Assembly: GCF_004366795.1 (NCBI RefSeq)
Contig: NZ_SORF01000005.1
Coordinates: 62,001 to 126,000 of the forward strand
Direction of reading: 5' to 3'
Source: Alicyclobacillus sacchari
Lineage (GTDB): Bacteria > Bacillota > Bacilli > Alicyclobacillales > Alicyclobacillaceae
DNA: 64,000 nt
This document shows positions 1 through 64,000 of the stretch, one piece after another (positions within the stretch are counted from its first letter, which is position 1; each line of letters begins with the position of its first letter). Below the pieces are notes generated by a model. It was not told the origin of the DNA. It saw only the letters and a list, made by a program, of their open reading frames with translations, and ran no database searches. A program made the position numbers and the translations under genes.

Positions 1-332
1 CCGACGGCCGACGAGGGTACTTCCCGCTCATACTCCATTCGCAATGCTCGTTCGATGTCGGCGCACACCGCCTCGAGCTGCTCGACCGAGATTGGACGTT
101 TTTCGCATGCTCGCATCAGACCTCGGTACAATTTTTCTCGCGAAAACTCCTCGCGTTCCTGATCCTTTTTAACCACCATGAGCGGCCTTTGTTCAACGCG
201 CTCATAGGTAGTAAATCGGCGACCGCAGGCTCCGTTCACACATTCGCGACGACGCCGGATGGTACTGCCGTCCTCGCCTGGACGCGATTCGACAACACGC
301 GTGTTCTCAGCGTCGCAGTACGGACATTTCAT
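1..332 (-). CDS. nrdR: Transcriptional repressor NrdR (3' part beyond window edge)
   Basis: NrdR represses ribonucleotide reductase genes through an N-terminal zinc ribbon and an ATP-cone that senses ATP/dATP. The visible 110 residues begin [18 protein letters not shown], followed by an RRRREC block and RFTTYER, the family signature. From about residue 48 the ATP-cone starts ([23 protein letters not shown]). The full protein is usually near 150 residues, so roughly a quarter lies outside the window. The second metal knuckle reads C-VNGA-C (four residues between cysteines) instead of the usual CxxC. No strong Shine-Dalgarno was needed to fix the start, since the first codon gives the conserved MKCPYC. 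Identification is very secure. Confidence 0.95.
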
Positions 333-482
333 CCCAGTCACCACCTTAGCTCGTCCAGCCAAACACCCATATATGTGGTGTCACCAAAGAAACAATCGCA
401 TTATACACGCTACATGTGCACGTGACAAGACGTGGCAGGATCGCCATTGAACCGCTTCGGAGCGCGGTTTCACGATGATTTT

Positions 483-1346
483 TCAACCTTTTTGTCGAAA
501 AAGATTCGCCACGGAATCTACGATCAGATCGGGCCTCGGATCGCCGGGCTTAGGTTCACCGCTGATCCCAGAGCGAACGAACACGCTGTAGATGCCCGTT
601 TGATTGCCCGCTAGAATGTCAGTCTGCAGATTGTCACCGACGATAAAAGCTCTCTCTGCAGGCACTCCGTACCGAGATAAGGCATACTGGACAAACAAAG
701 GGTCGGGCTTCCCAGTCACCACCACCTCGGCACTCGAGGCAGCAGCGACAAACGCCCCAATCGCTCCATTGCCGGGCATGAAGCCGTCTTCGACAGGAAG
801 TCGCACGTCCGGGTTCGTCAATGCGAACCAGCCCACGCGATATGCGACACGGGATACCAGTGCGAGATCGGCATATGTCGCAGCCGGATCGAGACCGACC
901 GCAGCCGCGTGTGCCGACTCCACCCAGGATTCGCGAATGTCTTTTCCGTCCGCCCGGCGAGCGTCAAATCCAGCCGTCCGCAGTGCCTCGCGCAAACCTT
1001 CTCCCCCCACATACGCGACGATCGCGCCCGGCTCAGCCACCCGTTGGGAAACGGCGTCAGCCGCTGCCTGCGCCGACGTACAGACCTCGTCGACCGACGC
1101 GGTAAAACCCATTCGATGCAACGCCGCAACCACAGACTCCGGCGTCCGCGAGGAATTGTTGGTGAAAAAGACGGGGCGAATTCCGGCATCCCGCAACCTT
1201 TCGACAAACTCCGAGGCACCGTCAATCACGTCGTTGCCACGCCACAAGGTGCCGTCGAGATCCAGAAGCGCCAGCTCAAATCGTGCGACTTCGGGCACGT
1301 CTCTCCGCAAAGCGGATGTATCGAATTGCAATGGCTGTTCGGCCAT
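483..1346 (-). CDS. HAD-IIA family sugar/nucleotide phosphatase (NagD-like)
   Basis: This is a 287-residue HAD-superfamily hydrolase of the NagD/AraL type. Motif I is DLDGTL with the nucleophile and acid Asp29/Asp31. Motif II sits in FFTNNSSRT, motif III in GKPD, and motif IV in GDNLQTDI. The large C2-type cap between motifs II and III fits class IIA. Such enzymes dephosphorylate small sugar phosphates, nucleotides or metabolic by-products in the cytoplasm; the substrate here cannot be told. The frame stays open to 1508, but I chose ATG 1346 because GGAAGGA lies a suitable distance upstream and the family N-terminus fits. It follows the small gene at 1408-1872 on the same strand, probably in one transcript. 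Confidence 0.85.
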   Translation of the reverse strand: MAEQPLQFDTSALRRDVPEVARFELALLDLDGTLWRGNDVIDGASEFVERLRDAGIRPVFFTNNSSRTPESVVAALHRMGFTASVDEVCTSAQAAADAVSQRVAEPGAIVAYVGGEGLREALRTAGFDARRADGKDIRESWVESAHAAAVGLDPAATYADLALVSRVAYRVGWFALTNPDVRLPVEDGFMPGNGAIGAFVAAASSAEVVVTGKPDPLFVQYALSRYGVPAERAFIVGDNLQTDILAGNQTGIYSVFVRSGISGEPKPGDPRPDLIVDSVANLFRQKG

Positions 1347-1407
1347 GGTGCACACGTCCTTCCGTACAAGCGTCACAAGAAGTGTACCACGCACACACGC
1401 GCACTGC

Positions 1408-1872
1408 TTACCCGTTCGCCCGCTCGAGGGCCGCGAATGCGCTATGAAGCCACCTCCTGCGCTCACGATGCCACAACTGCAGCGAGTGGAGCCAATCCGC
1501 TTCGACACCTGATTGCACGAGTACGGTCAGTTCATCTTGCGCGCGGACATCGGCCAAATCGGTACGGCGAATGGTCTCCATGAGCAATTGGCGCGTACGT
1601 TCCTGTTCCGTTGATGCCTCAGTGGGTATAAAGTGCAACCGTATACAATGACCGACCGCCACGATACGAAGACGGCTTGTTTCCAATTGGGTAACCACCA
1701 ACGGTGATAGGACGTTGGCGCCGTACTCCTTGGCTTGAAGCTCGTCGACAAGTGCTGACATGACTTGCTCTGCATACAGTGAACGACGCAAATCGCGCAG
1801 GGATATCCCCCAAACCGGATGGATCGGTCGCCGCGACTGCCTTATCGGTACAGGCACCCCCGGTTCTGACAT
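1408..1872 (-). CDS. Hypothetical protein, 154 aa
   Basis: I do not recognise this protein. It starts at ATG 1872, with AGAAGGAG nine bases upstream, and is rich in charged residues, with no signal peptide or membrane segment. The C-terminal half (ERTRQLLMETIRRTDLADV, then LQLWHRERRRW) looks helical. It lies 61 bp upstream of the HAD phosphatase on the same strand, so the two are probably co-transcribed and may share a role. Codon use matches the neighbours. An overlapping frame (1619-1936) was judged a shadow because it lacks a comparable ribosome site. Confidence 0.6.
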   Translation of the reverse strand: MSEPGVPVPIRQSRRPIHPVWGISLRDLRRSLYAEQVMSALVDELQAKEYGANVLSPLVVTQLETSRLRIVAVGHCIRLHFIPTEASTEQERTRQLLMETIRRTDLADVRAQDELTVLVQSGVEADWLHSLQLWHRERRRWLHSAFAALERANG

Positions 1873-2189
1873 AGAACATCGCTCCTTCTGCGGCTAGCTC
1901 TGGCCCATCGTATGACCCCCACCCCTGTGCCGTCACCGTTCCGAAAGAACTTCACGGAATATCAAATTGACCAGAATCACGCAAACTTTTAACATGAAAG
2001 CTGGCGATTCTCGGCCCATCTCGGAAGTGCGGCGGCCATTTGCACACTACACATACGAGATCGGCGGCCGCGAACGGCCGTGTACATACCCTTTCGCGAC
2101 AAAACGACATCATTAGCAACTCGTTTCGCGAAGCCACATCACCCAGTTCACGTGAGCTACTTGCAACGAGCGAATGTTGAGGAGGAATC
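1873..2189. other. Intergenic region between divergent genes
   Basis: About 317 bp separates the minus-strand hypothetical gene from the plus-strand glycosyltransferase. A weak minus-strand promoter-like pair is visible (TTGCGT, 17 bp, TATTCC near 1963-1991). An inverted repeat CGGCCG-CGAA-CGGCCG lies near 2064-2079. A 61-residue frame here (1952-2137, minus) has no ribosome site and an unlikely composition, so it was not called. Confidence 0.4.
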
Positions 2190-3449
2190 TTGCACTTGAC
2201 TCCCGCAAATCACCTTTCAAGGAAATGGCTCTGGAGCTTCGTCTTATTGGTGCTCGCAGTGCTATTTCATCTGTATTTCATCGTAAGCGCGTGGAGACAG
2301 CCAGTGATGCTATACGGCGACGCGTATTATTACGATCACTCGGCCACCGTGCTCAACGCGCTACATCTGTACTCCTACTGGAGTTGGGGCCCGGCGGCAC
2401 AAGTGACGCCAGGATATCCGCTCTTCCTGGCCTTGATTTATCGATTCGCGTCCTTGTTTTCGCAGAGTCATCAGGTCGGGATGCACATGGCACAAACGGT
2501 GCAACACTTGCTCTCCGTGGTCACCGTGATACTCGTGTACAGATTGATGCGTTTTCGCCTGCCACGCTGGGCCAGCTTCATCGGGGGCCTGCTGTGGTTG
2601 CTGTACCCGCCGGTCATTTACGCGAACAACCAACTCCTGACGGAGAACCTGTACATTCCTTGTCTACTGGCGTTCACCTTTGCATTCCTCACCGCCATTC
2701 GCGATCAAACGCGCTGGCAGTTCGCCCTGGCTGGTTTTTGGCTGGCCGTGACCACATTGGTTCGCCCAAGCGTCATGCCGCTGGTCGCTGCGCCTTTGCT
2801 GTTGCTTTTCGATCGCGCGGTACGCGCATATTGGCGGCACTGGCTCGGTGAAGTTGCCGCGTATGTCGGTGTTTTCGTAATCGCCATGCTGCCTTGGTGG
2901 ATACGCAACGCCGTGGTCATGCACCAATTGATCCTGACGGATCTCGACTCGGCCAATCCGTTGCTCTACGGCTCGGATCCCAATTTTGAAAAGGACACTT
3001 CGTTGAGCAGCGGATTATCTTTGGAACAGCAAAAGCAACTTGCAATCCACCGGATCGAAATCGGTTTTCATACCCACCCAATCCTGTACTTAAAATGGTA
3101 TACTCTCGACAAGATTGGACTGTTATTCGGCACGCCGTGGTACAATTCGACATTGGCGAAGCATGCGGGGCTGCTTACACGCGCCACCTTTGCATACGCC
3201 CACGCGCATATACTCTGGGTCGTCATTGGGGCGGTGGGCTTGCTCATGAGTGCATGGTTGCCGTACTTGCGGTGGATTGCGGCACTGACTCTCTTTCTCA
3301 TTGCCGTGCAACTGCCGTTTATCCCTATCAATCGCTACGCCTATCCGATCATGCCGTTTTTTTTCCTCGGCGTGGGTGTAGTGCTGTACGGACTGCAACA
3401 ACTTTGGCTCCGCCGAGGCGGTGCTGTTCCATCGTCGCAAGGGACCTAA
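2190..3449 (+). CDS. GT-C type polyprenyl-phosphate-sugar glycosyltransferase (PMT/ArnT-like membrane protein)
   Basis: The protein is a 419-residue polytopic membrane protein with about ten hydrophobic segments. An early extracytoplasmic loop contains LYGDAYYYDHSA, an acidic loop typical of GT-C enzymes, which use polyprenyl-phosphate sugars as donors (ArnT, PMT, PglK-independent transferases). A second loop includes LVRPSVMPL and PWWIRNAVV, both common in this superfamily. It probably moves a sugar from undecaprenyl-phosphate onto an acceptor outside the membrane. It starts with TTG 2190 just after GAGGAGGA; an in-frame TTG at 2196 has better spacing and may be the true start. Downstream genes supply a donor synthase and a flippase-like protein. 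Acceptor unknown. Confidence 0.75.
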   Translation: MHLTPANHLSRKWLWSFVLLVLAVLFHLYFIVSAWRQPVMLYGDAYYYDHSATVLNALHLYSYWSWGPAAQVTPGYPLFLALIYRFASLFSQSHQVGMHMAQTVQHLLSVVTVILVYRLMRFRLPRWASFIGGLLWLLYPPVIYANNQLLTENLYIPCLLAFTFAFLTAIRDQTRWQFALAGFWLAVTTLVRPSVMPLVAAPLLLLFDRAVRAYWRHWLGEVAAYVGVFVIAMLPWWIRNAVVMHQLILTDLDSANPLLYGSDPNFEKDTSLSSGLSLEQQKQLAIHRIEIGFHTHPILYLKWYTLDKIGLLFGTPWYNSTLAKHAGLLTRATFAYAHAHILWVVIGAVGLLMSAWLPYLRWIAALTLFLIAVQLPFIPINRYAYPIMPFFFLGVGVVLYGLQQLWLRRGGAVPSSQGT

Positions 3450-3472
3450 CATAAACGGAGGAGCAAAACTCA

Positions 3473-4390
3473 ATGCGGATTGCGGTACTCATCCCGTGTT
3501 ACAACGAAGAATTGACCATCGGCAAGGTGGTCGCCGACTTTCGGCGAGAATTACCTGACGCCGAAATTTACGTGTACGACAACAATTCTCGAGATCGCAC
3601 GGCTGAAATCGCGCGGACGGCGGGCGCCATCGTGCGCCGGGAAATTCGCCAGGGAAAAGGCAATGTCGTCCGCTCGATGTTTCGAGATATCGACGCAGAC
3701 ATCTACGTGATGATCGACGGCGATGACACCTACCCCGCCGAATTTGTGCACGACTTAATCCAACCCGTCGCTGCCGGTGAGGCGGACATGAGTATTGGGG
3801 ACCGCCATTCCGATGGATCGTATTCGAGCGAAAACAAACGGCCGTTTCATAACTTTGGTAACCAATTTGTGAAGGCTTTGATCAATCGCCTGTTCCGCTC
3901 GCAATTGCGCGACATCATGACCGGATACCGCGTGTTTAACCGGCGTTTCGCCAAGACCATGCCGATTCAAAGCGAAGGTTTTGAAATCGAGACAGAGATG
4001 ACGTTGCATGCACTGGACAAGCGTTTCCGGATTATCGAAATCCCGATCCGCTATCGGGATCGTCCACCGGGCAGTGAATCGAAGCTGAACACGGTGAGCG
4101 ACGGCATACGCGTGCTCAAAACGGTGTTCTGGATTTTTAAAGATTATAAGCCGCTGGCCTTTTTTGGCACGGTTGCTCTGCTTCTTTTTATCGCCGGACT
4201 CGCCGTCGGCATTCCAGTCATCACGGAGTTTTTTGCGAGCGGCCGGATTGCAAAAATGCCATCTGCGATCCTGGCAGTCGGCCTGATGGTGCTCGCGACC
4301 AACTCGCTCACATGTGGGTTTATTCTGGATACCATTGTCCGAAATCACCGGGACAATTATGAGCTGTTGCAAAATGAGTTCAAAGATTGA
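3473..4390 (+). CDS. GT2 family polyprenyl-phosphate glycosyltransferase (DPM1/ArnC-like)
   Basis: This enzyme likely transfers a sugar from a nucleotide donor to undecaprenyl phosphate at the cytoplasmic face. The GT2 fold begins with VLIPCYNEELTIGKVV, then YVYDNNSRDRT. The metal-binding DGDDTYP replaces the classic DxD region, and the conserved DIMTGYRVF and EGFEIETEM acceptor motifs follow. The last 80 residues hold two membrane segments (FFGTVALLLFIAGLAVGI and AILAVGLMVLATNSLTCGF), as in ArnC/GtrB-type enzymes. The ATG 3473 start is preceded by ACGGAGGAG. It sits 23 bp after the GT-C gene and overlaps the next gene, giving a compact three-gene operon. Confidence 0.88.
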   Translation: MRIAVLIPCYNEELTIGKVVADFRRELPDAEIYVYDNNSRDRTAEIARTAGAIVRREIRQGKGNVVRSMFRDIDADIYVMIDGDDTYPAEFVHDLIQPVAAGEADMSIGDRHSDGSYSSENKRPFHNFGNQFVKALINRLFRSQLRDIMTGYRVFNRRFAKTMPIQSEGFEIETEMTLHALDKRFRIIEIPIRYRDRPPGSESKLNTVSDGIRVLKTVFWIFKDYKPLAFFGTVALLLFIAGLAVGIPVITEFFASGRIAKMPSAILAVGLMVLATNSLTCGFILDTIVRNHRDNYELLQNEFKD

Positions 4391-4775
4391 AGACCGGCAG
4401 CAGCAGCCGACGGCGAAAGGGCGCGTTTCCATGCTATACGTCGTACTGATTCTGGCCAACGTATGTCTTTTGGTAGGAGGACAGACTCTCTGGAAGTATG
4501 GCCTCCAACATCGCGATTTAACAGATATCCGCTCCATCATCGTCGCGATGTTCTCACCTTGGGTGATTGCAGGCATTGTTCTTTATGTGGTTGCCACTGT
4601 CATCTGGATCTTTTTGCTCAACAAGTTGTCCCTCAGCCTGCTTTACCCACTTCAAAGTTTGGCATATGTACTTGCCATTCTCGTCTCGATGTTCGTTTTC
4701 CACGAACATATCCCTGCCCTGCGCTGGGTTGGTGTCGGCGTCATTCTCGCGGGCGTGGCGCTTATCGCCGTATAA
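4374..4775 (+). CDS. SMR/EamA-like small membrane protein (ArnE/ArnF-type flippase candidate)
   Basis: The product is 133 residues with four hydrophobic segments and a typical SMR-type ending: YPLQSLAYVLAILVSMFVFHE, then LRWVGVGVILAGVALI. Homologues encoded with polyprenyl-phosphate glycosyltransferases flip the lipid-linked sugar across the membrane (ArnE/ArnF). The ATG at 4374 overlaps the end of the GT2 gene by 17 bp. An alternative in-frame ATG at 4431 has AAAGGG about ten bases upstream and would start directly at the first membrane helix. Fold assignment is good; the flippase role is inferred from context. Confidence 0.75.
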   Translation: MSSKIEDRQQQPTAKGRVSMLYVVLILANVCLLVGGQTLWKYGLQHRDLTDIRSIIVAMFSPWVIAGIVLYVVATVIWIFLLNKLSLSLLYPLQSLAYVLAILVSMFVFHEHIPALRWVGVGVILAGVALIAV

Positions 4776-4801
4776 CGGTCGGTAAGCGCCATGCCTCACC
4801 C

Positions 4802-5638
4802 TCAAACGATATAATCCCCATCGCAAATGGTAACTGCCTCACCAGTCATCAAGATATGACCGTCATCTCGCAATTCGATATCGAGATCGCCCCCAAGCAG
4901 ATGCACGGTGACTTGATTGCCGACCATCCCCTTGCGAGCCAAAGCAGCTACACTCGCGCAAGCACCAGTTCCGCATGCGTATGTCACGCCAGATCCGCGC
5001 TCGTAGACACGGAAGTCAATCTCAGACACCGATTTGACAGCCACAAACTCTGCATTGATCCGCTCCGGAAAATCTGGGTGCGACTCGATGCGCGGCCCTA
5101 TGCGCAGAACATCATCGTCATCGACGTGATCGACCAGCGAGACAAAGTGAGGATTGCCGACACTGACAAGCGTACCCCACACGTCAACGCCGCCGATGTC
5201 CACCGGGACGTCGTCTCCATGATGCCTTCCCGTATAAGGCACAGCGGACGACCCAAACTGTGCCTGCCCCATATCAATCGTCACAGAGGGGACACGCCCA
5301 TGGCAATCAATATGAACTCGTGCTTCCACCACTCCCGCTTTGGTCTCGATGGAGAAGACGCCCGTATCGACGAGACCGTGCTCGTACGCATATTTCGCCA
5401 CACAACGCAGGCCATTTCCGCAAGACTCCGCTTCCGAGCCATCCGCGTTCCAAATCCGCATCCGGACATCCGCCACGTCGGAAGGTTCTATGACAATCAG
5501 TCCGTCGGAACCAACACCGCGGCGCACGTCACTCACTCGTCTTGCCAACTCCGCCAGGTGCAGTGAAGGCAGTTGTGTCTCTACCGTTGAAACATAGACA
5601 TAGTTGTTGCCGAGCGCATGCATCTTGGTGAACCTCAT
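4802..5638 (-). CDS. dapF: Diaminopimelate epimerase
   Basis: DapF interconverts LL- and meso-diaminopimelate in the lysine and peptidoglycan pathway. Both catalytic cysteines are visible: Cys73 in ESCGNGLRC and Cys222 in YACGTGACA. The N-terminal MHALGNNYVYV and GVGSDGLIVI blocks are typical, and the 278-residue length matches the family. The ATG start at 5638 has AAGGGGG seven bases upstream. The gene is convergent with the glycosylation set and divergent from tRNA-Leu. Identification is very secure. Confidence 0.97.
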   Translation of the reverse strand: MRFTKMHALGNNYVYVSTVETQLPSLHLAELARRVSDVRRGVGSDGLIVIEPSDVADVRMRIWNADGSEAESCGNGLRCVAKYAYEHGLVDTGVFSIETKAGVVEARVHIDCHGRVPSVTIDMGQAQFGSSAVPYTGRHHGDDVPVDIGGVDVWGTLVSVGNPHFVSLVDHVDDDDVLRIGPRIESHPDFPERINAEFVAVKSVSEIDFRVYERGSGVTYACGTGACASVAALARKGMVGNQVTVHLLGGDLDIELRDDGHILMTGEAVTICDGDYIV

Positions 5639-5696
5639 TGGGCAACCCCCTTGGTACCAACATAGAAAAATTTTTTCGTCCGATCGAAAATATTCG

Positions 5697-5725
5697 TTGC
5701 AATCCGCTCAAATTCCTTGTATACT
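5697..5725 (+). promoter_or_regulatory. Sigma-A promoter of tRNA-Leu
   Basis: TTGCAA (5697-5702) and TATACT (5720-5725) are separated by exactly 17 bp, placing transcription start about 18-20 bp before the mature tRNA. Confidence 0.8.
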
Positions 5726-5749
5726 TTAATCGTTGCCTCGATGAGATGC

Positions 5750-5836
5750 GCGGTCGTGGCGGAATCGGCAGACGCGCTAGATTCAGGTTCTAGTGGGGGC
5801 AACCCCGTGGAGGTTCAAGTCCTCTCGACCGCACCA
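5750..5836 (+). tRNA. tRNA-Leu (anticodon CAG)
   Basis: The 87-nt gene folds as a type II tRNA. The acceptor stem is GCGGTCG/CGACCGC and the anticodon stem is CTAGA/TCTAG, enclosing TTCAGGT with anticodon CAG. The long variable arm is TGGGGGCAACCCCG and the T-loop is GTTCAAGTC. CCA is encoded at the 3' end (5834-5836). The long variable arm together with the CAG anticodon identifies leucine. Confidence 0.97.
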
Positions 5837-5841
5837 ATGAG

Positions 5842-5875
5842 AAGGGATTTCGGACATCGTCCGAAGTTCCTTTTT
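5842..5875 (+). terminator. Intrinsic terminator after tRNA-Leu
   Basis: The stem TTCGGAC-ATC-GTCCGAA, extended by GGA/TCC, is followed by TTTTT at 5871-5875. Confidence 0.85.
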
Positions 5876-5900
5876 CCATTTTTACCAACCTTCCATTTGA

Positions 5901-6320
5901 TCACGGCAATATAAACAACACATCATTCCCCGGACCAACACAGGCCAATGCAATGACGGTTGCGATCAGCACGACATTGTACTCGAATCCACCACGGTCG
6001 GCCCAGTACCCATTGCGCCAATGAACCGTTATAATGGCGTCCAACATGACGACAATGACAAAGACGGCGGCCACCGGCAATAATACGCCGACACATAGCA
6101 TTGCGCCTGCGAGCAATTCCAACGCGCCCGCTAAGATGGCCCAAATCCGGCCGCCCGGACGAAACCCCAAGCTTTCGAGCCACTGTCCTGTTCCGGAAAT
6201 ACCCGCACCTCCGAACCAACCAAACAATTTCTGCGTGCCGTGTCCAATGAACGTCAAGCCAATAACCAGCCGAACAATCAACAAACCGACATCCGCCAGA
6301 CTTGATTCCGACATGCCCAT
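5901..6320 (-). CDS. DoxX family membrane protein
   Basis: This 139-residue protein has four hydrophobic segments and the DoxX signature: LLIVRLVIGLTFIGHGTQKL near the N-terminus, FGWFGG, then LELLAGAMLCVGVLLP. DoxX-family proteins are small integral membrane proteins linked to thiol/oxidative stress or terminal oxidase function; the exact role is unclear. ATG 6320 and ATG 6314 are both possible after AAAGGGTGGG. It is monocistronic and convergent with the tRNA terminator region. Confidence 0.85.
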   Translation of the reverse strand: MGMSESSLADVGLLIVRLVIGLTFIGHGTQKLFGWFGGAGISGTGQWLESLGFRPGGRIWAILAGALELLAGAMLCVGVLLPVAAVFVIVVMLDAIITVHWRNGYWADRGGFEYNVVLIATVIALACVGPGNDVLFILP

Positions 6321-6437
6321 CCCACCCTTTACCCATACACATACCTAGTTTCAGTGTTTCCGGAAGCGGACGGAAATACGCAAGCGAGCGAGCGCACAGT
6401 CCCGCATGCTTGCTCGGCGTACTGGATACGCTTGAAG

Positions 6438-6962
6438 ATGGGAGTTGAGGCGATTCGTGTGGTAATCTTGTCCTTTTCTGCAGCATTTCTCATAACTGTC
6501 TTCGCCACGAAAACACATCCGTGTCTCACCCAATACTGCAAAAGCGTACTCTGGGTGACCGTGATCGCACTCTTGTACAATCTCGTGTGTCGAGGATATC
6601 CACTTTGGTATCATCCGCGCTGGTGGCTGATGACGGACAAATTTTCACAACTGGTGCAAATCTTTGTTCTCCTTCCCTGCACCACCCTGCTGTTTCTACG
6701 GAACATGCCGCATCGGCCGTTGGTGAAAATCATGTACGGCTTCGGCTTTCTCGCAGTATACGGACTTTACGAGGCCTTGCTGTGTCTCACCCACGAAATT
6801 GTTTATTGCCACGGCTGGTCGTTCGGCTGGTCAATGTTGCTGGATGCCTGCATGTTCTTTGTCATGTGGCTACACAACGAAAACTGGCGCATCTCCATCG
6901 GATTATCCGGACTGATTATGTCGCTTTTTCTCGCCTGGTTTCATGTACCTTGGGATACCTAA
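6438..6962 (+). CDS. CBO0543-like polytopic membrane protein
   Basis: The 174-residue membrane protein has five or six hydrophobic segments and an extended loop HPRWWLMTDKFSQL followed by FVLLPCTTLLFL. This arrangement resembles the CBO0543 family of Firmicutes membrane proteins of unknown function, often found in endospore formers. The frame is open from 6354, but the stretch before ATG 6438 is polar and unlike the family, so I chose the internal start; its ribosome site is weak. No neighbour suggests a function. Confidence 0.6.
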   Translation: MGVEAIRVVILSFSAAFLITVFATKTHPCLTQYCKSVLWVTVIALLYNLVCRGYPLWYHPRWWLMTDKFSQLVQIFVLLPCTTLLFLRNMPHRPLVKIMYGFGFLAVYGLYEALLCLTHEIVYCHGWSFGWSMLLDACMFFVMWLHNENWRISIGLSGLIMSLFLAWFHVPWDT

Positions 6963-6997
6963 AAGGAAAAGGCCAGGGACGACAACCCACTGGCCTT
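6961..6997 (-). terminator. Terminator of the importer/beta-glucosidase operon
   Basis: AAGGCCAG (6969-6976) pairs with CTGGCCTT (6990-6997). Read on the minus strand, the hairpin is followed by TTTTCCTTTT. It lies just after the beta-glucosidase stop and overlaps the end of the converging CBO0543-like gene. Confidence 0.75.
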
Positions 6998-7014
6998 GCA
7001 TCGATATAGCGTTG

Positions 7015-8382
7015 TTATGACACCGTTCCTGGAACGGTTTCCGGCAATCCGTTCACCGCGATCACCTGGCGATACCACTTATAACTGTCCTTCGGAATGC
7101 GCTCTTGCGTGTCATAATCCACGTAAATGATACCAAAGCGCTTCGTATAGCCGAACGCCCACTCGAAGTTATCCATCAAGGACCAAAGGTAATACCCCTT
7201 CAAGTTCCCGCCTTCTGCAATGAATTTGCGAGCGGCCTCAAGATGTTGATGCACATACGAGATTCTGTCCGGATCATGCACGTTGCCATTCTCGACCACA
7301 TCAGCACACGCTGCGCCATTCTCCGTAATGTAAAGCGGAAGATCTGTGTAATCCTGCCGTAGGCGGTGCAACAAATCGTACAGCGCCTCGGGATACACTT
7401 CCCACCCCATGTCCGTCACCGGATTGTCCGTTTTTAGATGTTTCACGCCCAACAGTGGATCGTTCGGTTCATCCGCAACCAAGGACCGAGTGTAGAAGTT
7501 GATGCCAAGGAAATCCATCTTCGTTGCGATGGTCTCCAGGTCTCCAGGACGAACCACATCCAAATCCCCGCAGAAGTGCTCCACGCGCTCCATAAACTCA
7601 GCCGGATACTCGCCTTTGAAGATCGGATCGAGGAACCAGCGGTTCGCAAAGCAGTCCTGACGCGCTGCCGCAGCCAAATCGGCCGGAGAGTCCGAGGCGG
7701 GATATGCAGGAGTCAGATTGAGAGTAATACCAATTTCACCCTTCAGGCCGAGCGAACGATATAATTTCACTGCTTCACCATGTGACAACAGAAGGTGATG
7801 TGCCGCACGGTATGCGCGTCGCCAGTCACGTAAACCAGGCGCGTGCTCGCCGATCCCATAGCTGAGCAGCGATGCACACCAAGGCTCGTTGTGTGTGATC
7901 CACATCGGAATTTGATCGCCCAGCTCCCGAAATGCCTTTTCAGCAAATTCCAAATAGTAATCGACAACAGCCCGGTTCGACCAGCCACCTTCGTCCTCAA
8001 TCCATTGTGGTAAATCCCAATGGTAAATGGTCGCCGCAGGTGTGATCCCATGCTTGTGCAACTGCTCCAACAATCGCTTGTAAAAGTCAAACCCGTCGTT
8101 TAGGACCTTTCCTTTCGCAGGAAAAACACGCGGCCAGGCCAAGGAAAAACGGTAAGAACGGATCCCCAGCTCAGCCATGAGTTTGACGTCAGATTCATAG
8201 CGATGATAGTGATCGCAGGCGATATCCCCCGTGTGTCCATGCAACACCTTGCCGGGAGTTTTCGAAAACGTGTCCCAAATCGATGGTCCTCTGCCACCTT
8301 CTGTCGCGGCGCCTTCGATTTGGTATGAAGCGGTCGCGGCGCCCCAAATAAAATCCTCCGGAAACGTACGGTTTTGACTCAT
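7015..8382 (-). CDS. GH1 family beta-glucosidase
   Basis: This cytoplasmic 455-residue enzyme hydrolyses terminal beta-glucosides and often beta-galactosides, fucosides or mannosides. The acid/base Glu166 lies in THNEPW and the nucleophile Glu354 in YITENGA. The N-terminal FPEDFIWGAATASYQIEGA and the C-terminal YYLWSLMDNFEWAFGY are GH1 hallmarks. No signal peptide is present, so it acts on imported oligosaccharides. It is the last gene of the minus-strand ABC importer operon, 17 bp after the last ATPase, with AAAGGGG upstream of ATG 8382. Opposite lies a GH2 beta-mannosidase, so gluco-manno-oligosaccharides are a reasonable joint substrate. Confidence 0.95.
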   Translation of the reverse strand: MSQNRTFPEDFIWGAATASYQIEGAATEGGRGPSIWDTFSKTPGKVLHGHTGDIACDHYHRYESDVKLMAELGIRSYRFSLAWPRVFPAKGKVLNDGFDFYKRLLEQLHKHGITPAATIYHWDLPQWIEDEGGWSNRAVVDYYLEFAEKAFRELGDQIPMWITHNEPWCASLLSYGIGEHAPGLRDWRRAYRAAHHLLLSHGEAVKLYRSLGLKGEIGITLNLTPAYPASDSPADLAAAARQDCFANRWFLDPIFKGEYPAEFMERVEHFCGDLDVVRPGDLETIATKMDFLGINFYTRSLVADEPNDPLLGVKHLKTDNPVTDMGWEVYPEALYDLLHRLRQDYTDLPLYITENGAACADVVENGNVHDPDRISYVHQHLEAARKFIAEGGNLKGYYLWSLMDNFEWAFGYTKRFGIIYVDYDTQERIPKDSYKWYRQVIAVNGLPETVPGTVS

Positions 8383-8399
8383 ATCTCATCGTATCCCCT

Positions 8400-9377
8400 T
8401 TATGCAGGATGGTGGCATGCGACGGCATGACCATTCGACATCTCGCGCAGCGGTGGCTCCTCGTTTCGACATACTTCAGACACCAAAGGACAACGATTGG
8501 CGAACGGACACCCCTTGCGCCCCTCGAGCAGGTTCGGTGCACTGTTGCTGGTTTCAGGCAACGGTCCACGATGGCGCGTGCCGGGTGTCGCGGTGAGCAA
8601 CAGTCTGGTGTAGGGATGTGTCGGCGCCTTAATCAATTCCGCCGATGGTGCGGTTTCCATCACCTTGCCACCGTACAAGACCATGATCCGGTTGCCGATA
8701 TAGCGCGCCGACGCCAAGTCATGCGTAATATACAGAAAAGCTAGGTTTAAATCATTCCGCAAATCGTTCATCAATTTGAGAACACCAGCGCGAATCGATA
8801 CGTCAAGCATCGAAATCGGTTCGTCGGCAACAATGAACTTCGGATTTACCGCCAAAGCGCGCGCGATCGCAACACGTTGGCGCTGACCCCCGGACAATTC
8901 GTGCGGGAATTTTCTACGCGTCTCAGCGACCGGCGTCAAACCGACTTTCGTCAGCAATTCGTCGATCTGCTCGCTTACGCTAACGTCCTTGTTCGTACGG
9001 TACTTACGGACGGGAAACGCCAAATGCTGCTCAATCGATCGCGTCGGGTTGAGCGAACCGAACGGATCCTGAAACACCATTTGCGCTTCCTTGCGATATT
9101 CCTTGATCTCGCGCCCGCGAATATGCGTCACGTCGCGTCCACCGACGAGAATAGAACCGTCAGCCGGCTCAATCATTCGTACCAAGGCCTTACCAATCGT
9201 CGACTTCCCGCTTCCCGATTCTCCGACCAAAGAAAGCACTTCACCGGGGCCGATTGAAAAACTGACGCGATCGACCGGCCGAATAAATTGCCCCTTACCA
9301 ATCGGAAAGTGTACCACCAAGTCCTTGACTTCCAGGAGCGCCGTCCCGGTGGCAGGCGTCTTTGTGGCATTAGACAT
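8400..9377 (-). CDS. Opp/Dpp-type ABC transporter ATP-binding protein (OppF-like)
   Basis: The 325-residue ATPase has Walker A GESGSGKST, a Q-loop (MVFQDPFGSLNP), signature LSGGQRQR, and Walker B FIVADEPIS. The C-terminal oligopeptide-type domain holds a CPFANRCPLVSEVC cysteine motif, which in this subfamily can bind an Fe-S cluster. It pairs with the OppD-like subunit to power the importer. The frame is open to 9398, but ATG 9377 has AAGGAG ten bases upstream and overlaps the preceding gene by eight bases. The position beside glycosidases points to oligosaccharides rather than peptides. Confidence 0.93.
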   Translation of the reverse strand: MSNATKTPATGTALLEVKDLVVHFPIGKGQFIRPVDRVSFSIGPGEVLSLVGESGSGKSTIGKALVRMIEPADGSILVGGRDVTHIRGREIKEYRKEAQMVFQDPFGSLNPTRSIEQHLAFPVRKYRTNKDVSVSEQIDELLTKVGLTPVAETRRKFPHELSGGQRQRVAIARALAVNPKFIVADEPISMLDVSIRAGVLKLMNDLRNDLNLAFLYITHDLASARYIGNRIMVLYGGKVMETAPSAELIKAPTHPYTRLLLTATPGTRHRGPLPETSNSAPNLLEGRKGCPFANRCPLVSEVCRNEEPPLREMSNGHAVACHHPA

Positions 9378-10362
9378 GGGAGACCAACTCCTTTTCATTG
9401 AACAGGTGGCACTCGATCAGTTTATCGCCGACAGCCAACTTTTCGGGACGTACACGGCGACAGATATCCGTCGCATATGGGCAACGAGGATGGAAAGCAC
9501 AGCCTGAAGGGAGATCTTGGAGATCTGGCGGGTAGCCGCCAATTCCCTGAATCGTGACATCCTCCGCTGTCAATTCTGGAATGGCCTTTAGCAATCCTTC
9601 CGTATACGGATGATGTTTCTCCTGCAAATGCAAGAGATCGCTCGGCGTCACTTCGATAATCCGCCCTGCATACATGATCGCAACGCGTGAAGCCAACTCC
9701 GCCACGAGGCTGAAGTCGTGGCTGACAAATAAAATCGCGAATCCAACTTCCTGTTGGATTTTGCGAATTTCATCGAGAATCGAACGCTGTACCACCACAT
9801 CCAAAGCCGTGGTCGGTTCGTCCATGATCACGAGCGCTGGATTGAGCGCAATGGCAATCGCGATCACGACGCGCTGGCGCATGCCACCCGAGAGTTCGTG
9901 CGGATAACTCTTGAGATGTTTGGGATCAATCCGCACAAGCTCCATAAGTTCTCGTGCCCGGGTCCTTGCCTGCTCCTTGGTCATGTCTTTGCGGTGAGAC
10001 AGCAAGGCATCCAAGATTTGCGTTTCCACGGTCATGACCGGATTCAGGGCACTCATCGCACTCTGAAAGACCATAGCCATTTTACTCCATCGAAACTGTC
10101 GTAACTCTTTCTTCGAGAGTTGATAGACATCTTGGCCAAGAATCTTCACGCGCCCCTTGGTTACCACCGCATCGCCCTTGAGCAATCGCATGATGGTATA
10201 TGCCATCGTCGATTTGCCAGACCCCGATTCGCCAATCAACCCGACAATCTCATTCGGGTATACCTTTAAATTGACGTCGTTGACAGCATGAACAAGCCCG
10301 CTGCCGGTGACATAGGCGACAGACAGGTCCTCAATTTCCAACACTGGTTTGTTGTCCGCCAT
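9370..10362 (-). CDS. Opp/Dpp-type ABC transporter ATP-binding protein (OppD-like)
   Basis: This 330-residue ATPase has Walker A GESGSGKST, signature LSGGMRQR, Walker B LVIMDEPT and the C-terminal oligo_HPY-type extension with the cysteines in CAFHPRCPYATDIC. It forms the ATPase heterodimer with the next gene product at the inner face of the membrane. ATG 10362 lies inside the end of the permease gene, overlapping by 32 bp, with AAAGGGG eleven bases upstream. Tight overlap through the operon indicates coupled translation. Confidence 0.93.
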   Translation of the reverse strand: MADNKPVLEIEDLSVAYVTGSGLVHAVNDVNLKVYPNEIVGLIGESGSGKSTMAYTIMRLLKGDAVVTKGRVKILGQDVYQLSKKELRQFRWSKMAMVFQSAMSALNPVMTVETQILDALLSHRKDMTKEQARTRARELMELVRIDPKHLKSYPHELSGGMRQRVVIAIAIALNPALVIMDEPTTALDVVVQRSILDEIRKIQQEVGFAILFVSHDFSLVAELASRVAIMYAGRIIEVTPSDLLHLQEKHHPYTEGLLKAIPELTAEDVTIQGIGGYPPDLQDLPSGCAFHPRCPYATDICRRVRPEKLAVGDKLIECHLFNEKELVSHV

Positions 10363-11332
10363 CTGTCAAAACCCCTTTCGTCTGGCTCTTTTGCAGCTCT
10401 TTCAGCAGCCTTTGCACGTCCTTCTTCTTGCGCGAAGTGCGAAGGCGTGGATTCGTCACCTGGTCGATACCGAAGTTCATCAACGCGAAGCTTGTGCCAA
10501 GCAATGCAATTCCAAGGCCTGGCGGTACGAACCACCACCATGCGCCACTGATCATGGCTCCGTTTTGGGATGACCAGTACAGCATTGTTCCCCAGCTCGT
10601 GGAGGCTACGTTTTCAAAACCGAGATAAGCCAATCCTGATTCCGCCAGCACCGCTGCAAGACATGCGTACATCACATTCGATGCGATGACCGAGGTCATA
10701 TTCGGAACAATTTCAAAGAGGATGATGCGAAATGTCGATGCACCCGACAGTCTCGCTGCCGCGATATAGTCCCGGCTTGCAATCGTCATGGCCATGGACC
10801 GCATCACACGTGCGCCCCACGCCCAACCAGTCAGTGCGATGATTAATCCGTTCATGTATGGCGTTGAATTGTTGACATACGATTCAATGATGATTAGCAA
10901 CGCCAAGCCTGGCATGACCAAGAAGATGTTACAGATGGCGTTGAGAATCGAATCGGTTACACCACCTAAATAACCCGCGGTCACACCAATCAGCACGGCG
11001 ATAATCGTGCTTAACACTCCGGCCCCGATGCCGACGATCAATGTCGCCCGCGTGCCCCAGATGAACTGTGAAAACACGTCCTGACCTAAACTTGTCGTAC
11101 CGAAGATATGCCCCGCCGAAGGCGGTTGCAACATACTAAAATTCGTAGATGATGGATTGTAAGGCGCTATGAGCGGTGCAAATATCGCGATAACGACGAA
11201 CAACCCAAAGAGAATGGCACCGACAAGCGATCTCGGGTTTTTAAAAAACGTCTGCAATGCGGAGCTTTTACGCTTCGCTTTTTGCTTTGGAGTTTTCGCG
11301 GTCGTATTGACGGCAACGCTCTGTGTGCTCAC
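10331..11332 (-). CDS. Opp/Dpp-type ABC transporter permease (OppC-like)
   Basis: The product is a 333-residue permease with an N-terminal leader segment (FFKNPRSLVGAILFGLFVVIA), five further membrane segments and the BPD_transp_1 EAA loop around DYIAAARLSGAS. The OppC-type N-terminal domain carries the extracellular loop before HIFGTTSLGQDVF, a highly conserved OppC/DppC motif (GTDxxGRDVFS-like). It pairs with the OppB-like permease, whose stop overlaps this start by four bases. Confidence 0.93.
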   Translation of the reverse strand: MSTQSVAVNTTAKTPKQKAKRKSSALQTFFKNPRSLVGAILFGLFVVIAIFAPLIAPYNPSSTNFSMLQPPSAGHIFGTTSLGQDVFSQFIWGTRATLIVGIGAGVLSTIIAVLIGVTAGYLGGVTDSILNAICNIFLVMPGLALLIIIESYVNNSTPYMNGLIIALTGWAWGARVMRSMAMTIASRDYIAAARLSGASTFRIILFEIVPNMTSVIASNVMYACLAAVLAESGLAYLGFENVASTSWGTMLYWSSQNGAMISGAWWWFVPPGLGIALLGTSFALMNFGIDQVTNPRLRTSRKKKDVQRLLKELQKSQTKGVLTDGGQQTSVGN

Positions 11333-12318
11333 GACGTCGCACCTCTCCTTCTTACACGCGGATCCAAACGTCCGTACAGCATGTCGACAATGAAGTTAAT
11401 CACGAGCGCCGTCAAGGCAATAATCAGAAACATACCTTGAATCAGCGGGTAGTCCTCGCTCGAAACCGCATTCGTCAATCCGTAACCAATACCGGGATAC
11501 GAGAACACTTGTTCAATCAAGATTTGTCCGCCGATGATGGAAGACAGCGCAATTGCAATCGATGTCAATTGCGGAAGCAGCGCATTCCGCGCGGCGTAGG
11601 AAAAAATCAAGCGACGTGTCGGCACGCCTTTCGCCTCTGCGAAGACGACATAATCTTCACCGAGAGTTGTCATCATGTTGTTCCGCATGCCGATGATCCA
11701 TCCACTGATGCTGCCGACGAACACGACGAATGCCGGAAGGATACTGTGGTAGATGGCACTCGTAATAAACGGAAGATTGTATCCCTGAGTCACGTCGTCA
11801 CCGGAACCGTGAGCCATTGGAAACCAGTGGTGGATAAAGCCGAAAAAGTATATGCAGATGAGTCCCAGCCAAAAGCTTGGAATCGCCTGTCCAAACATCG
11901 TGACAATTGGAATGACATTATCCGCCGTGCCACCTCGACGCCAAGCAATCAGAATGCCGACCAACGTACCGACGACGACCGCGATGATGGTGACGATGCC
12001 GAGCAAGATGATGGTCCAAGGCAAACTGTTGGAAATAATGCTAACGACGGTGGTTGGGAAGTATTGGAATGAGCTCCCCCAGTGTCCTGTCAACAGATTG
12101 CCGAGATACTGAAAGTACTGCTGATACAGCGGACCGTTTGACAATCCGAGCTCCTGCTCAATCGCTTTCAAGGCAGATGGATTGATATTGCCAGCCTGTT
12201 TCGCGATCATCGCCTGCGCAGGGTTACCAGGCATCAATCTTGGTAAAATAAAGTTGAGCGTCACGGCTGCCCATAGGGATAAAATCAAGAACCCTAAGCG
12301 GTTGAGGAAGTAACGCAT
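11329..12318 (-). CDS. Opp/Dpp-type ABC transporter permease (OppB-like)
   Basis: The 329-residue permease begins MRYFLNRLGFLILSLWAAVT, the standard OppB/DppB first helix, followed by the long extracellular loop with MPGNPAQAM. The EAA loop is around DYVVFAEAKGV. A GTG at 12327 is in frame, but ATG 12318 has AAGGGG eight bases upstream and gives the family N-terminus. It is separated from the substrate-binding protein gene by about 108 bp containing a strong hairpin, which would lower its expression relative to that gene. Confidence 0.93.
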   Translation of the reverse strand: MRYFLNRLGFLILSLWAAVTLNFILPRLMPGNPAQAMIAKQAGNINPSALKAIEQELGLSNGPLYQQYFQYLGNLLTGHWGSSFQYFPTTVVSIISNSLPWTIILLGIVTIIAVVVGTLVGILIAWRRGGTADNVIPIVTMFGQAIPSFWLGLICIYFFGFIHHWFPMAHGSGDDVTQGYNLPFITSAIYHSILPAFVVFVGSISGWIIGMRNNMMTTLGEDYVVFAEAKGVPTRRLIFSYAARNALLPQLTSIAIALSSIIGGQILIEQVFSYPGIGYGLTNAVSSEDYPLIQGMFLIIALTALVINFIVDMLYGRLDPRVRRRGATS

Positions 12319-12340
12319 GGACCACACCCCTTTTTCGAAA

Positions 12341-12374
12341 GGCGAGAAGACTTGTTTGCGACAGTCTTCTCGCC
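12341..12374 (-). other. Intercistronic stem-loop between binding-protein and permease genes
   Basis: A perfect 12-bp inverted repeat, GGCGAGAAGACT/AGTCTTCTCGCC, encloses a 10-nt loop. On the minus strand it is followed by only a short T run. It looks like a leaky terminator or a 3'-end stabiliser for the binding-protein mRNA, a common way of making more binding protein than permease. Confidence 0.7.
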
Positions 12375-12426
12375 CACCTCACGAAATTAATTCTATCCTA
12401 GACGATGCTTAAAGCGGTTTCAAACC

Positions 12427-14154
12427 TTAATTTACCGGCTTCAAGTGATCCATGACGATGGCTGCGGATTGATAGTTGTACGGCGACGGATCGATCCACA
12501 GATGACTTTGGGTCGAGAAACCTGTGAACTTCGAGTCGTTGTACTCGAACCAGAGTGCGCCGTCCAAGAGTGGGATGACCGGTAATTGTTCGGCAGCAAC
12601 GCGCTCGACCTGATAGATATACTGCTTTTGCTGGCTAAGACTCGAGGTTGCAGCGAACCTGTTGAACACCGCGTCCAGACTTGGATTCTTGTAGCCTTCG
12701 ATATTAAACGAGCCGTTCGAATCGAGCATGTCATAATAGGTCGTGTACGGAGTCGGGCCTGTGTTCGTCCACGAAATCGCGAGATCGAAGTGCGGTGTCT
12801 GACCAGCACCTGGATCAATAGAATTGTAGTAAGCCGTAAATTGATCTTGCTGGACATTCACGTTGATGCCAACCTTCTGCAATTGCTGCTTGATGAGAAG
12901 TGCATCCTCATCCCAATCGCTCCAACCAGAGACGGTCAACAGGTTGAAGGATAACTCTTGGCCGTCTTTCGCAAAGATGCCGTTCTTGTCCTTCTTGAAC
13001 CCAGCGGCTTCGAGAAGCTTGACAGCTTTAGCGTCGTTTACCGTGAACGACCGATCGGCAGCAGGCAAGCTCGGATCTAGCCAGGATTTTTGCGGAGGCA
13101 GTACCAAACTGGTCGGCACAGCAGGCTGCTCGTAACCCGTCTCACCTTTCTGCGACAATGCGTTGCGGTCAATCGCCAGGCTAATCGCTTCACGCACAGG
13201 CAACTGCGCCAAGAGCGGGTTGCGCAAGTTCGGATACAACTCGACCGGGTTATTGGGCGGGAAGTAGTAGTGGTTGTACTTCGGATCCGCCGCTACGAAC
13301 GTCTTCTGAATGTCCGGGATGTTGATGCCAGCGTATTGGATTTGCCCGCTTGCAAGCGCCAAGTCAGCACTTGAGTTGCTGGAGAACGCTGGATAATTCA
13401 GCGTTTTCACAGCTGGCGCCCCGCCGTAGTACTGTTCATTCGCCGTAAACTTATAGTCTTGTGACGAGAAATACGAGATTTTAAACGGTCCGGTTCCGAT
13501 AGCGTTGGCATGCGTAATCTTTGCCTTCGCCGGATCGCCCAACTTGCTCCATTGATGTTGCGGAACGATATACGTCCCACCGAGTACGTATTGTTCAGCA
13601 AACGGGATATTCGGTGCTTTAAAGTTGAAAACGACGGTATAGTTGCCTTGTGCCTTGACACTTACAAGCTGTTGCCAAATGCCGTTCGTGTCCGCATCCG
13701 GATACTTTTTCAGAGCTTCAAACGTAAAGACGACATCATTCGCCGTGAACGGAACCCCGTCTGTCCACTTTGCCTTGTTCTGCAACTGAACGGTCAATGT
13801 CTTACCGCCGTTACTAAACGCGAAAGACTTGCCAAGCAAGTTGAACTGCTTTCCGGTCGTGTTGTCAAAATAGAACATAGTCTCATAGATATTGCCCAAT
13901 GTTCCATCCACACTATTGGTTCCCGAGAACGGATTGAAGTTGTCTGCGAAGCTGCCCGTCACATTTGGCGCCACTGTCAAGACGGCACTGCTTGTGCTCG
14001 CAGACCCTTGCGAAGCGCTGGTTGTAACACTATTGTTTCCGCTTGTCGACGCAGAGTTCGAAGCGTTCGTCGTCGCTGTGCCGCATCCTGCAACGCCTAA
14101 TGCGACAACAACTGCCGAGCCAACGATGCCAAAAATCCGTTTGTTTGACACCAT
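12427..14154 (-). CDS. Lipoprotein substrate-binding protein of Opp-type importer (SBP family 5)
   Basis: The 575-residue extracellular receptor has a lipoprotein signal peptide ending in LGVAGC, then a Ser/Thr/Asn-rich linker. The SBP_bac_5 fold follows, with GTLGNIYETMF, KWTDGVPFTANDVVFTFE and the late YEQPAVPTSLVLPP region. Family members bind peptides, but a large group binds beta-linked oligosaccharides in saccharolytic bacteria. Here glycosidase genes at both ends favour manno- or cello-oligosaccharides. The open frame reaches 14583, but ATG 14154 gives the signal peptide and has AAAGGGGG upstream. It is the first gene of the operon. Confidence 0.93.
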   Translation of the reverse strand: MVSNKRIFGIVGSAVVVALGVAGCGTATTNASNSASTSGNNSVTTSASQGSASTSSAVLTVAPNVTGSFADNFNPFSGTNSVDGTLGNIYETMFYFDNTTGKQFNLLGKSFAFSNGGKTLTVQLQNKAKWTDGVPFTANDVVFTFEALKKYPDADTNGIWQQLVSVKAQGNYTVVFNFKAPNIPFAEQYVLGGTYIVPQHQWSKLGDPAKAKITHANAIGTGPFKISYFSSQDYKFTANEQYYGGAPAVKTLNYPAFSSNSSADLALASGQIQYAGINIPDIQKTFVAADPKYNHYYFPPNNPVELYPNLRNPLLAQLPVREAISLAIDRNALSQKGETGYEQPAVPTSLVLPPQKSWLDPSLPAADRSFTVNDAKAVKLLEAAGFKKDKNGIFAKDGQELSFNLLTVSGWSDWDEDALLIKQQLQKVGINVNVQQDQFTAYYNSIDPGAGQTPHFDLAISWTNTGPTPYTTYYDMLDSNGSFNIEGYKNPSLDAVFNRFAATSSLSQQKQYIYQVERVAAEQLPVIPLLDGALWFEYNDSKFTGFSTQSHLWIDPSPYNYQSAAIVMDHLKPVN

Positions 14155-14211
14155 AAGTCCCCCTTTAATGTTGCAACCATCTTGATTGCTGCGCTGAAGC
14201 ACGGAAGAACT

Positions 14212-14225
14212 CGAAATCGCTTTCG
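14212..14225. promoter_or_regulatory. LacI-type operator candidate 1
   Basis: The palindrome CGAAATCGCTTTCG fits the pattern CGAAA-N-CG-N-TTTCG with a central CG, typical of LacI-family sites. It lies in the leader of the binding-protein gene. A second copy with the same fixed positions lies 145 bp away. Confidence 0.55.
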
Positions 14226-14234
14226 GCAGGTTCC

Positions 14235-14265
14235 AAAAAACGAATCCGTTTTTCCCAACGGATTC
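14235..14265 (-). terminator. Attenuator-like terminator in the importer operon leader
   Basis: On the minus strand GAATCCGTT and AACGGATTC pair around a 6-nt loop and are followed by G and TTTTTT. No minus-strand gene lies upstream, since the next gene is divergent, so the structure must act within this operon's own 5' leader. That suggests conditional termination before the binding-protein gene. Confidence 0.65.
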
Positions 14266-14305
14266 TCTCTTGTCGTTAGTATCGATGAGTTCACAGCCGA
14301 TTTTA

Positions 14306-14334
14306 ATGATAGAACTTTGAACCACCCGACACAA
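14306..14334 (-). promoter_or_regulatory. Predicted promoter of the importer operon
   Basis: On the minus strand TTGTGT (14334-14329), 17 bp, then TATCAT (14311-14306). Transcription would start near 14299, about 35 nt before the attenuator hairpin. Confidence 0.5.
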
Positions 14335-14356
14335 AACGACAATTCGGAGGGTTTCT

Positions 14357-14370
14357 CGAAAACGGTTTCG
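14357..14370. promoter_or_regulatory. LacI-type operator candidate 2
   Basis: The palindrome CGAAAACGGTTTCG matches CGAAA-N-CG-N-TTTCG, as operator candidate 1 does. It lies just upstream of the predicted -35 of the importer promoter, so the pair of sites brackets that promoter. Confidence 0.55.
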
Positions 14371-14575
14371 CCAAATGCTGATGTCAATCCGTGTTCGACA
14401 ATGGTTATTGTGCATCATTTGTTGCCTATTTTCAAGTGCGAATTTTGGCTGAAAGAGTAGAGAATTGTATATGGCAGACGAAATCGATTCCGAGACGAGA
14501 TAGGTAGCTCCTTGGGGCGGGCGTTCGTCACGTTCCGCAGATGCGCAACTTGTCATTCCTGTTGCTGAAACGATC

Positions 14576-14592
14576 AGAAACAATCGGTTTCT
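14576..14592. promoter_or_regulatory. Perfect inverted repeat upstream of the beta-mannosidase promoter
   Basis: AGAAAC and GTTTCT flank a 5-bp spacer (AATCG). It ends a few bases before the expected -35 of the beta-mannosidase promoter, a usual place for an activator or repressor site. Confidence 0.45.
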
Positions 14593-14618
14593 TTCTATCT
14601 CCGTTCCGACTACTTTTG

Positions 14619-14624
14619 TATAAT
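14619..14624 (+). promoter_or_regulatory. -10 element of the beta-mannosidase promoter
   Basis: A perfect TATAAT lies 37 bp before the start codon. No good -35 hexamer is found 16-18 bp upstream, which suggests dependence on an activator. Confidence 0.55.
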
Positions 14625-14660
14625 GTCGCTTGTATGTTCTAAGTCACGATTCAGGAGGCT

Positions 14661-17207
14661 ATGATGACTTCAACGCTATATCTTCACGACAATTGGCGTT
14701 TTTCAGCCGTCGGCGAAACCGATTGGCATCGCGCGATCGTACCAGGTTGTATTCACACGGATTTGAAAGCAAACGGTCTCATTCCAGATCCGTTTTATGG
14801 AACCCATGAGGGCTCCTTGCAGTGGATTGACAAGCAAGACTGGCAATATGAAACCGTATTCGATGTCCCTCAAGACATGCTGAACAAGTCACAGATTGAA
14901 ATCGTCTTTGAGGGCTTAGACACCTACGCAGATGTTTCCCTCAACGACACGCCCATTCTTGCGGCCAACAATATGTTCCGAACCTGGCGGATCGAGATAA
15001 AACGGTTGCTGCGGGCAGAAGGAAATCGTTTGCATATCCGCTTTCGGTCGCCGATTCAAGAGGATTTGCCAAAGCTCGAACGTTTAGGGTACGGCTTGCC
15101 TGCAACCAATGACCAGTCTGAACGCGGTGGTTTGGGCGGGAAGAAGTTGAGTGTATTTAGCCGAAAAGCCCCTTACCACTACGGTTGGGACTGGGGCCCA
15201 CGCCTAGTGACGAGCGGTATCTGGCGCCCTATCAAACTGGAAGCGTGGACGCAGGCACGCATATCGGACGTTTATATCCACCAGTCTAGCGTTACCGTTG
15301 AGAAAGCGCAGTTAGAGGCTCATATCGAAATCCATTCTGAAGTGGAAGGCCCCGCCATCCTGCGTCTACACGGTGCCGGACGCACCATCGAGTCAACGAT
15401 AACACTCGCTAAGGGCGTGCAGACGCACCGGATCGAAATCGAGATTTCGCATCCAGATCTCTGGTGGCCTCGAGGCTATGGCCAACCAAGCCTGTACACA
15501 TTCCGCGCGGAAGTAGCCATTGGCGGAACGGCCATCGCCAACCGGACAGTCCGAACAGGCTTGCGCGACATACAGCTCGTGCAGACAGATGACGAAGCGG
15601 GTACGTCGTTCTACTTTCAGGTGAACGGTGTGCCTGTGTTCGCCAAAGGAGCAAATCACATTCCGAACGATAGCTTCATCACGGAAGTCGACGAAGAGCG
15701 CTATCGGCATGAGATTGTTACGGCTGCCGCCTCAAATATGAACATGCTGCGAGTGTGGGGCGGCGGCGTATACGAATGCGACGTCTTCTACGACCTGTGT
15801 GACGAATATGGAATCCTGGTCTGGCAAGACTTTATGTTCGCGTGCAGTATGTATCCTGGTGACGCAGCATTTTTGCAGAGCGTCGAGGAGGAAGCCAAGG
15901 ACAACATCCGGCGCCTACGGAATCATCCGTCCATCGCCCTGTGGTGCGGTAACAACGAGATCGACACCGCTTGGGCGCAATACGATGAGCATGGCGGCTG
16001 GGGATGGAAACAGCAGTACACGCCTGAACAGAGGGCACAAATCTGGTCTGCCTATGAATCCATTTTCCACCGCATCCTGCCTGATGTTTTGGCGCAATTG
16101 GCACCTCGAGCAGCTTACTGGCCGTCCTCTCCTATGCAAGCGCTCACCGGTGACAGAAGCCAGCATGCCAAGAACGATTCCACGCGAGGCGATATCCACT
16201 ACTGGGGAGTCTGGCATGCGGTGGAACCCTTTTCGAACTATAACGTGAACCTTGGCCGATTCATGAGTGAATACGGTTTCCAATCATTCCCGGAATTGCG
16301 CACGGTGCAATCGTATGCCGAGGAAAAGGACATGGAACTGGAGTCTGATGTCATGAGGTGGCACCAGCGCAGCGGCGATGGCAATCGATTGATTAAAGAG
16401 TATATGGATATCTATCTGCCAACGCCAAAGGATTTCCCTGCGTTTTTGACGATGAGTCAGATATTGCAGGCTGAGGCCATAAAAACGGCCATAGAAGCAC
16501 ACCGTCGCAAGAAACCGTATTGTATGGGCAGCCTATATTGGCAAATCAATGATTGCTGGCCGGTTGCATCCTGGTCGAGCATGGATTATTACGGACGTTG
16601 GAAGGCATTGCAGTACTATGCAAAACGAAGCTTTCGGGACATCGCGGTCTCTGTCGAGGAAGATGATGAGCGCATCTTCGTTCACATCATCTCGGATGGA
16701 CGTGACAATCTGGAAGCTACACTTCACGTACAGCTATTTCAGTTCGACGGCCAACTGGTTCGCGAGCAAACGGCCCAACCGCACGTGGAAGCGAATCATG
16801 TATTGACCGCCTTGACGTTGAAGAAGAGCGACTGGACACATGGTTGTTCACTGCCCGAGATTGTCCTCATTGCGACACTTGAACATGAAGGTAACGCGCT
16901 CGATCAGAAATTCCATTATTTCGCCCCTGTCAATAAGCTGAGGTTGCGCAAGGCAACCATCACCGTACGACCGATGGACGCCGATGAAACGACATTCTTG
17001 GTTGAAACGGATGTACTCGCTAAAAGTGTGATGCTGACCGCATCCGCAGAAGGGGTCTTTTCGGACAATTATTTCGATCTCCTTCCGGGTCTTCCAAAAA
17101 CGGTGCACTTTCTACAGCGGGAACAAGGACAAACTGCGTTCCATCTCGCGCAACCGGGGGCGATGACCGTGTCGTCGATGTGTGATTGGACAGAAGTGGA
17201 CGCCTAA
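14661..17207 (+). CDS. GH2 family beta-mannosidase
   Basis: The 848-residue enzyme removes beta-1,4-mannose from the non-reducing end of manno-oligosaccharides. It has the GH2 order: N-terminal jelly roll (WHRAIVPGCIHTDL is typical of beta-mannosidases), Ig-like domain, TIM barrel. Within the barrel, MLRVWGGGVYE precedes the acid/base Glu433 in CGNNEID and the nucleophile Glu537 in SEYGFQS. No signal peptide is present, so it is cytoplasmic and acts on imported substrate. AGGAGG precedes ATGATG; the second ATG (14664) has better spacing. It is divergent from the importer operon with a shared regulatory region. Confidence 0.95.
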   Translation: MMTSTLYLHDNWRFSAVGETDWHRAIVPGCIHTDLKANGLIPDPFYGTHEGSLQWIDKQDWQYETVFDVPQDMLNKSQIEIVFEGLDTYADVSLNDTPILAANNMFRTWRIEIKRLLRAEGNRLHIRFRSPIQEDLPKLERLGYGLPATNDQSERGGLGGKKLSVFSRKAPYHYGWDWGPRLVTSGIWRPIKLEAWTQARISDVYIHQSSVTVEKAQLEAHIEIHSEVEGPAILRLHGAGRTIESTITLAKGVQTHRIEIEISHPDLWWPRGYGQPSLYTFRAEVAIGGTAIANRTVRTGLRDIQLVQTDDEAGTSFYFQVNGVPVFAKGANHIPNDSFITEVDEERYRHEIVTAAASNMNMLRVWGGGVYECDVFYDLCDEYGILVWQDFMFACSMYPGDAAFLQSVEEEAKDNIRRLRNHPSIALWCGNNEIDTAWAQYDEHGGWGWKQQYTPEQRAQIWSAYESIFHRILPDVLAQLAPRAAYWPSSPMQALTGDRSQHAKNDSTRGDIHYWGVWHAVEPFSNYNVNLGRFMSEYGFQSFPELRTVQSYAEEKDMELESDVMRWHQRSGDGNRLIKEYMDIYLPTPKDFPAFLTMSQILQAEAIKTAIEAHRRKKPYCMGSLYWQINDCWPVASWSSMDYYGRWKALQYYAKRSFRDIAVSVEEDDERIFVHIISDGRDNLEATLHVQLFQFDGQLVREQTAQPHVEANHVLTALTLKKSDWTHGCSLPEIVLIATLEHEGNALDQKFHYFAPVNKLRLRKATITVRPMDADETTFLVETDVLAKSVMLTASAEGVFSDNYFDLLPGLPKTVHFLQREQGQTAFHLAQPGAMTVSSMCDWTEVDA

Positions 17208-17225
17208 TTGGCATAAAACATCTGA

Positions 17226-17252
17226 CAAGGGTTGCCTGAATGGCAACCCTTG
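17226..17252 (+). terminator. Hairpin between converging genes
   Basis: CAAGGGTTGCC (17226-17236) and GGCAACCCTTG (17242-17252) form an 11-bp stem with a 5-nt loop. There is no clear T tract on the plus strand and a weak TTTTA on the minus strand, so it may stop transcription from both sides. Confidence 0.6.
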
Positions 17253-17260
17253 ACCTTATC

Positions 17261-17710
17261 TCAAGCGTTTGGGTGGTATTTTTGCAGGGATTTTTCCAAT
17301 GCATCCAACGCGGTTTGGAGCTTGCTATACGCTGATGCCGGTGCGCCTTCGCCATTGATAGCATCGGCTATCGTCACGACGGCCTCGGCTTGTTCAAACA
17401 GAATGCCATTTGGAGAACTTGGCGCACTGCTGGTGCCCAGGTCCGTGATCGTCTCAAGCTGTTGATCATAACTGACATTGCGATTTTCCGCGATGGTCTT
17501 CGAAACACCATGATAAATCGTTTCACACACCTGGTACAGATGCGGGTTGACGGGCTGTTTCTCCGCTGTCCCGATGGCCGTTTGATTCGATCCGCCATTT
17601 GATACGGTTTGATTCACTGCCACCGTGTTCGTTGGAGCGGATTGCGCTGTGCCACAGCCAGCGGTCAGCAAAAACATACAGCAAAATGGCCAAATCCAAC
17701 GTTTCGGCAC
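17261..17710 (-). CDS. Small lipoprotein of unknown function
   Basis: The 149-residue protein has a lipoprotein signal (WPFCCMFLLTAGC, lipobox LTAGC). A Thr/Asn/Ser-rich spacer and a mostly helical C-terminal half follow, with no motif I recognise. It should be anchored to the outer face of the membrane. The GTG start at 17710 has AGGAG nine bases upstream. It is followed downstream by the terminator shared with the beta-mannosidase gene. No function can be proposed. Confidence 0.7.
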   Translation of the reverse strand: MPKRWIWPFCCMFLLTAGCGTAQSAPTNTVAVNQTVSNGGSNQTAIGTAEKQPVNPHLYQVCETIYHGVSKTIAENRNVSYDQQLETITDLGTSSAPSSPNGILFEQAEAVVTIADAINGEGAPASAYSKLQTALDALEKSLQKYHPNA

Positions 17711-17740
17711 ACGCTATCTCTCCTCACGTCTATCATCTAA

Positions 17741-17775
17741 ACACAAAGCCGCCGATTCGCGACTGCGAATCGACG
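17741..17775 (-). terminator. Terminator of the ferredoxin gene
   Basis: GATTCGC-GACT-GCGAATC forms a perfect stem, extended by CC/GG outside. On the minus strand it is followed by GGCTTTGTGTTT. It lies just past the ferredoxin stop. Confidence 0.5.
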
Positions 17776-17790
17776 GCACCTTCCATACGC

Positions 17791-18027
17791 TTACTTCTTG
17801 AAGAAATCTGCATTCTTTTGGATGAAATCTTTTTCATCCTCTGGAACGAAATCTTCTTGAAAAATCGCGCTAACCGGACAAACCGGCTCGCACGCAGCGC
17901 AATCGATGCACAAATCCGGATCGATATAGTACTGATCTGGACCTTCATGGATTGCGTCAACCGGACAGGTTTCAACACAATCCGCAGCCTTCTCGCCGAT
18001 GCAAGGCGAGGTGATGACAAACGGCAT
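17791..18027 (-). CDS. 7Fe-type ferredoxin
   Basis: This 78-residue electron carrier begins MPFVITSPC. The first cluster motif is C-IGEKAAD-C-VET-CP, with a loop spacing typical of the [3Fe-4S]/[4Fe-4S] bacterial type. The second is C-IDC-AAC-EPV-CP. The ending with FIQKNADFF matches ferredoxins of thermoacidophilic bacilli and Thermus. ATG 18027 has AAGGAGG nine bases upstream. It appears monocistronic, with its own promoter at 18075-18104. Confidence 0.92.
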   Translation of the reverse strand: MPFVITSPCIGEKAADCVETCPVDAIHEGPDQYYIDPDLCIDCAACEPVCPVSAIFQEDFVPEDEKDFIQKNADFFKK

Positions 18028-18074
18028 TCGTATAATCCTCCTTCGGAGCAAAGTCAGGATGATGTCCTATTAGA

Positions 18075-18104
18075 GATATACATCAAATCTATAGGAAAAC
18101 TCAA
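18075..18104 (-). promoter_or_regulatory. Predicted ferredoxin promoter
   Basis: On the minus strand TTGAGT (18104-18099), 18 bp, TATATC (18080-18075). Confidence 0.45.
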
Positions 18105-18240
18105 ACGAAATCTTTGTGGCAATTTATTACGAACCACGCATGAAGTTTTCCACGCAAATACGAAATACAGAGTCACCAAGGGATTTTAACACTTACTTCA
18201 CTATGTCCAAGCATACGCCTCTCATCTGTACACGCATAGA

Positions 18241-19296
18241 TTAGACACGACTCCCGCGTGAATGTCCGTGAGGAAACACGAAATATTTTGCCACACCAAT
18301 GCGAACCCATGTTCCAGGGGCCAAACCACGGCTTTCCTGGCTCGGGACGTGAGCCTCCCACACTTCATCCTGCTTGGAACGAAGCCACAGGGCGCTGTAC
18401 GCCCCTCGAAAGGCCGCTCGCACCACGTGCGCCTGGGCCTTGTCAGGTTCGACAGCTTCAAGCCGCATGTCTTTGGGTCGCACCACCACCGTGACCGGCG
18501 TACCGTCGGCGATCGTAGAATCAACAGGATAGTGAGAATCTCCGATGGCAATGGCACCATGTTGCACATGACAGTCCCACACGTTCGATTCTCCAATAAA
18601 GGATGCCACGAATAATGTTCTCGGTTGTTCGTATACCTCATATGGTGTGGATAGTTGTTCCATTTGTCCGTCATGTAAGACGAGCACACGATCCGCAATT
18701 TCCAGCGCTTCCTCCTGATCATGAGTCACAAAGAGGCTTGTCACGCCCATTTCTTCGTGAACTTGACGAACAAATTTACGAAGTTCTCTCCGTATCTGCG
18801 TGTCGATTGCCGCAAAAGGTTCGTCGAGCAGAAGTACTTGCGGTCGCGGTGCCAACGCCCGCGCCAACGCGACTCTCTGCTGTTGCCCTCCAGACAATTC
18901 GCTGGGAAATCGGTTCGTATATGACTCGAGCCTCATGAAGCGAAGAAGCTCTCGTACACGATCGTCTATGACTTCCTTAGGCAGCTTTTGCCCCTTCAAC
19001 CCAAACGATATGTTGTCATAAACAGTCATGTGTTGAAACAGCGCGTAGTTTTGAAACACAAGGCCCACATGGCGCTGCTGCGGCGGCAAATCTGTCATAC
19101 GCTTGCCGTCTATCCATACATCGCCGCTGGTTGGACGTTCCAGTCCGGCAATAAGACGGAGAACAGTGGTTTTCCCGCTTCCACTCGGTCCAAGCAGTCC
19201 AACCATTTCCCCGCTTCGAATTTGAAAAGACAGGTTTCGGACGGATCGGGTACCAGCCGGATACATTTTTTCAACGTCCACGAATTCAATGGCCAA
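18241..19296 (-). CDS. cysA: Sulfate/thiosulfate ABC transporter ATP-binding protein
   Basis: The 351-residue ATPase has Walker A GPSGSGKTT, Q-loop VGLVFQNYALF, signature LSGGQQQR and Walker B LLLDEPFAAID. The C-terminal regulatory domain (VRPKDMRLE) is of the CysA/PotA type. It drives the two permeases encoded just upstream. I chose TTG 19296 (AIEFVDVEKMYPAG), with AAGGA nine bases upstream and an 11-bp overlap with cysW. A TTG at 19314 would add six residues. The operon order sbp-cysT-cysW-cysA fixes the substrate as sulfate, with thiosulfate possible. Confidence 0.92.
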   Translation of the reverse strand: MAIEFVDVEKMYPAGTRSVRNLSFQIRSGEMVGLLGPSGSGKTTVLRLIAGLERPTSGDVWIDGKRMTDLPPQQRHVGLVFQNYALFQHMTVYDNISFGLKGQKLPKEVIDDRVRELLRFMRLESYTNRFPSELSGGQQQRVALARALAPRPQVLLLDEPFAAIDTQIRRELRKFVRQVHEEMGVTSLFVTHDQEEALEIADRVLVLHDGQMEQLSTPYEVYEQPRTLFVASFIGESNVWDCHVQHGAIAIGDSHYPVDSTIADGTPVTVVVRPKDMRLEAVEPDKAQAHVVRAAFRGAYSALWLRSKQDEVWEAHVPSQESRGLAPGTWVRIGVAKYFVFPHGHSRGSRV

Positions 19297-20098
19297 GCAA
19301 ATCCATCCTTCCAAGTCGTTTCAGGAGTTGTAGCACCAAAATCAGAACGAAGGATACGATAGCCAAGACAGCGGAAGCGGCATACGCAGCTTGCATCTCG
19401 TTGTTGACCGACGCTTGATAGACAAAGAGCGTGGCCGTCTCCGTGACCATCACAATGCTACCCGATACGACGAGCACGGCGCCGAACTCACCAAACGACC
19501 GTGCTATGGTCAAAGCCAATCCGTACAGCAGACTCCACTTTAACTGTGGTAGCCATATTCGCCACAGTGTCCGCCACGGCGAGGCTCCCAACACGTGCGC
19601 CGCTTGTTCTTGAGTATCACCGATTGCCCGAATGGCTGTCACCGCCTCATGCACTATGAAGGGAAACGTCACAAAGACGGTGGCAAGAACCATACCCGGA
19701 AATGCGAACGCGACTTTAACATGTACGTCTGCGAGCAACTCTCCAAGCAATGCATTCGGTCCGTATACGATGATGAGCGCAAGACCCGCAACGACTGGAG
19801 ATACGGACAGAGGGAGTTCGACGATCCAGCACACAACGCGCCACCCCGGAATCGATCGCTTGGCAATCCAAAATGACACAGGAACACCTAGTCCCAGATT
19901 GATAAAAAGAGTAACTAGCGTAATTTCACCCGTCAGCCTCAGTGCAAATCGTGCTTCCTGCGAAGTGATGCTTTGCCAGAACGGGCACCATCCACTCGCA
20001 AGTGCACCCACGAGCACCGCTACAAAGGGAATACCCACGAACACAAGGAGCCACACCAAAGCAAGGGCTGATCCAGACACTCGCCAAAACCTAGACAT
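19286..20098 (-). CDS. cysW: Sulfate ABC transporter permease CysW
   Basis: The 270-residue permease has six hydrophobic segments and the BPD_transp_1 EAA loop at GDTQEQAAHVLGASPWRTLWRI. FGEFGAVLVVSGS is the CysW/CysT signature. It forms the heterodimeric channel with CysT. Its start overlaps the cysT stop by eight bases and its stop overlaps cysA, so the four genes are translationally linked. It is assigned CysW rather than CysT by gene order. Confidence 0.9.
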   Translation of the reverse strand: MSRFWRVSGSALALVWLLVFVGIPFVAVLVGALASGWCPFWQSITSQEARFALRLTGEITLVTLFINLGLGVPVSFWIAKRSIPGWRVVCWIVELPLSVSPVVAGLALIIVYGPNALLGELLADVHVKVAFAFPGMVLATVFVTFPFIVHEAVTAIRAIGDTQEQAAHVLGASPWRTLWRIWLPQLKWSLLYGLALTIARSFGEFGAVLVVSGSIVMVTETATLFVYQASVNNEMQAAYAASAVLAIVSFVLILVLQLLKRLGRMDLLGH

Positions 20099-20933
20099 GA
20101 TTCGCCTCTCCCTCAGACCTTATCCATGCAGTAGACCTTCTTTTACCCAAAAGCATCATGAGGCGAGCTTCCATGCCGATCGCGACAGCACAGAGCAGCA
20201 TCAACACGACTGCAGCCGCAGCCGCGCCGTGTTGGTCGTAGTTTTCGAGCAAACCATAGATATAAACGGCTGCTACCTCAGTGTGCATGGGTTTACTACC
20301 GGAGACGATAACCACGGAACCAAATTCGATCATCGCCCGCGTCAAGGTAAGTACAAAGGCGCTCCCCACGGCATGGCGAAGTACAGGCAGAATAATGGTC
20401 AGCCAAACGCGATGAGTTGGCGCACCAAGCACCCATGCAGCCTCCTCCTGCCGTCTATCCAGGGTCTGGATCGCTGGTTGTAGAGCACGCACAGCGTAAG
20501 GAACCGTGACAAACAATAAAGCGACCAGGATTCCGAGCCTCGTGTAGATGATGGCGATGCCATGAGAACTCAACCACTTCCCCACAGGTGAAACCGGTCC
20601 ATACAAGAGAACCAGCATGAGGCCTGACACAGCTGTTGGAATAGCGAGCGGGAGATCAATGATTGCATCCAACGCGAAGGAAACTGGGGATTTCCACCTC
20701 TCCAGAGCGATGGCGATTAGAAGTCCCATCGCCGTGTTCAGACATGCCGTCAGAATGGAGAAATTCACGGTCAGTTCAAAGGCACGGATGGCAATCGGGC
20801 TTGTCACCGCTTGCGCAAATGCGCCCCACCCCCCAGCGAAGGCCTGCTCAAACACCGCTCCCAGCGGCAAGACAAAAATCAGAATGAGCGCCACAGAAAC
20901 GAAGGAAAACAGAGCTGCCCGATTCAAGCGCAT
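20091..20933 (-). CDS. cysT: Sulfate ABC transporter permease CysT
   Basis: This 280-residue permease has six hydrophobic segments. The motif DLPLAIPTAVSGLML is characteristic of CysT, the EAA loop lies at RRQEEAAWVLGAPTHRVW, and IEFGSVVIVSGSKP corresponds to the FGxxxVVSG signature. The ATG overlaps the stop of the sulfate-binding protein gene (TGATG). It forms the membrane channel together with CysW. Confidence 0.9.
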   Translation of the reverse strand: MRLNRAALFSFVSVALILIFVLPLGAVFEQAFAGGWGAFAQAVTSPIAIRAFELTVNFSILTACLNTAMGLLIAIALERWKSPVSFALDAIIDLPLAIPTAVSGLMLVLLYGPVSPVGKWLSSHGIAIIYTRLGILVALLFVTVPYAVRALQPAIQTLDRRQEEAAWVLGAPTHRVWLTIILPVLRHAVGSAFVLTLTRAMIEFGSVVIVSGSKPMHTEVAAVYIYGLLENYDQHGAAAAAVVLMLLCAVAIGMEARLMMLLGKRRSTAWIRSEGEANHV

Positions 20934-22003
20934 CAGCGATTCCCCAAAACCTGGTTCCAGATTCCATTGGAACTATATAAAGTGTTGTTTATGTTGCTCC
21001 AACCGCCCACATCCGCCACAGTAAACAAGTCGGCGGGCGTTTGGAACTGCTTCGCCGCTTGTGATTTGAGAGCCGGATTTACCGGGCGGAAGCCGTATTG
21101 CATAAACACGCGCTGTGCCTGCGGTTGTTCGAGCCAGTTGATAAACGCCTGCGCTACTTCCCGATCCCCGTGAGCATCCGCATTCTTATCGACCAGTGCA
21201 ATAGGATTTTCAATCAGCATAGTCGACGACGGAAGAACTTCAGAAAAGTTTTTCAAGTCGTTGCTCTTCTCAAGAATTTCGTTCTCATAACTTACGCATG
21301 CGTCTCCCACTCCGTTGACAAACGTAGTCATGGATGCTTCACCGGACTTGTCAAGTACTTGCACATTTTTCACGACTGAGGATAACAACGCCTGAGCCTT
21401 GCCCGCAGATCCATGCCGTAATGTTGCATAGTAGATAGCATTCACGTCCCACTTCGCCCCTCCCGATGTTGCGGGATTAGGAAGATCCACGATCACGCCG
21501 GATTTTGCAAGATCAGCCCACGTTTTGATATGTTTCGGATTGCCTTTACGTACAGCAATGGCGACGACAGAGTCCGTAACGATTCCGTGAGTAGGGGTAC
21601 CCTCCCAATAATGGGTAATCAATCCTGCTTTTTGAATCTTTTCGATGTCAGACTCAAGAGACAAAGCTGCAACATCTACCGGCAATCCGTTTGCGATAGC
21701 CGTGGCCTCCGCGCCGGATGCATCAAACGAGGCTTGAAAGCGCACCGTCTGCCCCGTCTTTTGTTTCCAGTATGTTTGGAACATTGGAAACAGTTTTTGT
21801 TCATAAATTTGCTGAGTGACACTATACGAGCCAAAATAAAGCGTGACCACTTTCCCACGCACATCATGTTGCGATGTGACAGAAGCGCTGGCCGTGTTCG
21901 GCGATGTCAATGAAGAGCCTGTGGTGCCGCATCCGCTGGCTAGACCAAATACGATGCCCAGCGCAATACCAACACGAGTAGATTTCCCCCATACACTGTT
22001 CAT
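20933..22003 (-). CDS. sbp: Sulfate-binding lipoprotein
   Basis: The 356-residue extracellular receptor has a lipoprotein signal ending LASGC. The body matches the sulfate-binding family: VTLYFGSYSVTQQIYEQKLFP, GLPVDVAALSLESDIEKI, AVRKGNPKHIKTWADL and the late YGFRPVNP. It captures sulfate for CysTWA. It is the first gene of the operon, with a promoter carrying a perfect TTGACA. AGGGGG lies twelve bases before ATG 22003, rather far. The neighbouring flavin monooxygenase pair hints at a wider sulfur-acquisition theme. Confidence 0.93.
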   Translation of the reverse strand: MNSVWGKSTRVGIALGIVFGLASGCGTTGSSLTSPNTASASVTSQHDVRGKVVTLYFGSYSVTQQIYEQKLFPMFQTYWKQKTGQTVRFQASFDASGAEATAIANGLPVDVAALSLESDIEKIQKAGLITHYWEGTPTHGIVTDSVVAIAVRKGNPKHIKTWADLAKSGVIVDLPNPATSGGAKWDVNAIYYATLRHGSAGKAQALLSSVVKNVQVLDKSGEASMTTFVNGVGDACVSYENEILEKSNDLKNFSEVLPSSTMLIENPIALVDKNADAHGDREVAQAFINWLEQPQAQRVFMQYGFRPVNPALKSQAAKQFQTPADLFTVADVGGWSNINNTLYSSNGIWNQVLGNR

Positions 22004-22047
22004 CCCGATTCGATACCCCCTGAACTGAATTCATATCAGACACCTTA

Positions 22048-22076
22048 ATTCTCATTAATCCGATTTTATTTGTCAA
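22048..22076 (-). promoter_or_regulatory. Predicted promoter of the sulfate transport operon
   Basis: On the minus strand TTGACA (22076-22071), 17 bp, GAGAAT (22053-22048). The leader is only about 40 nt, so no SAM riboswitch or other large leader element is present. Confidence 0.6.
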
Positions 22077-22297
22077 ATTTATGATGACAACGTGATAAGT
22101 ACGATGTCATGACATCTTGTTCACGTGTGAGCGTCGAATCTTCAACATCTTGAGGATGCGCTCTGGCAAGCGGTCGGAGCACGGCGGCGAGTGCGCCACG
22201 CTCCTTTCAAGTTGCATACATCCGAAAACGGGGTATCAGGTGGCCTCGTTCTGAGTCCATCTCATGATCGTGCGCGATCGAAACCGGACCCACGCAG

Positions 22298-22327
22298 AAA
22301 AAAAACGCCGTCGCAATGGGCGACGGC
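22298..22327 (-). terminator. Terminator after the flavin monooxygenase gene
   Basis: GCCGTCGC (22307-22314) pairs with GCGACGGC (22320-22327). Read on the minus strand it is followed by G and eight T residues. It separates the ATP-grasp/monooxygenase pair from the sulfate operon. Confidence 0.85.
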
Positions 22328-22443
22328 AAAGATTTGGGGTGATTTTGCATGAAACGCCGGGATTGAGTCCCTGCTCAAAACCACTATACACGTTCTGTGT
22401 AAAAAACCTATGGCCATTTTGTAAATCTATTGTCGGGAGAAGC

Positions 22444-23499
22444 CTACGCCATGATCCCCTCGTTCTTTCTCAATTCGGAAACACGTGGCATCACTTGTTC
22501 CGCAAACCGCTCCATTTCCTCTAACTGCGGTGAACATTGAAGAAGCAACAGGTCCAGGCCAACCTGTTCATATTCCACGAGACGGCGGGCAATCATGTCT
22601 GGCGTGCCAATCAGCTGCGGTCGCAAACCGCGGTTTGATACCGAATAGTCGTACAGACGAATCTGCTGCTCGAGTTGTGACATTTGAACAAAGTCGTCCA
22701 TACTTGCATAGGCATCGCCGGAGCGTAGCGTTGTGATCCTGTCCAATTCGGCTTGCGCTTCTTCCTCGGTGTCGCGACAAATCACATAAGCTGCCATGCC
22801 AAACGATTCGAGCGGCGGCAAGCCTTTGCGATCGCGACGTGTCTTCATGTCGGCAATTTTCTGGGCAATTTCCTCCACAGTACCCCCATGCATGACATAG
22901 GCGTCACACATCGAGGCAATCATGTCCTTCCCTGCTTCGCTTTCGCCCCCCGCATAAAGACGAGGATATGGGTGTTGCACTGGCTTCGGCTGCAAGTGTG
23001 CATTCTGAACACGATATCGCTCACCTTCGTAGGTAAACGAATCCTGCGTCCACATCCCTTTCATCACTTCGATAAACTCCCGCGTGCGAGCGTATCGATC
23101 GTCATGTTCGGTGAAAATACCTCCATACTGACGAGCTTCCTCCGCCCACCACGCGGACACGATGTTGAGGGTAAAACGTCCTTTGCTCAGTTGATCGATG
23201 TTGGCCGCCATCTTTGCGGCAACTGCTGGATTGTGGTAAGCGGGCCGAATCGCCGTCATGATCTCAAGTCTCTCGGTGACAGCCGCGATCGCGCTGGCTG
23301 TTGTCCAAGCCTCCAGACTCGGTTCCTCCGGCCCTTTAATGTCATTCAAATAGAGTTCGGCAATCAAGGTGACGTCGTAGCCTATGCGTTCAGCCTGGAC
23401 AGCGACCCGCTTTGCGTAGTCAAATGTCGGCGGCATGGTCTCATCGTCGACATTGCGCAGCCATCCTCCAAAAATCGGCAACCAAAACCCATATCTCAT
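22444..23499 (-). CDS. LLM-class FMN-dependent monooxygenase (SsuD-like)
   Basis: The 351-residue protein is a luciferase-like TIM barrel that uses reduced FMN and oxygen. It starts MRYGFWLPIFGGWLRNVDDE. The family blocks are AYHNPAVAAKMAANIDQLSKGR, NIVSAWWAEEARQYG, YARTREFIEVMKGMW and QLIGTPDMIARRLVEYE. Relatives desulfonate alkanesulfonates or oxidise sulfones; others act on unrelated substrates. The nearby sulfate operon makes an organosulfur substrate plausible, not proven. The start overlaps the ATP-grasp stop by four bases (ATGA), so the two are translated together. Reduced flavin could come from any flavin reductase, for example the one at 27818. Confidence 0.88.
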   Translation of the reverse strand: MRYGFWLPIFGGWLRNVDDETMPPTFDYAKRVAVQAERIGYDVTLIAELYLNDIKGPEEPSLEAWTTASAIAAVTERLEIMTAIRPAYHNPAVAAKMAANIDQLSKGRFTLNIVSAWWAEEARQYGGIFTEHDDRYARTREFIEVMKGMWTQDSFTYEGERYRVQNAHLQPKPVQHPYPRLYAGGESEAGKDMIASMCDAYVMHGGTVEEIAQKIADMKTRRDRKGLPPLESFGMAAYVICRDTEEEAQAELDRITTLRSGDAYASMDDFVQMSQLEQQIRLYDYSVSNRGLRPQLIGTPDMIARRLVEYEQVGLDLLLLQCSPQLEEMERFAEQVMPRVSELRKNEGIMA

Positions 23500-24467
23500 G
23501 TCGTGGTAACCCCCTCGTTCGCCGCCGATGCGTACGCCAAGTTGTTCAGCTCTTGCTTCAAGAACGTAGCTACCGCGAGCATGCCATAAATGCCTGCCCG
23601 CACTTCCGCATCGCTGTTGTAATTGGTATTCGTGTTGATATCGTACGTATAGACGCGCCCGCTGCGGTCACGGATCGACTCAATACCAGCGACGAGAATG
23701 CCGTTGGCCGCCAGCATGCGTTCATACGACTCGATCCACTCGTGAGGGTGTCCCTCCACGATCTCAAACTTTGGCCGCATCCCGCTCTCTCCGACGGGAC
23801 AGAACATATCCCCAATTTGACACGAATCCGCAGGGCACAGTTCAAATCCTTCTGATGTATCCACGCGAACGGCATACAGAAATTTGCCACCCACAAACTC
23901 GCAACGTGTGATGGTCGCATCGGGAGATTCAATATACTCCTGGATAATCCATACACCGTCTACAGGCGCGTCATACGCGCCCTTGGCGAGCATGGCTTCC
24001 AGGCTTGCCACATCGCGAAACAACTGCACACCCAGCCCTTTACCGGCGCGATTGTGTTTCACAATATACGGCCGGCCGGCGAATGCCTGTGCTGCCGCCG
24101 TCAATTGCTCTTCCCCGACGGCGATGCTGGTCCTGGGCGAAGGGATCCCGGCGCGCCAGAGCGCCATCGCCTGATGTGCTTTGCTGATTTCGATCTGCAG
24201 TGCTTGACTGCCATTGATCACACGACGTCCATGACTTTCCAACCAGGCCAGAACCGCAGTCGTATATTCAACCGCATAACGGTGATCTCGCGTGTGTGAA
24301 GACGCACTCATCCGACTATAAAACACACCTTCTGGCGGAACGCTCGACAAATCCAACTGCCCCTGTGCCAAGTCCCAAGTTTCGTACGGTACAGAAAGCT
24401 CGTCGAGGCGTCGCGTCAGATGAATCGTCCACTCTGGATTTTCATGTAAAATATATACTTTCTTCAA
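23496..24467 (-). CDS. RimK-like ATP-grasp ligase
   Basis: ATP-grasp enzymes join a carboxylate to an amine or thiol through an acyl-phosphate. This 323-residue protein has the fold's nucleotide-binding strand (RPYIVKHNRAGKGLGVQLF), the VWIIQEYIE hinge and the metal-binding end YTYDINTNTNYN. An N-terminal preATP-grasp part begins KKVYILHENPEW. The glycine loop and metal ligands are intact, so it should be active. The substrate is unknown; relatives modify ribosomal protein S6, amino-group carriers or peptides. TTG 24467 has GGAGG nine bases upstream. The four-base overlap with the flavin monooxygenase gene suggests consecutive steps on one molecule. Confidence 0.82.
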   Translation of the reverse strand: MKKVYILHENPEWTIHLTRRLDELSVPYETWDLAQGQLDLSSVPPEGVFYSRMSASSHTRDHRYAVEYTTAVLAWLESHGRRVINGSQALQIEISKAHQAMALWRAGIPSPRTSIAVGEEQLTAAAQAFAGRPYIVKHNRAGKGLGVQLFRDVASLEAMLAKGAYDAPVDGVWIIQEYIESPDATITRCEFVGGKFLYAVRVDTSEGFELCPADSCQIGDMFCPVGESGMRPKFEIVEGHPHEWIESYERMLAANGILVAGIESIRDRSGRVYTYDINTNTNYNSDAEVRAGIYGMLAVATFLKQELNNLAYASAANEGVTTT

Positions 24468-24699
24468 ATAAGCGCACCTCCGCTTAGACCAATGAAGCTA
24501 GTATAGCAAAATCGTTTTCGACAAACATGTGCGATCTGGTGCCAAGAGTGCGTAAACGGAAGTACCCTCCATGCCTTCCAAACGCAGATCGATATCGTCA
24601 CATTTTCGACAAAAAACGAGGCGTCATGTCCGTGTCATCAGTGCTATACATACGCTACTCTATAGTCAACGGTATGATCTTTTCAGACTATGCCCCACG

Positions 24700-24739
24700 C
24701 AAGAGCCACGCTGCATAAGCCGTGGCTCTTGTGTTTTTT
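24700..24739 (+). terminator. Orphan plus-strand intrinsic terminator
   Basis: CAAGAGCCACG and CGTGGCTCTTG form an 11-bp stem with a 10-nt loop, followed by TG and TTTTTT. No plus-strand protein gene lies upstream for more than 7 kb. It may end a small RNA transcribed within 24500-24739, or insulate pstB. Confidence 0.75.
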
Positions 24740-24791
24740 CCTTCATCTTCTCTATGCCTACTCGTTCATTTCAGCGAAACTCAATCAAAAC

Positions 24792-24808
24792 CTCACACGT
24801 CCTTAACA
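24792..24808 (+). promoter_or_regulatory. Weak Pho-box-like direct repeat upstream of pstB
   Basis: CTCACA and a perfect TTAACA are spaced 11 bp apart, the PhoP box period in bacilli. The first half is a 4-of-6 match. It is plausible only because pstB follows at 24887. Confidence 0.3.
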
Positions 24809-24886
24809 TTTCCCATGTATCGTAATGACGACAGATAGAGCAAATATCGAATCACAAGGGATTGCGCCAATTGGGGAGGACTTTGC

Positions 24887-25639
24887 ATGGGAAAATCCAT
24901 GTCTGTTCGCAACTTGAACGCATGGTACGGGACACAGCACGCATTGAAAAACATCAATATCGAATTGGCGGCCAAAATGGCAACGGCGATCATAGGTCCA
25001 TCGGGTTGCGGAAAATCGACGTTCATCCGATGTTTGAACCGGATGCATGAAACATCCCCATACGCCAAGGTTGAGGGAGATATCTTACTCGGTGACGACA
25101 ACCTGTCCGATCTCGATGCTGTGGACGTCCGACGTGTCGTGGGCATGGTATTTCAAAAACCAAACCCATTTCCGACGATGTCCATCTTCGACAACATCGC
25201 AATTGGCTTACGCCTAGGTGGAATTCGAAAACAGGCGGAACTGCGTGAACGCGTGGAACGCTCTCTGCGCATGGCTGCTCTCTGGGACGAAGTCAAGGAT
25301 CGGCTGCACAAGCCGGCGACCGCCCTTTCCGGCGGTCAACAGCAGCGTTTGTGCATCGCACGTGCACTCGCTGTCGAGCCTGATGTACTTCTGATGGACG
25401 AACCTGCGTCTGCTCTCGATCCGATATCGACCATGCGTATCGAAGAGTTGGTGGAGCAACTTAAGGCGAACTATACCGTCGTGATCGTGACGCATAACAT
25501 GCAACAGGCTGCGCGCATTGCTGATCGAACCGCCTTCTTTCTCAATGGCGAGCTGATTGAATTTGGCGAGACATCCACTCTTTTTACGAAACCTCACGAT
25601 AAACGAACCGAAGACTACATCACCGGTCGTTTTGGCTAA
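24887..25639 (+). CDS. pstB: Phosphate ABC transporter ATP-binding protein
   Basis: The 250-residue ATPase has Walker [10 protein letters not shown], the PstB-specific [11 protein letters not shown]-loop [12 protein letters not shown], signature LSGGQQQR and Walker [13 protein letters not shown]. It powers phosphate uptake through PstC/PstA. ATG 24887 follows GGGGAGGA. It is not next to the permease genes, which lie on the minus strand about 7 kb away, but forms a unit with phoU. Length and motifs are standard. Confidence 0.95.
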
Positions 25640-25658
25640 TGGATAAAGGAGAATGAGG

Positions 25659-26321
25659 ATGCAGCAGCGACAAGCGTTCGACATCGCGTTAAAAGAATTG
25701 AAATGGAAGCTTCTGCGCATGGGGGGCGACATTCAAGAGGCCATTCGGCGAGCGATTGCGGCCCTGGAAACGCAAGACACCGCGTTGGCACAGGCTGTCG
25801 TCGATGGCGATGCAAACATTAACGGCCAGGATCACGACGTAGAGGATCTGTGCATCCGCCTCATTGCGACACAACAGCCTGTCGCTGGCGATCTCCGCCG
25901 GATCGTCGCCGGAATGCGGCTCGCGATGGACCTCGAACGTATGGGCGATCTCGCTGTCGACATTGCAAAATCGGTATTGCGCATGGGTGCCGCACCATCA
26001 GCACAAGCATGGGAAGATATCAGAGCAATGGCAAAGATGGTGGATGCGATGATCGCCGAAGCCCTCAATGCATACGTCGATAGTGACGTCGAGGCTGCCA
26101 AACGGTTGGCCCAGATGGACGACGAGATCGATCACCATTACCGCCATCTGGTGGAACAACTGTTCAGCCGTTCGACTTCGACCAGCGAAAATACAACCAC
26201 TCCGCAGGCCATGGCAACAGCGTTCTGTGGTCGCTATTTGGAGAGAATCGGAGATCACGTCACAAACATCGGCGAGAGCGTGATTTACATTATTTCTGGG
26301 GAACGCTCGGATTTAAACTGA
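25659..26321 (+). CDS. phoU: Phosphate transport regulator PhoU
   Basis: PhoU links the Pst transporter to the PhoR kinase and dampens the Pho response when phosphate is plentiful. The 220-residue protein has the two PhoU three-helix repeats. Metal-binding-type motifs are EDLCIRLIATQQPVAGDLR with RLAMDLERMGDLAVDIA in the first, and FCGRYLERIGDHVTNIGE in the second. Of ATG 25653 and ATG 25659 I chose the second, eight bases after AAAGGAG. It lies 20 bp after pstB, in the same transcript. Confidence 0.95.
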   Translation: MQQRQAFDIALKELKWKLLRMGGDIQEAIRRAIAALETQDTALAQAVVDGDANINGQDHDVEDLCIRLIATQQPVAGDLRRIVAGMRLAMDLERMGDLAVDIAKSVLRMGAAPSAQAWEDIRAMAKMVDAMIAEALNAYVDSDVEAAKRLAQMDDEIDHHYRHLVEQLFSRSTSTSENTTTPQAMATAFCGRYLERIGDHVTNIGESVIYIISGERSDLN

Positions 26322-26483
26322 CCACCGGCTGGGCAGGCCAGATCCGACACGATCGGCTCGTTCGTCAGGATTCGAGAATATTGTGACATAAGCTTCACAA
26401 AACTTTTTCGAAAGCGACGGTTGAACAATCCTGTTCGGTGTTACACTGATGATATCGGATGCCTGACAGGAGGAGCGAGTGCT

Positions 26484-26624
26484 GTGAAGCCAGACAAGAT
26501 GACCAAAGATCCGATTCAAACACTGTACCGTGTGGTTCATTACATGGAGCGAGCAGCTTTAGCTTTGTCAGTCCTGCTATTGACCGGCACAGCCGGTTAC
26601 CTAACCATTCACGCTTGGGCATAG
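26484..26624 (+). CDS. 46-aa single-pass membrane mini-protein
   Basis: A short frame starts with GTG 26484, with AGGAGG about ten bases upstream. Its charged N-terminus (MKPDKMTKDPIQTLYRVVHY) precedes one hydrophobic helix (ALALSVLLLTGTAGYLTI) and ends HAWA. I do not recognise the sequence. It follows phoU by 162 bp, has a possible weak promoter of its own (TTGAAC/TACACT near 26420), and ends before a stable hairpin. It is likely expressed as a small inner-membrane protein. The strong ribosome site is the main support. Confidence 0.5.
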   Translation: MKPDKMTKDPIQTLYRVVHYMERAALALSVLLLTGTAGYLTIHAWA

Positions 26625-26650
26625 TCCTAAACTTCAATATTACCATAGCA

Positions 26651-26678
26651 TAAGCCGCAGGGAAGTCCCTGCGGCTTA
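26651..26678. terminator. Stable palindromic hairpin between converging genes
   Basis: TAAGCCGCAGGGA and TCCCTGCGGCTTA form a 13-bp stem with only two loop bases. No T tract follows on either strand. Its position between the mini-protein gene and the NlpC/P60 gene suggests a bidirectional stop or mRNA end. Confidence 0.6.
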
Positions 26679-26736
26679 GCCTGTCATGGCGGTCTCTATC
26701 GACGACCGCACGGCCGTTTCCATACTTTACTTCATA

Positions 26737-27597
26737 TTACATCCGCCGAGCTCCAATATAATGACCACCCCAATAGGGGTCTGTCAAACTGTCAATTTGC
26801 ACCGCAGAACCTGCTGCGTTTACGAACTGATTGTTGCCAATATACACGCCATCGTGCGATGCACCGCTTCCGTATGTATCAAAGAATACGATATCTCCCG
26901 GCTGCAAGTTGGTTTGCGCCACTGGTGTGCCCGCGTCGAATTGGCCGTAACTGGTGCGAGGAAGCGAGATGCCGAAGTGAGCGAACACGTACTGAACGAA
27001 TCCAGAGCAGTCAAATCCCGCTGGTGACGTACCGCCCCACGCATACGGCGCACCCAGAAGCGTCTTGGCATAGTCTGCGATGGTAAATCCGAGTGCACTT
27101 TCCGCCAGCGATAGATCCGAAGCGTCAGGTGTGCTCGAACGGCTGCTTAAAACGGAAATCTTCGTCGCAGGTTTCGAGACCGTCAAACGCTCGCCTGGAT
27201 GAATCACGCTTCCACTATCCAACCCGTTCCAAGTTTCAAGACTTTGAACCGAAATGTGAAATTTTTGACTGATACCCCAAAGCGAGTCCCCCGACCGAAC
27301 CGTATACGTATAGTCAGAGGGCGACTTTGCAACAGACCTTGAATTCGTTTTCAACCCACTGGCCTCACCAAAGCTGGCAGAAGACCCAATCAGTAATACT
27401 TGACCAGGGTGAATCAATTCGGAACTCAAATGGTTTGCGGATTTCAGGGCACTGACTGTCGTGTGATACTTCTGCGCGATACTGTAGAGGCTATCGCCAT
27501 TGTGCACGGTGTATCGAGTGGTTTCGGCAAACACTGTTGTCAGGGTAATCCCCATCGTCGCAGCGGTCGAAAGACCCATCAGGAACGAAAAACGCAC
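26737..27597 (-). CDS. Secreted LysM-LysM-NlpC/P60 cell-wall endopeptidase
   Basis: The 286-residue protein has a signal peptide (LSTAATMGITLTTVFA), then two LysM repeats: YTVHNGDSLYSIAQKYHTT, and YTVRSGDSLWGISQKF about 70 residues later. The C-terminal NlpC/P60 domain starts near residue 170. The catalytic cysteine is in FDCSGFVQYVF and the histidine in SGASHDGVYIG, with a later Asn/His region. It cleaves peptidoglycan stem peptides during wall remodelling. The GTG start at 27597 follows AAAAGGGG. A good promoter lies at 27642-27671. Confidence 0.93.
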   Translation of the reverse strand: MRFSFLMGLSTAATMGITLTTVFAETTRYTVHNGDSLYSIAQKYHTTVSALKSANHLSSELIHPGQVLLIGSSASFGEASGLKTNSRSVAKSPSDYTYTVRSGDSLWGISQKFHISVQSLETWNGLDSGSVIHPGERLTVSKPATKISVLSSRSSTPDASDLSLAESALGFTIADYAKTLLGAPYAWGGTSPAGFDCSGFVQYVFAHFGISLPRTSYGQFDAGTPVAQTNLQPGDIVFFDTYGSGASHDGVYIGNNQFVNAAGSAVQIDSLTDPYWGGHYIGARRM

Positions 27598-27641
27598 CAG
27601 GCAAAGCCCCTTTTCAATATTTTTTGTTGTTCACTAGCTTC

Positions 27642-27671
27642 ATTATAAACTGGAATTCTTGTCGAGTTCAA
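27642..27671 (-). promoter_or_regulatory. Promoter of the LysM-NlpC/P60 gene
   Basis: On the minus strand TTGAAC (27671-27666), 18 bp, TATAAT (27647-27642). Confidence 0.65.
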
Positions 27672-27745
27672 TCATAAGCTCGTAGATTTGGACTGACTGT
27701 GGCGATTTAGGCAAATGTGGGCGGGGTTTACTTGCATGCACGCGA

Positions 27746-27775
27746 TTGTACGCAGCGAGTTCCATCATATACAAT
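27746..27775 (+). promoter_or_regulatory. Promoter of the flavin reductase gene
   Basis: TTGTAC (27746-27751), 18 bp, TACAAT (27770-27775), 42 bp before the start codon. Confidence 0.6.
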
Positions 27776-27817
27776 GATAGTGAGGACAGTATTGGAGCCA
27801 ACGAAAGGGGCCTTGGC

Positions 27818-28303
27818 ATGACCATCGATGCTGTAGATTTTCGCAAAACCTTAGCACGTTTCGCCAGTGGCGTCACTGTGATTACCATGGCGGTAGACGG
27901 TGAGATGTCTGGCATTACCGTTTCTGCTTTTTCGTCACTCTCTTTGCATCCCCCGCTGATCTTGGCGTGTATTGATAAAACGGCCAATGCCCTGCCCTTT
28001 GTCCGTAAAGCTCAAGCGTTTGCAGTGAATATCCTCGCAAGTGATCAAAGCCATCTTTCCAATCAGTTTGCGAGTAAAATGTCCGATAAGTTCCAAGGAG
28101 TGACCTATTCGATTGGGGAGCTCGGGCAACCCATTCTAGAAGGCGTTCAGGCATATGTTGTGTGCAAATTGCGCGAGGAATTGGATGGAGGGGATCACGC
28201 CATATTAATCGGCGAAGTCGAAGCTGCATCGGTTGACTCGAGCCGTCAGCCGCTGCTTTATTACAGCAGCCACTACGGCTCTTTTCATCCTTTTGAATCG
28301 TGA
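27818..28303 (+). CDS. Flavin reductase-like FMN-binding protein
   Basis: The 161-residue protein belongs to the flavin reductase/DIM6-NTAB family. It has RKTLARFASGVTVITM at the start, then ITVSAFSSLSLHPPLILACID with the FMN-binding serines, and an ending typical of HpaC-like reductases (LLYYSSHYGSFHPF). Such proteins reduce FMN with NAD(P)H and hand it to a partner monooxygenase. The frame is open from 27746, but ATG 27818 has AAAGGGG seven bases upstream and matches the family. It stands alone; the LLM monooxygenase at 22444 is a possible but unproven partner. Confidence 0.88.
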   Translation: MTIDAVDFRKTLARFASGVTVITMAVDGEMSGITVSAFSSLSLHPPLILACIDKTANALPFVRKAQAFAVNILASDQSHLSNQFASKMSDKFQGVTYSIGELGQPILEGVQAYVVCKLREELDGGDHAILIGEVEAASVDSSRQPLLYYSSHYGSFHPFES

Positions 28304-28332
28304 TCGACCAATGGTTGTTTGGGCCTTCACTT

Positions 28333-29436
28333 CTATTGTCCGCGTTTCTCAGGTTCACCCAACGACTTCCACGCTTCGACAATGCGATACGCCGCCGTCC
28401 AGGCGGCGGCCGGTCGCCCATGTTCACGAGCATGGCTGGCCAATTGCGCAATTTTCTCATCGGACAGCATGGACAGAACTTCGTCAAGCCCTCGCAAACT
28501 GTGGACAATGACACCGGCCCCCATGCGAGCCACACGATGCGCATTCTCACGCTCTTGCCCTGGAAGCGGCCTAAAGAAGACCATCGGCACACCGCATGCC
28601 AAGCACTCCGCAATGGTAACGCCCCCGGCCTTCGCCATGACGAAGTCCGCTTGCTGCAGATACGTGGCCAATTGTTCCGTAAACCCAATGGGTACGATCC
28701 GCTCCGCGGCACACCGAGTCTTTGCAAACGAAGTGACCTGTGCAAACATCCTCCGATTCCGCCCGCACAACACATGGATGGTGTGGTTCGGGAAACGGCG
28801 TAACAGCCGATCCAACACACCCTGAAACTGTGGAAAAACGCCGCGCCCTCCCGTTACCAGGACGATGCTTCGCCGCCCACTTCGCTCCACCAAAGAACAT
28901 GTCGAAAACTGTCTTCTGATGGGGATCCCAGCGATGGCTATGGTCTTGCCCTGAGTAAAACGAGCACTTTCATCGACCGCGCGCGCATCGGGCAAGATGT
29001 ATAAGTCGACGCCGCGGTGAAACCAACGGCTGTGCACGGCAAAATCGGTCAAGACCACTGCTACCATAGGCCGAGTTCCCTTTGGCATCCGGGCCAGTGC
29101 GTGATCGGGAAACAGTTGAACAACGATGTCAGGTCGATGTTCTTCCAAGGCTCGCCAAGCCGCCTTGCGTGAGAAACGCGCAAGTAACGACCACAACGGA
29201 TGGGTGGTCGCTAAATTGCGCGTCCAGTCGTAACTTAGACCATAAAGCCCTGGCAGATATCTGGTACTCCATTCAAACACTCGTTCGTTAAGCCAAGCCA
29301 CGAAACGATTCGTAGTCCGAAACGTATCGATCATTGCGACGTCTGCCCCGAATTCGCGTGCAAACACCTCGCTAAGCGCCTTGCCAACCTGAACGTGACC
29401 GTCGCCAAACGAGCCATAGAACAATACACACTTCAT
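28333..29436 (-). CDS. MGDG synthase-like GT28 glycosyltransferase (second copy)
   Basis: The 367-residue GT-B enzyme has an N-terminal MGDG_synth-type domain (VLFYGSFGDGHVQVGKAL). The C-terminal donor-binding domain holds VLVTGGRGVF, VLCGRNRRM and the UDP-sugar motif KAGGVTIAECLACGVPMVFFRPLPGQE. Members such as UgtP build glucosyl- or galactosyl-diacylglycerol at the inner leaflet. It is the last gene of a four-gene operon whose first gene is a related GT28; the start overlaps the ykoP-like stop (ATGA). The sugar and acceptor cannot be predicted. Confidence 0.85.
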   Translation of the reverse strand: MKCVLFYGSFGDGHVQVGKALSEVFAREFGADVAMIDTFRTTNRFVAWLNERVFEWSTRYLPGLYGLSYDWTRNLATTHPLWSLLARFSRKAAWRALEEHRPDIVVQLFPDHALARMPKGTRPMVAVVLTDFAVHSRWFHRGVDLYILPDARAVDESARFTQGKTIAIAGIPIRRQFSTCSLVERSGRRSIVLVTGGRGVFPQFQGVLDRLLRRFPNHTIHVLCGRNRRMFAQVTSFAKTRCAAERIVPIGFTEQLATYLQQADFVMAKAGGVTIAECLACGVPMVFFRPLPGQERENAHRVARMGAGVIVHSLRGLDEVLSMLSDEKIAQLASHAREHGRPAAAWTAAYRIVEAWKSLGEPEKRGQ

Positions 29437-30062
29437 GATTCCAACGGCACGGCCTGCTCGTTGTCACCGGCCAGTTCGGCTGTCTTTGCGTGCGCTCCTA
29501 CAGTCCCTGCGCCAAACATCTCGATGATCTTCGCTTTGGACGCGACGACCAACTTCGGTTGCAAGACCTCGTGGTGCGTCTCGATGATATGGTTTGCGTC
29601 AGGGTTTAACATTTTTAAGACGTTCGTCAAGTGCCATGTGGTCAACGACTTCGCAATGCCGTTCGGCAGCGGATAGGTGTGAAAACCGAATCGCTCGATC
29701 CCGCGGTGAATCATCGTGACGCCGTACAGTACCTGGGCATCGGCAAACCTCTCGCGCTGTACCGCGCGGGCCAGTGCAGGCATGGAGACGCGCGCCTGGC
29801 GAAGCAATTGCACCATCGCACGAACGACGTTCCCATCCTCCCGCAACGCTCGTTCCACCATGTCGTTGTTGACATGAAGTTCGACGACGCGATCGCCCGG
29901 ATTTACGCGAATGCCATCAACTTCAAAGCCACGCCCAAGGTACCTGCGTTTGGCAACAAAGAAAAGGTGCTCCGTCCCCGGCTCTAGGTCTTCCAGCCGA
30001 AACGCACGATGAAACAGCGACTCCCACACATCAAACACCGCTCGCAGCGCCCGACTCGGCAT
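29433..30062 (-). CDS. YkoP-like protein
   Basis: I relate this 209-residue protein to Bacillus YkoP, a protein of unknown function encoded near glycosyltransferases. Visible blocks are VWESLFHRAFRLEDLEPG, GDRVVELHVNND, and an end with HHEVLQPKLVVASKAKIIE. No signal peptide or membrane segment is seen. ATG 30062 has GGAGGGAG upstream. It is sandwiched between a NodB deacetylase and a glycosyltransferase with tight or overlapping junctions, which implies a role in the same cell-envelope pathway. The family match is from memory of sequence style and context. Confidence 0.65.
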   Translation of the reverse strand: MPSRALRAVFDVWESLFHRAFRLEDLEPGTEHLFFVAKRRYLGRGFEVDGIRVNPGDRVVELHVNNDMVERALREDGNVVRAMVQLLRQARVSMPALARAVQRERFADAQVLYGVTMIHRGIERFGFHTYPLPNGIAKSLTTWHLTNVLKMLNPDANHIIETHHEVLQPKLVVASKAKIIEMFGAGTVGAHAKTAELAGDNEQAVPLES

Positions 30063-30074
30063 AGCTCTCCCTCC

Positions 30075-30776
30075 CTACACACATTCCGAGGCAAGCACGA
30101 AATTGTACCCGCGCTCGCGGACCGCTTGGACGATCTCGGGAATCGCCGCAATCACCTGCAGCGGGGCCCCTCGCTCTGCGCCGTACGACCAATCGCTGTC
30201 GTGCAACACGATGACCGCGCGGTCCGATAATTTTTCACTCACCCTTCGCACCAACTCCCTTGGTTCTGTACGCCGCCAATCGCCAACCATCACGGACCAC
30301 AACAACATATGCATTTCGAAGCGCGGCAGAAGGAGCAGTGTCGCCAAATTACACGCGCCCCAGGTCGGTCGATAGACGTTCGCCAACACACCAAACCGCT
30401 CTTGCAAAGCGCGACTTGCGCCAACGCATTGGCGATACGTCAGCATCGGGTGCAAAAAAGGTACGAACAGGTGCCGCTCCCCGTGAACCTGCACCTCATG
30501 CCCTTCCGCCTTCATCCGTTCGACGATTTCAGGATATTTCAGCGCGTGTTCGACAATCACAAAAAACGTCGCTTGGACGCCACAAGCTTTCAGCACATCG
30601 AGCAATCGCGGCGTATACTCGGGATGCGGCCCGTCGTCAAACGTCAATGCCACGTTGCCTGGCCTGTTCGCGTAACGCCGACTGCTCAAATGAAGTATGC
30701 GCGTCCAAAGTACAGGCACCCCGCAGTACACAACGAGGAGGAAGAATACAATGAGACCCACCAGCCACCCAATCAC
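30075..30776 (-). CDS. Membrane-anchored NodB-domain polysaccharide deacetylase
   Basis: The 233-residue protein has an N-terminal membrane anchor (GWLVGLIVFFLLVVYCGV) and a NodB domain. Motif 1 is TFDDGPHP (Asp47/Asp48). The metal histidines are His98 and His102 (HGERH, spacing HxxxH). Motif 3 is YRPTWGACN, with Trp where many relatives have Pro or Tyr. Motif 5 is VIVLHDSDW. It probably removes acetyl groups from an envelope glycan or glycolipid. The GTG start (30776) follows AGGGGAG. It lies 13 bp after the first GT28 gene. Confidence 0.88.
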   Translation of the reverse strand: MIGWLVGLIVFFLLVVYCGVPVLWTRILHLSSRRYANRPGNVALTFDDGPHPEYTPRLLDVLKACGVQATFFVIVEHALKYPEIVERMKAEGHEVQVHGERHLFVPFLHPMLTYRQCVGASRALQERFGVLANVYRPTWGACNLATLLLLPRFEMHMLLWSVMVGDWRRTEPRELVRRVSEKLSDRAVIVLHDSDWSYGAERGAPLQVIAAIPEIVQAVRERGYNFVLASECV

Positions 30777-30789
30777 AAGCGGTCTCCCC

Positions 30790-31962
30790 TCACGTTGGCA
30801 GCAGTTCCGGCGGGTACGCGGCTGTCACCGCAGTCGATGTTTGCCGACGCGTCGCAAACAGCATGATCTTGTCGGCGATCCGCTCCGCCGCTCCGCAGGT
30901 CGGCATATGCGCCGATGCCATGCGCATCCGTTCCAAGATTTCAGGGTGCTCCTTGACCTCCATCAAAAACTCCTGAGCCTCGCGCGCAGTGCGAACACAG
31001 ACTGCGACACCCGCCTGTTCCGCGAAACGCGCGTTCGCCTCTTCCTGGCCCGGTATCGGCCTGAACAATAACATCGGCAAGCGCATCGTGATCGCCTCCG
31101 TCAAGGTCAGCCCACCAGGCTTCGAGACGATCAAATCAGCCGCGGCCATCAAGCGGTCGATCTCGCTCGTAAAGCCGTAGACGTGCACGCGATCGCTCGC
31201 CAAAGCGGAGAAACGTTTCTCCATGCGGCGGTTCTGCCCGCAGATGATGATGTATTGCATCCCTGATTCCGGAATAAAGGATTCCCAGAGCGGCGGATCG
31301 GCCAGGATGCCACTGCCGCCTCCCATCAGAAGCACGATTGGCAGATCTTCACGAAATCCCATCTCGCGCACCAATTGGGATCGCTGCGCCAACAACCGCA
31401 ACACGTTGTCGGCTTGAAACTTGCGGCGCAAAGGAATGCCCACGACGTCAATCGCGCTGTCGGGAACGCCGTACGATACGAGATCCCGCTTCACTTCGTC
31501 TGTGGCGACAAAGAAGTGATCTGCGTGATCGTGATACCATTGGCGATGTGCCGTGTAATCCGTGACAATAGCAATATTGGGTATGTCGATTTGCTCGGTG
31601 CGGCGCAATTCACCGACGACTCCCATCGGCGTTGGAAACGTGCTGGCTATCGCGTCCGGTTGGTAGTACTGGATATACTCCTGCATCCGCTCAATGCCCA
31701 GATGATTCACGTAACGCTGCAAGGCCGAGTCAGGATCGATCCGAGACATCGACTTGTAGAACAAGCCGTACAAACTCGGCGCCTTTTGCACGCCTTGAAT
31801 CAAACTGAACTTGGCGAACGAACGCAACGCCGGATTCAACAGGCTGACATAATCGACCACTTCGACCTGTGCGTCTCTTTCTTTCAATGCCTCCTGCACG
31901 GCGTACGCAGCCTGGTTGTGCCCGGAACCAAAGGACGCGGTCATCAGCAAAACGCGACGCAT
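30790..31962 (-). CDS. MGDG synthase-like GT28 glycosyltransferase (first copy)
   Basis: The 390-residue GT-B enzyme begins RRVLLMTASFGSGHNQAAYAVQ, the MGDG_synth-type N-domain, and has YYQPDAIASTFPTPMGV, VLLMGGGSGIL, ICGQNRRM and SKPGGLTLTEAITMRLPMLLFRPIPGQE. This set closely follows UgtP/processive diacylglycerol glucosyltransferases. It is the first gene of the operon, with its own promoter at 31996-32024 and GAGGGGG before ATG 31962. It is related to, but clearly distinct from, the second GT28 in the same operon. Confidence 0.88.
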   Translation of the reverse strand: MRRVLLMTASFGSGHNQAAYAVQEALKERDAQVEVVDYVSLLNPALRSFAKFSLIQGVQKAPSLYGLFYKSMSRIDPDSALQRYVNHLGIERMQEYIQYYQPDAIASTFPTPMGVVGELRRTEQIDIPNIAIVTDYTAHRQWYHDHADHFFVATDEVKRDLVSYGVPDSAIDVVGIPLRRKFQADNVLRLLAQRSQLVREMGFREDLPIVLLMGGGSGILADPPLWESFIPESGMQYIIICGQNRRMEKRFSALASDRVHVYGFTSEIDRLMAAADLIVSKPGGLTLTEAITMRLPMLLFRPIPGQEEANARFAEQAGVAVCVRTAREAQEFLMEVKEHPEILERMRMASAHMPTCGAAERIADKIMLFATRRQTSTAVTAAYPPELLPT

Positions 31963-31995
31963 TGGTCTCGCCCCCTCAAGTCTTCCACATCTCTT

Positions 31996-32024
31996 ATTCT
32001 AAACTTGATATTTCTTGCGGACAA
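31996..32024 (-). promoter_or_regulatory. Promoter of the GT28/NodB/YkoP operon
   Basis: On the minus strand TTGTCC (32024-32019), 17 bp, TAGAAT (32001-31996). Confidence 0.65.
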
Positions 32025-32061
32025 CTCAAATCCCCGACACAAGCTGAATGGCAAGACGCAG

Positions 32062-32105
32062 ATAAAGGAAAAAGCGGAGAGCGTTCATTCAGCTTCTCTC
32101 CGCTT
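32062..32105 (-). terminator. Terminator of the pstSCA operon
   Basis: AAGCGGAGAG (32072-32081) pairs with CTCTCCGCTT (32096-32105). On the minus strand the stem continues into TTTTTCC. It lies 44 bp past the pstA stop. Confidence 0.8.
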
Positions 32106-32148
32106 ATCCTATTCAGTTGACAACCCCTCTAGCCAACCCATTTCCTGT

Positions 32149-33003
32149 TTAATGCCGTCCTTGCAAGCGATTCGTCGTACGCCAAACCAAACCACGGACC
32201 AACAACTGGATGATCAGGATGACGACGAGCAAGACAAAAGCCGCCGCGTAAGCGAGATTGCGCGCCGCTTGATACGGCTGATCCAGGTAGGTGTAGGCTA
32301 CGTATGTCAGGTAGCCGACCTGGGCGTGAGTAAGTTGCAGGCTAGGATTGTTGGCATTCCACCCAGCTGTATATAACAGCGGTGCGGTCTCTCCCAAACC
32401 AATGGCGATGGCAAGCAACAGCCCCGTGGCGATGCCGCCTGCGGCCGGGCGCCAGATGGCTTTCGCAATCGCCTGCGACCGTGTCATTCCCAAGGCCCAT
32501 GCTGCCTCGCGCTGCAAATGGGGGACCTGTTGCAGGCTGGTGTCCGTCGTGCGCAAAATGTAAGGCAACATGATGAGCGTCAGCGCAATGCCGCCGGCAA
32601 GTGCAGAGAAGCCCCAGTGAAACTGCAAGACCAGCAAAAGATATCCAAAGTAGCCGATCACGATGGATGGCACGCCGGACAGCACTTCTGCCAAGAAACG
32701 AATCGCTGCCGCCATGCGCCGCCCCGCAAATTCCGATGTGTACACCCCACCGAGGATGCCTAACGGCGCCGCGAAAACGACCGCGATCAAAACCAGTTCA
32801 AATGTTCCCAATAGTGCGTTCTCCAATCCGCCTGCCACACCTTGGGTCGGCGTGAACAGCATCCCGAAATGAAACGAACGCACTCCGTGCCAAACGACGG
32901 AAACCAACAAATCAAATAGGCCGAATAGGACCAATGCCGCAGCCAGCCAGGCAACGGACCAGCCCAGATACGACAACGCACTGCGCCGGCGCCTTCTTTT
33001 CAT
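32149..33003 (-). CDS. pstA: Phosphate ABC transporter permease PstA
   Basis: The 284-residue permease has six hydrophobic segments. PstA motifs are LGILGGVYTSEFAG, SGVPSIVIGYFGYLLL, LTLIMLPYILRTTDTSLQ and the EAA loop around LQREAAWALGMTRSQAI. It pairs with PstC to form the phosphate channel. ATG 33003 overlaps the pstC stop by four bases (ATGA). No pstB follows; the ATPase gene is about 7 kb away on the other strand. Confidence 0.94.
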   Translation of the reverse strand: MKRRRRRSALSYLGWSVAWLAAALVLFGLFDLLVSVVWHGVRSFHFGMLFTPTQGVAGGLENALLGTFELVLIAVVFAAPLGILGGVYTSEFAGRRMAAAIRFLAEVLSGVPSIVIGYFGYLLLVLQFHWGFSALAGGIALTLIMLPYILRTTDTSLQQVPHLQREAAWALGMTRSQAIAKAIWRPAAGGIATGLLLAIAIGLGETAPLLYTAGWNANNPSLQLTHAQVGYLTYVAYTYLDQPYQAARNLAYAAAFVLLVVILIIQLLVRGLVWRTTNRLQGRH

Positions 33004-34004
33004 GATGCAACACCTGCCTTTTTCCGGCCTAGGCGCGGGCGAACCAACCAGCGCGCGAGTAAGTTGGTCGCCAAAGTGATGACAAGAAGCACCAAGGCGA
33101 GTTCGGACAACGCATGTACGGCCATGCCCGACGCATCGGTCTGTGCACTATCCAGCTGGTCCGCAATGAACGCGGCCATCGTCGAAATTGGGCTGTATAG
33201 GTTACTCGGAAGGATGTTCATTGCATTCCCACTGACCATGAGTACCGCCATCGTCTCCCCCATCGCTCTTCCCCAGCCAAGCGCGATCGCGCCAATCAAA
33301 CCGTCCCGCACATACGGCAACGAAATGTAGCGTACCACCTCCCAAGTCGTCATGCCGACGCCAAGCCCGCCTTCCCGCGCAAGCAAGGGTACCTGCAACA
33401 GCAAATCGCGCGCGGTTGCGGTGATGATGGGCACAATCATCATGGCGAGAACGATCCCGCTTGCAAGCAGGCCATAGCCACTGCCCACCTGTCCGCCGAA
33501 GAACGGAATGAAACCAAGTACCGATTTCAGAAATGGAGCAAGGCTGGCACTCACCCACGGCACCAACACGAGAATGCCCCAAAGCCCAATGACCACGCTC
33601 GGAATGCCTGCCAGCAATTCGACGAGAATGCTCAATATCCAGGCGATCGCGCCGCGGACGCGGTAGGCCAGAATAACGGCGGTCAAGATGGAAATCGGGA
33701 CGGCGATGACGAGCGCGATCGCGGAAGATAAAAGCGTCCCGACGATGAACACGAGCCCCCCATAGGAAGCCCCGACAGGAGCGGTCACGCCATTTTTCTT
33801 GACCATGGCGCCGTACAAATTACCCAGGTCCCAGCGCGTGTGCGTGACGAACTGCCAGCCCATGAAGTGCATGACAGGCAATGATTGATACAGGACTATG
33901 CCAGCAATCAGCAGCAAAAAGACGGCGGGGCTGCTGGCGCAAAAACCAGCAACCACCCGAAAGACATGGTCGGCCGCTTTGGCCGTGCGAGAAACGTTAC
34001 GCAT
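33000..34004 (-). CDS. pstC: Phosphate ABC transporter permease PstC
   Basis: The 334-residue permease has the PstC features: a first helix near AGFCASSPAVFLLLIAGIVLY, the periplasmic loop with MGWQFV, LVELLAGIPSVVIGLWG, and the EAA loop LLAREGGLGVGMTTWEVVRY. I chose ATG 34004, with GGGGG eight bases upstream; a GTG at 34019 would add five residues. It lies 24 bp after pstS. Confidence 0.94.
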   Translation of the reverse strand: MRNVSRTAKAADHVFRVVAGFCASSPAVFLLLIAGIVLYQSLPVMHFMGWQFVTHTRWDLGNLYGAMVKKNGVTAPVGASYGGLVFIVGTLLSSAIALVIAVPISILTAVILAYRVRGAIAWILSILVELLAGIPSVVIGLWGILVLVPWVSASLAPFLKSVLGFIPFFGGQVGSGYGLLASGIVLAMMIVPIITATARDLLLQVPLLAREGGLGVGMTTWEVVRYISLPYVRDGLIGAIALGWGRAMGETMAVLMVSGNAMNILPSNLYSPISTMAAFIADQLDSAQTDASGMAVHALSELALVLLVITLATNLLARWLVRPRLGRKKAGVAS

Positions 34005-34028
34005 GTATTGTGCCCCCACACTCCGCCA

Positions 34029-35171
34029 TCAGCCTGTGATCTGTGCAATCTGCGCCTGACTCTTCGTGAAGATATTGGCCGGAAGCGGAAGGAAATGGAC
34101 AGGTGTTAGAAATGTTGCTGCATTGCCTTTCGCCGGATCGATGGCCCACTTGAGAAACCCCTGCAGTGCATGCGCCGTGCTTGCCGATGGCTGCGTCTTT
34201 TTCACAATCAAGTACTCAAAGTTGATAATCGGATAGGAATCGGCCCCTGGTTCGTCGATCAACGATACGCGCTCGTCGCTCGGCACCTGTTTCACGGCTG
34301 CAGCTGCGGCCTGAATGTTGCTGGTCGTCGGCAACACGTACTGCCCAGCCCGGTTTTGCAGCGCAGCGTAAGCAAGCCCCGCTTGTACAGCCTTGTCCAA
34401 CCAGCTGATACCGACATAACCAACGCTATACTTGGTCTTGGAAAGGGCGGCCACAACACCGTCATTGCCCTTCGCGCCGATCGCAGTCGCCAACCCCGGC
34501 CAAGAAATGGACGTACCATACCCGTACTGCTGGCTCCAATTTGCGCTGGCGTGGCTAAGATACTGGGTAAACAAGAACGTGTCACCGGAGCCGTCTGAAC
34601 GATAGACAGGCTTTATCAACTGATGTGGCAGCGACACGCCTGGATTCAAAGCGCGAATGTTCTTGTCGTCCCAATACGTCACTTTACCTTCATAGATTTG
34701 GGCGAGCACAGCACCGTTGAGGTGGATATGGCCTTTTACACCAGGAAGGTTGTACATCACCTGTTGGGCGGAAATCGCTACCGGAATGTTCAACATACCA
34801 GGCGTTTGTGCCATTTGCGCGTCCGCCATATACGCATCCGACGCGCCGATATCGACCGTCCCGGCCGTCGCGTCAGAAATCCCGGTTCCACTCCCAGTGG
34901 AAGCAGCGGTTATCTGTACGGATGGCTGCACCTTGTGATAGGCTGGAATCCACTCGGTATTGAACAGGGGATACAACAACGAGGAACCTGTTTCCGAAAG
35001 AGAGACGGTTGCTGTCGTCTTGGCGGCAGATTGATTGGCTGCCGTGTTCTCTACGGACTTTGTAGTTATATTCGAGGAGTTATTGGTCGCAGTGGTGCCA
35101 CAACCAGAAACGGCAATCCATGCGCTGAACACTGCGGCACCTGCGAACCATTTTGTATGATGCAATTTCAC
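34029..35171 (-). CDS. pstS: Phosphate-binding lipoprotein PstS
   Basis: The 380-residue extracellular receptor has a lipoprotein signal ending AVSGC and an Asn/Thr/Ser-rich linker. The PstS body follows: ETGSSLLYPLFNTEWIPAYHK, ITAASTGSGTGISDATAGTVDIGASDA (phosphate-contacting Ser/Thr/Gly), YRSDGSGDTFLFTQYLS and the end LTPVHFLPLP. It is the first gene of pstSCA. An 11-bp-spaced Pho-box repeat sits about 92-108 bp upstream of the start, fitting PhoP control. Confidence 0.95.
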   Translation of the reverse strand: MKLHHTKWFAGAAVFSAWIAVSGCGTTATNNSSNITTKSVENTAANQSAAKTTATVSLSETGSSLLYPLFNTEWIPAYHKVQPSVQITAASTGSGTGISDATAGTVDIGASDAYMADAQMAQTPGMLNIPVAISAQQVMYNLPGVKGHIHLNGAVLAQIYEGKVTYWDDKNIRALNPGVSLPHQLIKPVYRSDGSGDTFLFTQYLSHASANWSQQYGYGTSISWPGLATAIGAKGNDGVVAALSKTKYSVGYVGISWLDKAVQAGLAYAALQNRAGQYVLPTTSNIQAAAAAVKQVPSDERVSLIDEPGADSYPIINFEYLIVKKTQPSASTAHALQGFLKWAIDPAKGNAATFLTPVHFLPLPANIFTKSQAQIAQITG

Positions 35172-35262
35172 AGAGGTCGTCCTCCCTTAAGCCAATTGTG
35201 TTAATTAGCATGGCCAACGCTTGAAAGGATAACAGCGCTCTGTGAAATTGCGGTGGGATGTT

Positions 35263-35279
35263 CGTTAAGGTATTGTGAA
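35263..35279 (-). promoter_or_regulatory. Pho box upstream of pstS
   Basis: On the minus strand TTCACA-ATACC-TTAACG: two near-perfect TTnACA repeats with the 11-bp period of Bacillus PhoP sites. A third TTCACA (35241-35246) lies downstream. The IS remnant begins only about 45 bp further upstream. Confidence 0.55.
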
Positions 35280-35322
35280 ATTCGACACATTCCGCCTTTA
35301 CAAACTATGAGCCTTTTGCAGA

Positions 35323-36672
35323 ATCACGAGCCCTTGTGCGGCAAGGGTTTTTCGAGCACAAAGAAGGACTTCACCCCAACTTGAGAGAAAGAAAATGGTA
35401 TCCACTAAACCATTTCTACGGGGGCGAAGTCCAATGTGTACATTCGACAAACATGGCTCTTTTCCTTTGACGAATGGATGGAAATTGACCCTTCGGAGCG
35501 GCGTGAGCGTTTTTTCTCCGCGCTCGATCTGAGCCAGTATGCGGCGAAGTTGAGAAGTTTGACACCCCAAGGGGCCAAGCCCATCTCTCGCGAAGCCATC
35601 TTGCACGCATTTCTCGCGGCACCTCTTGAAGGGATCTCGACCCTTACGCAGCTTCACCGACGTTTGGAGAGTGATTTGCGCTTTCGTTACCAGTGCGGCT
35701 TCTCCCTTCACGAATCGGTTCCGTCCGTCTCGACTCTAAGCCGCGTCTTTCAGGCCATCGTCGACAAAGGGGTTGCGGAGACACGATTTGCCGAGTTGGT
35801 TCGTCAATGCCGTGACGAAGGGCTCATCGAGGGCGAGCACGTCGCCATCGACAGCACGGCGATCCATGCGTATGAGCAGAAACACCCACGCTCAGGTGTC
35901 CAGCCCTCCAATCGGGCCAACTGGGGCGCGAAGTTCGATGCCTTTGGCAACAGGCTGGCGTGGTTTGGCTACAAGGTCCATTTAGCCGTCGATGCGAAAA
36001 GTGAACTTCCTATGGCGCTCACGGTGACGCCAGCGAACGTCTACGATGGAGAGATGGCCATTCCACTCATGGAAGAGCTTCATCACCACGACTGGCGGAT
36101 TCGCTTCGTGTTGATGGATGCAGGATACGACCAGACGAAAAACTATGAAGCCGCTCGAGCATTGGGCGCTCAGGCTATCATCCCGATGAATCGCCGGAAT
36201 GAGAAAGAGCCGCCGGAAGGGATGGATTTCGACGGCACGCCCCGCTGCACGATGGGGTACCGAATGACGTATTGGGGCGCAGAGGGCGACTAGCTCAAGT
36301 TTCGCTGTCCGCACGCGACAGGCCAGGTCGATTGCCCGCTTGGCATGGCTGCCTGTTCCGCGTCGAATTACGGTATGGTCGTGAAGAAGCGCCTCGACGA
36401 GGACGTCCGTCGATACGCGAATCCGCATCGCGGTTCTCGCACATGGAAGAGCTTTACGATGAACGGACCGCTGTAGAGCGCTGTTTTGCACGGCTGGAAG
36501 AGTGGATGACGCTTGACGGCGTGCATGTGCGGGGTATCGAGAAAGTCACCGTACATGCGTACATCCACGCGATTGTGCTCTTGGCATCTGCTCTGGCGAT
36601 GCACCGGACGAATCGCATCGAGCAAGTGGCTTAACCTGATGATTCGAATGAACACCACCGAAGGGGCGTGAT
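35323..36672. mobile_element. Decayed insertion sequence
   Basis: The remnant surrounds a broken DDE transposase. Candidate imperfect terminal repeats are ATCACG-AG-CCCTT at the left (from 35323) and the reverse complement ATCACG-CCCCTT at the right (ending 36672). No target duplication was found, so the ends are approximate. Confidence 0.55.
35436..36634 (+). pseudogene. DDE transposase (DUF772/IS5-IS1182-like), broken by a stop and a frameshift
   Basis: The N-terminal DUF772-like region (LRFRYQCGFSLHE, then PSVSTLSR) and the first two catalytic aspartates (HVAIDSTAIH and VLMDAGYD) are read in one frame. It meets TAG at 36291-36293. The frame then continues as transposase-like sequence (CPHATGQVDCPLGMAACSAS) to about 36420. 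The end with the catalytic Glu (ERTAVERCFARLEEWM) is in another frame up to 36634. At least one nonsense change and one frameshift are therefore present, and the element should not transpose by itself. The start is probably GTG 35436. Confidence 0.85.
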
Positions 36673-36704
36673 CTATCCACACAACAGAAAAGGATTTTTA
36701 TGGC

Positions 36705-37208
36705 ATGTGTTATCTTTCACGAGAAGTGTGCGTCGTTTTCGCTCGCGATGGAATCAGTCATTCTGCAAAAGGCTCATATATAAATTATCAATATCAACAA
36801 TATACGCTAAACACTGAAGCAGGTATGCAATATCATTCAGGTTCAGGAACTGAACCTCTAACAACTGTTTCTGGACCAGGCGGAGTAGCGAAATTAAATG
36901 TGCTCGAGACGGCTAAAGAACTGAATTGGTCCGTAACTCCCGCTGACATGCTCACCCCTTGGACGTTCAGTGGGGACATTACTGTCTACGTGCTTGATCC
37001 GCAAACCCGTGAATATGTATACGACGATACAATTCCCGTTAGCGGAAGTGGCGAGCCAGGTGGTTCGACAGGAGATAATGTAAGTATTGCACAATTTCCG
37101 ACTGGGCTAGAGTACTCTGCGGTCTTGAATGGCACCGCAACGGACATATTCGGAGACACAGATGTAGTGCTCCCTGGATGTCAAGCAAAGTGGTACTTTA
37201 GTAGTTAA
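36705..37208 (+). CDS. Orphan hypothetical protein, 167 aa
   Basis: I do not recognise this product. It is rich in Gly, Ser, Thr and Tyr, with a probable beta-rich body (DITVYVLDPQTREYVYDD, then GLEYSAVLNGTATDIFG). It lacks a signal peptide as called. It begins directly after the right end of the IS remnant and has lower GC than the flanking genes, so its true 5' end may have been replaced by the insertion. AAAAGG lies eleven bases before ATG 36705. Treat as a possible truncated acquired gene. Confidence 0.4.
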   Translation: MCYLSREVCVVFARDGISHSAKGSYINYQYQQYTLNTEAGMQYHSGSGTEPLTTVSGPGGVAKLNVLETAKELNWSVTPADMLTPWTFSGDITVYVLDPQTREYVYDDTIPVSGSGEPGGSTGDNVSIAQFPTGLEYSAVLNGTATDIFGDTDVVLPGCQAKWYFSS

Positions 37209-37485
37209 ATATTATTGGTAAAGCATGTTGGGCATTTAGCTTTTCGGATGATCTCTTTGAAGAACAAAAGTGTTGATGTCGATACCCACTGTATTGGTAG
37301 ATCGTAGATGTTGGGAGGAATCTCTTGTAACAGCTAAATAGTATGGGTTAGTTCGCAAAAATGCGGACTAACCCTGAAATATAAATGGAACATCTTATAG
37401 CTTGATTTATTAATACTGTCACTTTGCTTTTATGGTAACAATAGTTATTTATAATCAAATATTACATTTCAAGGAGTTGATTAAT

Positions 37486-37983
37486 GTGCAATCTACTACA
37501 ATAATTATTACATTCCCCGCGAGTTTGAATTTCATTATCTATACATGGAATATTTATTATAAAATGAATAATGAAATGTTGAAAAAGGGTTTTCAATTAC
37601 CTGATGATGAATGTTTTAATCGTTTTAAAAGTATATGGGAAGATCATTTAGTAAAAATTAATAATATGGGTATTTCCAATCTAGATGGCTTATGTATGGC
37701 TAGACCAGAAGAACAATTGCGGTCTTTATTCCCTCCAACATACGCGGGTGAGCAAGAATTCTATCGATCGTGGATCTTTTTTGAATCGTGGTGGAGATTT
37801 GCTCGTCTAGCTTATGACTATGCGGTCCAACCCTTTTTGAATACGCTTCATAAGCGCTATGGGGTGTCTGATACAGAACGTTACATACTGATTACTTACA
37901 ACACCCTACCAGTTGGGTTTTGTAACCAATACGATAGGGCTATCGTTTTACCATTCGAAAATCTATTCTCACGAAATGCCTAA
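37486..37983 (+). CDS. AT-rich orphan protein, 165 aa
   Basis: The frame starts at GTG 37486 with AAGGAG nine bases upstream, so it is probably a real gene. The N-terminus is hydrophobic (STTIIITFPASLNFIIYTW). The rest is soluble, with conserved-looking aromatic blocks (SWIFFESWWRFARLAYDYAV) and a C-terminal VSDTERYILITYNTLPVGFC. I know no family for it. Codons are strongly A/T-ending, unlike all neighbours, which indicates recent acquisition. It is followed by a broken helicase gene. Confidence 0.55.
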   Translation: MQSTTIIITFPASLNFIIYTWNIYYKMNNEMLKKGFQLPDDECFNRFKSIWEDHLVKINNMGISNLDGLCMARPEEQLRSLFPPTYAGEQEFYRSWIFFESWWRFARLAYDYAVQPFLNTLHKRYGVSDTERYILITYNTLPVGFCNQYDRAIVLPFENLFSRNA

Positions 37984-38122
37984 TCTACGCTTCGTGTATA
38001 CCATTAAATCGGAAAAAAGGATAGTAATTCTTCTAACTCCCACTGTCGTAACCACGTCGCAAACCTAGCGCACTTTCTCACCCCTCACGCGTTACCCTTT
38101 CCCCAGAGGAGGCGCGTGAGGC

Positions 38123-39064
38123 ATGGAGGCACGGTGCATCGAAATTCGCTGTGGCAACGCTTTTCATCGCCTGTCGTATGAGGATTTGTGCTCGTCCGAC
38201 GTTCAATCTCTGCTCGACGAATGTTACGCACTCGGAGTCGAAGTGCTTTGTCTCTGCAACCCCGACCGTCCAGTCCCCATGCACCTGCGCCGCGTCCGCA
38301 TCCGCCCTCCGACGTACACCCTCGTGACCAATCCCTATGGGATTCATCACCCTGACTGTCCGCGGTTTCGCCAATCACGTCATCCAAGCGCGTATCAGAA
38401 AACGTGCGACCCACGAGCCGTCGAAACTACACCAAATCGCACCGAAGAATGGCTTCCGCATAGGAGGATCTTTGTGCCCACCTTAGATCAGCTGAACGAC
38501 GCACAACGAGAGGCGGCGACACACAAAGACGGTCCTTGCATGGTCGTCGCCGCGGCCGGATCCGGAAAGACCGCCATGCTCATTGCCCGCATCAAGTACC
38601 TGATCGACCAGGGCGTCGATCCCCGGCGCATTCTGGCCTGCACGTTTACGCGCAAGGCCGCTCAGGAGATGACGGAACGCCTACTGACCGCAACCGGGGA
38701 CATGGGCAAGGACGTCACGATTGGAACGATCCACTCGGTCGCCTACCGCATGGTTGCGCCAAAGATGGGCGATGGATGGAGAGTCGTGTCCGAGCCATCG
38801 TGGATGATTGAGCGCGTGCTGGAGTAGCCGAGCGATTTTAACCAACACGGCGTCGGTCCGGTGATGAAGCCGGGCGAAGCTATCAATGCGGTGTTCAAAG
38901 CAAAGGCCGACGCGCTCATGCCCGAACAAATGTCCGAACCGCTGGCCAAGGTGTATTCGGCTTACGAGGCATTCAAAACGGCGCTTAAGCAGATGGACTT
39001 TGAAGACATGATCCTACACGCGATTCGCCTGTTTCGGTCGGACGTTGAATTTGCTAAGCGCTGA
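38123..39064 (+). pseudogene. UvrD/PcrA-type helicase fragment with Cys/His N-terminal extension
   Basis: After about 110 extra residues the SF1 helicase begins: LDQLNDAQREAA (Q motif), AAAGSGKTAML (motif I), CTFTRKAAQEM (motif Ia) and IGTIHSVAYRM. It meets TAG at 38825-38827 but continues in the same frame to 39064 (QMDFEDMILHAIRLF), where it stops before motif II (DExQ). Two thirds of the enzyme is missing, so it is non-functional. The N-terminal part has CLC, PVPM and HHPDC motifs that resemble the start of plasmid-type DUF1173 proteins. The ATG has GAGGAGG ten bases upstream. Confidence 0.85.
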
Positions 39065-40312
39065 CTATAAAAACTCTTCGTCGGCCTGCGTTTCGCGCTC
39101 TAAACCTAGAAGTCCGGCGATCCAGCCTGTCGACGTCGCCTGCAGTAAAATCGTCGACAGGATCGCAAGAAACGTGACCGCCATAAGGTCGCGCGCGTGC
39201 GGTACGCCAGCGGCGGCGGCAGATGTCGCCAAAGCGGCCGGAATGACGCCCGTCTCGCGCACCCACATCATCAAGGTGAGTTCGCGCGTCGACCACTTCG
39301 CAAAGCGATCGATCGGCACGCATGCGAGCACCGTGAGCGGTCTCGCCACGAACATCAGTGCCGCCGCCACGGCGAGACCAGATCCAAAATCGCGCCCCAA
39401 TGCCGAGAATTGCACCTCTGCACCAAGCAATGTAAAAATGAGCATGCGCAATACCGCCGTCGGCAATGCAACATATCCCAATTCAACGAATTGCGCCTGC
39501 GATCGCGACATGCCAAAGGCACCCGGGCTGCCGAACACCGCTCCAGCCGCGAACGCGCTCATCAAACCGCTGCCGCCCAGATCTGCAGCAAAAGCATAAC
39601 CGCCAAGGGCGATGGCGACAGCCACGACGCTCGTGTGCAACCTAAGCCACGTTGGCCCGTTCTCCGACGTCAGCCAAGTGCCAAGCAAGCCAAAAGCAAT
39701 CCCGACACCCAGGCCAATGCCGGCTTCTCGACCGAACATCGCGAACGCAGACGTCAAATTGAGAGATTGATGCGCCTTCACAGATGCGAGGACTACTGTA
39801 AATAAGACCGATGCCGTGGCATCGTTCACCGCACTCTCGGCTTCGAGTGCCTGCTGCAAGCGCCGGCGAATCGGGGTGCGTGCAAAGACAGGTATGAGTG
39901 TCGCTGGATCCGTCGACGCGATGATGGAACCCAATAGCAGACACCAAAGAAATGGCAAGTGAAAAAGCCACGCCGCGGCCAAGGCGACGACCATGGCCGT
40001 GATCAAGACGCCCAAGGTCGCCAACAGACCAATGGTCAATGCAGCCCGGCGCAGAAGGGTCAGATTCATCTGACATCCGCCCTCAAAGAGCAAGAGCGCT
40101 GCCCCAGTATAAACAGCAAACTGGCTCGCCCCCGATCCGCCTGCCACACGCAACACGTGCAGACACGCAGGCCCCAGTACAATGCCAAGAACGACAAATG
40201 CCGCCACATCGGGAATTCGCGGGCGTTCCGTGAGTCGGCTGATGATAGCCCCGAAGAAAACCACAAGGGCAAGAATCAGCATCGCGTCCTGCCAACGGGT
40301 GAGTTCGAGCAC
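39065..40312 (-). CDS. CPA1-type cation:proton antiporter
   Basis: The 415-residue polytopic protein has about 12 hydrophobic segments and the Na_H_Exchanger pattern: FVVLGIVLGP, TGAALLLFEGG, then LGSIIASTDPATLIPVF, where SxxTDP is the conserved antiporter motif, and ESAVNDATASVLFT with the ion-binding ND pair. It likely exports Na+ or K+ for protons, helping pH homeostasis. The frame is open to 40333; GTG 40312 is preferred because GGGGGAGG lies directly upstream. The stop abuts the helicase remnant. Confidence 0.85.
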   Translation of the reverse strand: MLELTRWQDAMLILALVVFFGAIISRLTERPRIPDVAAFVVLGIVLGPACLHVLRVAGGSGASQFAVYTGAALLLFEGGCQMNLTLLRRAALTIGLLATLGVLITAMVVALAAAWLFHLPFLWCLLLGSIIASTDPATLIPVFARTPIRRRLQQALEAESAVNDATASVLFTVVLASVKAHQSLNLTSAFAMFGREAGIGLGVGIAFGLLGTWLTSENGPTWLRLHTSVVAVAIALGGYAFAADLGGSGLMSAFAAGAVFGSPGAFGMSRSQAQFVELGYVALPTAVLRMLIFTLLGAEVQFSALGRDFGSGLAVAAALMFVARPLTVLACVPIDRFAKWSTRELTLMMWVRETGVIPAALATSAAAAGVPHARDLMAVTFLAILSTILLQATSTGWIAGLLGLERETQADEEFL

Positions 40313-40341
40313 AACCCTCCCCCTTTCGCGCATTCTGACAG

Positions 40342-41151
40342 CTACAAGTGACTTTCGACCGTGGCGGCAAACGCGCTTGCTTGCTCCAGGTGCGGCGTGT
40401 GTCCCGCTTCTTCAATCACGACATGCCGAGCAACTTTCATGCGCCCAGCCATCCTGCGATTGATCTCGGTAAACTTGGTGTCGAGTGCCCCTGTGACAAG
40501 CAGCGTCGGCATCGCCAACTCCCCGAGCCTGTCCCAGTTCGATGGCTGTGCGCCAGTGCCAATTCCGCGCAAACTTTGCGCATAGCCGAACGCTGTACCC
40601 TGCTCGCGAATCTCCCGCTGCCGCATTCGCACGGGTTCGGGCAAGATGTCGTGTGTCGCGAAAAGAGGTATCTTCTCCCAGCGATCAAGAAACGCAGGGA
40701 GCCCCATCTCTTCAATGTCAGCGGCCAGCCTTTCGTCTGCTGCCCTGCGCTCAGCCTGTTCCGCCGCGGTCGCAAGCCCCGGAGACGAACTCTCGAGAAC
40801 CAGCCGACGTACGCACTCCGGATACCGAACGGCAAACGAGAGGGCAATTCTTCCGCCCATCGAGTACCCCAACACATGTGCCCGCTGAAAACCGAAAGTG
40901 GCAAGCAGAGTTGCGAGATCGGCCAGTTGTTCATCCATCCGATAGCGTTCAACACGTGTAGGTGCCGCCGTCCGCCCGTGCCCCAACAAATCGGGGGCCA
41001 ACACGGTCCAGCGCTGCGCCCAACTCGCCAAAAACGGTGCAAAAACGTCCCCGTTGCCTGTAAAACCGTGCAATAGCAGCAAGCATTCCCCGCCGTCACC
41101 AGCATGCAAAACGGAGTACGCCACACCGCGAACCTGTACGGTCGTTCTCAT
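40342..41151 (-). CDS. menH: SHCHC synthase (MenH)
   Basis: MenH eliminates pyruvate from SEPHCHC in menaquinone synthesis. The 269-residue alpha/beta hydrolase has LLLHGFTGNGDVF, the nucleophile Ser97 in GYSMGG, and a C-terminal histidine in EEAGHTPH. The family-typical VLESSSPGL follows the nucleophile strand. Its start overlaps the menD stop by four bases. It is the last gene of the men operon. Lipase-like relatives share the fold, but the position makes MenH the clear choice. Confidence 0.9.
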   Translation of the reverse strand: MRTTVQVRGVAYSVLHAGDGGECLLLLHGFTGNGDVFAPFLASWAQRWTVLAPDLLGHGRTAAPTRVERYRMDEQLADLATLLATFGFQRAHVLGYSMGGRIALSFAVRYPECVRRLVLESSSPGLATAAEQAERRAADERLAADIEEMGLPAFLDRWEKIPLFATHDILPEPVRMRQREIREQGTAFGYAQSLRGIGTGAQPSNWDRLGELAMPTLLVTGALDTKFTEINRRMAGRMKVARHVVIEEAGHTPHLEQASAFAATVESHL

Positions 41152-42851
41152 CGCGCCATCTCCCGCTCGAGTTCGCGCCGCAGGTCTGCAAAAAGGCGCT
41201 TGTAGACCTGTGTACTCGCTTCGTTGGCAAAAGTGACCTGGATGACGGTCAATTCGCCGCGGGCAATGCCATCGCGCACGGCTTGTCTGAGCATCTCTGC
41301 GCCCTCGACCTCGACATAGCGGCCGCCAAACGCCTCGATAACGGGCTGGAACATGATTCCATGCGGTGTCGTGAAATGGTGCAAGGCGTCAGGGCGCGAC
41401 GCTTGCGATAAATGCTGAAAAATGCCGCCGCCGTCGTTGTGAATCAGCACGATGACCAGCGGCACGCCAAATCGCTTCGCCGCAAGCAATCCGTTCGTGT
41501 CGTGATAAAACGACACATCGCCGATACACAGCACCGTGGGCGCACCGGAACCCAGAGCCTCGCCAAACGCTGTCGATGTGAGTCCATCGATCCCGCTGGC
41601 ACCGCGATTGCCGTCGATCGCGACACCCGACCGCGGCCGCGCCAAAGCGTCGGCGTCGCGGATCGGCCGACTGTTGCCGAGAAACAATCGCTCCCCGCGA
41701 TGAAGCGACTCGACGGTCGCACGCACCGCCGTACCTTCAAACCAGTTCACAGCGCAAAAGCGTTCGATGAATCGCCGCGCCGCATCGTCCGCACGGCGCC
41801 AGGCCGCCGTATAAGCCCTTGCAGACGTCGTCAGCGCGGCGTCCAAATGCGTTACACCACATTCCACTCCGCCCACGACCACGTCGTTGGCGACACCGAG
41901 AGCATCGCGATAGAGAGGCGTGTCGTCACATACAAACACCCGCGCATGGCTCTTGGCCAGCCACGATGCCAGCGCCTTGGATGTCGGTTCGGCGCCAAAG
42001 CGCAACACGAAGTCCGGAGGCGCGATCATTTCCGGTGCGGCCTGCAAAATGGCATCGTAATGGCACACAGCCTGGGAAGAGCCTGTGCCCGGAGAAATGA
42101 TGTCTGCCAAAATGGGGAGACCCGTACGATCCGCCAACGAAAAAACTGCCTCAACCAGATGCGCGTCGCGCTCCGGCCCAAGCACCACAAGCGGACGTTC
42201 TGCTTGTGCTAGCGCTTCGTGCAGCCGATGGAACGTGTCGCTGGCGTGCATTCTCGACCCGCCCACGTGAATGGTGGCCGGATCGATGGTCAAAAGTTCG
42301 TGCACCTCGGCGCGGCGCGGCGGAATGAGCGGCTCTGGAAACGGGTAGTTCAAATGCACCGGCCCGGCCGGACTCGCGGCCGCAAAGGCGGCACCGCGTA
42401 TAGCCATCGCCTGTGCGTGCCGCGCGCACGCCGCCGTGCCATCGGGAATCGGCAGTTCGTAAAACCATTTGACGTGATCGGCAAACATCCCCATCTGTCG
42501 AATCGCTTGATTGGCCCCCACTTCGCGCAGTTGTGGCGGGCGATCTGCCGTGATCGCAACAAGTGGCACGCGCGACATGAAGGCCTCGACGATGGCTGGG
42601 TAGTAATTGGCAGCCGCCGTCCCCGACGTGCAGACGATGGCGACTGGCCGCCCTCCGCCTTTTGCCAAACCAAGGGCGAAAAACGCCGCAGAACGCTCAT
42701 CAAGGTGGGACAGCAGTTCGATCTGCGGGTGTTCCGCACATGCCAGCAGCAACGGCGTGTTCCGGGAACCGGGTGAAGCGACCACCTGCCGCACCCCCGC
42801 TGCCGCGAGCCCGTCGACAAACGCGTGCACTGGCCATAAGGTCATATTCAC
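41148..42851 (-). CDS. menD: SEPHCHC synthase (MenD)
   Basis: MenD is a thiamine-diphosphate enzyme joining 2-oxoglutarate and isochorismate. The 567-residue protein opens with VHAFVDGLAAAGVRQVVASPGSRNTPLLLA. CTSGTAAANYYPAIVEA and the catalytic-region DERSAAFFALGLAKG follow. The ThDP/Mg site is in IGDVSFYHDTNGLLA. ATG 42851 overlaps the menF stop (ATGA). Length and motifs are standard. Confidence 0.95.
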   Translation of the reverse strand: MNMTLWPVHAFVDGLAAAGVRQVVASPGSRNTPLLLACAEHPQIELLSHLDERSAAFFALGLAKGGGRPVAIVCTSGTAAANYYPAIVEAFMSRVPLVAITADRPPQLREVGANQAIRQMGMFADHVKWFYELPIPDGTAACARHAQAMAIRGAAFAAASPAGPVHLNYPFPEPLIPPRRAEVHELLTIDPATIHVGGSRMHASDTFHRLHEALAQAERPLVVLGPERDAHLVEAVFSLADRTGLPILADIISPGTGSSQAVCHYDAILQAAPEMIAPPDFVLRFGAEPTSKALASWLAKSHARVFVCDDTPLYRDALGVANDVVVGGVECGVTHLDAALTTSARAYTAAWRRADDAARRFIERFCAVNWFEGTAVRATVESLHRGERLFLGNSRPIRDADALARPRSGVAIDGNRGASGIDGLTSTAFGEALGSGAPTVLCIGDVSFYHDTNGLLAAKRFGVPLVIVLIHNDGGGIFQHLSQASRPDALHHFTTPHGIMFQPVIEAFGGRYVEVEGAEMLRQAVRDGIARGELTVIQVTFANEASTQVYKRLFADLRRELEREMAR

Positions 42852-44224
42852 GTTGCGTCCTCCTCACGGCAATCCCCTAAAGCTGTTCGCATGGGTGCGA
42901 GCTTCCACTCACTTTCCTCCCACTCCGTTGAGGCGTCCGATCCGGCGACGATACCACATCCTGCGAACATGCACGCATTTGGGTAATGGATGAATGCCGA
43001 TCGCAGCGAAACGTTGATCTGTCCATTGCCATCGCCGTCCATCCAGCCGAATCCCCCGGTATAAAACCCACGCGGCCAACCTTCATGCGCCTTGATGAAC
43101 GAAATGGCGGCTGCATCCGGCACGCCAGCCACGGCAGGTGTCGGGTGCAGGCAGATGGCCGCATCGAGCAAACTGCAGCCTTCTCGTAAACGCCCTTCCA
43201 CTTTCGTGTAAAGGTGTTGCACGTTGGTCAACTGGCGGATACCAGGCTCTTGAGGCCACGTGAGTTGCTCGGCGACGCTTTCTAACCGATTCGTCACCGA
43301 ATGCACGACGGCCTCGTGTTCGGCGCGGTTTTTCGCACTGGTTTGCAACTGCAGGCGCAAGTTTTGGTCTTCTTCAGGATCGCGTCCACGGCGGGCCGAG
43401 CCAGCCAAACAGTCGACCGACAAGGTCCCCGCTTGTACACGAACCAACTCCTCTGGGCTGGCCGCCAGCATCCATCTGTCCTGCCAATGCATCGCGAAGA
43501 TGTGACTGTCGCGGTACGTTCCCATCAGTTGCTGTAATGCTTCCGACAGCGACCGGTTGACCGACGCGAAGGCCCGACGCGCCAAGACGACTTTGCGCAG
43601 TTTCCCCGCTGCGATTTCGCGCAGCGCCCGTCCAACCTTGTCGGACCAAGTGGCTCTGTCTTCGGCCTCCGCAAACAACGGGTGATCGGCCGAAGCCTGC
43701 CCGCTCGCCGCCGCGTGAGCATCGAGAAGATCCGCGACATCCGCCCGCACATCGCGCTCGTCCGTACCGGGCGAAGCGATGTACAGCACTTCCAACGAAT
43801 CCTCGTCCAGGCGTTTTCGCAACGTCAGTTTTGGCACAAACCAAATAGCTTTTGGCCACGCAGACCAAATCCCAAACGACGGCTCCGTGAAGTCAAACGC
43901 AAATGCACCATAGCAGCGGACACCCCGTGGAAGCGCCAGTTCAGACAACCGTGTCCGGCAGCGTTCAAGCGCATCCTCGTTAGACTCCAAAATCTGCTTA
44001 AAAACGCCGATGCCCAGCGTCTCACATTCGCTGTTGTGTGGCAAGGAGTAGACAGCAGGCTCCAGTGTGTGCCAGTTTGTGAGCGACGCGAGGTATCCAC
44101 TAAACTTGACCGTCGTATAGATACAACGAACCCCCGGTTCGTTCGTGAGCGGTGCCCCTGTGTAAGCCTTCGCGATCGCGTCGACGAGATGTTCCCATAC
44201 AGTCTCTTGAGCCGAGGTCAGCAT
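42848..44224 (-). CDS. menF: Menaquinone-specific isochorismate synthase (MenF)
   Basis: MenF turns chorismate into isochorismate, the first step of menaquinone synthesis. This 458-residue protein has the chorismate-binding fold at the C-terminus: KLRKVVLARR, SPEELVRVQ, LAGSARRGRD, HPTPAVAGVP and GFYTGGFGW. ATG 44224 overlaps the menE end; a GTG at 44239 would add five residues. Salicylate or anthranilate synthases share the fold, but the operon fixes the role. Confidence 0.93.
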   Translation of the reverse strand: MLTSAQETVWEHLVDAIAKAYTGAPLTNEPGVRCIYTTVKFSGYLASLTNWHTLEPAVYSLPHNSECETLGIGVFKQILESNEDALERCRTRLSELALPRGVRCYGAFAFDFTEPSFGIWSAWPKAIWFVPKLTLRKRLDEDSLEVLYIASPGTDERDVRADVADLLDAHAAASGQASADHPLFAEAEDRATWSDKVGRALREIAAGKLRKVVLARRAFASVNRSLSEALQQLMGTYRDSHIFAMHWQDRWMLAASPEELVRVQAGTLSVDCLAGSARRGRDPEEDQNLRLQLQTSAKNRAEHEAVVHSVTNRLESVAEQLTWPQEPGIRQLTNVQHLYTKVEGRLREGCSLLDAAICLHPTPAVAGVPDAAAISFIKAHEGWPRGFYTGGFGWMDGDGNGQINVSLRSAFIHYPNACMFAGCGIVAGSDASTEWEESEWKLAPMRTALGDCREEDAT

Positions 44225-45744
44225 CGCGTTTTCACCCACTCTCTCAACTCCCGTCTCAACAGTTTGCCCGATGCGTTACGCGGCAGCGATGGAACGGAAT
44301 AAAATGCCTGTGGAATCTTGTAGTGCGCCAATGCTTCGCGCAACTGGGTTCGCCAACGGGCCTCTGTCTCGTCGGTCAATAGCCCCTGATCCCGTAACAC
44401 GACGAATGCGACAGGAACCTGCCCCCACACCGTGTCTGTTTTGGCCACTACGCCCGCGTCGAGAACGCCGTCCAGCCGCAACAAGGCGGATTCCACCTCC
44501 GCCGGATACACGTTTTCACCGCCCGAGACAATCAGGTCTGTGCGCCTGTCGAGCACATACAAAAAACCGTCTTCGTCAAAAGCGCCAATGTCACCGGTGT
44601 GCAACCAACCGTCCCGGAAGGCATCCTCCGTAGCTTCGGGCCGATTGAAATAACCGGTAATGACGGTGGGACTTTGCACAAGGATTTCGCCCTCGACATG
44701 CGGCGCAGACGTTGGGCCGTCAGCACTGTAGATGGCTAGGCGCACATTGGCGAGCGGCTTGCCGGAACTCCCCACCTTCGCCAAGGCATCCTCTGCCATC
44801 AGTGTGGCGACTTGCGTATTGGATTCAGTGAGGCCATAGCTTTGGTTGATGGGGATGCGCAAGCCCAACGCCCGCTCCAAAAGCGGCTTTGGCGCCGGCC
44901 CACCGCCAAGGAGAACGGCACGCAATGTGTCAGGATACGGCTCGTTGCGCTTCTCCAACAGCCTTTGCAGCATCGCGGGCACGAGCGAAGCCAGCGTAAT
45001 CCGCTCGTGGGCCAGGGCCCTGTCGACACGCTCAACATCAAAACCGTTATGCGCGACAACGGTCGTGCCATAGATAAGGCTGCGCATCAGCACGCCCATA
45101 CCGCCGACGTGAAAGAGCGGCATCGGCACCAACCAACGCTCATCGAGCCGTAGACCGAGTTGCAGGACAGAGCCCATGGCGCTCCACCAGTGATTTTGAT
45201 AGGTAATGATGGCGCCCTTCGGCCTGCCCGTCGTTCCGCTCGTGTAGACAATGCAATGGGGCGCGGTCAGGTCGATGTCCGATTTAAACACGCCGCGCGA
45301 TCCGCCCCTGGCATCCCACCGCAGCTTGGAAGACTCGATGACGCCCGCTGGAAAATCGTAAATCTGGTTTACTTCGTCTGCCAGGGACTTCGTATGGGCA
45401 TCGCAGATCAGCAACTGCGCGTCGCAGTCCTTTACCTGATACGCAAGTTCAGCGGCGGACAAACGCCAATTGAGGGGAACCAGGATGGCCCCCAACTGAA
45501 TCAGTGCGTGCAACGCGATGACGTGCGCAAAGCTGTCTTTCAAAAGGATTGCGGCGCGCTGCCCTTCGCGTAGACCCTGATCATAAAGCGATGCCGCGCA
45601 AGATAACGCGGCATACAGTAGTTCTTCATAAGTTAGAGCGCCCGTCGTCGCTTCGATAGCCCGCTGCCGCGGACGCCGAACGGCCTGAGCCTGCAGCCAA
45701 TCGGGCAAACGACGAACCGGTTCTTGTGAGCATACTTCTGTCAT
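44218..45744 (-). CDS. menE: o-Succinylbenzoate-CoA ligase (MenE)
   Basis: MenE activates o-succinylbenzoate with ATP and CoA. The 508-residue AMP-forming ligase shows the P-loop IVYTSGTTGRPKGA, a middle block INQSYGLTES, then LHTGDIGAFDEDGFLYVLDRRTD and the terminal lysine motif SLPRNASGKLLRREL. ATG 45744 is preceded by GGGGGTGG; the longer frame to 45861 lacks homology. The gene lies 40 bp after menB and overlaps menF. Confidence 0.95.
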   Translation of the reverse strand: MTEVCSQEPVRRLPDWLQAQAVRRPRQRAIEATTGALTYEELLYAALSCAASLYDQGLREGQRAAILLKDSFAHVIALHALIQLGAILVPLNWRLSAAELAYQVKDCDAQLLICDAHTKSLADEVNQIYDFPAGVIESSKLRWDARGGSRGVFKSDIDLTAPHCIVYTSGTTGRPKGAIITYQNHWWSAMGSVLQLGLRLDERWLVPMPLFHVGGMGVLMRSLIYGTTVVAHNGFDVERVDRALAHERITLASLVPAMLQRLLEKRNEPYPDTLRAVLLGGGPAPKPLLERALGLRIPINQSYGLTESNTQVATLMAEDALAKVGSSGKPLANVRLAIYSADGPTSAPHVEGEILVQSPTVITGYFNRPEATEDAFRDGWLHTGDIGAFDEDGFLYVLDRRTDLIVSGGENVYPAEVESALLRLDGVLDAGVVAKTDTVWGQVPVAFVVLRDQGLLTDETEARWRTQLREALAHYKIPQAFYSVPSLPRNASGKLLRRELREWVKTRC

Positions 45745-45784
45745 CTTGCATTCCACCCCCGCACGGAAAATGGTTGTGGAACAA

Positions 45785-46603
45785 TCAGGGCAACCTTCCG
45801 AACTTCCCGAAATCTGGTTTGCGCTTCTCAAGAAACGCGTTCTTGCCTTCTTTCGCTTCATCCGTCATGTAGAACAACATGGTCGCGTCGCCTGCAAGTT
45901 GTTGCAAACCAGCGGCCCCATCGGTATCCGCGTTAAACGCCGCCTTGAGCAAGCGAATGGCAATCGGACTTTTTTCGAGGATTTCCTTCGCCCATTGAAT
46001 ACTTTCTTCTTCAAGCCGATCAAGCGGAACGACCGCGTTGACCAGCCCCATTTGCAAGGCTTCCTGGGCATTGTATTGACGGCAAAGGAACCAAATTTCC
46101 TTCGCTTTCTTCTGACCGACCAAGCGCGAGAGCAAGGCCATGCCGTAACCCGCATCAAAGCTGCCAACCTTCGGTCCGGTTTGTCCAAATACGGCGTTCT
46201 CGGCCGCTATCGTCAAGTCACAGCACACGTGCAGGACATGCCCGCCGCCAATCGCATAACCGGCAACGGCGGCAATCACTGGCTTTGGCAATTGACGAAT
46301 GAGCCGCTGCAAATCGAGCACATTGAGACGAGGGATCTGGTCGCCGCCGACGTAGCCGCCATGCCCGCGAACGCGTTGGTCGCCGCCGGAGCAGAAGGCG
46401 AGATCGCCCTGACCGCGCAAAATGACGACACCGGTCGACGCGTCGTCGCGAATATGCTGAAATGCTTCAATCATCTCGGCCACCGTCTCCGGGCGAAACG
46501 CGTTGCGCACTTCCGGCCGATTGATGGTTACACGGGCAATGCCCTCCGCACGTTCGTAAATGATGTCGGTATATTCCTTCACTCGCTCCCACTGCATGGT
46601 CAT
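45785..46603 (-). CDS. menB: 1,4-Dihydroxy-2-naphthoyl-CoA synthase (MenB)
   Basis: MenB closes the naphthoquinone ring from OSB-CoA. The 272-residue crotonase-fold protein has [31 protein letters not shown] and [16 protein letters not shown], all specific to MenB. ATG 46603 has AGGAGG eleven bases upstream; the frame upstream to 46741 is not coding. It is the first gene of the operon, with a strong -10 element and a palindrome overlapping the start site. Confidence 0.96.
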
Positions 46604-46639
46604 ATTTCGGAAGGCCTCCTGATTCCGAGTCAGATGTCG

Positions 46640-46657
46640 AATGTTCGCGAGAACATT
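46640..46657. promoter_or_regulatory. Palindromic operator candidate at the men promoter
   Basis: AATGTTC and GAACATT form perfect 7-bp arms around 4 bp. The site overlaps the end of the -10 element and the expected start of menB transcription, where a bound repressor would block initiation. Confidence 0.5.
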
Positions 46658-46683
46658 ATAGAACTTGTCCAATAGAGAAGCAA
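46655..46683 (-). promoter_or_regulatory. Promoter of the men operon
   Basis: On the minus strand TTGCTT (46683-46678), 17 bp, a perfect TATAAT (46660-46655). Confidence 0.65.
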
Positions 46684-46838
46684 AAAGACAGCGCCGCAGA
46701 ACCCGCGGCAATAAACAGATTTGCCGGTCTCGCGTGCACATGCTAGGATAACGAATGGATTCCTAGAACGTATAGAATTCCGTTTGAATACAGCCATGTG
46801 TCATGTACACGGCTTAGGAAACGAGGTGCTTAGCAAGC

Positions 46839-47741
46839 ATGAATTCGAGCCGGATCGGCGTCTGGTGGCGGGTTCTGCGCCCGTTTACGTTGACCGCGAG
46901 CATCGTGCCCGTACTCGTCGGAGCAGGTATTGCGATACCGTTTTATCATTTCCACGTTTGGCGATTTCTTGCTATGTTTTTGGCATCCATTTTAATCCAA
47001 TCAGGCACCAATATGTTCAATGAGTATTACGATTTTAAGCGAGGTCTTGACGACGAGCGCATGGTTGGCATCGCCGGCACCATCGTGCGTGACGGTGTGA
47101 AACCGACAACCGTACTGCGACTGGGCTTTATTTTTATGGCTGTCGCGCTGATACTCGGTATCTACCTGTGCGCGACGACGAGCTGGTGGCTTGCCCTGGT
47201 TGGCATTGTTTCCATGGGCATCGGCTACGTATACTCAGGCGGACCTTGGCCGCTCGCATATACACCGTTTGGTGAACTCGCGGCCGCAACAGCAATGGGG
47301 CCAGTCATCGTCCTCATCTCCTTTTATCTGCAAAGCGATACGGTCACCTGGCGGGCGGCGCTCTTGTCGATTCCAATTGGCCTTTTAATCGGCGCCATTC
47401 TGTTCGCCAACAACATGCGCGATATGGCGCAGGACGCGGAAGGTGGACGCCGCACGGTTGTCATCCTGCTCGGCCGCGAGCGAGGGCGGATCTTATTCGC
47501 GAGCGTCTTTGCTGCAGCATACCTCGTGATTGTCATGTTGGTCGTCTTTCACCTGCTCACACCGTGGGCACTTGCTGTTTTCGCCACGATTCCGACAGCA
47601 GTATACGTCGTTCGCCTGTATTACCAACATACGGAGCCCGCGAAGCTGCACGCCGCCGTCAAAGGTACGTCCAACCTGCTCTTTCGCTTTGGCGTACTGA
47701 TGTTTTGCGCAATGTTGGTGTCATTGGTGCATGTCGGTTGA
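46839..47741 (+). CDS. menA: 1,4-Dihydroxy-2-naphthoate polyprenyltransferase (MenA)
   Basis: MenA attaches the polyprenyl tail to DHNA in the membrane. The 300-residue UbiA-family protein has about eight hydrophobic segments. The two Asp-rich motifs are NEYYDFKRGLDDER and NNMRDMAQDAEGGRRT. VGIAGTIVRDGVKP is typical of MenA. It is divergent from menB, so the men genes are controlled from a shared 235-bp region. GAGGTG lies before ATG 46839 at a long spacing. Confidence 0.95.
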   Translation: MNSSRIGVWWRVLRPFTLTASIVPVLVGAGIAIPFYHFHVWRFLAMFLASILIQSGTNMFNEYYDFKRGLDDERMVGIAGTIVRDGVKPTTVLRLGFIFMAVALILGIYLCATTSWWLALVGIVSMGIGYVYSGGPWPLAYTPFGELAAATAMGPVIVLISFYLQSDTVTWRAALLSIPIGLLIGAILFANNMRDMAQDAEGGRRTVVILLGRERGRILFASVFAAAYLVIVMLVVFHLLTPWALAVFATIPTAVYVVRLYYQHTEPAKLHAAVKGTSNLLFRFGVLMFCAMLVSLVHVG

Positions 47742-47766
47742 CCGACAAATTTTTCGTCTCCAATTG

Positions 47767-47811
47767 AAAAGCGCCGTCGCCAAGTAGAAACCTTCTGCGA
47801 CGGCGCTTTTT
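47767..47811. terminator. Bidirectional terminator between menA and fdhD
   Basis: AAAAGCGCCGTCGC and GCGACGGCGCTTTTT form a long stem with a 16-nt loop. T runs are present on both strands. Confidence 0.85.
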
Positions 47812-47822
47812 CCGCATTGCTG

Positions 47823-48644
47823 TCAGTCTGGCAGGGCGCCTTCTATGCGCCACGGGTGTGAATAGACGTTAAATGTCCGCCCACGGACAAAGCCGATGGC
47901 GGTAATGCCCAGTTCATCCGCCATGTCGATGGCGAGCGCGGTTGGAGCCGACCTTGCGATCACGACGCCGACACCAATTTTGGACACCTTGAGCAGCACC
48001 TCAGACGAGATACGTCCGCTAAACGCAATCAAGGTACCTTGCAAAGAGATTCCATGTTGCAAACAGTATCCATAGATTTTATCGAGTGCGTTGTGCCTGC
48101 CGATGTCGGTGCGTGCCAGCAAAAGCTTTTGCGGCGTACACAAGGCCGCCATGTGAACGCCGCCAGTTTCCTGAAACAGTACCGCCTCCCTGTCGAGTTC
48201 GTCGATCGCGGCAAACACTTCAGCAGGGCTCAAGGTCACGGTATCCTCGACGCGCTTGGCCGTGACCGCATCGTTGTGAAAATAAAAACTCTGCCGACCC
48301 TTCCCACAGCATGACGCAATATAGCGTTTATTGTAAAAAGCCTGGTTGAACGTGATGGCACTTTTCGTACGCACCCGAGCCGTTCCCAGAAAACGGCTCA
48401 GCTGCAATGACTCAACTTGATCGACCGATTGAATAATCCCCTCGGACGCCAGAAAGCCATACACTAAATCTTCCATATAGGACGGCGTACAGACGATGGT
48501 TGCAAGTTCGTGATCGTTGACATAGATGGTCAACGCGTACTCCGTTGCAATCTCATCGTCCGTTTGCACCCACGCTCCATCGCGGTAGCGGGCGACTGGG
48601 CGCCGCATCTTCTCGGACATCGCGATCCGCGGTTGTCCACTCAC
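47823..48644 (-). CDS. fdhD: Formate dehydrogenase sulfurtransferase FdhD
   Basis: FdhD passes sulfur to the molybdenum cofactor of formate dehydrogenase. The 273-residue protein has the conserved blocks EYALTIYVNDHELATIVCTP, ASCCGKGRQSFYF with Cys112/Cys113 (the Bacillus-type CCG form of the catalytic loop), TGGVHMAAL, DIGRHNALDKIYG and SGRISSEVLLKV. GTG 48644 overlaps the upstream stop by four bases (GTGA) and follows AGGGGG, which supports this start. It lies in the fdhA-DUF1641-fdhD cluster. Confidence 0.95.
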   Translation of the reverse strand: MSGQPRIAMSEKMRRPVARYRDGAWVQTDDEIATEYALTIYVNDHELATIVCTPSYMEDLVYGFLASEGIIQSVDQVESLQLSRFLGTARVRTKSAITFNQAFYNKRYIASCCGKGRQSFYFHNDAVTAKRVEDTVTLSPAEVFAAIDELDREAVLFQETGGVHMAALCTPQKLLLARTDIGRHNALDKIYGYCLQHGISLQGTLIAFSGRISSEVLLKVSKIGVGVVIARSAPTALAIDMADELGITAIGFVRGRTFNVYSHPWRIEGALPD

Positions 48645-49156
48645 ACCTCCGGCCCCCTGTCCTCACCGCGCGCAGCCGTTGCGGATGGCGAATCGGCCAA
48701 CCCCCGACCCATTCCTTTGAGAAATGCCAACCCAACCGACAAAGCCCTACCGACATCGGGATCGCGCAGGGCCTTTAGGGCGTCGTACACTCCCATCCGC
48801 GCGTTCATAGGTACCTCGGTTGCCTCTTTAAAACCGGTTGAAGCTGCCTCGAACAGCCTTGCCATCGCCTCGGGCGGAATGGACGCCAAAAACTGCAGCG
48901 CACCAATCCCATTTTTCAATCCACCAGTGATTTCCGGACGCGAGACCAAATGAAGCACAACTCGTAACACGTCGTCCCCTTGCTCCAGCAAGGCGCGCAG
49001 CAGCGGCAGGAGTCCGCGTTCTTCACACGCCTGCAACAAAGCCAGGCCGTCGATCACGCCAGCAGCGTGATCGACCAGTGCTTGTTCGATTTTTTGCTTC
49101 GCCAACGCAGCCTCGTCGACAGGCTGGCGAATAATGGATGTTATCGCGTCTGCCAC
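48641..49156 (-). CDS. DUF1641 protein (YrhD-like)
   Basis: The 171-residue protein matches the DUF1641 family encoded beside formate dehydrogenases in Bacillus (YrhD next to YrhE). The signature region is LLRALLEQGDDVLRVVLHLVSRPEITGGLKNGIGALQFL. It is soluble and helical, with no cofactor motif. A role as accessory or electron-transfer subunit is inferred from the constant linkage, not from its sequence. GTG 49156 has AGGGGG nine bases upstream, overlapping the fdhA stop, so fdhA, this gene and fdhD are translated together. Confidence 0.9.
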   Translation of the reverse strand: MADAITSIIRQPVDEAALAKQKIEQALVDHAAGVIDGLALLQACEERGLLPLLRALLEQGDDVLRVVLHLVSRPEITGGLKNGIGALQFLASIPPEAMARLFEAASTGFKEATEVPMNARMGVYDALKALRDPDVGRALSVGLAFLKGMGRGLADSPSATAARGEDRGPEV

Positions 49157-49162
49157 GAACGA

Positions 49163-52123
49163 TTACCCCCTATCCGGCCGATGCCGTGCTTGTTCGACCG
49201 GCACATACTCGGGCCTGGCCCATTTTTTCTCCACCTGGACACCAGGTTGTGGATTCGGGTGGCCGAGTCGATAATTATACGGCGTGAGCGGACTGGTTCC
49301 GCTGTCGCGCAGTACCTCCATGCGAACGCGCAACTCTTTATACGCCGGTGTATGCGTTGTCGCATCCGACTCGCTGCTGGTCAGAATATTGATGGCTTCT
49401 TCGTCGTTCGATGTGTTCATCGGCAGGTACAACTGATTGCCATGCACCCTGTCCGTCACGACGACCGGGAGCTTCAACTGCCCAAATGGCGACGTCAACC
49501 GCACCAAAGCCCCTGTTTCGATGCCGCGCTCTTTCGCCAACGCTGGTGAGACCTCCAAGTACGTGGTCGGAATCTTCTCCTTGATGCCTGCGACGCGGTA
49601 GGTCAGATTGCCCTCGTGGAAATGCTCCAGCATCCGCCCGTTGTTGAGGTGCAAATCATATTCCGGCGCGAATGCCGTCGGTTCGATCCACTTGGCCGGC
49701 ACCAGTTTCGCGCGTCCGTTCGGGAACGGAAATCCATTCGTGTACAGAAGCGGAGAGTCGGTGCCATCCTCGGCAACTGGCCACTGCAGGCTGCGATAAC
49801 CTTCAAGCCGTTCATACGTGACACCCTTCATCAATTCGGCCAGGGACGCCATCTCGTGAAGAATCTCACGCGGATGCTGATAATTCCAGTCGGCACCAAG
49901 TCGACGTGCCAACTCCTGCAGGATGATCCAATCGGGCTTGGACTCACCAAGGGGTTCCAATACTTGATACAAGCGCTGAATTCTTCGCTCGGTATTGGTA
50001 AACGTCCCTTCTTTCTCGAGGCTGGGCGACGCGGGTAGAACGACATCGGCAAACTCCGCAGTCTTGCTGAAGAACACGTCCATGACCACGAAGAAGTCCA
50101 GTTTGGTGAATGCGTCTCGCACATAGTGGGAGTTGGAATCGACGAGCGCCATCTCCTCACCTTGCAAGACCATGGCTCGCAACTTGCCCTCGTGAATCGC
50201 GTCGACCATTTCATGGTTGTCCAGACCCTTCGTCGTTGGTAGTTCAACACCCCAGGCCTGTTCGTACTTGGCGCGCACACCCGGATCGTCCACACGCTCG
50301 TATCCAGGCAGGTATACCGGGTTGCAGCCCATATCGCCCGCACCCTGAACATTGTTGTGGCCGCGCAACGGATATGCGCCTGTCCCCGGCCGCGCCATGT
50401 TGCCTGTCACCAGCAGCAAATTGCAAATCGCCGTGCTCGTCTCACTTCCGCCCAGATGTTGGGTAACGCCCATCGCCCAGCAGATACAGACCGACTTTGC
50501 TTCGTGAATCATCGTCGCCAACTCTACAATCGTCGCTTGCGGCACACCGGTAATCCGCTCGCCATATTCCAGTGTATACTGCGCAATGGAATTGACAAAT
50601 TCGGTGTAGCCATCGACATGCTGATCGATGAAAGCTTGATCCTGCCAACCTTGATCGATGATGTACTTCGTCACCGCCGACAAAAGCACGAGATCCGTTC
50701 CCGGTTCGGGGCGGACAAACATATCCGCCTTCTCGGCCATGCCATTATGGCGCAGATCGATAACGATATGCTTCTGGCCGTACTTTTTCTTCGCGCGGCG
50801 CAAGCGTGTTGACAGGACAGGATGGGACTCCGCGGGATTAGCACCAATGATCATGACGAGATCGGCCATCGCAAGATCGTGCACAGATCCCGTATCGCCG
50901 CCGTAGCCGACGGTGCGGCGCAACCCTTCGGTCGCCGGCGATTGACAATAGCGCGAGCAGTTATCGACGTTGTTGGTATGCATCACCCCGCGCGCCAACT
51001 TTTGAATCAGATAGTTCTCCTCGTTGGTGCACTTTGAGGAAGAAATGAACGCGATGGCGTCGTCCCCATGCTTGAGCCGGATCTCCGTCAAGCGCTTCGC
51101 GACCAAGTCAAGCGCCTCGTCCCAGGTTGCCTCATAAAACGCGTCGCCTCGGCGGATGAGCGGTTTGGTCAAACGGTCCGGGCTGTTGACGAAGTCCCAG
51201 CCAAACTTGCCCTTGATGCATGTCGAAATTTGATTCGTCGGCGCTTCCATCTGCGGCTCAATCTTCAGAATTTCTCGATCCTTCGTCCATACGTCAAACG
51301 AGCAGCCGACACCGCAATAGGTACAAACCGTTTTCGTACGTTGGATGCGCGATTTGCGCATCGCACTTTCCATCTCCGAAATGGAGAATATTGCCCGATA
51401 ACCAGGCTCAACGGCCTTCGTGAGATCGATCATCGTCTGTAAAGGTTCTGGCTCAATGCCGGTGAGGAATCCGGCCTTGCCTATCATGTTTTTCTCCATC
51501 AGGGCGTTACAAGGACACACCGTCACGCAATGGCCGCAGGAGACACAAGAGGATTCGTTAATCGGCACATCATGATCCCAAATGACGCGCGGAATCTCGC
51601 GATCCCACGCGATTGACAAAACCTCGCTGACCTGCAAGTTTTGACACGCCTCGACGCAGCGGCCGCAGAGAATGCACTGATTCGGATCGTAACGATAAAA
51701 CGGATTCGAAAGATCCTCGTCATACGGCTTTGGTCGGAACGGATACGACTGGTGATCAATGTCCATCGCCATCGTCGTGTTGTGCACGGTGCAATTGCCA
51801 TTGTTGTTGTCGCAGACTGTGCAATACAGGTCATGATTTTTCAAGATGCGATCCATCGCCTCTTTACGCGCAAAACGCGCGGCCACCGACTTGGTCCGAA
51901 CCTCCATGCCATCTTCCACAGGGGTCGCACAAGCCCGTACGATTTTACCTCCGACATCGACCATGCACGTGTCGCACGTTTGAATCGGCCCCAAGGCAGG
52001 GTGATAGCAAATATGCGGCACATCGACGCCATTCTCAAGAAGCGCTTGCAATATCGTTTCGTGATCCCCCGCAGACAGCAAGCTACCATCGACCACAAAC
52101 GTCTTTTGAACATTGGTGCTCAA
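49163..52123 (-). CDS. fdhA: Formate dehydrogenase alpha subunit, Cys type (YrhE/FdhA-like)
   Basis: This 986-residue molybdopterin enzyme oxidises formate. Domains in order are: N-terminal 2Fe-2S (CYHPALGPIQTCDTC); His/Cys 4Fe-4S (CTVCDNNNGNC); two ferredoxin-type 4Fe-4S motifs (CILCGRCVEAC and CVSCGHCVTVCPC); the Fe4S4 start of the molybdopterin domain (CTYCGVGCSF); the catalytic domain; and a C-terminal molydop-binding domain. The active residue is Cys393 in RYCQSP, so no selenocysteine is needed. I prefer TTG 52123, preceded by GGGGGTGG; an ATG at 52150 is also in frame. Fusion of the Fe-S domains suggests direct coupling to an electron acceptor such as NAD or quinone. Confidence 0.95.
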   Translation of the reverse strand: MSTNVQKTFVVDGSLLSAGDHETILQALLENGVDVPHICYHPALGPIQTCDTCMVDVGGKIVRACATPVEDGMEVRTKSVAARFARKEAMDRILKNHDLYCTVCDNNNGNCTVHNTTMAMDIDHQSYPFRPKPYDEDLSNPFYRYDPNQCILCGRCVEACQNLQVSEVLSIAWDREIPRVIWDHDVPINESSCVSCGHCVTVCPCNALMEKNMIGKAGFLTGIEPEPLQTMIDLTKAVEPGYRAIFSISEMESAMRKSRIQRTKTVCTYCGVGCSFDVWTKDREILKIEPQMEAPTNQISTCIKGKFGWDFVNSPDRLTKPLIRRGDAFYEATWDEALDLVAKRLTEIRLKHGDDAIAFISSSKCTNEENYLIQKLARGVMHTNNVDNCSRYCQSPATEGLRRTVGYGGDTGSVHDLAMADLVMIIGANPAESHPVLSTRLRRAKKKYGQKHIVIDLRHNGMAEKADMFVRPEPGTDLVLLSAVTKYIIDQGWQDQAFIDQHVDGYTEFVNSIAQYTLEYGERITGVPQATIVELATMIHEAKSVCICWAMGVTQHLGGSETSTAICNLLLVTGNMARPGTGAYPLRGHNNVQGAGDMGCNPVYLPGYERVDDPGVRAKYEQAWGVELPTTKGLDNHEMVDAIHEGKLRAMVLQGEEMALVDSNSHYVRDAFTKLDFFVVMDVFFSKTAEFADVVLPASPSLEKEGTFTNTERRIQRLYQVLEPLGESKPDWIILQELARRLGADWNYQHPREILHEMASLAELMKGVTYERLEGYRSLQWPVAEDGTDSPLLYTNGFPFPNGRAKLVPAKWIEPTAFAPEYDLHLNNGRMLEHFHEGNLTYRVAGIKEKIPTTYLEVSPALAKERGIETGALVRLTSPFGQLKLPVVVTDRVHGNQLYLPMNTSNDEEAINILTSSESDATTHTPAYKELRVRMEVLRDSGTSPLTPYNYRLGHPNPQPGVQVEKKWARPEYVPVEQARHRPDRG

Positions 52124-52199
52124 GTGATCCACCCCCAACATGCCATTCATCCGCCAAGATTGTGCATCTCGATTCAGTATGACCTAAACGCCCCCCACT

Positions 52200-54125
52200 T
52201 CATGTCAGGTGCGGAGGATGAGAAACAAGATTGACAATGGTTGCAGCGACATCCTCCTGCGGGCGTTCACAGTGAAAGTTGCGGCACACGTAAATCAGTG
52301 GTTTGTCCTCGGCAGGTGGATATGAGGTTTGTTCGGTCGGCCGCACATCCGGCGTCAACAGCACTGCCTCAGGCAAAAACTCAGGGTGAAACGTCGCCAT
52401 CAGTGTTTGTACGTCCTCTTCTCCCTGCGCTGCTGACCACACGACCTCTGTCGAGCCGACATCGCGCAACATGGCGGCTGTGACGAGCCACACATGATCC
52501 ACCGGCGCTTCCATCAACCAGGCGCCAAACGCCCGCAAAAGACGATCTAGGCGATCCGCGTACGCGACATCGCCGACGAGAGCGTACAGACGCAACAAAT
52601 TGTGCGCCGAAACGCTGTTGGCCGAAGGCGTTGCGCCGTCGTAAACGGCCTTTGGATGGGCGATAAGCCGTTCCGCATCGCGGCCATACAAGTAGTAACC
52701 GCCATCGTCGGCATCCCAAAACAGCGTGTCGAGTATTGATTGCCAATGTTGTGCTCGACGCAAATAGAACGGATCGAGGGTCGCCTCATACAAATCGAGA
52801 TACGCCGCGATGAGGTAAGCGTGATCGTCCGCATAAGCGAAGACGTTTGCATCGCCGTCGCGATAACGGGCGAGCAAGCGGCCGTCTGGTTTGCGGACAA
52901 GCAGTCTCTCCAGCGCCTGAGCCGCCCGAACCGCCAAGCCAAGCCAGTGCTCGTCTGCAAAGACCGCGCCAGCCTTGGCAAGCCCCGAAATCGCCAAAGC
53001 ATTCCATGCAGTCAAAACCTTGTCGTCAAGACCCGGGTGCTCGCGATGCTCTCGCCATTCATACAACCTGCGATTCGCATCATCGAGCCGTCGCCACAAC
53101 TCGTGCACAGACATATTGCGAGCGGCCGCAAAGGCAGCAATATCGCGATCGACATAATTGGGAACGCTATATCCCTCGAAGTTACCTTCCTCTGTGATGT
53201 CGTAGAAAGCACAATACAAATCGCCGTCCTCGTCGCCAAGCGCGGCCATAACGTCCTCAGGCCGCCACACGTAAAAACGCCCCTCTTGCCCTTCGGAATC
53301 GGCGTCCAGTGCGCTGTAGAACGCCCCTTCGGGCGATGTCAATGCGCGCTCGATGAAACCAATGATGTGCTCCACAAAGCGACGGTATTTTGCCTCCTTT
53401 GTGACCTGGTACGCTTCGGTGTACGCGGCAACAGCCAAGGCGTTGTCGTACAGCATCTTCTCGAAGTGCGGCACGCGCCAGAAGGCGTCGGTACTATAAC
53501 GGGCGATCCCGCCGCCAACGTGATCCGCGATGCCGCCTTTCATGATGGCATCCAGCGTATGCAAAGCCATCTCTTGCGCCGCTGGATCGGAAGCAAAGCG
53601 ACTGTAGCGCAGCAAAAACATGATCTGGTGAAGCGCCGGGAACTTGGGCGCGTCAGTGAAACCGCCGTAAGCAGTGTCAAAGCGATCGCGGAGCGAGCTT
53701 GCCGCCTGGCGCGCCGCCTGTTTGCCGTCGATCTCGCCCGGCATGGCGGCGAATATGGGTTGCATGCGCGAAACCAACTGTGCGCTCGCCGAAACAAGCT
53801 TGTCCCGCTGCGTATTCCATCTCTCGTGCATGGCGTGCAAGATTTCGAGCAATCCCGGTCGTCCGTAGCGAGCGTTTTTAGGAAAATACGTCCCTGCAAA
53901 GAAGGGATGGCCGTCGGGAGTCATAATCACCGTCAGCGGCCAACCGCCTTCACCAGTGACCGCTTGGCAGTAGGTCATGTAGATGTGATCAATGTCCGGT
54001 CGTTCCTCGCGATCGACCTTAATCGAAACATAGTGCTGATTCAAATACTGAGCCACCTGTTCGTCTTCGAACGACTCGTGTGCCATGACATGACACCAGT
54101 GACAAGTCGGCATAGGAAACTCCAT
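52200..54125 (-). CDS. DUF255 thioredoxin-like protein (YyaL/SSP411 family), main part
   Basis: The family combines an N-terminal thioredoxin-like domain with a glycosidase-like (alpha/alpha)6 barrel; its substrate is unknown. This piece begins at or just before the active site (TCHWCHVMAHESFED). It contains VDREERPDIDHIYMTYCQ, GGWPLTVIMTPDG, FFAGTYFPK, then the barrel region (DAPKFPALHQIMFLLRY, DADSEGQEGRFYVW, DDKVLTAWNALAISGLAKAG). ATG 54125 is the open-frame start, but ATG 54113 has GGAG six bases upstream. The first 55 residues of the normal protein are in a separate upstream frame, cut off by a 38-bp insertion. It is the gene before fdhA. Confidence 0.85.
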   Translation of the reverse strand: MEFPMPTCHWCHVMAHESFEDEQVAQYLNQHYVSIKVDREERPDIDHIYMTYCQAVTGEGGWPLTVIMTPDGHPFFAGTYFPKNARYGRPGLLEILHAMHERWNTQRDKLVSASAQLVSRMQPIFAAMPGEIDGKQAARQAASSLRDRFDTAYGGFTDAPKFPALHQIMFLLRYSRFASDPAAQEMALHTLDAIMKGGIADHVGGGIARYSTDAFWRVPHFEKMLYDNALAVAAYTEAYQVTKEAKYRRFVEHIIGFIERALTSPEGAFYSALDADSEGQEGRFYVWRPEDVMAALGDEDGDLYCAFYDITEEGNFEGYSVPNYVDRDIAAFAAARNMSVHELWRRLDDANRRLYEWREHREHPGLDDKVLTAWNALAISGLAKAGAVFADEHWLGLAVRAAQALERLLVRKPDGRLLARYRDGDANVFAYADDHAYLIAAYLDLYEATLDPFYLRRAQHWQSILDTLFWDADDGGYYLYGRDAERLIAHPKAVYDGATPSANSVSAHNLLRLYALVGDVAYADRLDRLLRAFGAWLMEAPVDHVWLVTAAMLRDVGSTEVVWSAAQGEEDVQTLMATFHPEFLPEAVLLTPDVRPTEQTSYPPAEDKPLIYVCRNFHCERPQEDVAATIVNLVSHPPHLT

Positions 54126-54145
54126 ATCGTAGCCCCGCAGGGCTA
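54108..54145 (-). other. 38-bp insertion with stop codon, UNCG hairpin and new start
   Basis: The insertion lies exactly between the Ser and Thr codons of the universal GYS/TCHWC sequence. Read on the minus strand it starts with TAG and contains the rest of an 8-bp stem CGTAGCCC/GGGCTACG closed by the tetraloop TGCG. GGAG and ATG then follow before the family sequence resumes. It both ends the upstream frame and supplies a ribosome site. Confidence 0.8.
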
Positions 54146-54310
54146 CGAATAGCCGATGGAGAGAAATACAGCCTTCGATTCACGTGCGGCTTTCTGGAAC
54201 GCCTCGGGTCCCCACGGGAACCAGTCGACAGGGTTGTGCGCGTGTTGGAGCAGGTATGGGGATTTTTCGTGAATCAAGCGGTTTGGCTTGCAATGCTCTT
54301 GTGTCGTCAT
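54143..54310 (-). pseudogene. DUF255 protein, detached N-terminal 55 residues
   Basis: The frame starts at ATG 54310 (AAAGGGG upstream) and encodes the conserved N-terminus of the DUF255 family: [40 protein letters not shown]. It hits TAG right before the catalytic TCHWC. Without the 38-bp insertion the frame would run straight into the downstream CDS. It may be a broken 5' end, or one half of a two-piece protein made by re-initiation. Confidence 0.85.
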
Positions 54311-54372
54311 GATTGCGCCCCTTTCGAGGAAAATGTATCCTCACTGTTATTGTACCCCTGACGAAAGGCGCT

Positions 54373-54420
54373 ACACAAAGAAACGCCTTGCCCGTATGTC
54401 GGCAGGACGCTTCTTTGTGT
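54373..54420. other. Inverted repeat upstream of the DUF255 gene
   Basis: ACACAAAGAA (54373-54382) and TTCTTTGTGT (54411-54420) form perfect arms around 28 bp. It lies between the DUF255 and nagA genes, both on the minus strand, and may be the nagA mRNA end or a regulatory site. No T tract follows. Confidence 0.45.
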
Positions 54421-54564
54421 GCAAAACATCATTTTGCCATTTACCTCGCTACACCGCAGATACAGGATCACCAAGCGTATGCTGTAGTATGTCGCTTTTG
54501 CTGAGAAGGAGAAACCCGGCGTGCATGTGGAAAAACAGGCTCTATGACACTTCCCCACCAGAGC

Positions 54565-55755
54565 TTATCTGGCAAACACTTGCCGGCCTGCGATCCATGT
54601 GGCAACGACATGTAATCCTTCGTCCATGACAACTAAATCTGCATACTTCCCTAAGGCAATGGATCCTCGTGTATTCGCGAGACCAAGTTCTCTGGCCGGT
54701 ACCGTAGATGCCATGTACGCGGCATCTCGAACATGGATTCCCACCCTACTGACCATGTTGCGGATCGCACCGTCCATGGTCAGCGTGCTACCTGCCAAAT
54801 GGTTGCCTTCCTTGAGCACGGCCACTCCATTTTTGACGATCACGTCTAATTGACCAAGCTGATAGTCGCCATCAGGCTTCCCTGCTGCTGCCATGGCATC
54901 GGTAATTAGCACCACATTGTCCCGGCCTTTGAGACGATATGCCAAGTTCATCACCTCTGGGGCGACATGATGTCCATCAGCGATAAGTTCGCATACAACA
55001 TCACCAGATAGCAACATCGCCCCTACCGTTCCACCCTCACGATGGTGAAGCCCCCGCATTGCGTTAAAGAGGTGAGTGGCATGGCGGGCACCCGCAGAGA
55101 TGGCAGCACGCGTTTGTTGGAACGTCGCGTCTGTGTGGCCAACGGAAGCGATGATGCCATGTGTACTCAACCAGCGAATGGCGTTCAAGGCACCTTCTTG
55201 CTCCGGAGCGATGGTAACCTTTTTCACGAAACGCTCAGCAACGCTCGTCAACCGCTCGAGTATGTCCATCGATGGCGGAATGATATATTTCGGATTTTGT
55301 GCACCGCAGCGCTTTGGAGATATAAACGGTCCTTCCAAGTGAACTCCTAGTATCTGTGCACCATCGTGAACACGGCCGGCGGCGCGCTTCGCGGCTTGAA
55401 TCGCACGTTCAACGTCAGCGGTCTCTGCTGTCAGTGTTGTCGGAAGCCAACCCGTCGTCCCGTGCCTTGCGTGAAAACGGCTGATAGCTTCCAGCGAACG
55501 GACTGTACCATCCATCACTTCATAGCCATCCCCGCCATGGATATGAAGATCGATAAACCCTGGCAAAATCCATTGACCATGTGCATCCAACACCGTGATC
55601 GGACGGGTGGCCAGTGTTCGTGGGAAAGCATCGTCATATCCGATTTCACGAATCACGCCATGTTCAGCCAGGATATATCCGCTTTCGATCACGGAATCCT
55701 CAAGCACCAACCTTCCATTGCGAATGACAAATGCGCTTGTCCGGTCCACGTGCAT
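54565..55755 (-). CDS. nagA: N-acetylglucosamine-6-phosphate deacetylase
   Basis: NagA removes acetate from GlcNAc-6-phosphate, feeding amino-sugar recycling and wall precursor supply. The 396-residue amidohydrolase has the metal motif FIDLHIHGG, LGVHLEGPFISPKRCGAQ, SVGHTDATFQQTRAAISAGARHATHLFNAM, and the catalytic Asp in VLITDAMAAAG. ATG 55755 has only a weak ribosome site (AGTAGG). No nagB or PTS gene is nearby, so it appears monocistronic. Confidence 0.95.
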   Translation of the reverse strand: MHVDRTSAFVIRNGRLVLEDSVIESGYILAEHGVIREIGYDDAFPRTLATRPITVLDAHGQWILPGFIDLHIHGGDGYEVMDGTVRSLEAISRFHARHGTTGWLPTTLTAETADVERAIQAAKRAAGRVHDGAQILGVHLEGPFISPKRCGAQNPKYIIPPSMDILERLTSVAERFVKKVTIAPEQEGALNAIRWLSTHGIIASVGHTDATFQQTRAAISAGARHATHLFNAMRGLHHREGGTVGAMLLSGDVVCELIADGHHVAPEVMNLAYRLKGRDNVVLITDAMAAAGKPDGDYQLGQLDVIVKNGVAVLKEGNHLAGSTLTMDGAIRNMVSRVGIHVRDAAYMASTVPARELGLANTRGSIALGKYADLVVMDEGLHVVATWIAGRQVFAR

Positions 55756-55922
55756 CGCCTACTTTGCATTCGAGTATGAAGCGTGTACGATCTTTCGTAC
55801 GAACCCAGTGTTGCAGACGCACAGAATGATTTCAAAAGTTATGTACTGATTACGTTAGGGAGTGCACGTCGGGAAGAGAAGGGGCACGATGGCCCCGTGT
55901 CGACTTGCATGCCGGGCACGCT

Positions 55923-56264
55923 TTACCACCATAACCCCCAGAGAACATAGATAATCAAAAATGATGCAGCCCAACGGCCCCATCCCCAACCCCAGCCGCC
56001 ATAACCTGCACCGTATCCGCCACGGCCGTAGGCGGGATAGCCGCCTGCACCATAACCACCCCAGGCCAACGCAACATCCAAACGCTTGAGCTCATCTGAA
56101 TCAAGCGTTTCACTCGCCAGTTGCGGCGGAATATACTTTCTCGGCGATAAAATGATTGCCTGATCCTTTGTCACGCGCTCAATGATTCCCTCGTGATAGC
56201 CATAGGGTGTCGTAAAGCGTACATATTGTCCAACGTGGTGTAAACACTCTGTTCTCGAACACAT
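55923..56264 (-). CDS. Gly/Trp/Tyr-rich probable sporulation protein, copy 1
   Basis: The 113-residue protein has three parts. A globular N-terminus contains CSRTEC, YGYHEGIIERVT and IILSPRKYIP. A glycine-tyrosine-tryptophan tract (GGYGAGGYPAYGRGGYG, then GGWGWGWG) follows, and a C-terminal hydrophobic helix (RWAASFLIIYVLWGLWW) ends it. I know no named family for the whole. A clear paralogue is encoded at 59239. It follows a YjcZ-like mini-protein gene by 97 bp. AGGGGG lies eight bases before ATG 56264. Coat or spore-envelope location is inferred from the neighbours and composition. Confidence 0.7.
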   Translation of the reverse strand: MCSRTECLHHVGQYVRFTTPYGYHEGIIERVTKDQAIILSPRKYIPPQLASETLDSDELKRLDVALAWGGYGAGGYPAYGRGGYGAGYGGWGWGWGRWAASFLIIYVLWGLWW

Positions 56265-56361
56265 GCAGATTCCCCCTGTGCCGCAACACGGATTTTGAAA
56301 ATCCCACCATTCGTCCGGCGTCCATTAGTAAACTGGCGTTGTCGTGCAGGTTGTCGTGTAG

Positions 56362-56451
56362 TTACGGCACGAACAACATAAATAGGACAAAGATAATGAG
56401 AAATACCACTGCCCAACGCGTGTAACCGCCCAGCGCCCCACCGTCGTACAT
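56362..56451 (-). CDS. YjcZ-like sporulation mini-protein, copy 1 (truncated by frameshift)
   Basis: A 29-residue frame starts at ATG 56451 with AGGAGGGG six bases upstream: a short Gly/Tyr start (MYDGGALGGYT), then RWAVVFLIIFVLFMLFVP. It resembles YjcZ-family proteins, which are tiny hydrophobic sporulation products. Copy 2 continues with NYVTTCTTTPVY after the last proline. Here one extra T makes TAA, while the matching tail (NYTTTCTTTPVY) is still readable in another frame to 56325. The tail loss is therefore recent. Confidence 0.7.
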   Translation of the reverse strand: MYDGGALGGYTRWAVVFLIIFVLFMLFVP

Positions 56452-56772
56452 TTGCTTCCCCTCCTGGCGTGCCCATTGTAAAAGCCGGATCGAATCTGAG
56501 CGAGTGATTGAGCGTAGCACAAGTCGTTAACGTGGGCCTATCCAACCTGGCCCACTCCACAAATGGCCTGCCCAATGAGCTTCGGAAGAGTGCAAAATCC
56601 TCCTTCCCCTTTCCCAGCATGATGTACAAGTATGAACACATTGGATCGTTTGCAGCGGTGTTTGCCGCCTGGGCACTCGCACATCTCCTCAAGGATCGCA
56701 TCGTACAATCTTTGCCTTCGAATTTTGACGTTCTATCTGCACATCTATCCGACGCTCGGTTTGAAAGGGGAT

Positions 56773-56781
56773 CATACACTA
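56773..56781 (+). promoter_or_regulatory. Sigma-E/K-like -10 element
   Basis: CATACACTA fits the sporulation -10 patterns CATACAnT (sigma-E) and CATAnnnTA (sigma-K). It lies about 25 bp before the ribosome site of the 56804 gene. The -35 region is not convincing. Confidence 0.4.
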
Positions 56782-56803
56782 CTCTGAGGTCCTGGAGGTG
56801 ATG

Positions 56804-57376
56804 ATGTTGAACATTGGAATGCTGTTTCGATGGGGCTCTGTCATCATGAATATGGTGCAAGACCCAAATATCCATTTGTTAGCTCGAGGCGCATGGACCG
56901 GGATACGCAAACTCCGGGGATCTGTGGATCCGGCAGTGCCGCCCAGAGCAATGAGCGGAACACCCAATACGTCTGGAACACAAGGACTTCCATATGGTCT
57001 GGGTAACCCCCCGATCTCCGATCGAATGTCCAACTGGGGTAGTTCCGGCGGAGCCATCATAGGTCCAAAAAGCCCTATTGAAACAAGGCCAAACGAAGCC
57101 GACATCGGACGGATGCTTCAAGATCCAAGGGTGCAACGTTTCCTACGCGAAAATCCTCAGATGCGTCGCGTGATCGAGGAAACCTACAAACGGCCAAAGA
57201 AAGGGCAACGAGAAGGCAAATTGATGCCGAAGTTGTTCAGCAAACCGCGGCGAGCGGAATCGCCTGACGAGCGGTTAGATGGACAATTCCCTTTCCCGTG
57301 GATGCAACACACACCAACGCTTCCGGGAAACAGACGACGGCAAGCCGACTCACCGCTACGAGGTCGTAGGCTGTAA
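56804..57376 (+). CDS. Hypothetical protein, 190 aa, probable sporulation locus
   Basis: The protein has no recognised domain. The N-terminus is mildly hydrophobic (NIGMLFRWGSVIMNMVQDP) and the middle is Gly/Pro/Ser-rich and likely disordered. A helical block follows (DIGRMLQDPRVQRFLRENPQMRRVIEETYKRP), then a basic C-terminus (RRRQADSPLRGRRL). Several start codons overlap (GTG 56798, ATG 56801, ATG 56804, TTG 56807) behind GGAGG; I took 56804. It lies 38 bp before the first SGNH hydrolase gene, and a sporulation-type -10 box precedes it. Confidence 0.6.
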   Translation: MLNIGMLFRWGSVIMNMVQDPNIHLLARGAWTGIRKLRGSVDPAVPPRAMSGTPNTSGTQGLPYGLGNPPISDRMSNWGSSGGAIIGPKSPIETRPNEADIGRMLQDPRVQRFLRENPQMRRVIEETYKRPKKGQREGKLMPKLFSKPRRAESPDERLDGQFPFPWMQHTPTLPGNRRRQADSPLRGRRL

Positions 57377-57414
57377 TTTCCAACTGGAAATCCTTCTGGT
57401 AAGGGGGGTGCGGC

Positions 57415-58098
57415 ATGAGACGAAACCTCTACATCGCATTAGGGGACTCCATCACCGCCGGATATGGTGCCAACCATCCTCATGCGACCTTTGTCTATCA
57501 GGTCTCGCGATTTGCACGCGAAAAGGGTATTGCCGACCGCACCATGATCGTGGCCCAAAATGGATGGACGAGCAAGGATATCTGGCGGGCCGTCAACCTC
57601 ATGGGCGACCTGATCTGGAAACAAACAAATGTCGTCACGCTGATGGCAGGTGGAAATGACTTACGACGGCTTTTGCGACGGTTGTATCTTCCTGTATCGG
57701 GTCCAATCATCACGCCAGGCCTGATTGAGCATGTTCGTGCACAATTCGCCCATCACATGAACTTGTTATGCCATTTTATCCAACTGCGGAATGTACCCTA
57801 TGTAACTGTCGCGACAGTGTACAATCCTGTACCGCACGTTCCAATCGCAGCCGACGCTTTCCAGAAGCTCAATACCACCATACGACACCTGGCCAATCAC
57901 TACGGGTTTACAGTCAGCGATGTGTTCACGGAATTTCAAAACCAGGAATCCCAATTGATTGAAGGTTATCGAAATGGGGTGTTCGAGGACCTCATTTCTC
58001 CGTTTCGCCGCCCCATTCACCCAAATCGGGCAGGACATGCGCGAATTGCCAATACCATAACAAAATCTTTGCGTAGTTTGGTTCCGCCTGCGGGATAA
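57415..58098 (+). CDS. SGNH/GDSL-family hydrolase, catalytic copy
   Basis: The 227-residue protein is a GDSL-type esterase/lipase. The nucleophile Ser12 is in ALGDSITAGYG, the oxyanion Asn81 in AGGND, and the catalytic His202 in PIHPNRAGH. The usual Asp three residues before the histidine is Arg here, so activity may rest on a Ser-His pair. No signal peptide is seen. GGGGGG lies close before ATG 57415. B. subtilis has related spore hydrolases (LipC), which fits the sporulation surroundings. Confidence 0.85.
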   Translation: MRRNLYIALGDSITAGYGANHPHATFVYQVSRFAREKGIADRTMIVAQNGWTSKDIWRAVNLMGDLIWKQTNVVTLMAGGNDLRRLLRRLYLPVSGPIITPGLIEHVRAQFAHHMNLLCHFIQLRNVPYVTVATVYNPVPHVPIAADAFQKLNTTIRHLANHYGFTVSDVFTEFQNQESQLIEGYRNGVFEDLISPFRRPIHPNRAGHARIANTITKSLRSLVPPAG

Positions 58099-58146
58099 CA
58101 CTCTGCGTGCCACTGGCGCTGTTACATAGACAAGGGGATGAACTCT

Positions 58147-58884
58147 ATGACAAGAAACATCTATCTGGCGATTGGAGACGGCATCACGGCCGGGCAAGGA
58201 GCCAGTCACCCGAATCTCGGATTCGTCCAGCATGTAAGCAAATATCTACAAGATCAATCACTCACACAGCGCACTGTAATGATTGCCTTTCCAGGTCTTA
58301 CAGCCAAAAGATTATTTCAAGTCGTATCGACACTCAGGCCCAATCTTTGGGACGACGTGAATGCCATCACGATTTGTTTTGGGAGCGCAGACCTGCTTCG
58401 CCTTCTACGCCCAGCGGTTCGCCGTATGAATACGCATGCTCGGCCACCGCGGAGCATATTGAAGTTGGCAGACGAATTTGGTTATCATACCGATCAGCTA
58501 TTCCGGTTAATCCGCGAGAAAGATGTACCCTACGCGTTTGTCACGACCTTGTATAACCCCCTGCCTGCGTTTGCATCGGCCGGTGATCTGGTCGAAGGAA
58601 TGAACAACATCATTTGCGATTGCGCTGACTACTATAAACTCCCTGTGGTCGACCTGGAAAAGGGATTTGCAAACAACGAGGCTTTTCTCATTGACGGGTA
58701 TCGCACGGGTAGCGCCTTGGACTTGATGAATCCTTTACGCAAGCCAGTTCTGCCGAACAACGCAGGGCACAAGCTAATTGCGCATCTGATCACCCAGAAA
58801 ATTCATCTCCGACTGACCAGGAGACCAAATCGAAAGGCCGGACTCAGTCGCCCCCGGAAACTCCGCAGGCGTGGAACCATGTAA
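58147..58884 (+). CDS. SGNH-fold pseudoenzyme (paralogue of 57415 gene)
   Basis: The 245-residue paralogue aligns with the preceding gene without gaps through residue 202, but every catalytic position is changed. Ser12 is Gly (AIGDGITAGQG), Asn81 is Ala (FGSADLL) and His202 is Leu (PVLPNNAGH). The surrounding fold residues are kept, and there are no stops, so it is not simply decaying. A basic tail (RRPNRKAG, RPRKLRRRGTM) is added. ATG 58147 lies nine bases after AAGGGG. A structural or partner role is inferred. Confidence 0.82.
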   Translation: MTRNIYLAIGDGITAGQGASHPNLGFVQHVSKYLQDQSLTQRTVMIAFPGLTAKRLFQVVSTLRPNLWDDVNAITICFGSADLLRLLRPAVRRMNTHARPPRSILKLADEFGYHTDQLFRLIREKDVPYAFVTTLYNPLPAFASAGDLVEGMNNIICDCADYYKLPVVDLEKGFANNEAFLIDGYRTGSALDLMNPLRKPVLPNNAGHKLIAHLITQKIHLRLTRRPNRKAGLSRPRKLRRRGTM

Positions 58885-59238
58885 TTTCGAAGACGGGCTC
58901 AAGCCGAAGATGGTTCCAATCGCCATCTGTTCCATTCCAGGTTACATAGGACTATGGACCCTTCATATGGCACATGAAATGCTTTACCGTGACATGCGCC
59001 ACTCCGATTTGCGCCACGTTTGTCCAGGCATTTTGCCTCTGTTGATGACTTGAAAAGCGGATTGGCTACACGGCGTCTACCACACCATGTAGCCATTCGA
59101 CGAGATTCCGTTATCCGTTTTCGGGTTTCTCCACCACACGACGTGATCGAACGTGAACCAAGCCAGGATGTGAAGGGTAACGAGCCTAGACTCAAGATGC
59201 CAAATGCTGCGGCAAGCTGAAATCGGGGCATTGCATCG
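58885..59238. other. Intergenic region without a supported gene
   Basis: About 354 bp lies between converging genes. A 60-residue plus frame (58871-59053) overlaps the end of the SGNH paralogue and lacks a ribosome site. No clear terminator or repeat was seen. Confidence 0.4.
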
Positions 59239-59577
59239 TTACCACCACCAGCCGGCCAACCCCCACAAAACATAAATGATAAGGAAGGAAACCGCCCAGC
59301 GGCCCCAACCCCAACCCCAGCCGCCATAGCCGGCGCCCCAACCGCCGTATCCGGCTCCTGGCGCCCCGCCCCACTGAGCCAGGGCGAGATCCAGCCTTTG
59401 TAACTCATCGTCACTGACGTTGGCACTGGCGAATTCCGTGGGGATATATTTGCGTGGCGACAGAATGACGGCCGAATCATGGGTCACTCGTTCGACGAAC
59501 CCGACATGATAGCCATATTTTGTCCGAAACCCAACCATCTTCCCCACATACCGCTCACAATCCGCTTTCGTACACAC
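59239..59577 (-). CDS. Gly/Trp/Tyr-rich probable sporulation protein, copy 2
   Basis: The 112-residue paralogue of the 55923 gene has the same order: CTKADC, YGYHVGFVERVT, ILSPRKYIP, a glycine tract (GGAPGAGYGGWGAGYGGWG), and the terminal helix RWAVSFLIIYVLWGLAGWWW. The frame is open to 59640, but GTG 59577 follows AGGAGG at seven bases and makes the N-terminus (MCTKADC) match copy 1 (MCSRTEC). It lies 66 bp after the second YjcZ-like gene. The terminal helix shares RWA-x2-FLII-[YF]-VL with the mini-proteins. Confidence 0.75.
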   Translation of the reverse strand: MCTKADCERYVGKMVGFRTKYGYHVGFVERVTHDSAVILSPRKYIPTEFASANVSDDELQRLDLALAQWGGAPGAGYGGWGAGYGGWGWGWGRWAVSFLIIYVLWGLAGWWW

Positions 59578-59643
59578 GTCTATACCTCCTTCGCTCTCAG
59601 CTTGTTTCACAAATGGCTCAGTCGACGATCGCGAAGCCACTCA

Positions 59644-59763
59644 TCAGTACACCGGTGTTGTGGTGCAAGTCGTAACATAGTTTGGAACAAGGAGGAAGAA
59701 CAAGACGAAGATAATGAGAAACACAACTGCCCATCTCGTATATCCACCAAATGCACCGTACAT
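59644..59763 (-). CDS. YjcZ-like sporulation mini-protein, copy 2 (full length)
   Basis: The 39-residue product starts at ATG 59763 behind AAAGGGG: MYGAFGGYT, then RWAVVFLIIFVLFFLLVP, then NYVTTCTTTPVY. It is the intact form of the gene at 56362. YjcZ-family proteins are made late in sporulation and associate with spore layers. It is encoded directly upstream of the Gly/Trp-rich protein, as in copy 1. Confidence 0.75.
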   Translation of the reverse strand: MYGAFGGYTRWAVVFLIIFVLFFLLVPNYVTTCTTTPVY

Positions 59764-60155
59764 GTGTCACACCCCTTTCACTTGCGACATGCTTTACGTT
59801 ACGTACTTTCACCTGTTCGACGCGATTGGCAACTGTCTGAACAAGCATGCCTATTTTCGTTGAAATCCCTGGTAGTCAAAATAACCGTCACACCGTGGAT
59901 ACCTTGATTCTGAAGCCGCCGATTCGCCGATACCCGCGTCCTGTCGAACGGGCGCATCGCGTGTTCTACCGAGTCTTGTGATGAAAGGCTACGCCATCTT
60001 TACGTCAGTTTTTACCGTGAGGCCCGGGAGACGTGTCATGGCCCAAAGATGGAAGGGGCGCTGGTCAACTCGTGAGGAATTCGACGCAACTCGGCATGTT
60101 CCAAATGGCTGACGATCGTGGATAACTTGTGACCCTGGCACTCCCAGCTTTCGTA
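59764..60155. other. Intergenic region without a supported gene
   Basis: The stretch holds the upstream region of the mini-protein operon and nothing I can call up to the mqo terminator. No sporulation-type -10 box as clear as the one at 56773 was found. Confidence 0.4.
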
Positions 60156-60194
60156 CAAAAAACAGCTCTGCTGAGACATGTCCCAACAGAGCTG
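60156..60194 (-). terminator. Terminator of mqo
   Basis: CAGCTCTG (60163-60170) pairs with CAGAGCTG (60187-60194). On the minus strand it is followed by TTTTTT. Confidence 0.8.
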
Positions 60195-60223
60195 CTATCA
60201 ACATCTGCATTCCATAAACAATG

Positions 60224-60255
60224 TTCTGGACGGTTCTGGACGGTTTCGCCGTCCA
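60224..60255 (-). repeat. Tandem 10-bp repeat overlapping a hairpin in the mqo 3' untranslated region
   Basis: TTCTGGACGG occurs twice in tandem (60224-60243). The second copy provides one arm of TGGACGG-TTTCG-CCGTCCA (60237-60255). Either copy could pair with the single CCGTCCA arm. Confidence 0.6.
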
Positions 60256-60292
60256 ACGGCAGTAGATGCAATACACGTAGAGGCCAAAGGCA

Positions 60293-61786
60293 TCACGCTT
60301 GTACGCTTCCATGGGCTGAGGCGAGCCCCAAAGCCTCTGCAGTCATGGCTTGAATGGAACGCATCAAATCTGAATTTTGATTCAATGCTTCGCCATAAGA
60401 CGGAATCATCTCTCGAATTTTCGGTTCCCAGTCGGGAAGCTTATCCGGGAAACACTTCCGGATGACGTCCATCATGATGGAAACGACGACAGAAGCTCCA
60501 GGAGATGCCCCAAGCAGCGCTGCGACCGAACCATCGGATGCACTGACAACTTCCGTACCAAACTGCAGAGTGCCTCGTGGATTGCTCTGGATGACCTGTA
60601 CGCGCTGCCCTGCTACAATTAGACTCCAGTCCTCGTTCTGAGCGGTGGGTACAAACTCGCGCAACTCATTCATGCGTTGATTTTTTGTCAACATCAATTG
60701 CTTGATCAAATACCATGTGAGCCCGGCATTTTTTAGGCCTGCGGCAAGGAGTGTGGCAATGTTATGCGGCTTGACAGACTTCAGCAAGTCCAACATCGAA
60801 CCGGTTTTCAAGAACTTCGGTGAGAATCCGGCAAACGGACCAAACAGCAAATATTCACGGTTGTTGATCACCCGCGTATCCAAATGCGGAACCGACATTG
60901 GCGGCGCACCTACCGGCGCCTTCCCATAGACCTTGGCATGGTGCAACTTCACGACCTCTGGGTTTTCACAGACCATGAAGAGTCCGCTAACCGGGAATCC
61001 CCCGATCCCCTTGCCCTCGAGAATTCCGGACTTTTGCAACAAATGCAGACTCCATCCACCCGCGCCAATAAACACAAAGCGCGCACTATGTTGTTCGATC
61101 GCGCCCGTTTTGGTGTCCCGTACGTCCAAAGTCCAGTAGCCATCGCTCGTTCGGCGCAAATTTTGAACCTGCTTGTTACACCGAATATTCACTCCGTTAT
61201 TCTCTAAATGAGAGAACAACAAACGCGTCAAAGCTCCAAAATTCACATCTGTACCGGACCCAATCCAAGTGGCCGCAATCGGTTTATCCGCGCGCCGATC
61301 TTTCATCATGAGCGGAATCCATTCAGACAGTTGCTGTGGATCGTCAGAGTACTCCATACCCTGGAACAGCGGATGTTCTGACAACAAGGAAAACCGCTTT
61401 CGTAGAAAAGCGACGTTTGCATCCCCTTGGACAAAGCTCATATGCGGAACGGGTACAATAAAATCGCGTGGATTTTCAATAATGCCCTGCCGGACTAAGT
61501 AGGACCAAAACTGTCTGGAGACTAGAAACTGTTCGTTGACGTGTATCGCCTTGCTGATATCAATCGAGCCATCGGGACGCTCCACGGTATAATTGAGCTC
61601 ACACAGGGCAGAGTGACCCGTACCTGCGTTGTTCCATTCATTTGAACTCTCCACAGCGATTTGATCCAGACGCTCAAAAACGCTGATACTCCAATCAGGA
61701 GCCAGTTGTTGCAATAGCGTTCCTAACGTTGCACTCATAATTCCGGCGCCGATTAACACGACATCCGTTCTGTTTTGTACTTCCAT
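60293..61786 (-). CDS. mqo: Malate:quinone oxidoreductase
   Basis: Mqo oxidises malate to oxaloacetate at the membrane and passes electrons to menaquinone, bypassing or supplementing malate dehydrogenase. The 497-residue flavoprotein has the FAD-binding start [18 protein letters not shown], then [39 protein letters not shown], and the terminal [20 protein letters not shown] chose ATG 61786 because the upstream ATG 61798 abuts its AAGG. It fits with the men genes in the same window. Confidence 0.96.
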
Positions 61787-61875
61787 CCGGGTCCCCATCC
61801 TTAAATCAAAAACCTTTATTTAGGAGATTGACGCAACGAAGTTACATTCAAACCTGGAAATTCACATTGAAATCA

Positions 61876-61917
61876 TAAAAACGGGCTGTCGATGATTCAT
61901 CAATATTCGACAACCCC
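61876..61917 (-). terminator. Terminator of the EamA transporter gene
   Basis: GGGCTGTCGA (61883-61892) pairs with TCGACAACCC (61908-61917) with one mismatch. A TTTTT run follows on the minus strand. Confidence 0.65.
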
Positions 61918-61986
61918 TATAGTATAAATCATAACAAACCAATTGGCTAACGAGCTGACATTTTTCGCATGTCAAACGAATGGAAA

Positions 61987-62934
61987 TCACTTGCGCGATC
62001 GCGACAGAATGGTCACGGTCAAGAGAACGCAAAAGCCGCCACAAATTGCAATCGGACCCATGCGAACATGGAGAACGGCCAGAGCCAATATCGCCGCCGC
62101 AAGCGGTTCGCCGCAAGCGAGCAAACTCGCTTCAGCGGGCTCAATATATTGGAGGCTTGCCATGTACAGATAAAACGCGAGCAACGTGCCGAACAGGACG
62201 ACAAAAGCAACCAACCCCCATGCCCCGAGCGGCAAATTCGGCATTGTCCGGCCGCGAACCGTCATCATGCTCATGATGATGCCACCCACAAGCATTCCCC
62301 AGCCTGTCGTTGTCGCTGCACCAAATTGCGCAAGGAGTCGCCGCGGATACATCGAGTAAAACGTGACCGCAAATGCGGAAGCGAGACCCCAAATTACCGC
62401 AAGAGGCGCTATCGACAAACGCATGACATGCCCGTCCGTGACGAGAAGCGCCGACCCAACGAGTGCCAATATCAAGCACATGAATTGCGTGCGTGAAGGC
62501 AACCGGCGACTCCGAATGGCACTATAGGCGACGATGACCAGCGGACTTAGATACTGCAGGATGGTCGCGGTTGCTGCATTGCCGTAACCGATAGCCGAAA
62601 AGTACGTGTACTGCACACCCAATAGACCAATGAGGCCAAACACCAACATGCCAACAGCGGTTCTCAAATTCCGCCAGGGCGCAAGCACGCTCAGCCGCCC
62701 TGTCCGCACGCCAACGATTGTAACAAGGAGCAGTCCGGACACAGTCATGCGCACAGCGACAAGCCAACCCGGTGCAATGCCGAAACGCTGAAAGAGAACC
62801 TGGGCGGCGGTTCCGGAAACACCCCACAGGACCGCGCCGAGCAGAGCGAGCAATAAACCCTTCAAGCGCCTGACTCTGTTTGCATTGGAAGCCGCCTCTG
62901 GTTGTAACGATGTCTGAGTTGTCAACTCGGACAA
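61987..62934 (-). CDS. EamA/DMT-family transporter
   Basis: The 315-residue protein has ten hydrophobic segments in two EamA repeats: GLLLALLGAVLWGVSGTAAQ at the start and LAVIWGLASAFAVTFYSMYP at the second repeat. The conserved ILQYLSPLVIVAYS and EPAEASLLACGEPLAAAI are typical. Members export amino acids, metabolites or drugs; the substrate is not predictable. It is monocistronic, with a terminator at 61876-61917. Confidence 0.88.
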   Translation of the reverse strand: MSELTTQTSLQPEAASNANRVRRLKGLLLALLGAVLWGVSGTAAQVLFQRFGIAPGWLVAVRMTVSGLLLVTIVGVRTGRLSVLAPWRNLRTAVGMLVFGLIGLLGVQYTYFSAIGYGNAATATILQYLSPLVIVAYSAIRSRRLPSRTQFMCLILALVGSALLVTDGHVMRLSIAPLAVIWGLASAFAVTFYSMYPRRLLAQFGAATTTGWGMLVGGIIMSMMTVRGRTMPNLPLGAWGLVAFVVLFGTLLAFYLYMASLQYIEPAEASLLACGEPLAAAILALAVLHVRMGPIAICGGFCVLLTVTILSRSRK

Positions 62935-63065
62935 CAGAATCCCCCCGGTTTCGCCCGTCCTAAGAACGCGACAACCTTTTATAGCCGAACATGATCGGGC
63001 TTTGTGTTACACTCATTTTCACAGACCTGTGCGTCACCACTTGCCAAGAAAGGGGCTCACAAGTT

Positions 63066-63500
63066 ATGCCGACGAAACGGCATCCTTCCCTGCAGCCGCT
63101 CTCGCGCCATCACCACCATGCACTTGTCTTGGCGTTGCACCTGATCAAGCAGGAGCGCTCCAACGACGAGCTGCGCACAGAGCTTCAACATTTTTGGCAA
63201 AATGGAGGTCAGGAGCATTTCCGTGAAGAAGAGGAAGTGCTTTTACCGGCCTACGCGAAGCACGCCGCACTGGACAGACCTGAGATCGTGCAGCTACTCC
63301 TTGAACACGTTCAGGTGCGCAGCTTAATCAGTCAAATTTGTGAAGATCAGCGTGCTGACAAGATGCAACAACTGGGTCGGCTGTTACAAAGTCACGTTCG
63401 GAATGAAGAACAAGTGGTCTTTCCTTTGATTGAGTCCGCCCTGCCTGAAGCGGAACTGGCGCGACTGGCGCCGTATTTTGCCGAACATTACACGCAGTGA
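63066..63500 (+). CDS. Hemerythrin-like HHE domain protein
   Basis: The 144-residue four-helix protein binds a di-iron centre. Candidate ligands are in SRHHHHALVLALHL, QEHFREEEEVLLP, LLEHVQVRSL and SHVRNEEQVVFP. Such proteins handle oxygen, nitric oxide or iron. The frame is open from 62991, but ATG 63066 has AAAGGGG ten bases upstream and starts at the conserved N-terminus. It converges with the NIF3-family gene, 11 bp between stops. Confidence 0.9.
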   Translation: MPTKRHPSLQPLSRHHHHALVLALHLIKQERSNDELRTELQHFWQNGGQEHFREEEEVLLPAYAKHAALDRPEIVQLLLEHVQVRSLISQICEDQRADKMQQLGRLLQSHVRNEEQVVFPLIESALPEAELARLAPYFAEHYTQ

Positions 63501-63511
63501 TGTATCCGCGA

Positions 63512-64000
63512 CTACAGAAAGTGAAATACCGGCTGCAGCGGGATGAAACGCACGGGGATTGGAGCCAGCAAGGCACGAAGGTTGTCTGCAATCAGCTCCA
63601 TCCCGGCTTCCTCGCTTTGCTGATGACCGACCACAATCATCGCTTTCGCGTAGCCCATCGCCGCGGCATCGCGCACGTACTCCACTGTCTCCCACTCCGG
63701 TCCCTCGCCTACGATGACGACGTCGAGACCAGCCTCGCGCAAATAAGGGATGGCAGTCGATCCGCCCCCGCGATATCCAGGCAATAAGCCAGCACGACGA
63801 CATGTCAATTGCGGATCACCGACCACACGGACCCATGCAAGCTGGAAGGCCATCTTGACCTGAAGTGCAAGGTGCCCCAGTGTGATGGATGGTAGTTGCA
63901 CAATGGGAGCATCGAAAGAAGCTGTATGGGAACCGACAATCAAGTCAGTCCATCCGAGCTTTTTGGCAAGCCCTTGTACGATGCAATCGGGGCGTGTTCG
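63512..64000 (-). CDS. NIF3/DUF34-family protein (5' part beyond window edge)
   Basis: The visible 162 residues are the C-terminal portion of a NIF3-like protein. They include LGHLALQVKMAFQLAWVRVVGDP, YLREAGLDVVIVGEGPEW and the metal-site motif GHQQSEEAGMELIADNL. These proteins bind two metal ions and are often annotated as GTP cyclohydrolase I type 2 homologues, though the function is unsettled. The frame is open past 64000, with PDCIVQGLAKKLGW upstream, so the start lies outside. Confidence 0.85.
   Translation of the reverse strand, partial: RTRPDCIVQGLAKKLGWTDLIVGSHTASFDAPIVQLPSITLGHLALQVKMAFQLAWVRVVGDPQLTCRRAGLLPGYRGGGSTAIPYLREAGLDVVIVGEGPEWETVEYVRDAAAMGYAKAMIVVGHQQSEEAGMELIADNLRALLAPIPVRFIPLQPVFHFL

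Follow-up and report, generated by a model that had tools for sequence, protein, structure and literature searches.

Paired genes for tiny single-helix proteins and helix-ended S proteins in Alicyclobacillus sacchari, and their link to sporulation

Two gene pairs on the minus strand

The DNA examined here, which we refer to as the window, is a 64,000-nucleotide stretch of contig NZ_SORF01000005.1 of Alicyclobacillus sacchari. Its minus strand carries two gene pairs, as an earlier, sequence-only reading had described, each composed of a very short gene (mini) followed by a longer one (S). The gene mini2 (59644..59763, minus strand) encodes a 39-amino-acid protein, MYGAFGGYTRWAVVFLIIFVLFFLLVPNYVTTCTTTPVY, that has one predicted membrane helix and relatives detectable by HMM. 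S2 (59239..59577, minus strand) starts at a GTG codon with the ribosome site AAGGAGG ahead of it, and encodes 112 amino acids consisting of an N-terminal SPRKYIP domain, a Gly/Tyr/Trp tract and a C-terminal mini-like helix, RWAVSFLIIYVLWGLAGWWW (59242..59301, minus strand). In the second pair, mini1 (56362..56451, minus strand) encodes the 29-amino-acid protein MYDGGALGGYTRWAVVFLIIFVLFMLFVP, and S1 (55923..56264, minus strand) encodes a protein of 113 amino acids that has the same architecture as S2, is 53% identical to it, and ends in the mini-like helix RWAASFLIIYVLWGLWW (55926..55976, minus strand). S2 and the product of the neighbouring mqo gene are 95-97% identical to their counterparts in A. 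hesperidum and A. tengchongensis.

Three plus-strand genes separate the two modules. A 192-amino-acid protein to which no family is assigned (56798..57376) recurs in A. hesperidum, A. tengchongensis and two Alicyclobacillus MAGs, and is followed by two SGNH/GDSL hydrolases (57415..58098 and 58138..58884) that are 37% identical to one another, the first being of a kind that recurs beside S genes of type A (see below). Elsewhere in the window (35436-36634), two overlapping plus-strand frames resemble a single frameshifted transposase gene.

The sequence-only reading gave the mini proteins a length of 29-39 amino acids. Both open reading frames are indeed present, but the lower figure reflects truncation of mini1 by a one-base insertion. 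The mini1 counterparts in A. hesperidum and A. tengchongensis are 41 amino acids long and end in ...LLVP(S/Y)YTTTCTTTPVY, with TTTCTTTPVY as the C-terminus, whereas in the window an extra base at 56362-56364 (GTGCCG-T-AAC) creates a TAA stop. The remnant of the tail, NYTTTCTTTPVY followed by a stop, is still open in the +1 frame (56325..56363, minus strand). We take the insertion to be a recent event that truncated the gene; as the genome is a 66-contig draft, it could also be an assembly error or, with less likelihood, mark a programmed frameshift.

The helix RWAxxFLII[FY]VL is common to mini and S of both pairs. When a 16-member mini alignment was compared with the S C-termini by hhalign, the score was 44.8, against 10.4 +/- 3.0 when the hydrophobic columns were permuted, and none of 100 permutations reached the observed value. 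The resemblance of the two helices that the sequence-only reading had noticed is therefore beyond chance and beyond what composition explains. The accompanying remark that four copies of one segment occur in under 4 kb holds as a description of local density, but genome-wide there are 14 mini paralogues in 2.95 Mb, and a third S homologue is located on another contig.

Two conserved families in the Bacilli

Matches to mini were found in 59 of 399 Bacilli genomes, including all of the sampled Alicyclobacillales. Strong positives number 55 and carry from about 4 to 18 or more minis apiece; four other genomes with weak single-copy matches were not counted as strong. The family consensus is FGGYTRWAVVFLIIFVLFxLLVP, and its 21-residue core is almost invariant. 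Because the 98 distinct 63-nucleotide DNA versions of the core yield only 18 distinct peptides, with 92% of codon differences synonymous, the core is under strong purifying selection at the protein level across the whole helix. The tail TTxPVY is frequent in minis that adjoin S genes, while solitary minis usually have Gly/Ala/Tyr tails. The minis matched no Pfam or NCBIfam model above the cut-off, and a literature search on tiny proteins of this type yielded nothing useful beyond YjcZ/SscA. The sole annotated record that we found is plasmid unnamed2 of A. fastidiosus (NZ_CP104069.1), on which one S gene, another S-like gene and six or more minis lie next to a transposase; here RefSeq labels the annotated S and mini genes hypothetical, and several minis have no annotation. 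In a further Bacilli family, a 123-amino-acid protein (G362:C1:196261) has an unrelated N-terminus to which a mini-like helix, GSYTRWSAAFLLLFILFVLF, is fused as the C-terminal end, so that this helix may be an anchoring module put to repeated use.

S proteins are encoded in 38 of 41 Alicyclobacillales genomes and fall into type A, whose end is a helix like that of mini (RWAVSFLIIYVLWGL), and type B, with the C-terminus WWWWWLAFAWIFWLAFLW; relatives farther out in the Bacilli retain the head and a hydrophobic end. A mini gene lies on the same strand no more than 250 nucleotides upstream of 30 of the 59 distinct S genes, for which the chance expectation is well below 1% at roughly 15 minis per genome. 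The pair, on the conservation of which the sequence-only reading had staked its proposal, is therefore kept at about half of S genes. Two SGNH genes lie between the window modules, and in at least seven loci such genes recur next to a type-A S gene. The SGNH fold is also that of LipC. LipC is a coat protein of B. subtilis (PMC3533761), an analogy that is suggestive only of a link between the SGNH neighbours and the coat. Two further small S-like proteins are encoded in the A. sacchari genome (G000:C1:5500-8200 and G000:C4:22500-25200), with C-termini of the FWPFFF/APWW type and AIPLAAILGITAIGMHWW.

No Pfam or NCBIfam model matched S1 or S2 above the cut-off, and the window S heads did not match GerQ (PF09671), DUF2642 (PF10842) or LSM (PF01423). 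Divergent S relatives gave matches to Sm/LSM, DUF2642, DUF2187 and GerQ, which are small beta-rich domains, but all of these matches are below the curated cut-offs; on this basis a small beta-barrel is a lead for the S head and not a result. GerQ is a coat protein. To our knowledge, none of GerQ, DUF2642, DUF2187 or Sm/LSM has a Gly/Tyr/Trp tract together with a mini-like helix. In the AlphaFold model of S2, a first helix is followed by three strands and a second helix; the Gly/Trp stretch (68-89) is disordered, and the C-terminus forms another helix (89-110). The mean pLDDT of the model is 58, rising to about 77 in helix 89-110 and reaching only 55-69 in the head. Searching the PDB with the S2 model by Foldseek gave no significant match, nor did a PDB sequence search with the S profile give any. 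Given the weak model and insignificant Foldseek matches, we claim no fold for S.

Association with SpoIVA and a CATA-type promoter

If mini and S belong to sporulation, as the sequence-only reading suggested, they should be found in endospore formers. SpoIVA is present in 265 of the 399 Bacilli genomes, and cross-tabulation by hand of three genome lists placed it in 58 of the 59 genomes with mini and 75 of the 76 with S, counts that are not phylogenetically independent and are inflated by phylogenetic clustering. The single SpoIVA-negative exception, G334, is listed as 97% complete. Both families are therefore nearly confined to SpoIVA-bearing genomes.

A second line of evidence comes from the DNA upstream of the genes. 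We trained a 40-nucleotide promoter matrix on minis only, in which an ACC block lies 26 nucleotides upstream of CATA and TGNA follows, and counted scores above 8 in 97 non-redundant mini upstream regions by leave-one-out, with 177 control genes. Matches at about -40 were obtained for 51% of minis versus 1.7% of controls and 0.4% of shuffled sequences. Similarly, CATANNNT occurs at -50 to -32 in 28 of 97 minis versus 6 of 177 controls, and clusters upstream of minis at -36 to -45. When the mini-trained matrix was applied to S genes, 14 of 29 without an upstream mini scored, as opposed to 1 of 30 with a mini (Fisher p = 6e-5); a promoter present at solitary S genes and absent from those behind a mini fits co-transcription of mini and S. 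The CATA-type signal at a fixed distance, of the kind used in the mother cell, and the co-occurrence with SpoIVA both support the link to sporulation.

CATA -10 elements belong to the sigma-E/sigma-K class. Many mini sites have AC 20 nucleotides before CATA, as for sigma-K, and the conserved ACC block, 26 nucleotides before CATA, is about 5 nucleotides upstream of the textbook sigma-K -35 position. Two yardsticks were tried: the gerP family, for sigma-K, is scarcely found in Alicyclobacillales, and sigma-E and sigma-K could not be cleanly told apart from the upstream regions of spoIVA. The CATA-type promoter is a feature of about half of the mini family for which sigma-K and sigma-E are not separable, and the window copies score low, at -2.3 (mini2) and -4.2. 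A weak -10-like element, CGTAACGT (59796..59803, minus strand), is located at the expected place about 40 nucleotides upstream of mini2, the copy scoring -2.3, and is identical in A. hesperidum and A. tengchongensis. With such low scores for the window minis, the case for regulation has to be made from their relatives.

A putative mother-cell membrane system

The sequence-only reading called the mini proteins YjcZ-like. The description fits as an analogy, in that minis are tiny, have a Gly/Tyr-rich end and one conserved hydrophobic helix, and the two profiles align by hhalign with a score of 29.4 (12.8 +/- 2.8 for permuted hydrophobic columns, 0 of 100 reaching it) and a probability of 89%, a comparison in which 22 columns of one helix cannot tell homology from convergence. 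However, the YjcZ_2 HMM (PF09680) has no match in the whole A. sacchari genome, and neither the window minis nor 16 family members matched YjcZ_2 / tiny_TM_bacill above the curated cut-off. YjcZ_2 was detected in 130 of the 399 Bacilli genomes and in none of the 55 strong mini-positive genomes, a mutual exclusion with a naive hypergeometric probability of 5e-11 that ignores phylogeny. As YjcZ is a tiny protein under sigma-K control, this distribution is a third line of support for the link to sporulation. Given this likeness and distribution in the absence of YjcZ_2 matches, we regard the minis as lying outside YjcZ_2 itself but next to YjcZ, to which they would be analogous or remotely related. 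The parallels with YjcZ/SscA (YhzE; PF09680, TIGR01732) include a length of 25-60 amino acids, Gly/Tyr-rich ends, a single near-invariant hydrophobic helix, many copies per genome and occurrence in spore-formers. The motifs differ, FALIVVLFILLIIVG in YjcZ versus the consensus given above for mini, and many minis, unlike YjcZ/SscA, have as partner an S gene bearing the same helix. The yjcZ gene of B. subtilis has been placed in the sigma-K regulon (PMC517825).

A further parallel is SpoVM, which is very short, as is mini, a putative mother-cell protein. SpoVM is an amphipathic helix, unlike the hydrophobic helix of membrane-spanning length in mini, and the likeness is one of description. SpoVM, a product of the mother cell, ties the assembly of the coat to the forespore membrane (PMC3533761).

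We think it probable, though far from certain, that mini and S are sporulation-specific, mother-cell membrane or coat-anchoring proteins that are expressed from a CATA-type promoter and do a YjcZ/SscA-type job. Both would be made in the mother cell from a promoter of the sigma-E/sigma-K class, most likely sigma-K. Mini would be a tiny single-pass membrane protein with the role of the YjcZ/SscA-type proteins of Bacillus, and S, usually co-expressed with it from one promoter, would have a small beta-rich head (perhaps SH3/Sm-like), a flexible Gly/Tyr/Trp tether and nearly the same helix. The helices of mini and S would pack together after entering one membrane, most probably the outer membrane of the forespore, leaving the S heads to form a membrane-attached layer as a base for coat assembly. 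Judged from its sequence, a single hydrophobic helix would suit the outer forespore membrane at least as well as the spore surface, where the sequence-only reading had placed it. The Alicyclobacillaceae lack both SafA and SpoVID, and their coats, few proteins of which have been identified, are believed to be put together in another way (PMC3533761); consequently, a substitute anchoring route may be needed. It is a speculative extension, which we hold as doubtful, that in Alicyclobacillales and a few other Bacilli the shared helix zips minis and SH3/Sm-headed proteins together in the outer forespore membrane, replacing both YjcZ and the missing SafA/SpoVID route. Points against the mother-cell anchoring proposal are the low promoter scores of the window minis, the position of the ACC block, the weak AlphaFold model and the truncation of mini1, from which at least one mini copy would be losing constraint.

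Three other explanations bear consideration. The proteins could themselves be building material of the coat or of the spore surface, their helices and Gly/Tyr/Trp tracts forming an insoluble polymer layer instead of entering a membrane, which comes close to the self-assembly proposed in the sequence-only reading. The tract of S is conserved in kind though its sequence varies, mini tails are Thr/Cys/Tyr- or Gly/Tyr-rich, and the copy number of minis is high, as would be anticipated for structural proteins. Nevertheless, the most conserved part is the hydrophobic helix, which is long enough to span a membrane, and not the low-complexity tract, and we regard this explanation as rather unlikely. 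It is less likely still that mini and S are general envelope or acid-stress membrane proteins of thermoacidophilic spore-formers with no role in sporulation: the names of many members point to acidophiles or thermophiles, and the neighbours of solitary minis are unrelated metabolic genes, but minis are preceded by a CATA-type and not a sigma-A promoter (TATAAT is found in 0 of 97 mini upstream regions) and their distribution tracks SpoIVA. Finally, the small size and single helix of the minis, and the dispersal of their numerous copies, of which some cluster on a plasmid, recall the hydrophobic toxins of type I toxin-antitoxin pairs spread as selfish minigenes, a highly improbable identity given the strong purifying selection on the whole helix, the conserved pairing with S and the promoter common to mini and solitary S genes.

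Alicyclobacillus is an acid- and heat-loving spore-former whose spores spoil acidic juices and survive pasteurisation. The two so far unnamed protein families and a testable promoter are now available for work on these spores. Furthermore, the YjcZ-type tiny proteins have a counterpart in the minis, and as the two exclude each other in their distribution, there is a hint that some such membrane peptide is needed by many spore-forming Bacilli.

Outside the window, the A. sacchari genome contains a sigK-like gene (G000:C4:81292-84452) that is divided into two collinear halves by an insert of about 2.5 kb, a very small skin-type element with one gene for a large serine recombinase and another for a DedA-like protein. 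In A. acidoterrestris, a 105-kb prophage is integrated in sigK (PMC13141910). A second sigK-like gene of A. sacchari (C5:212858-213529) is intact.
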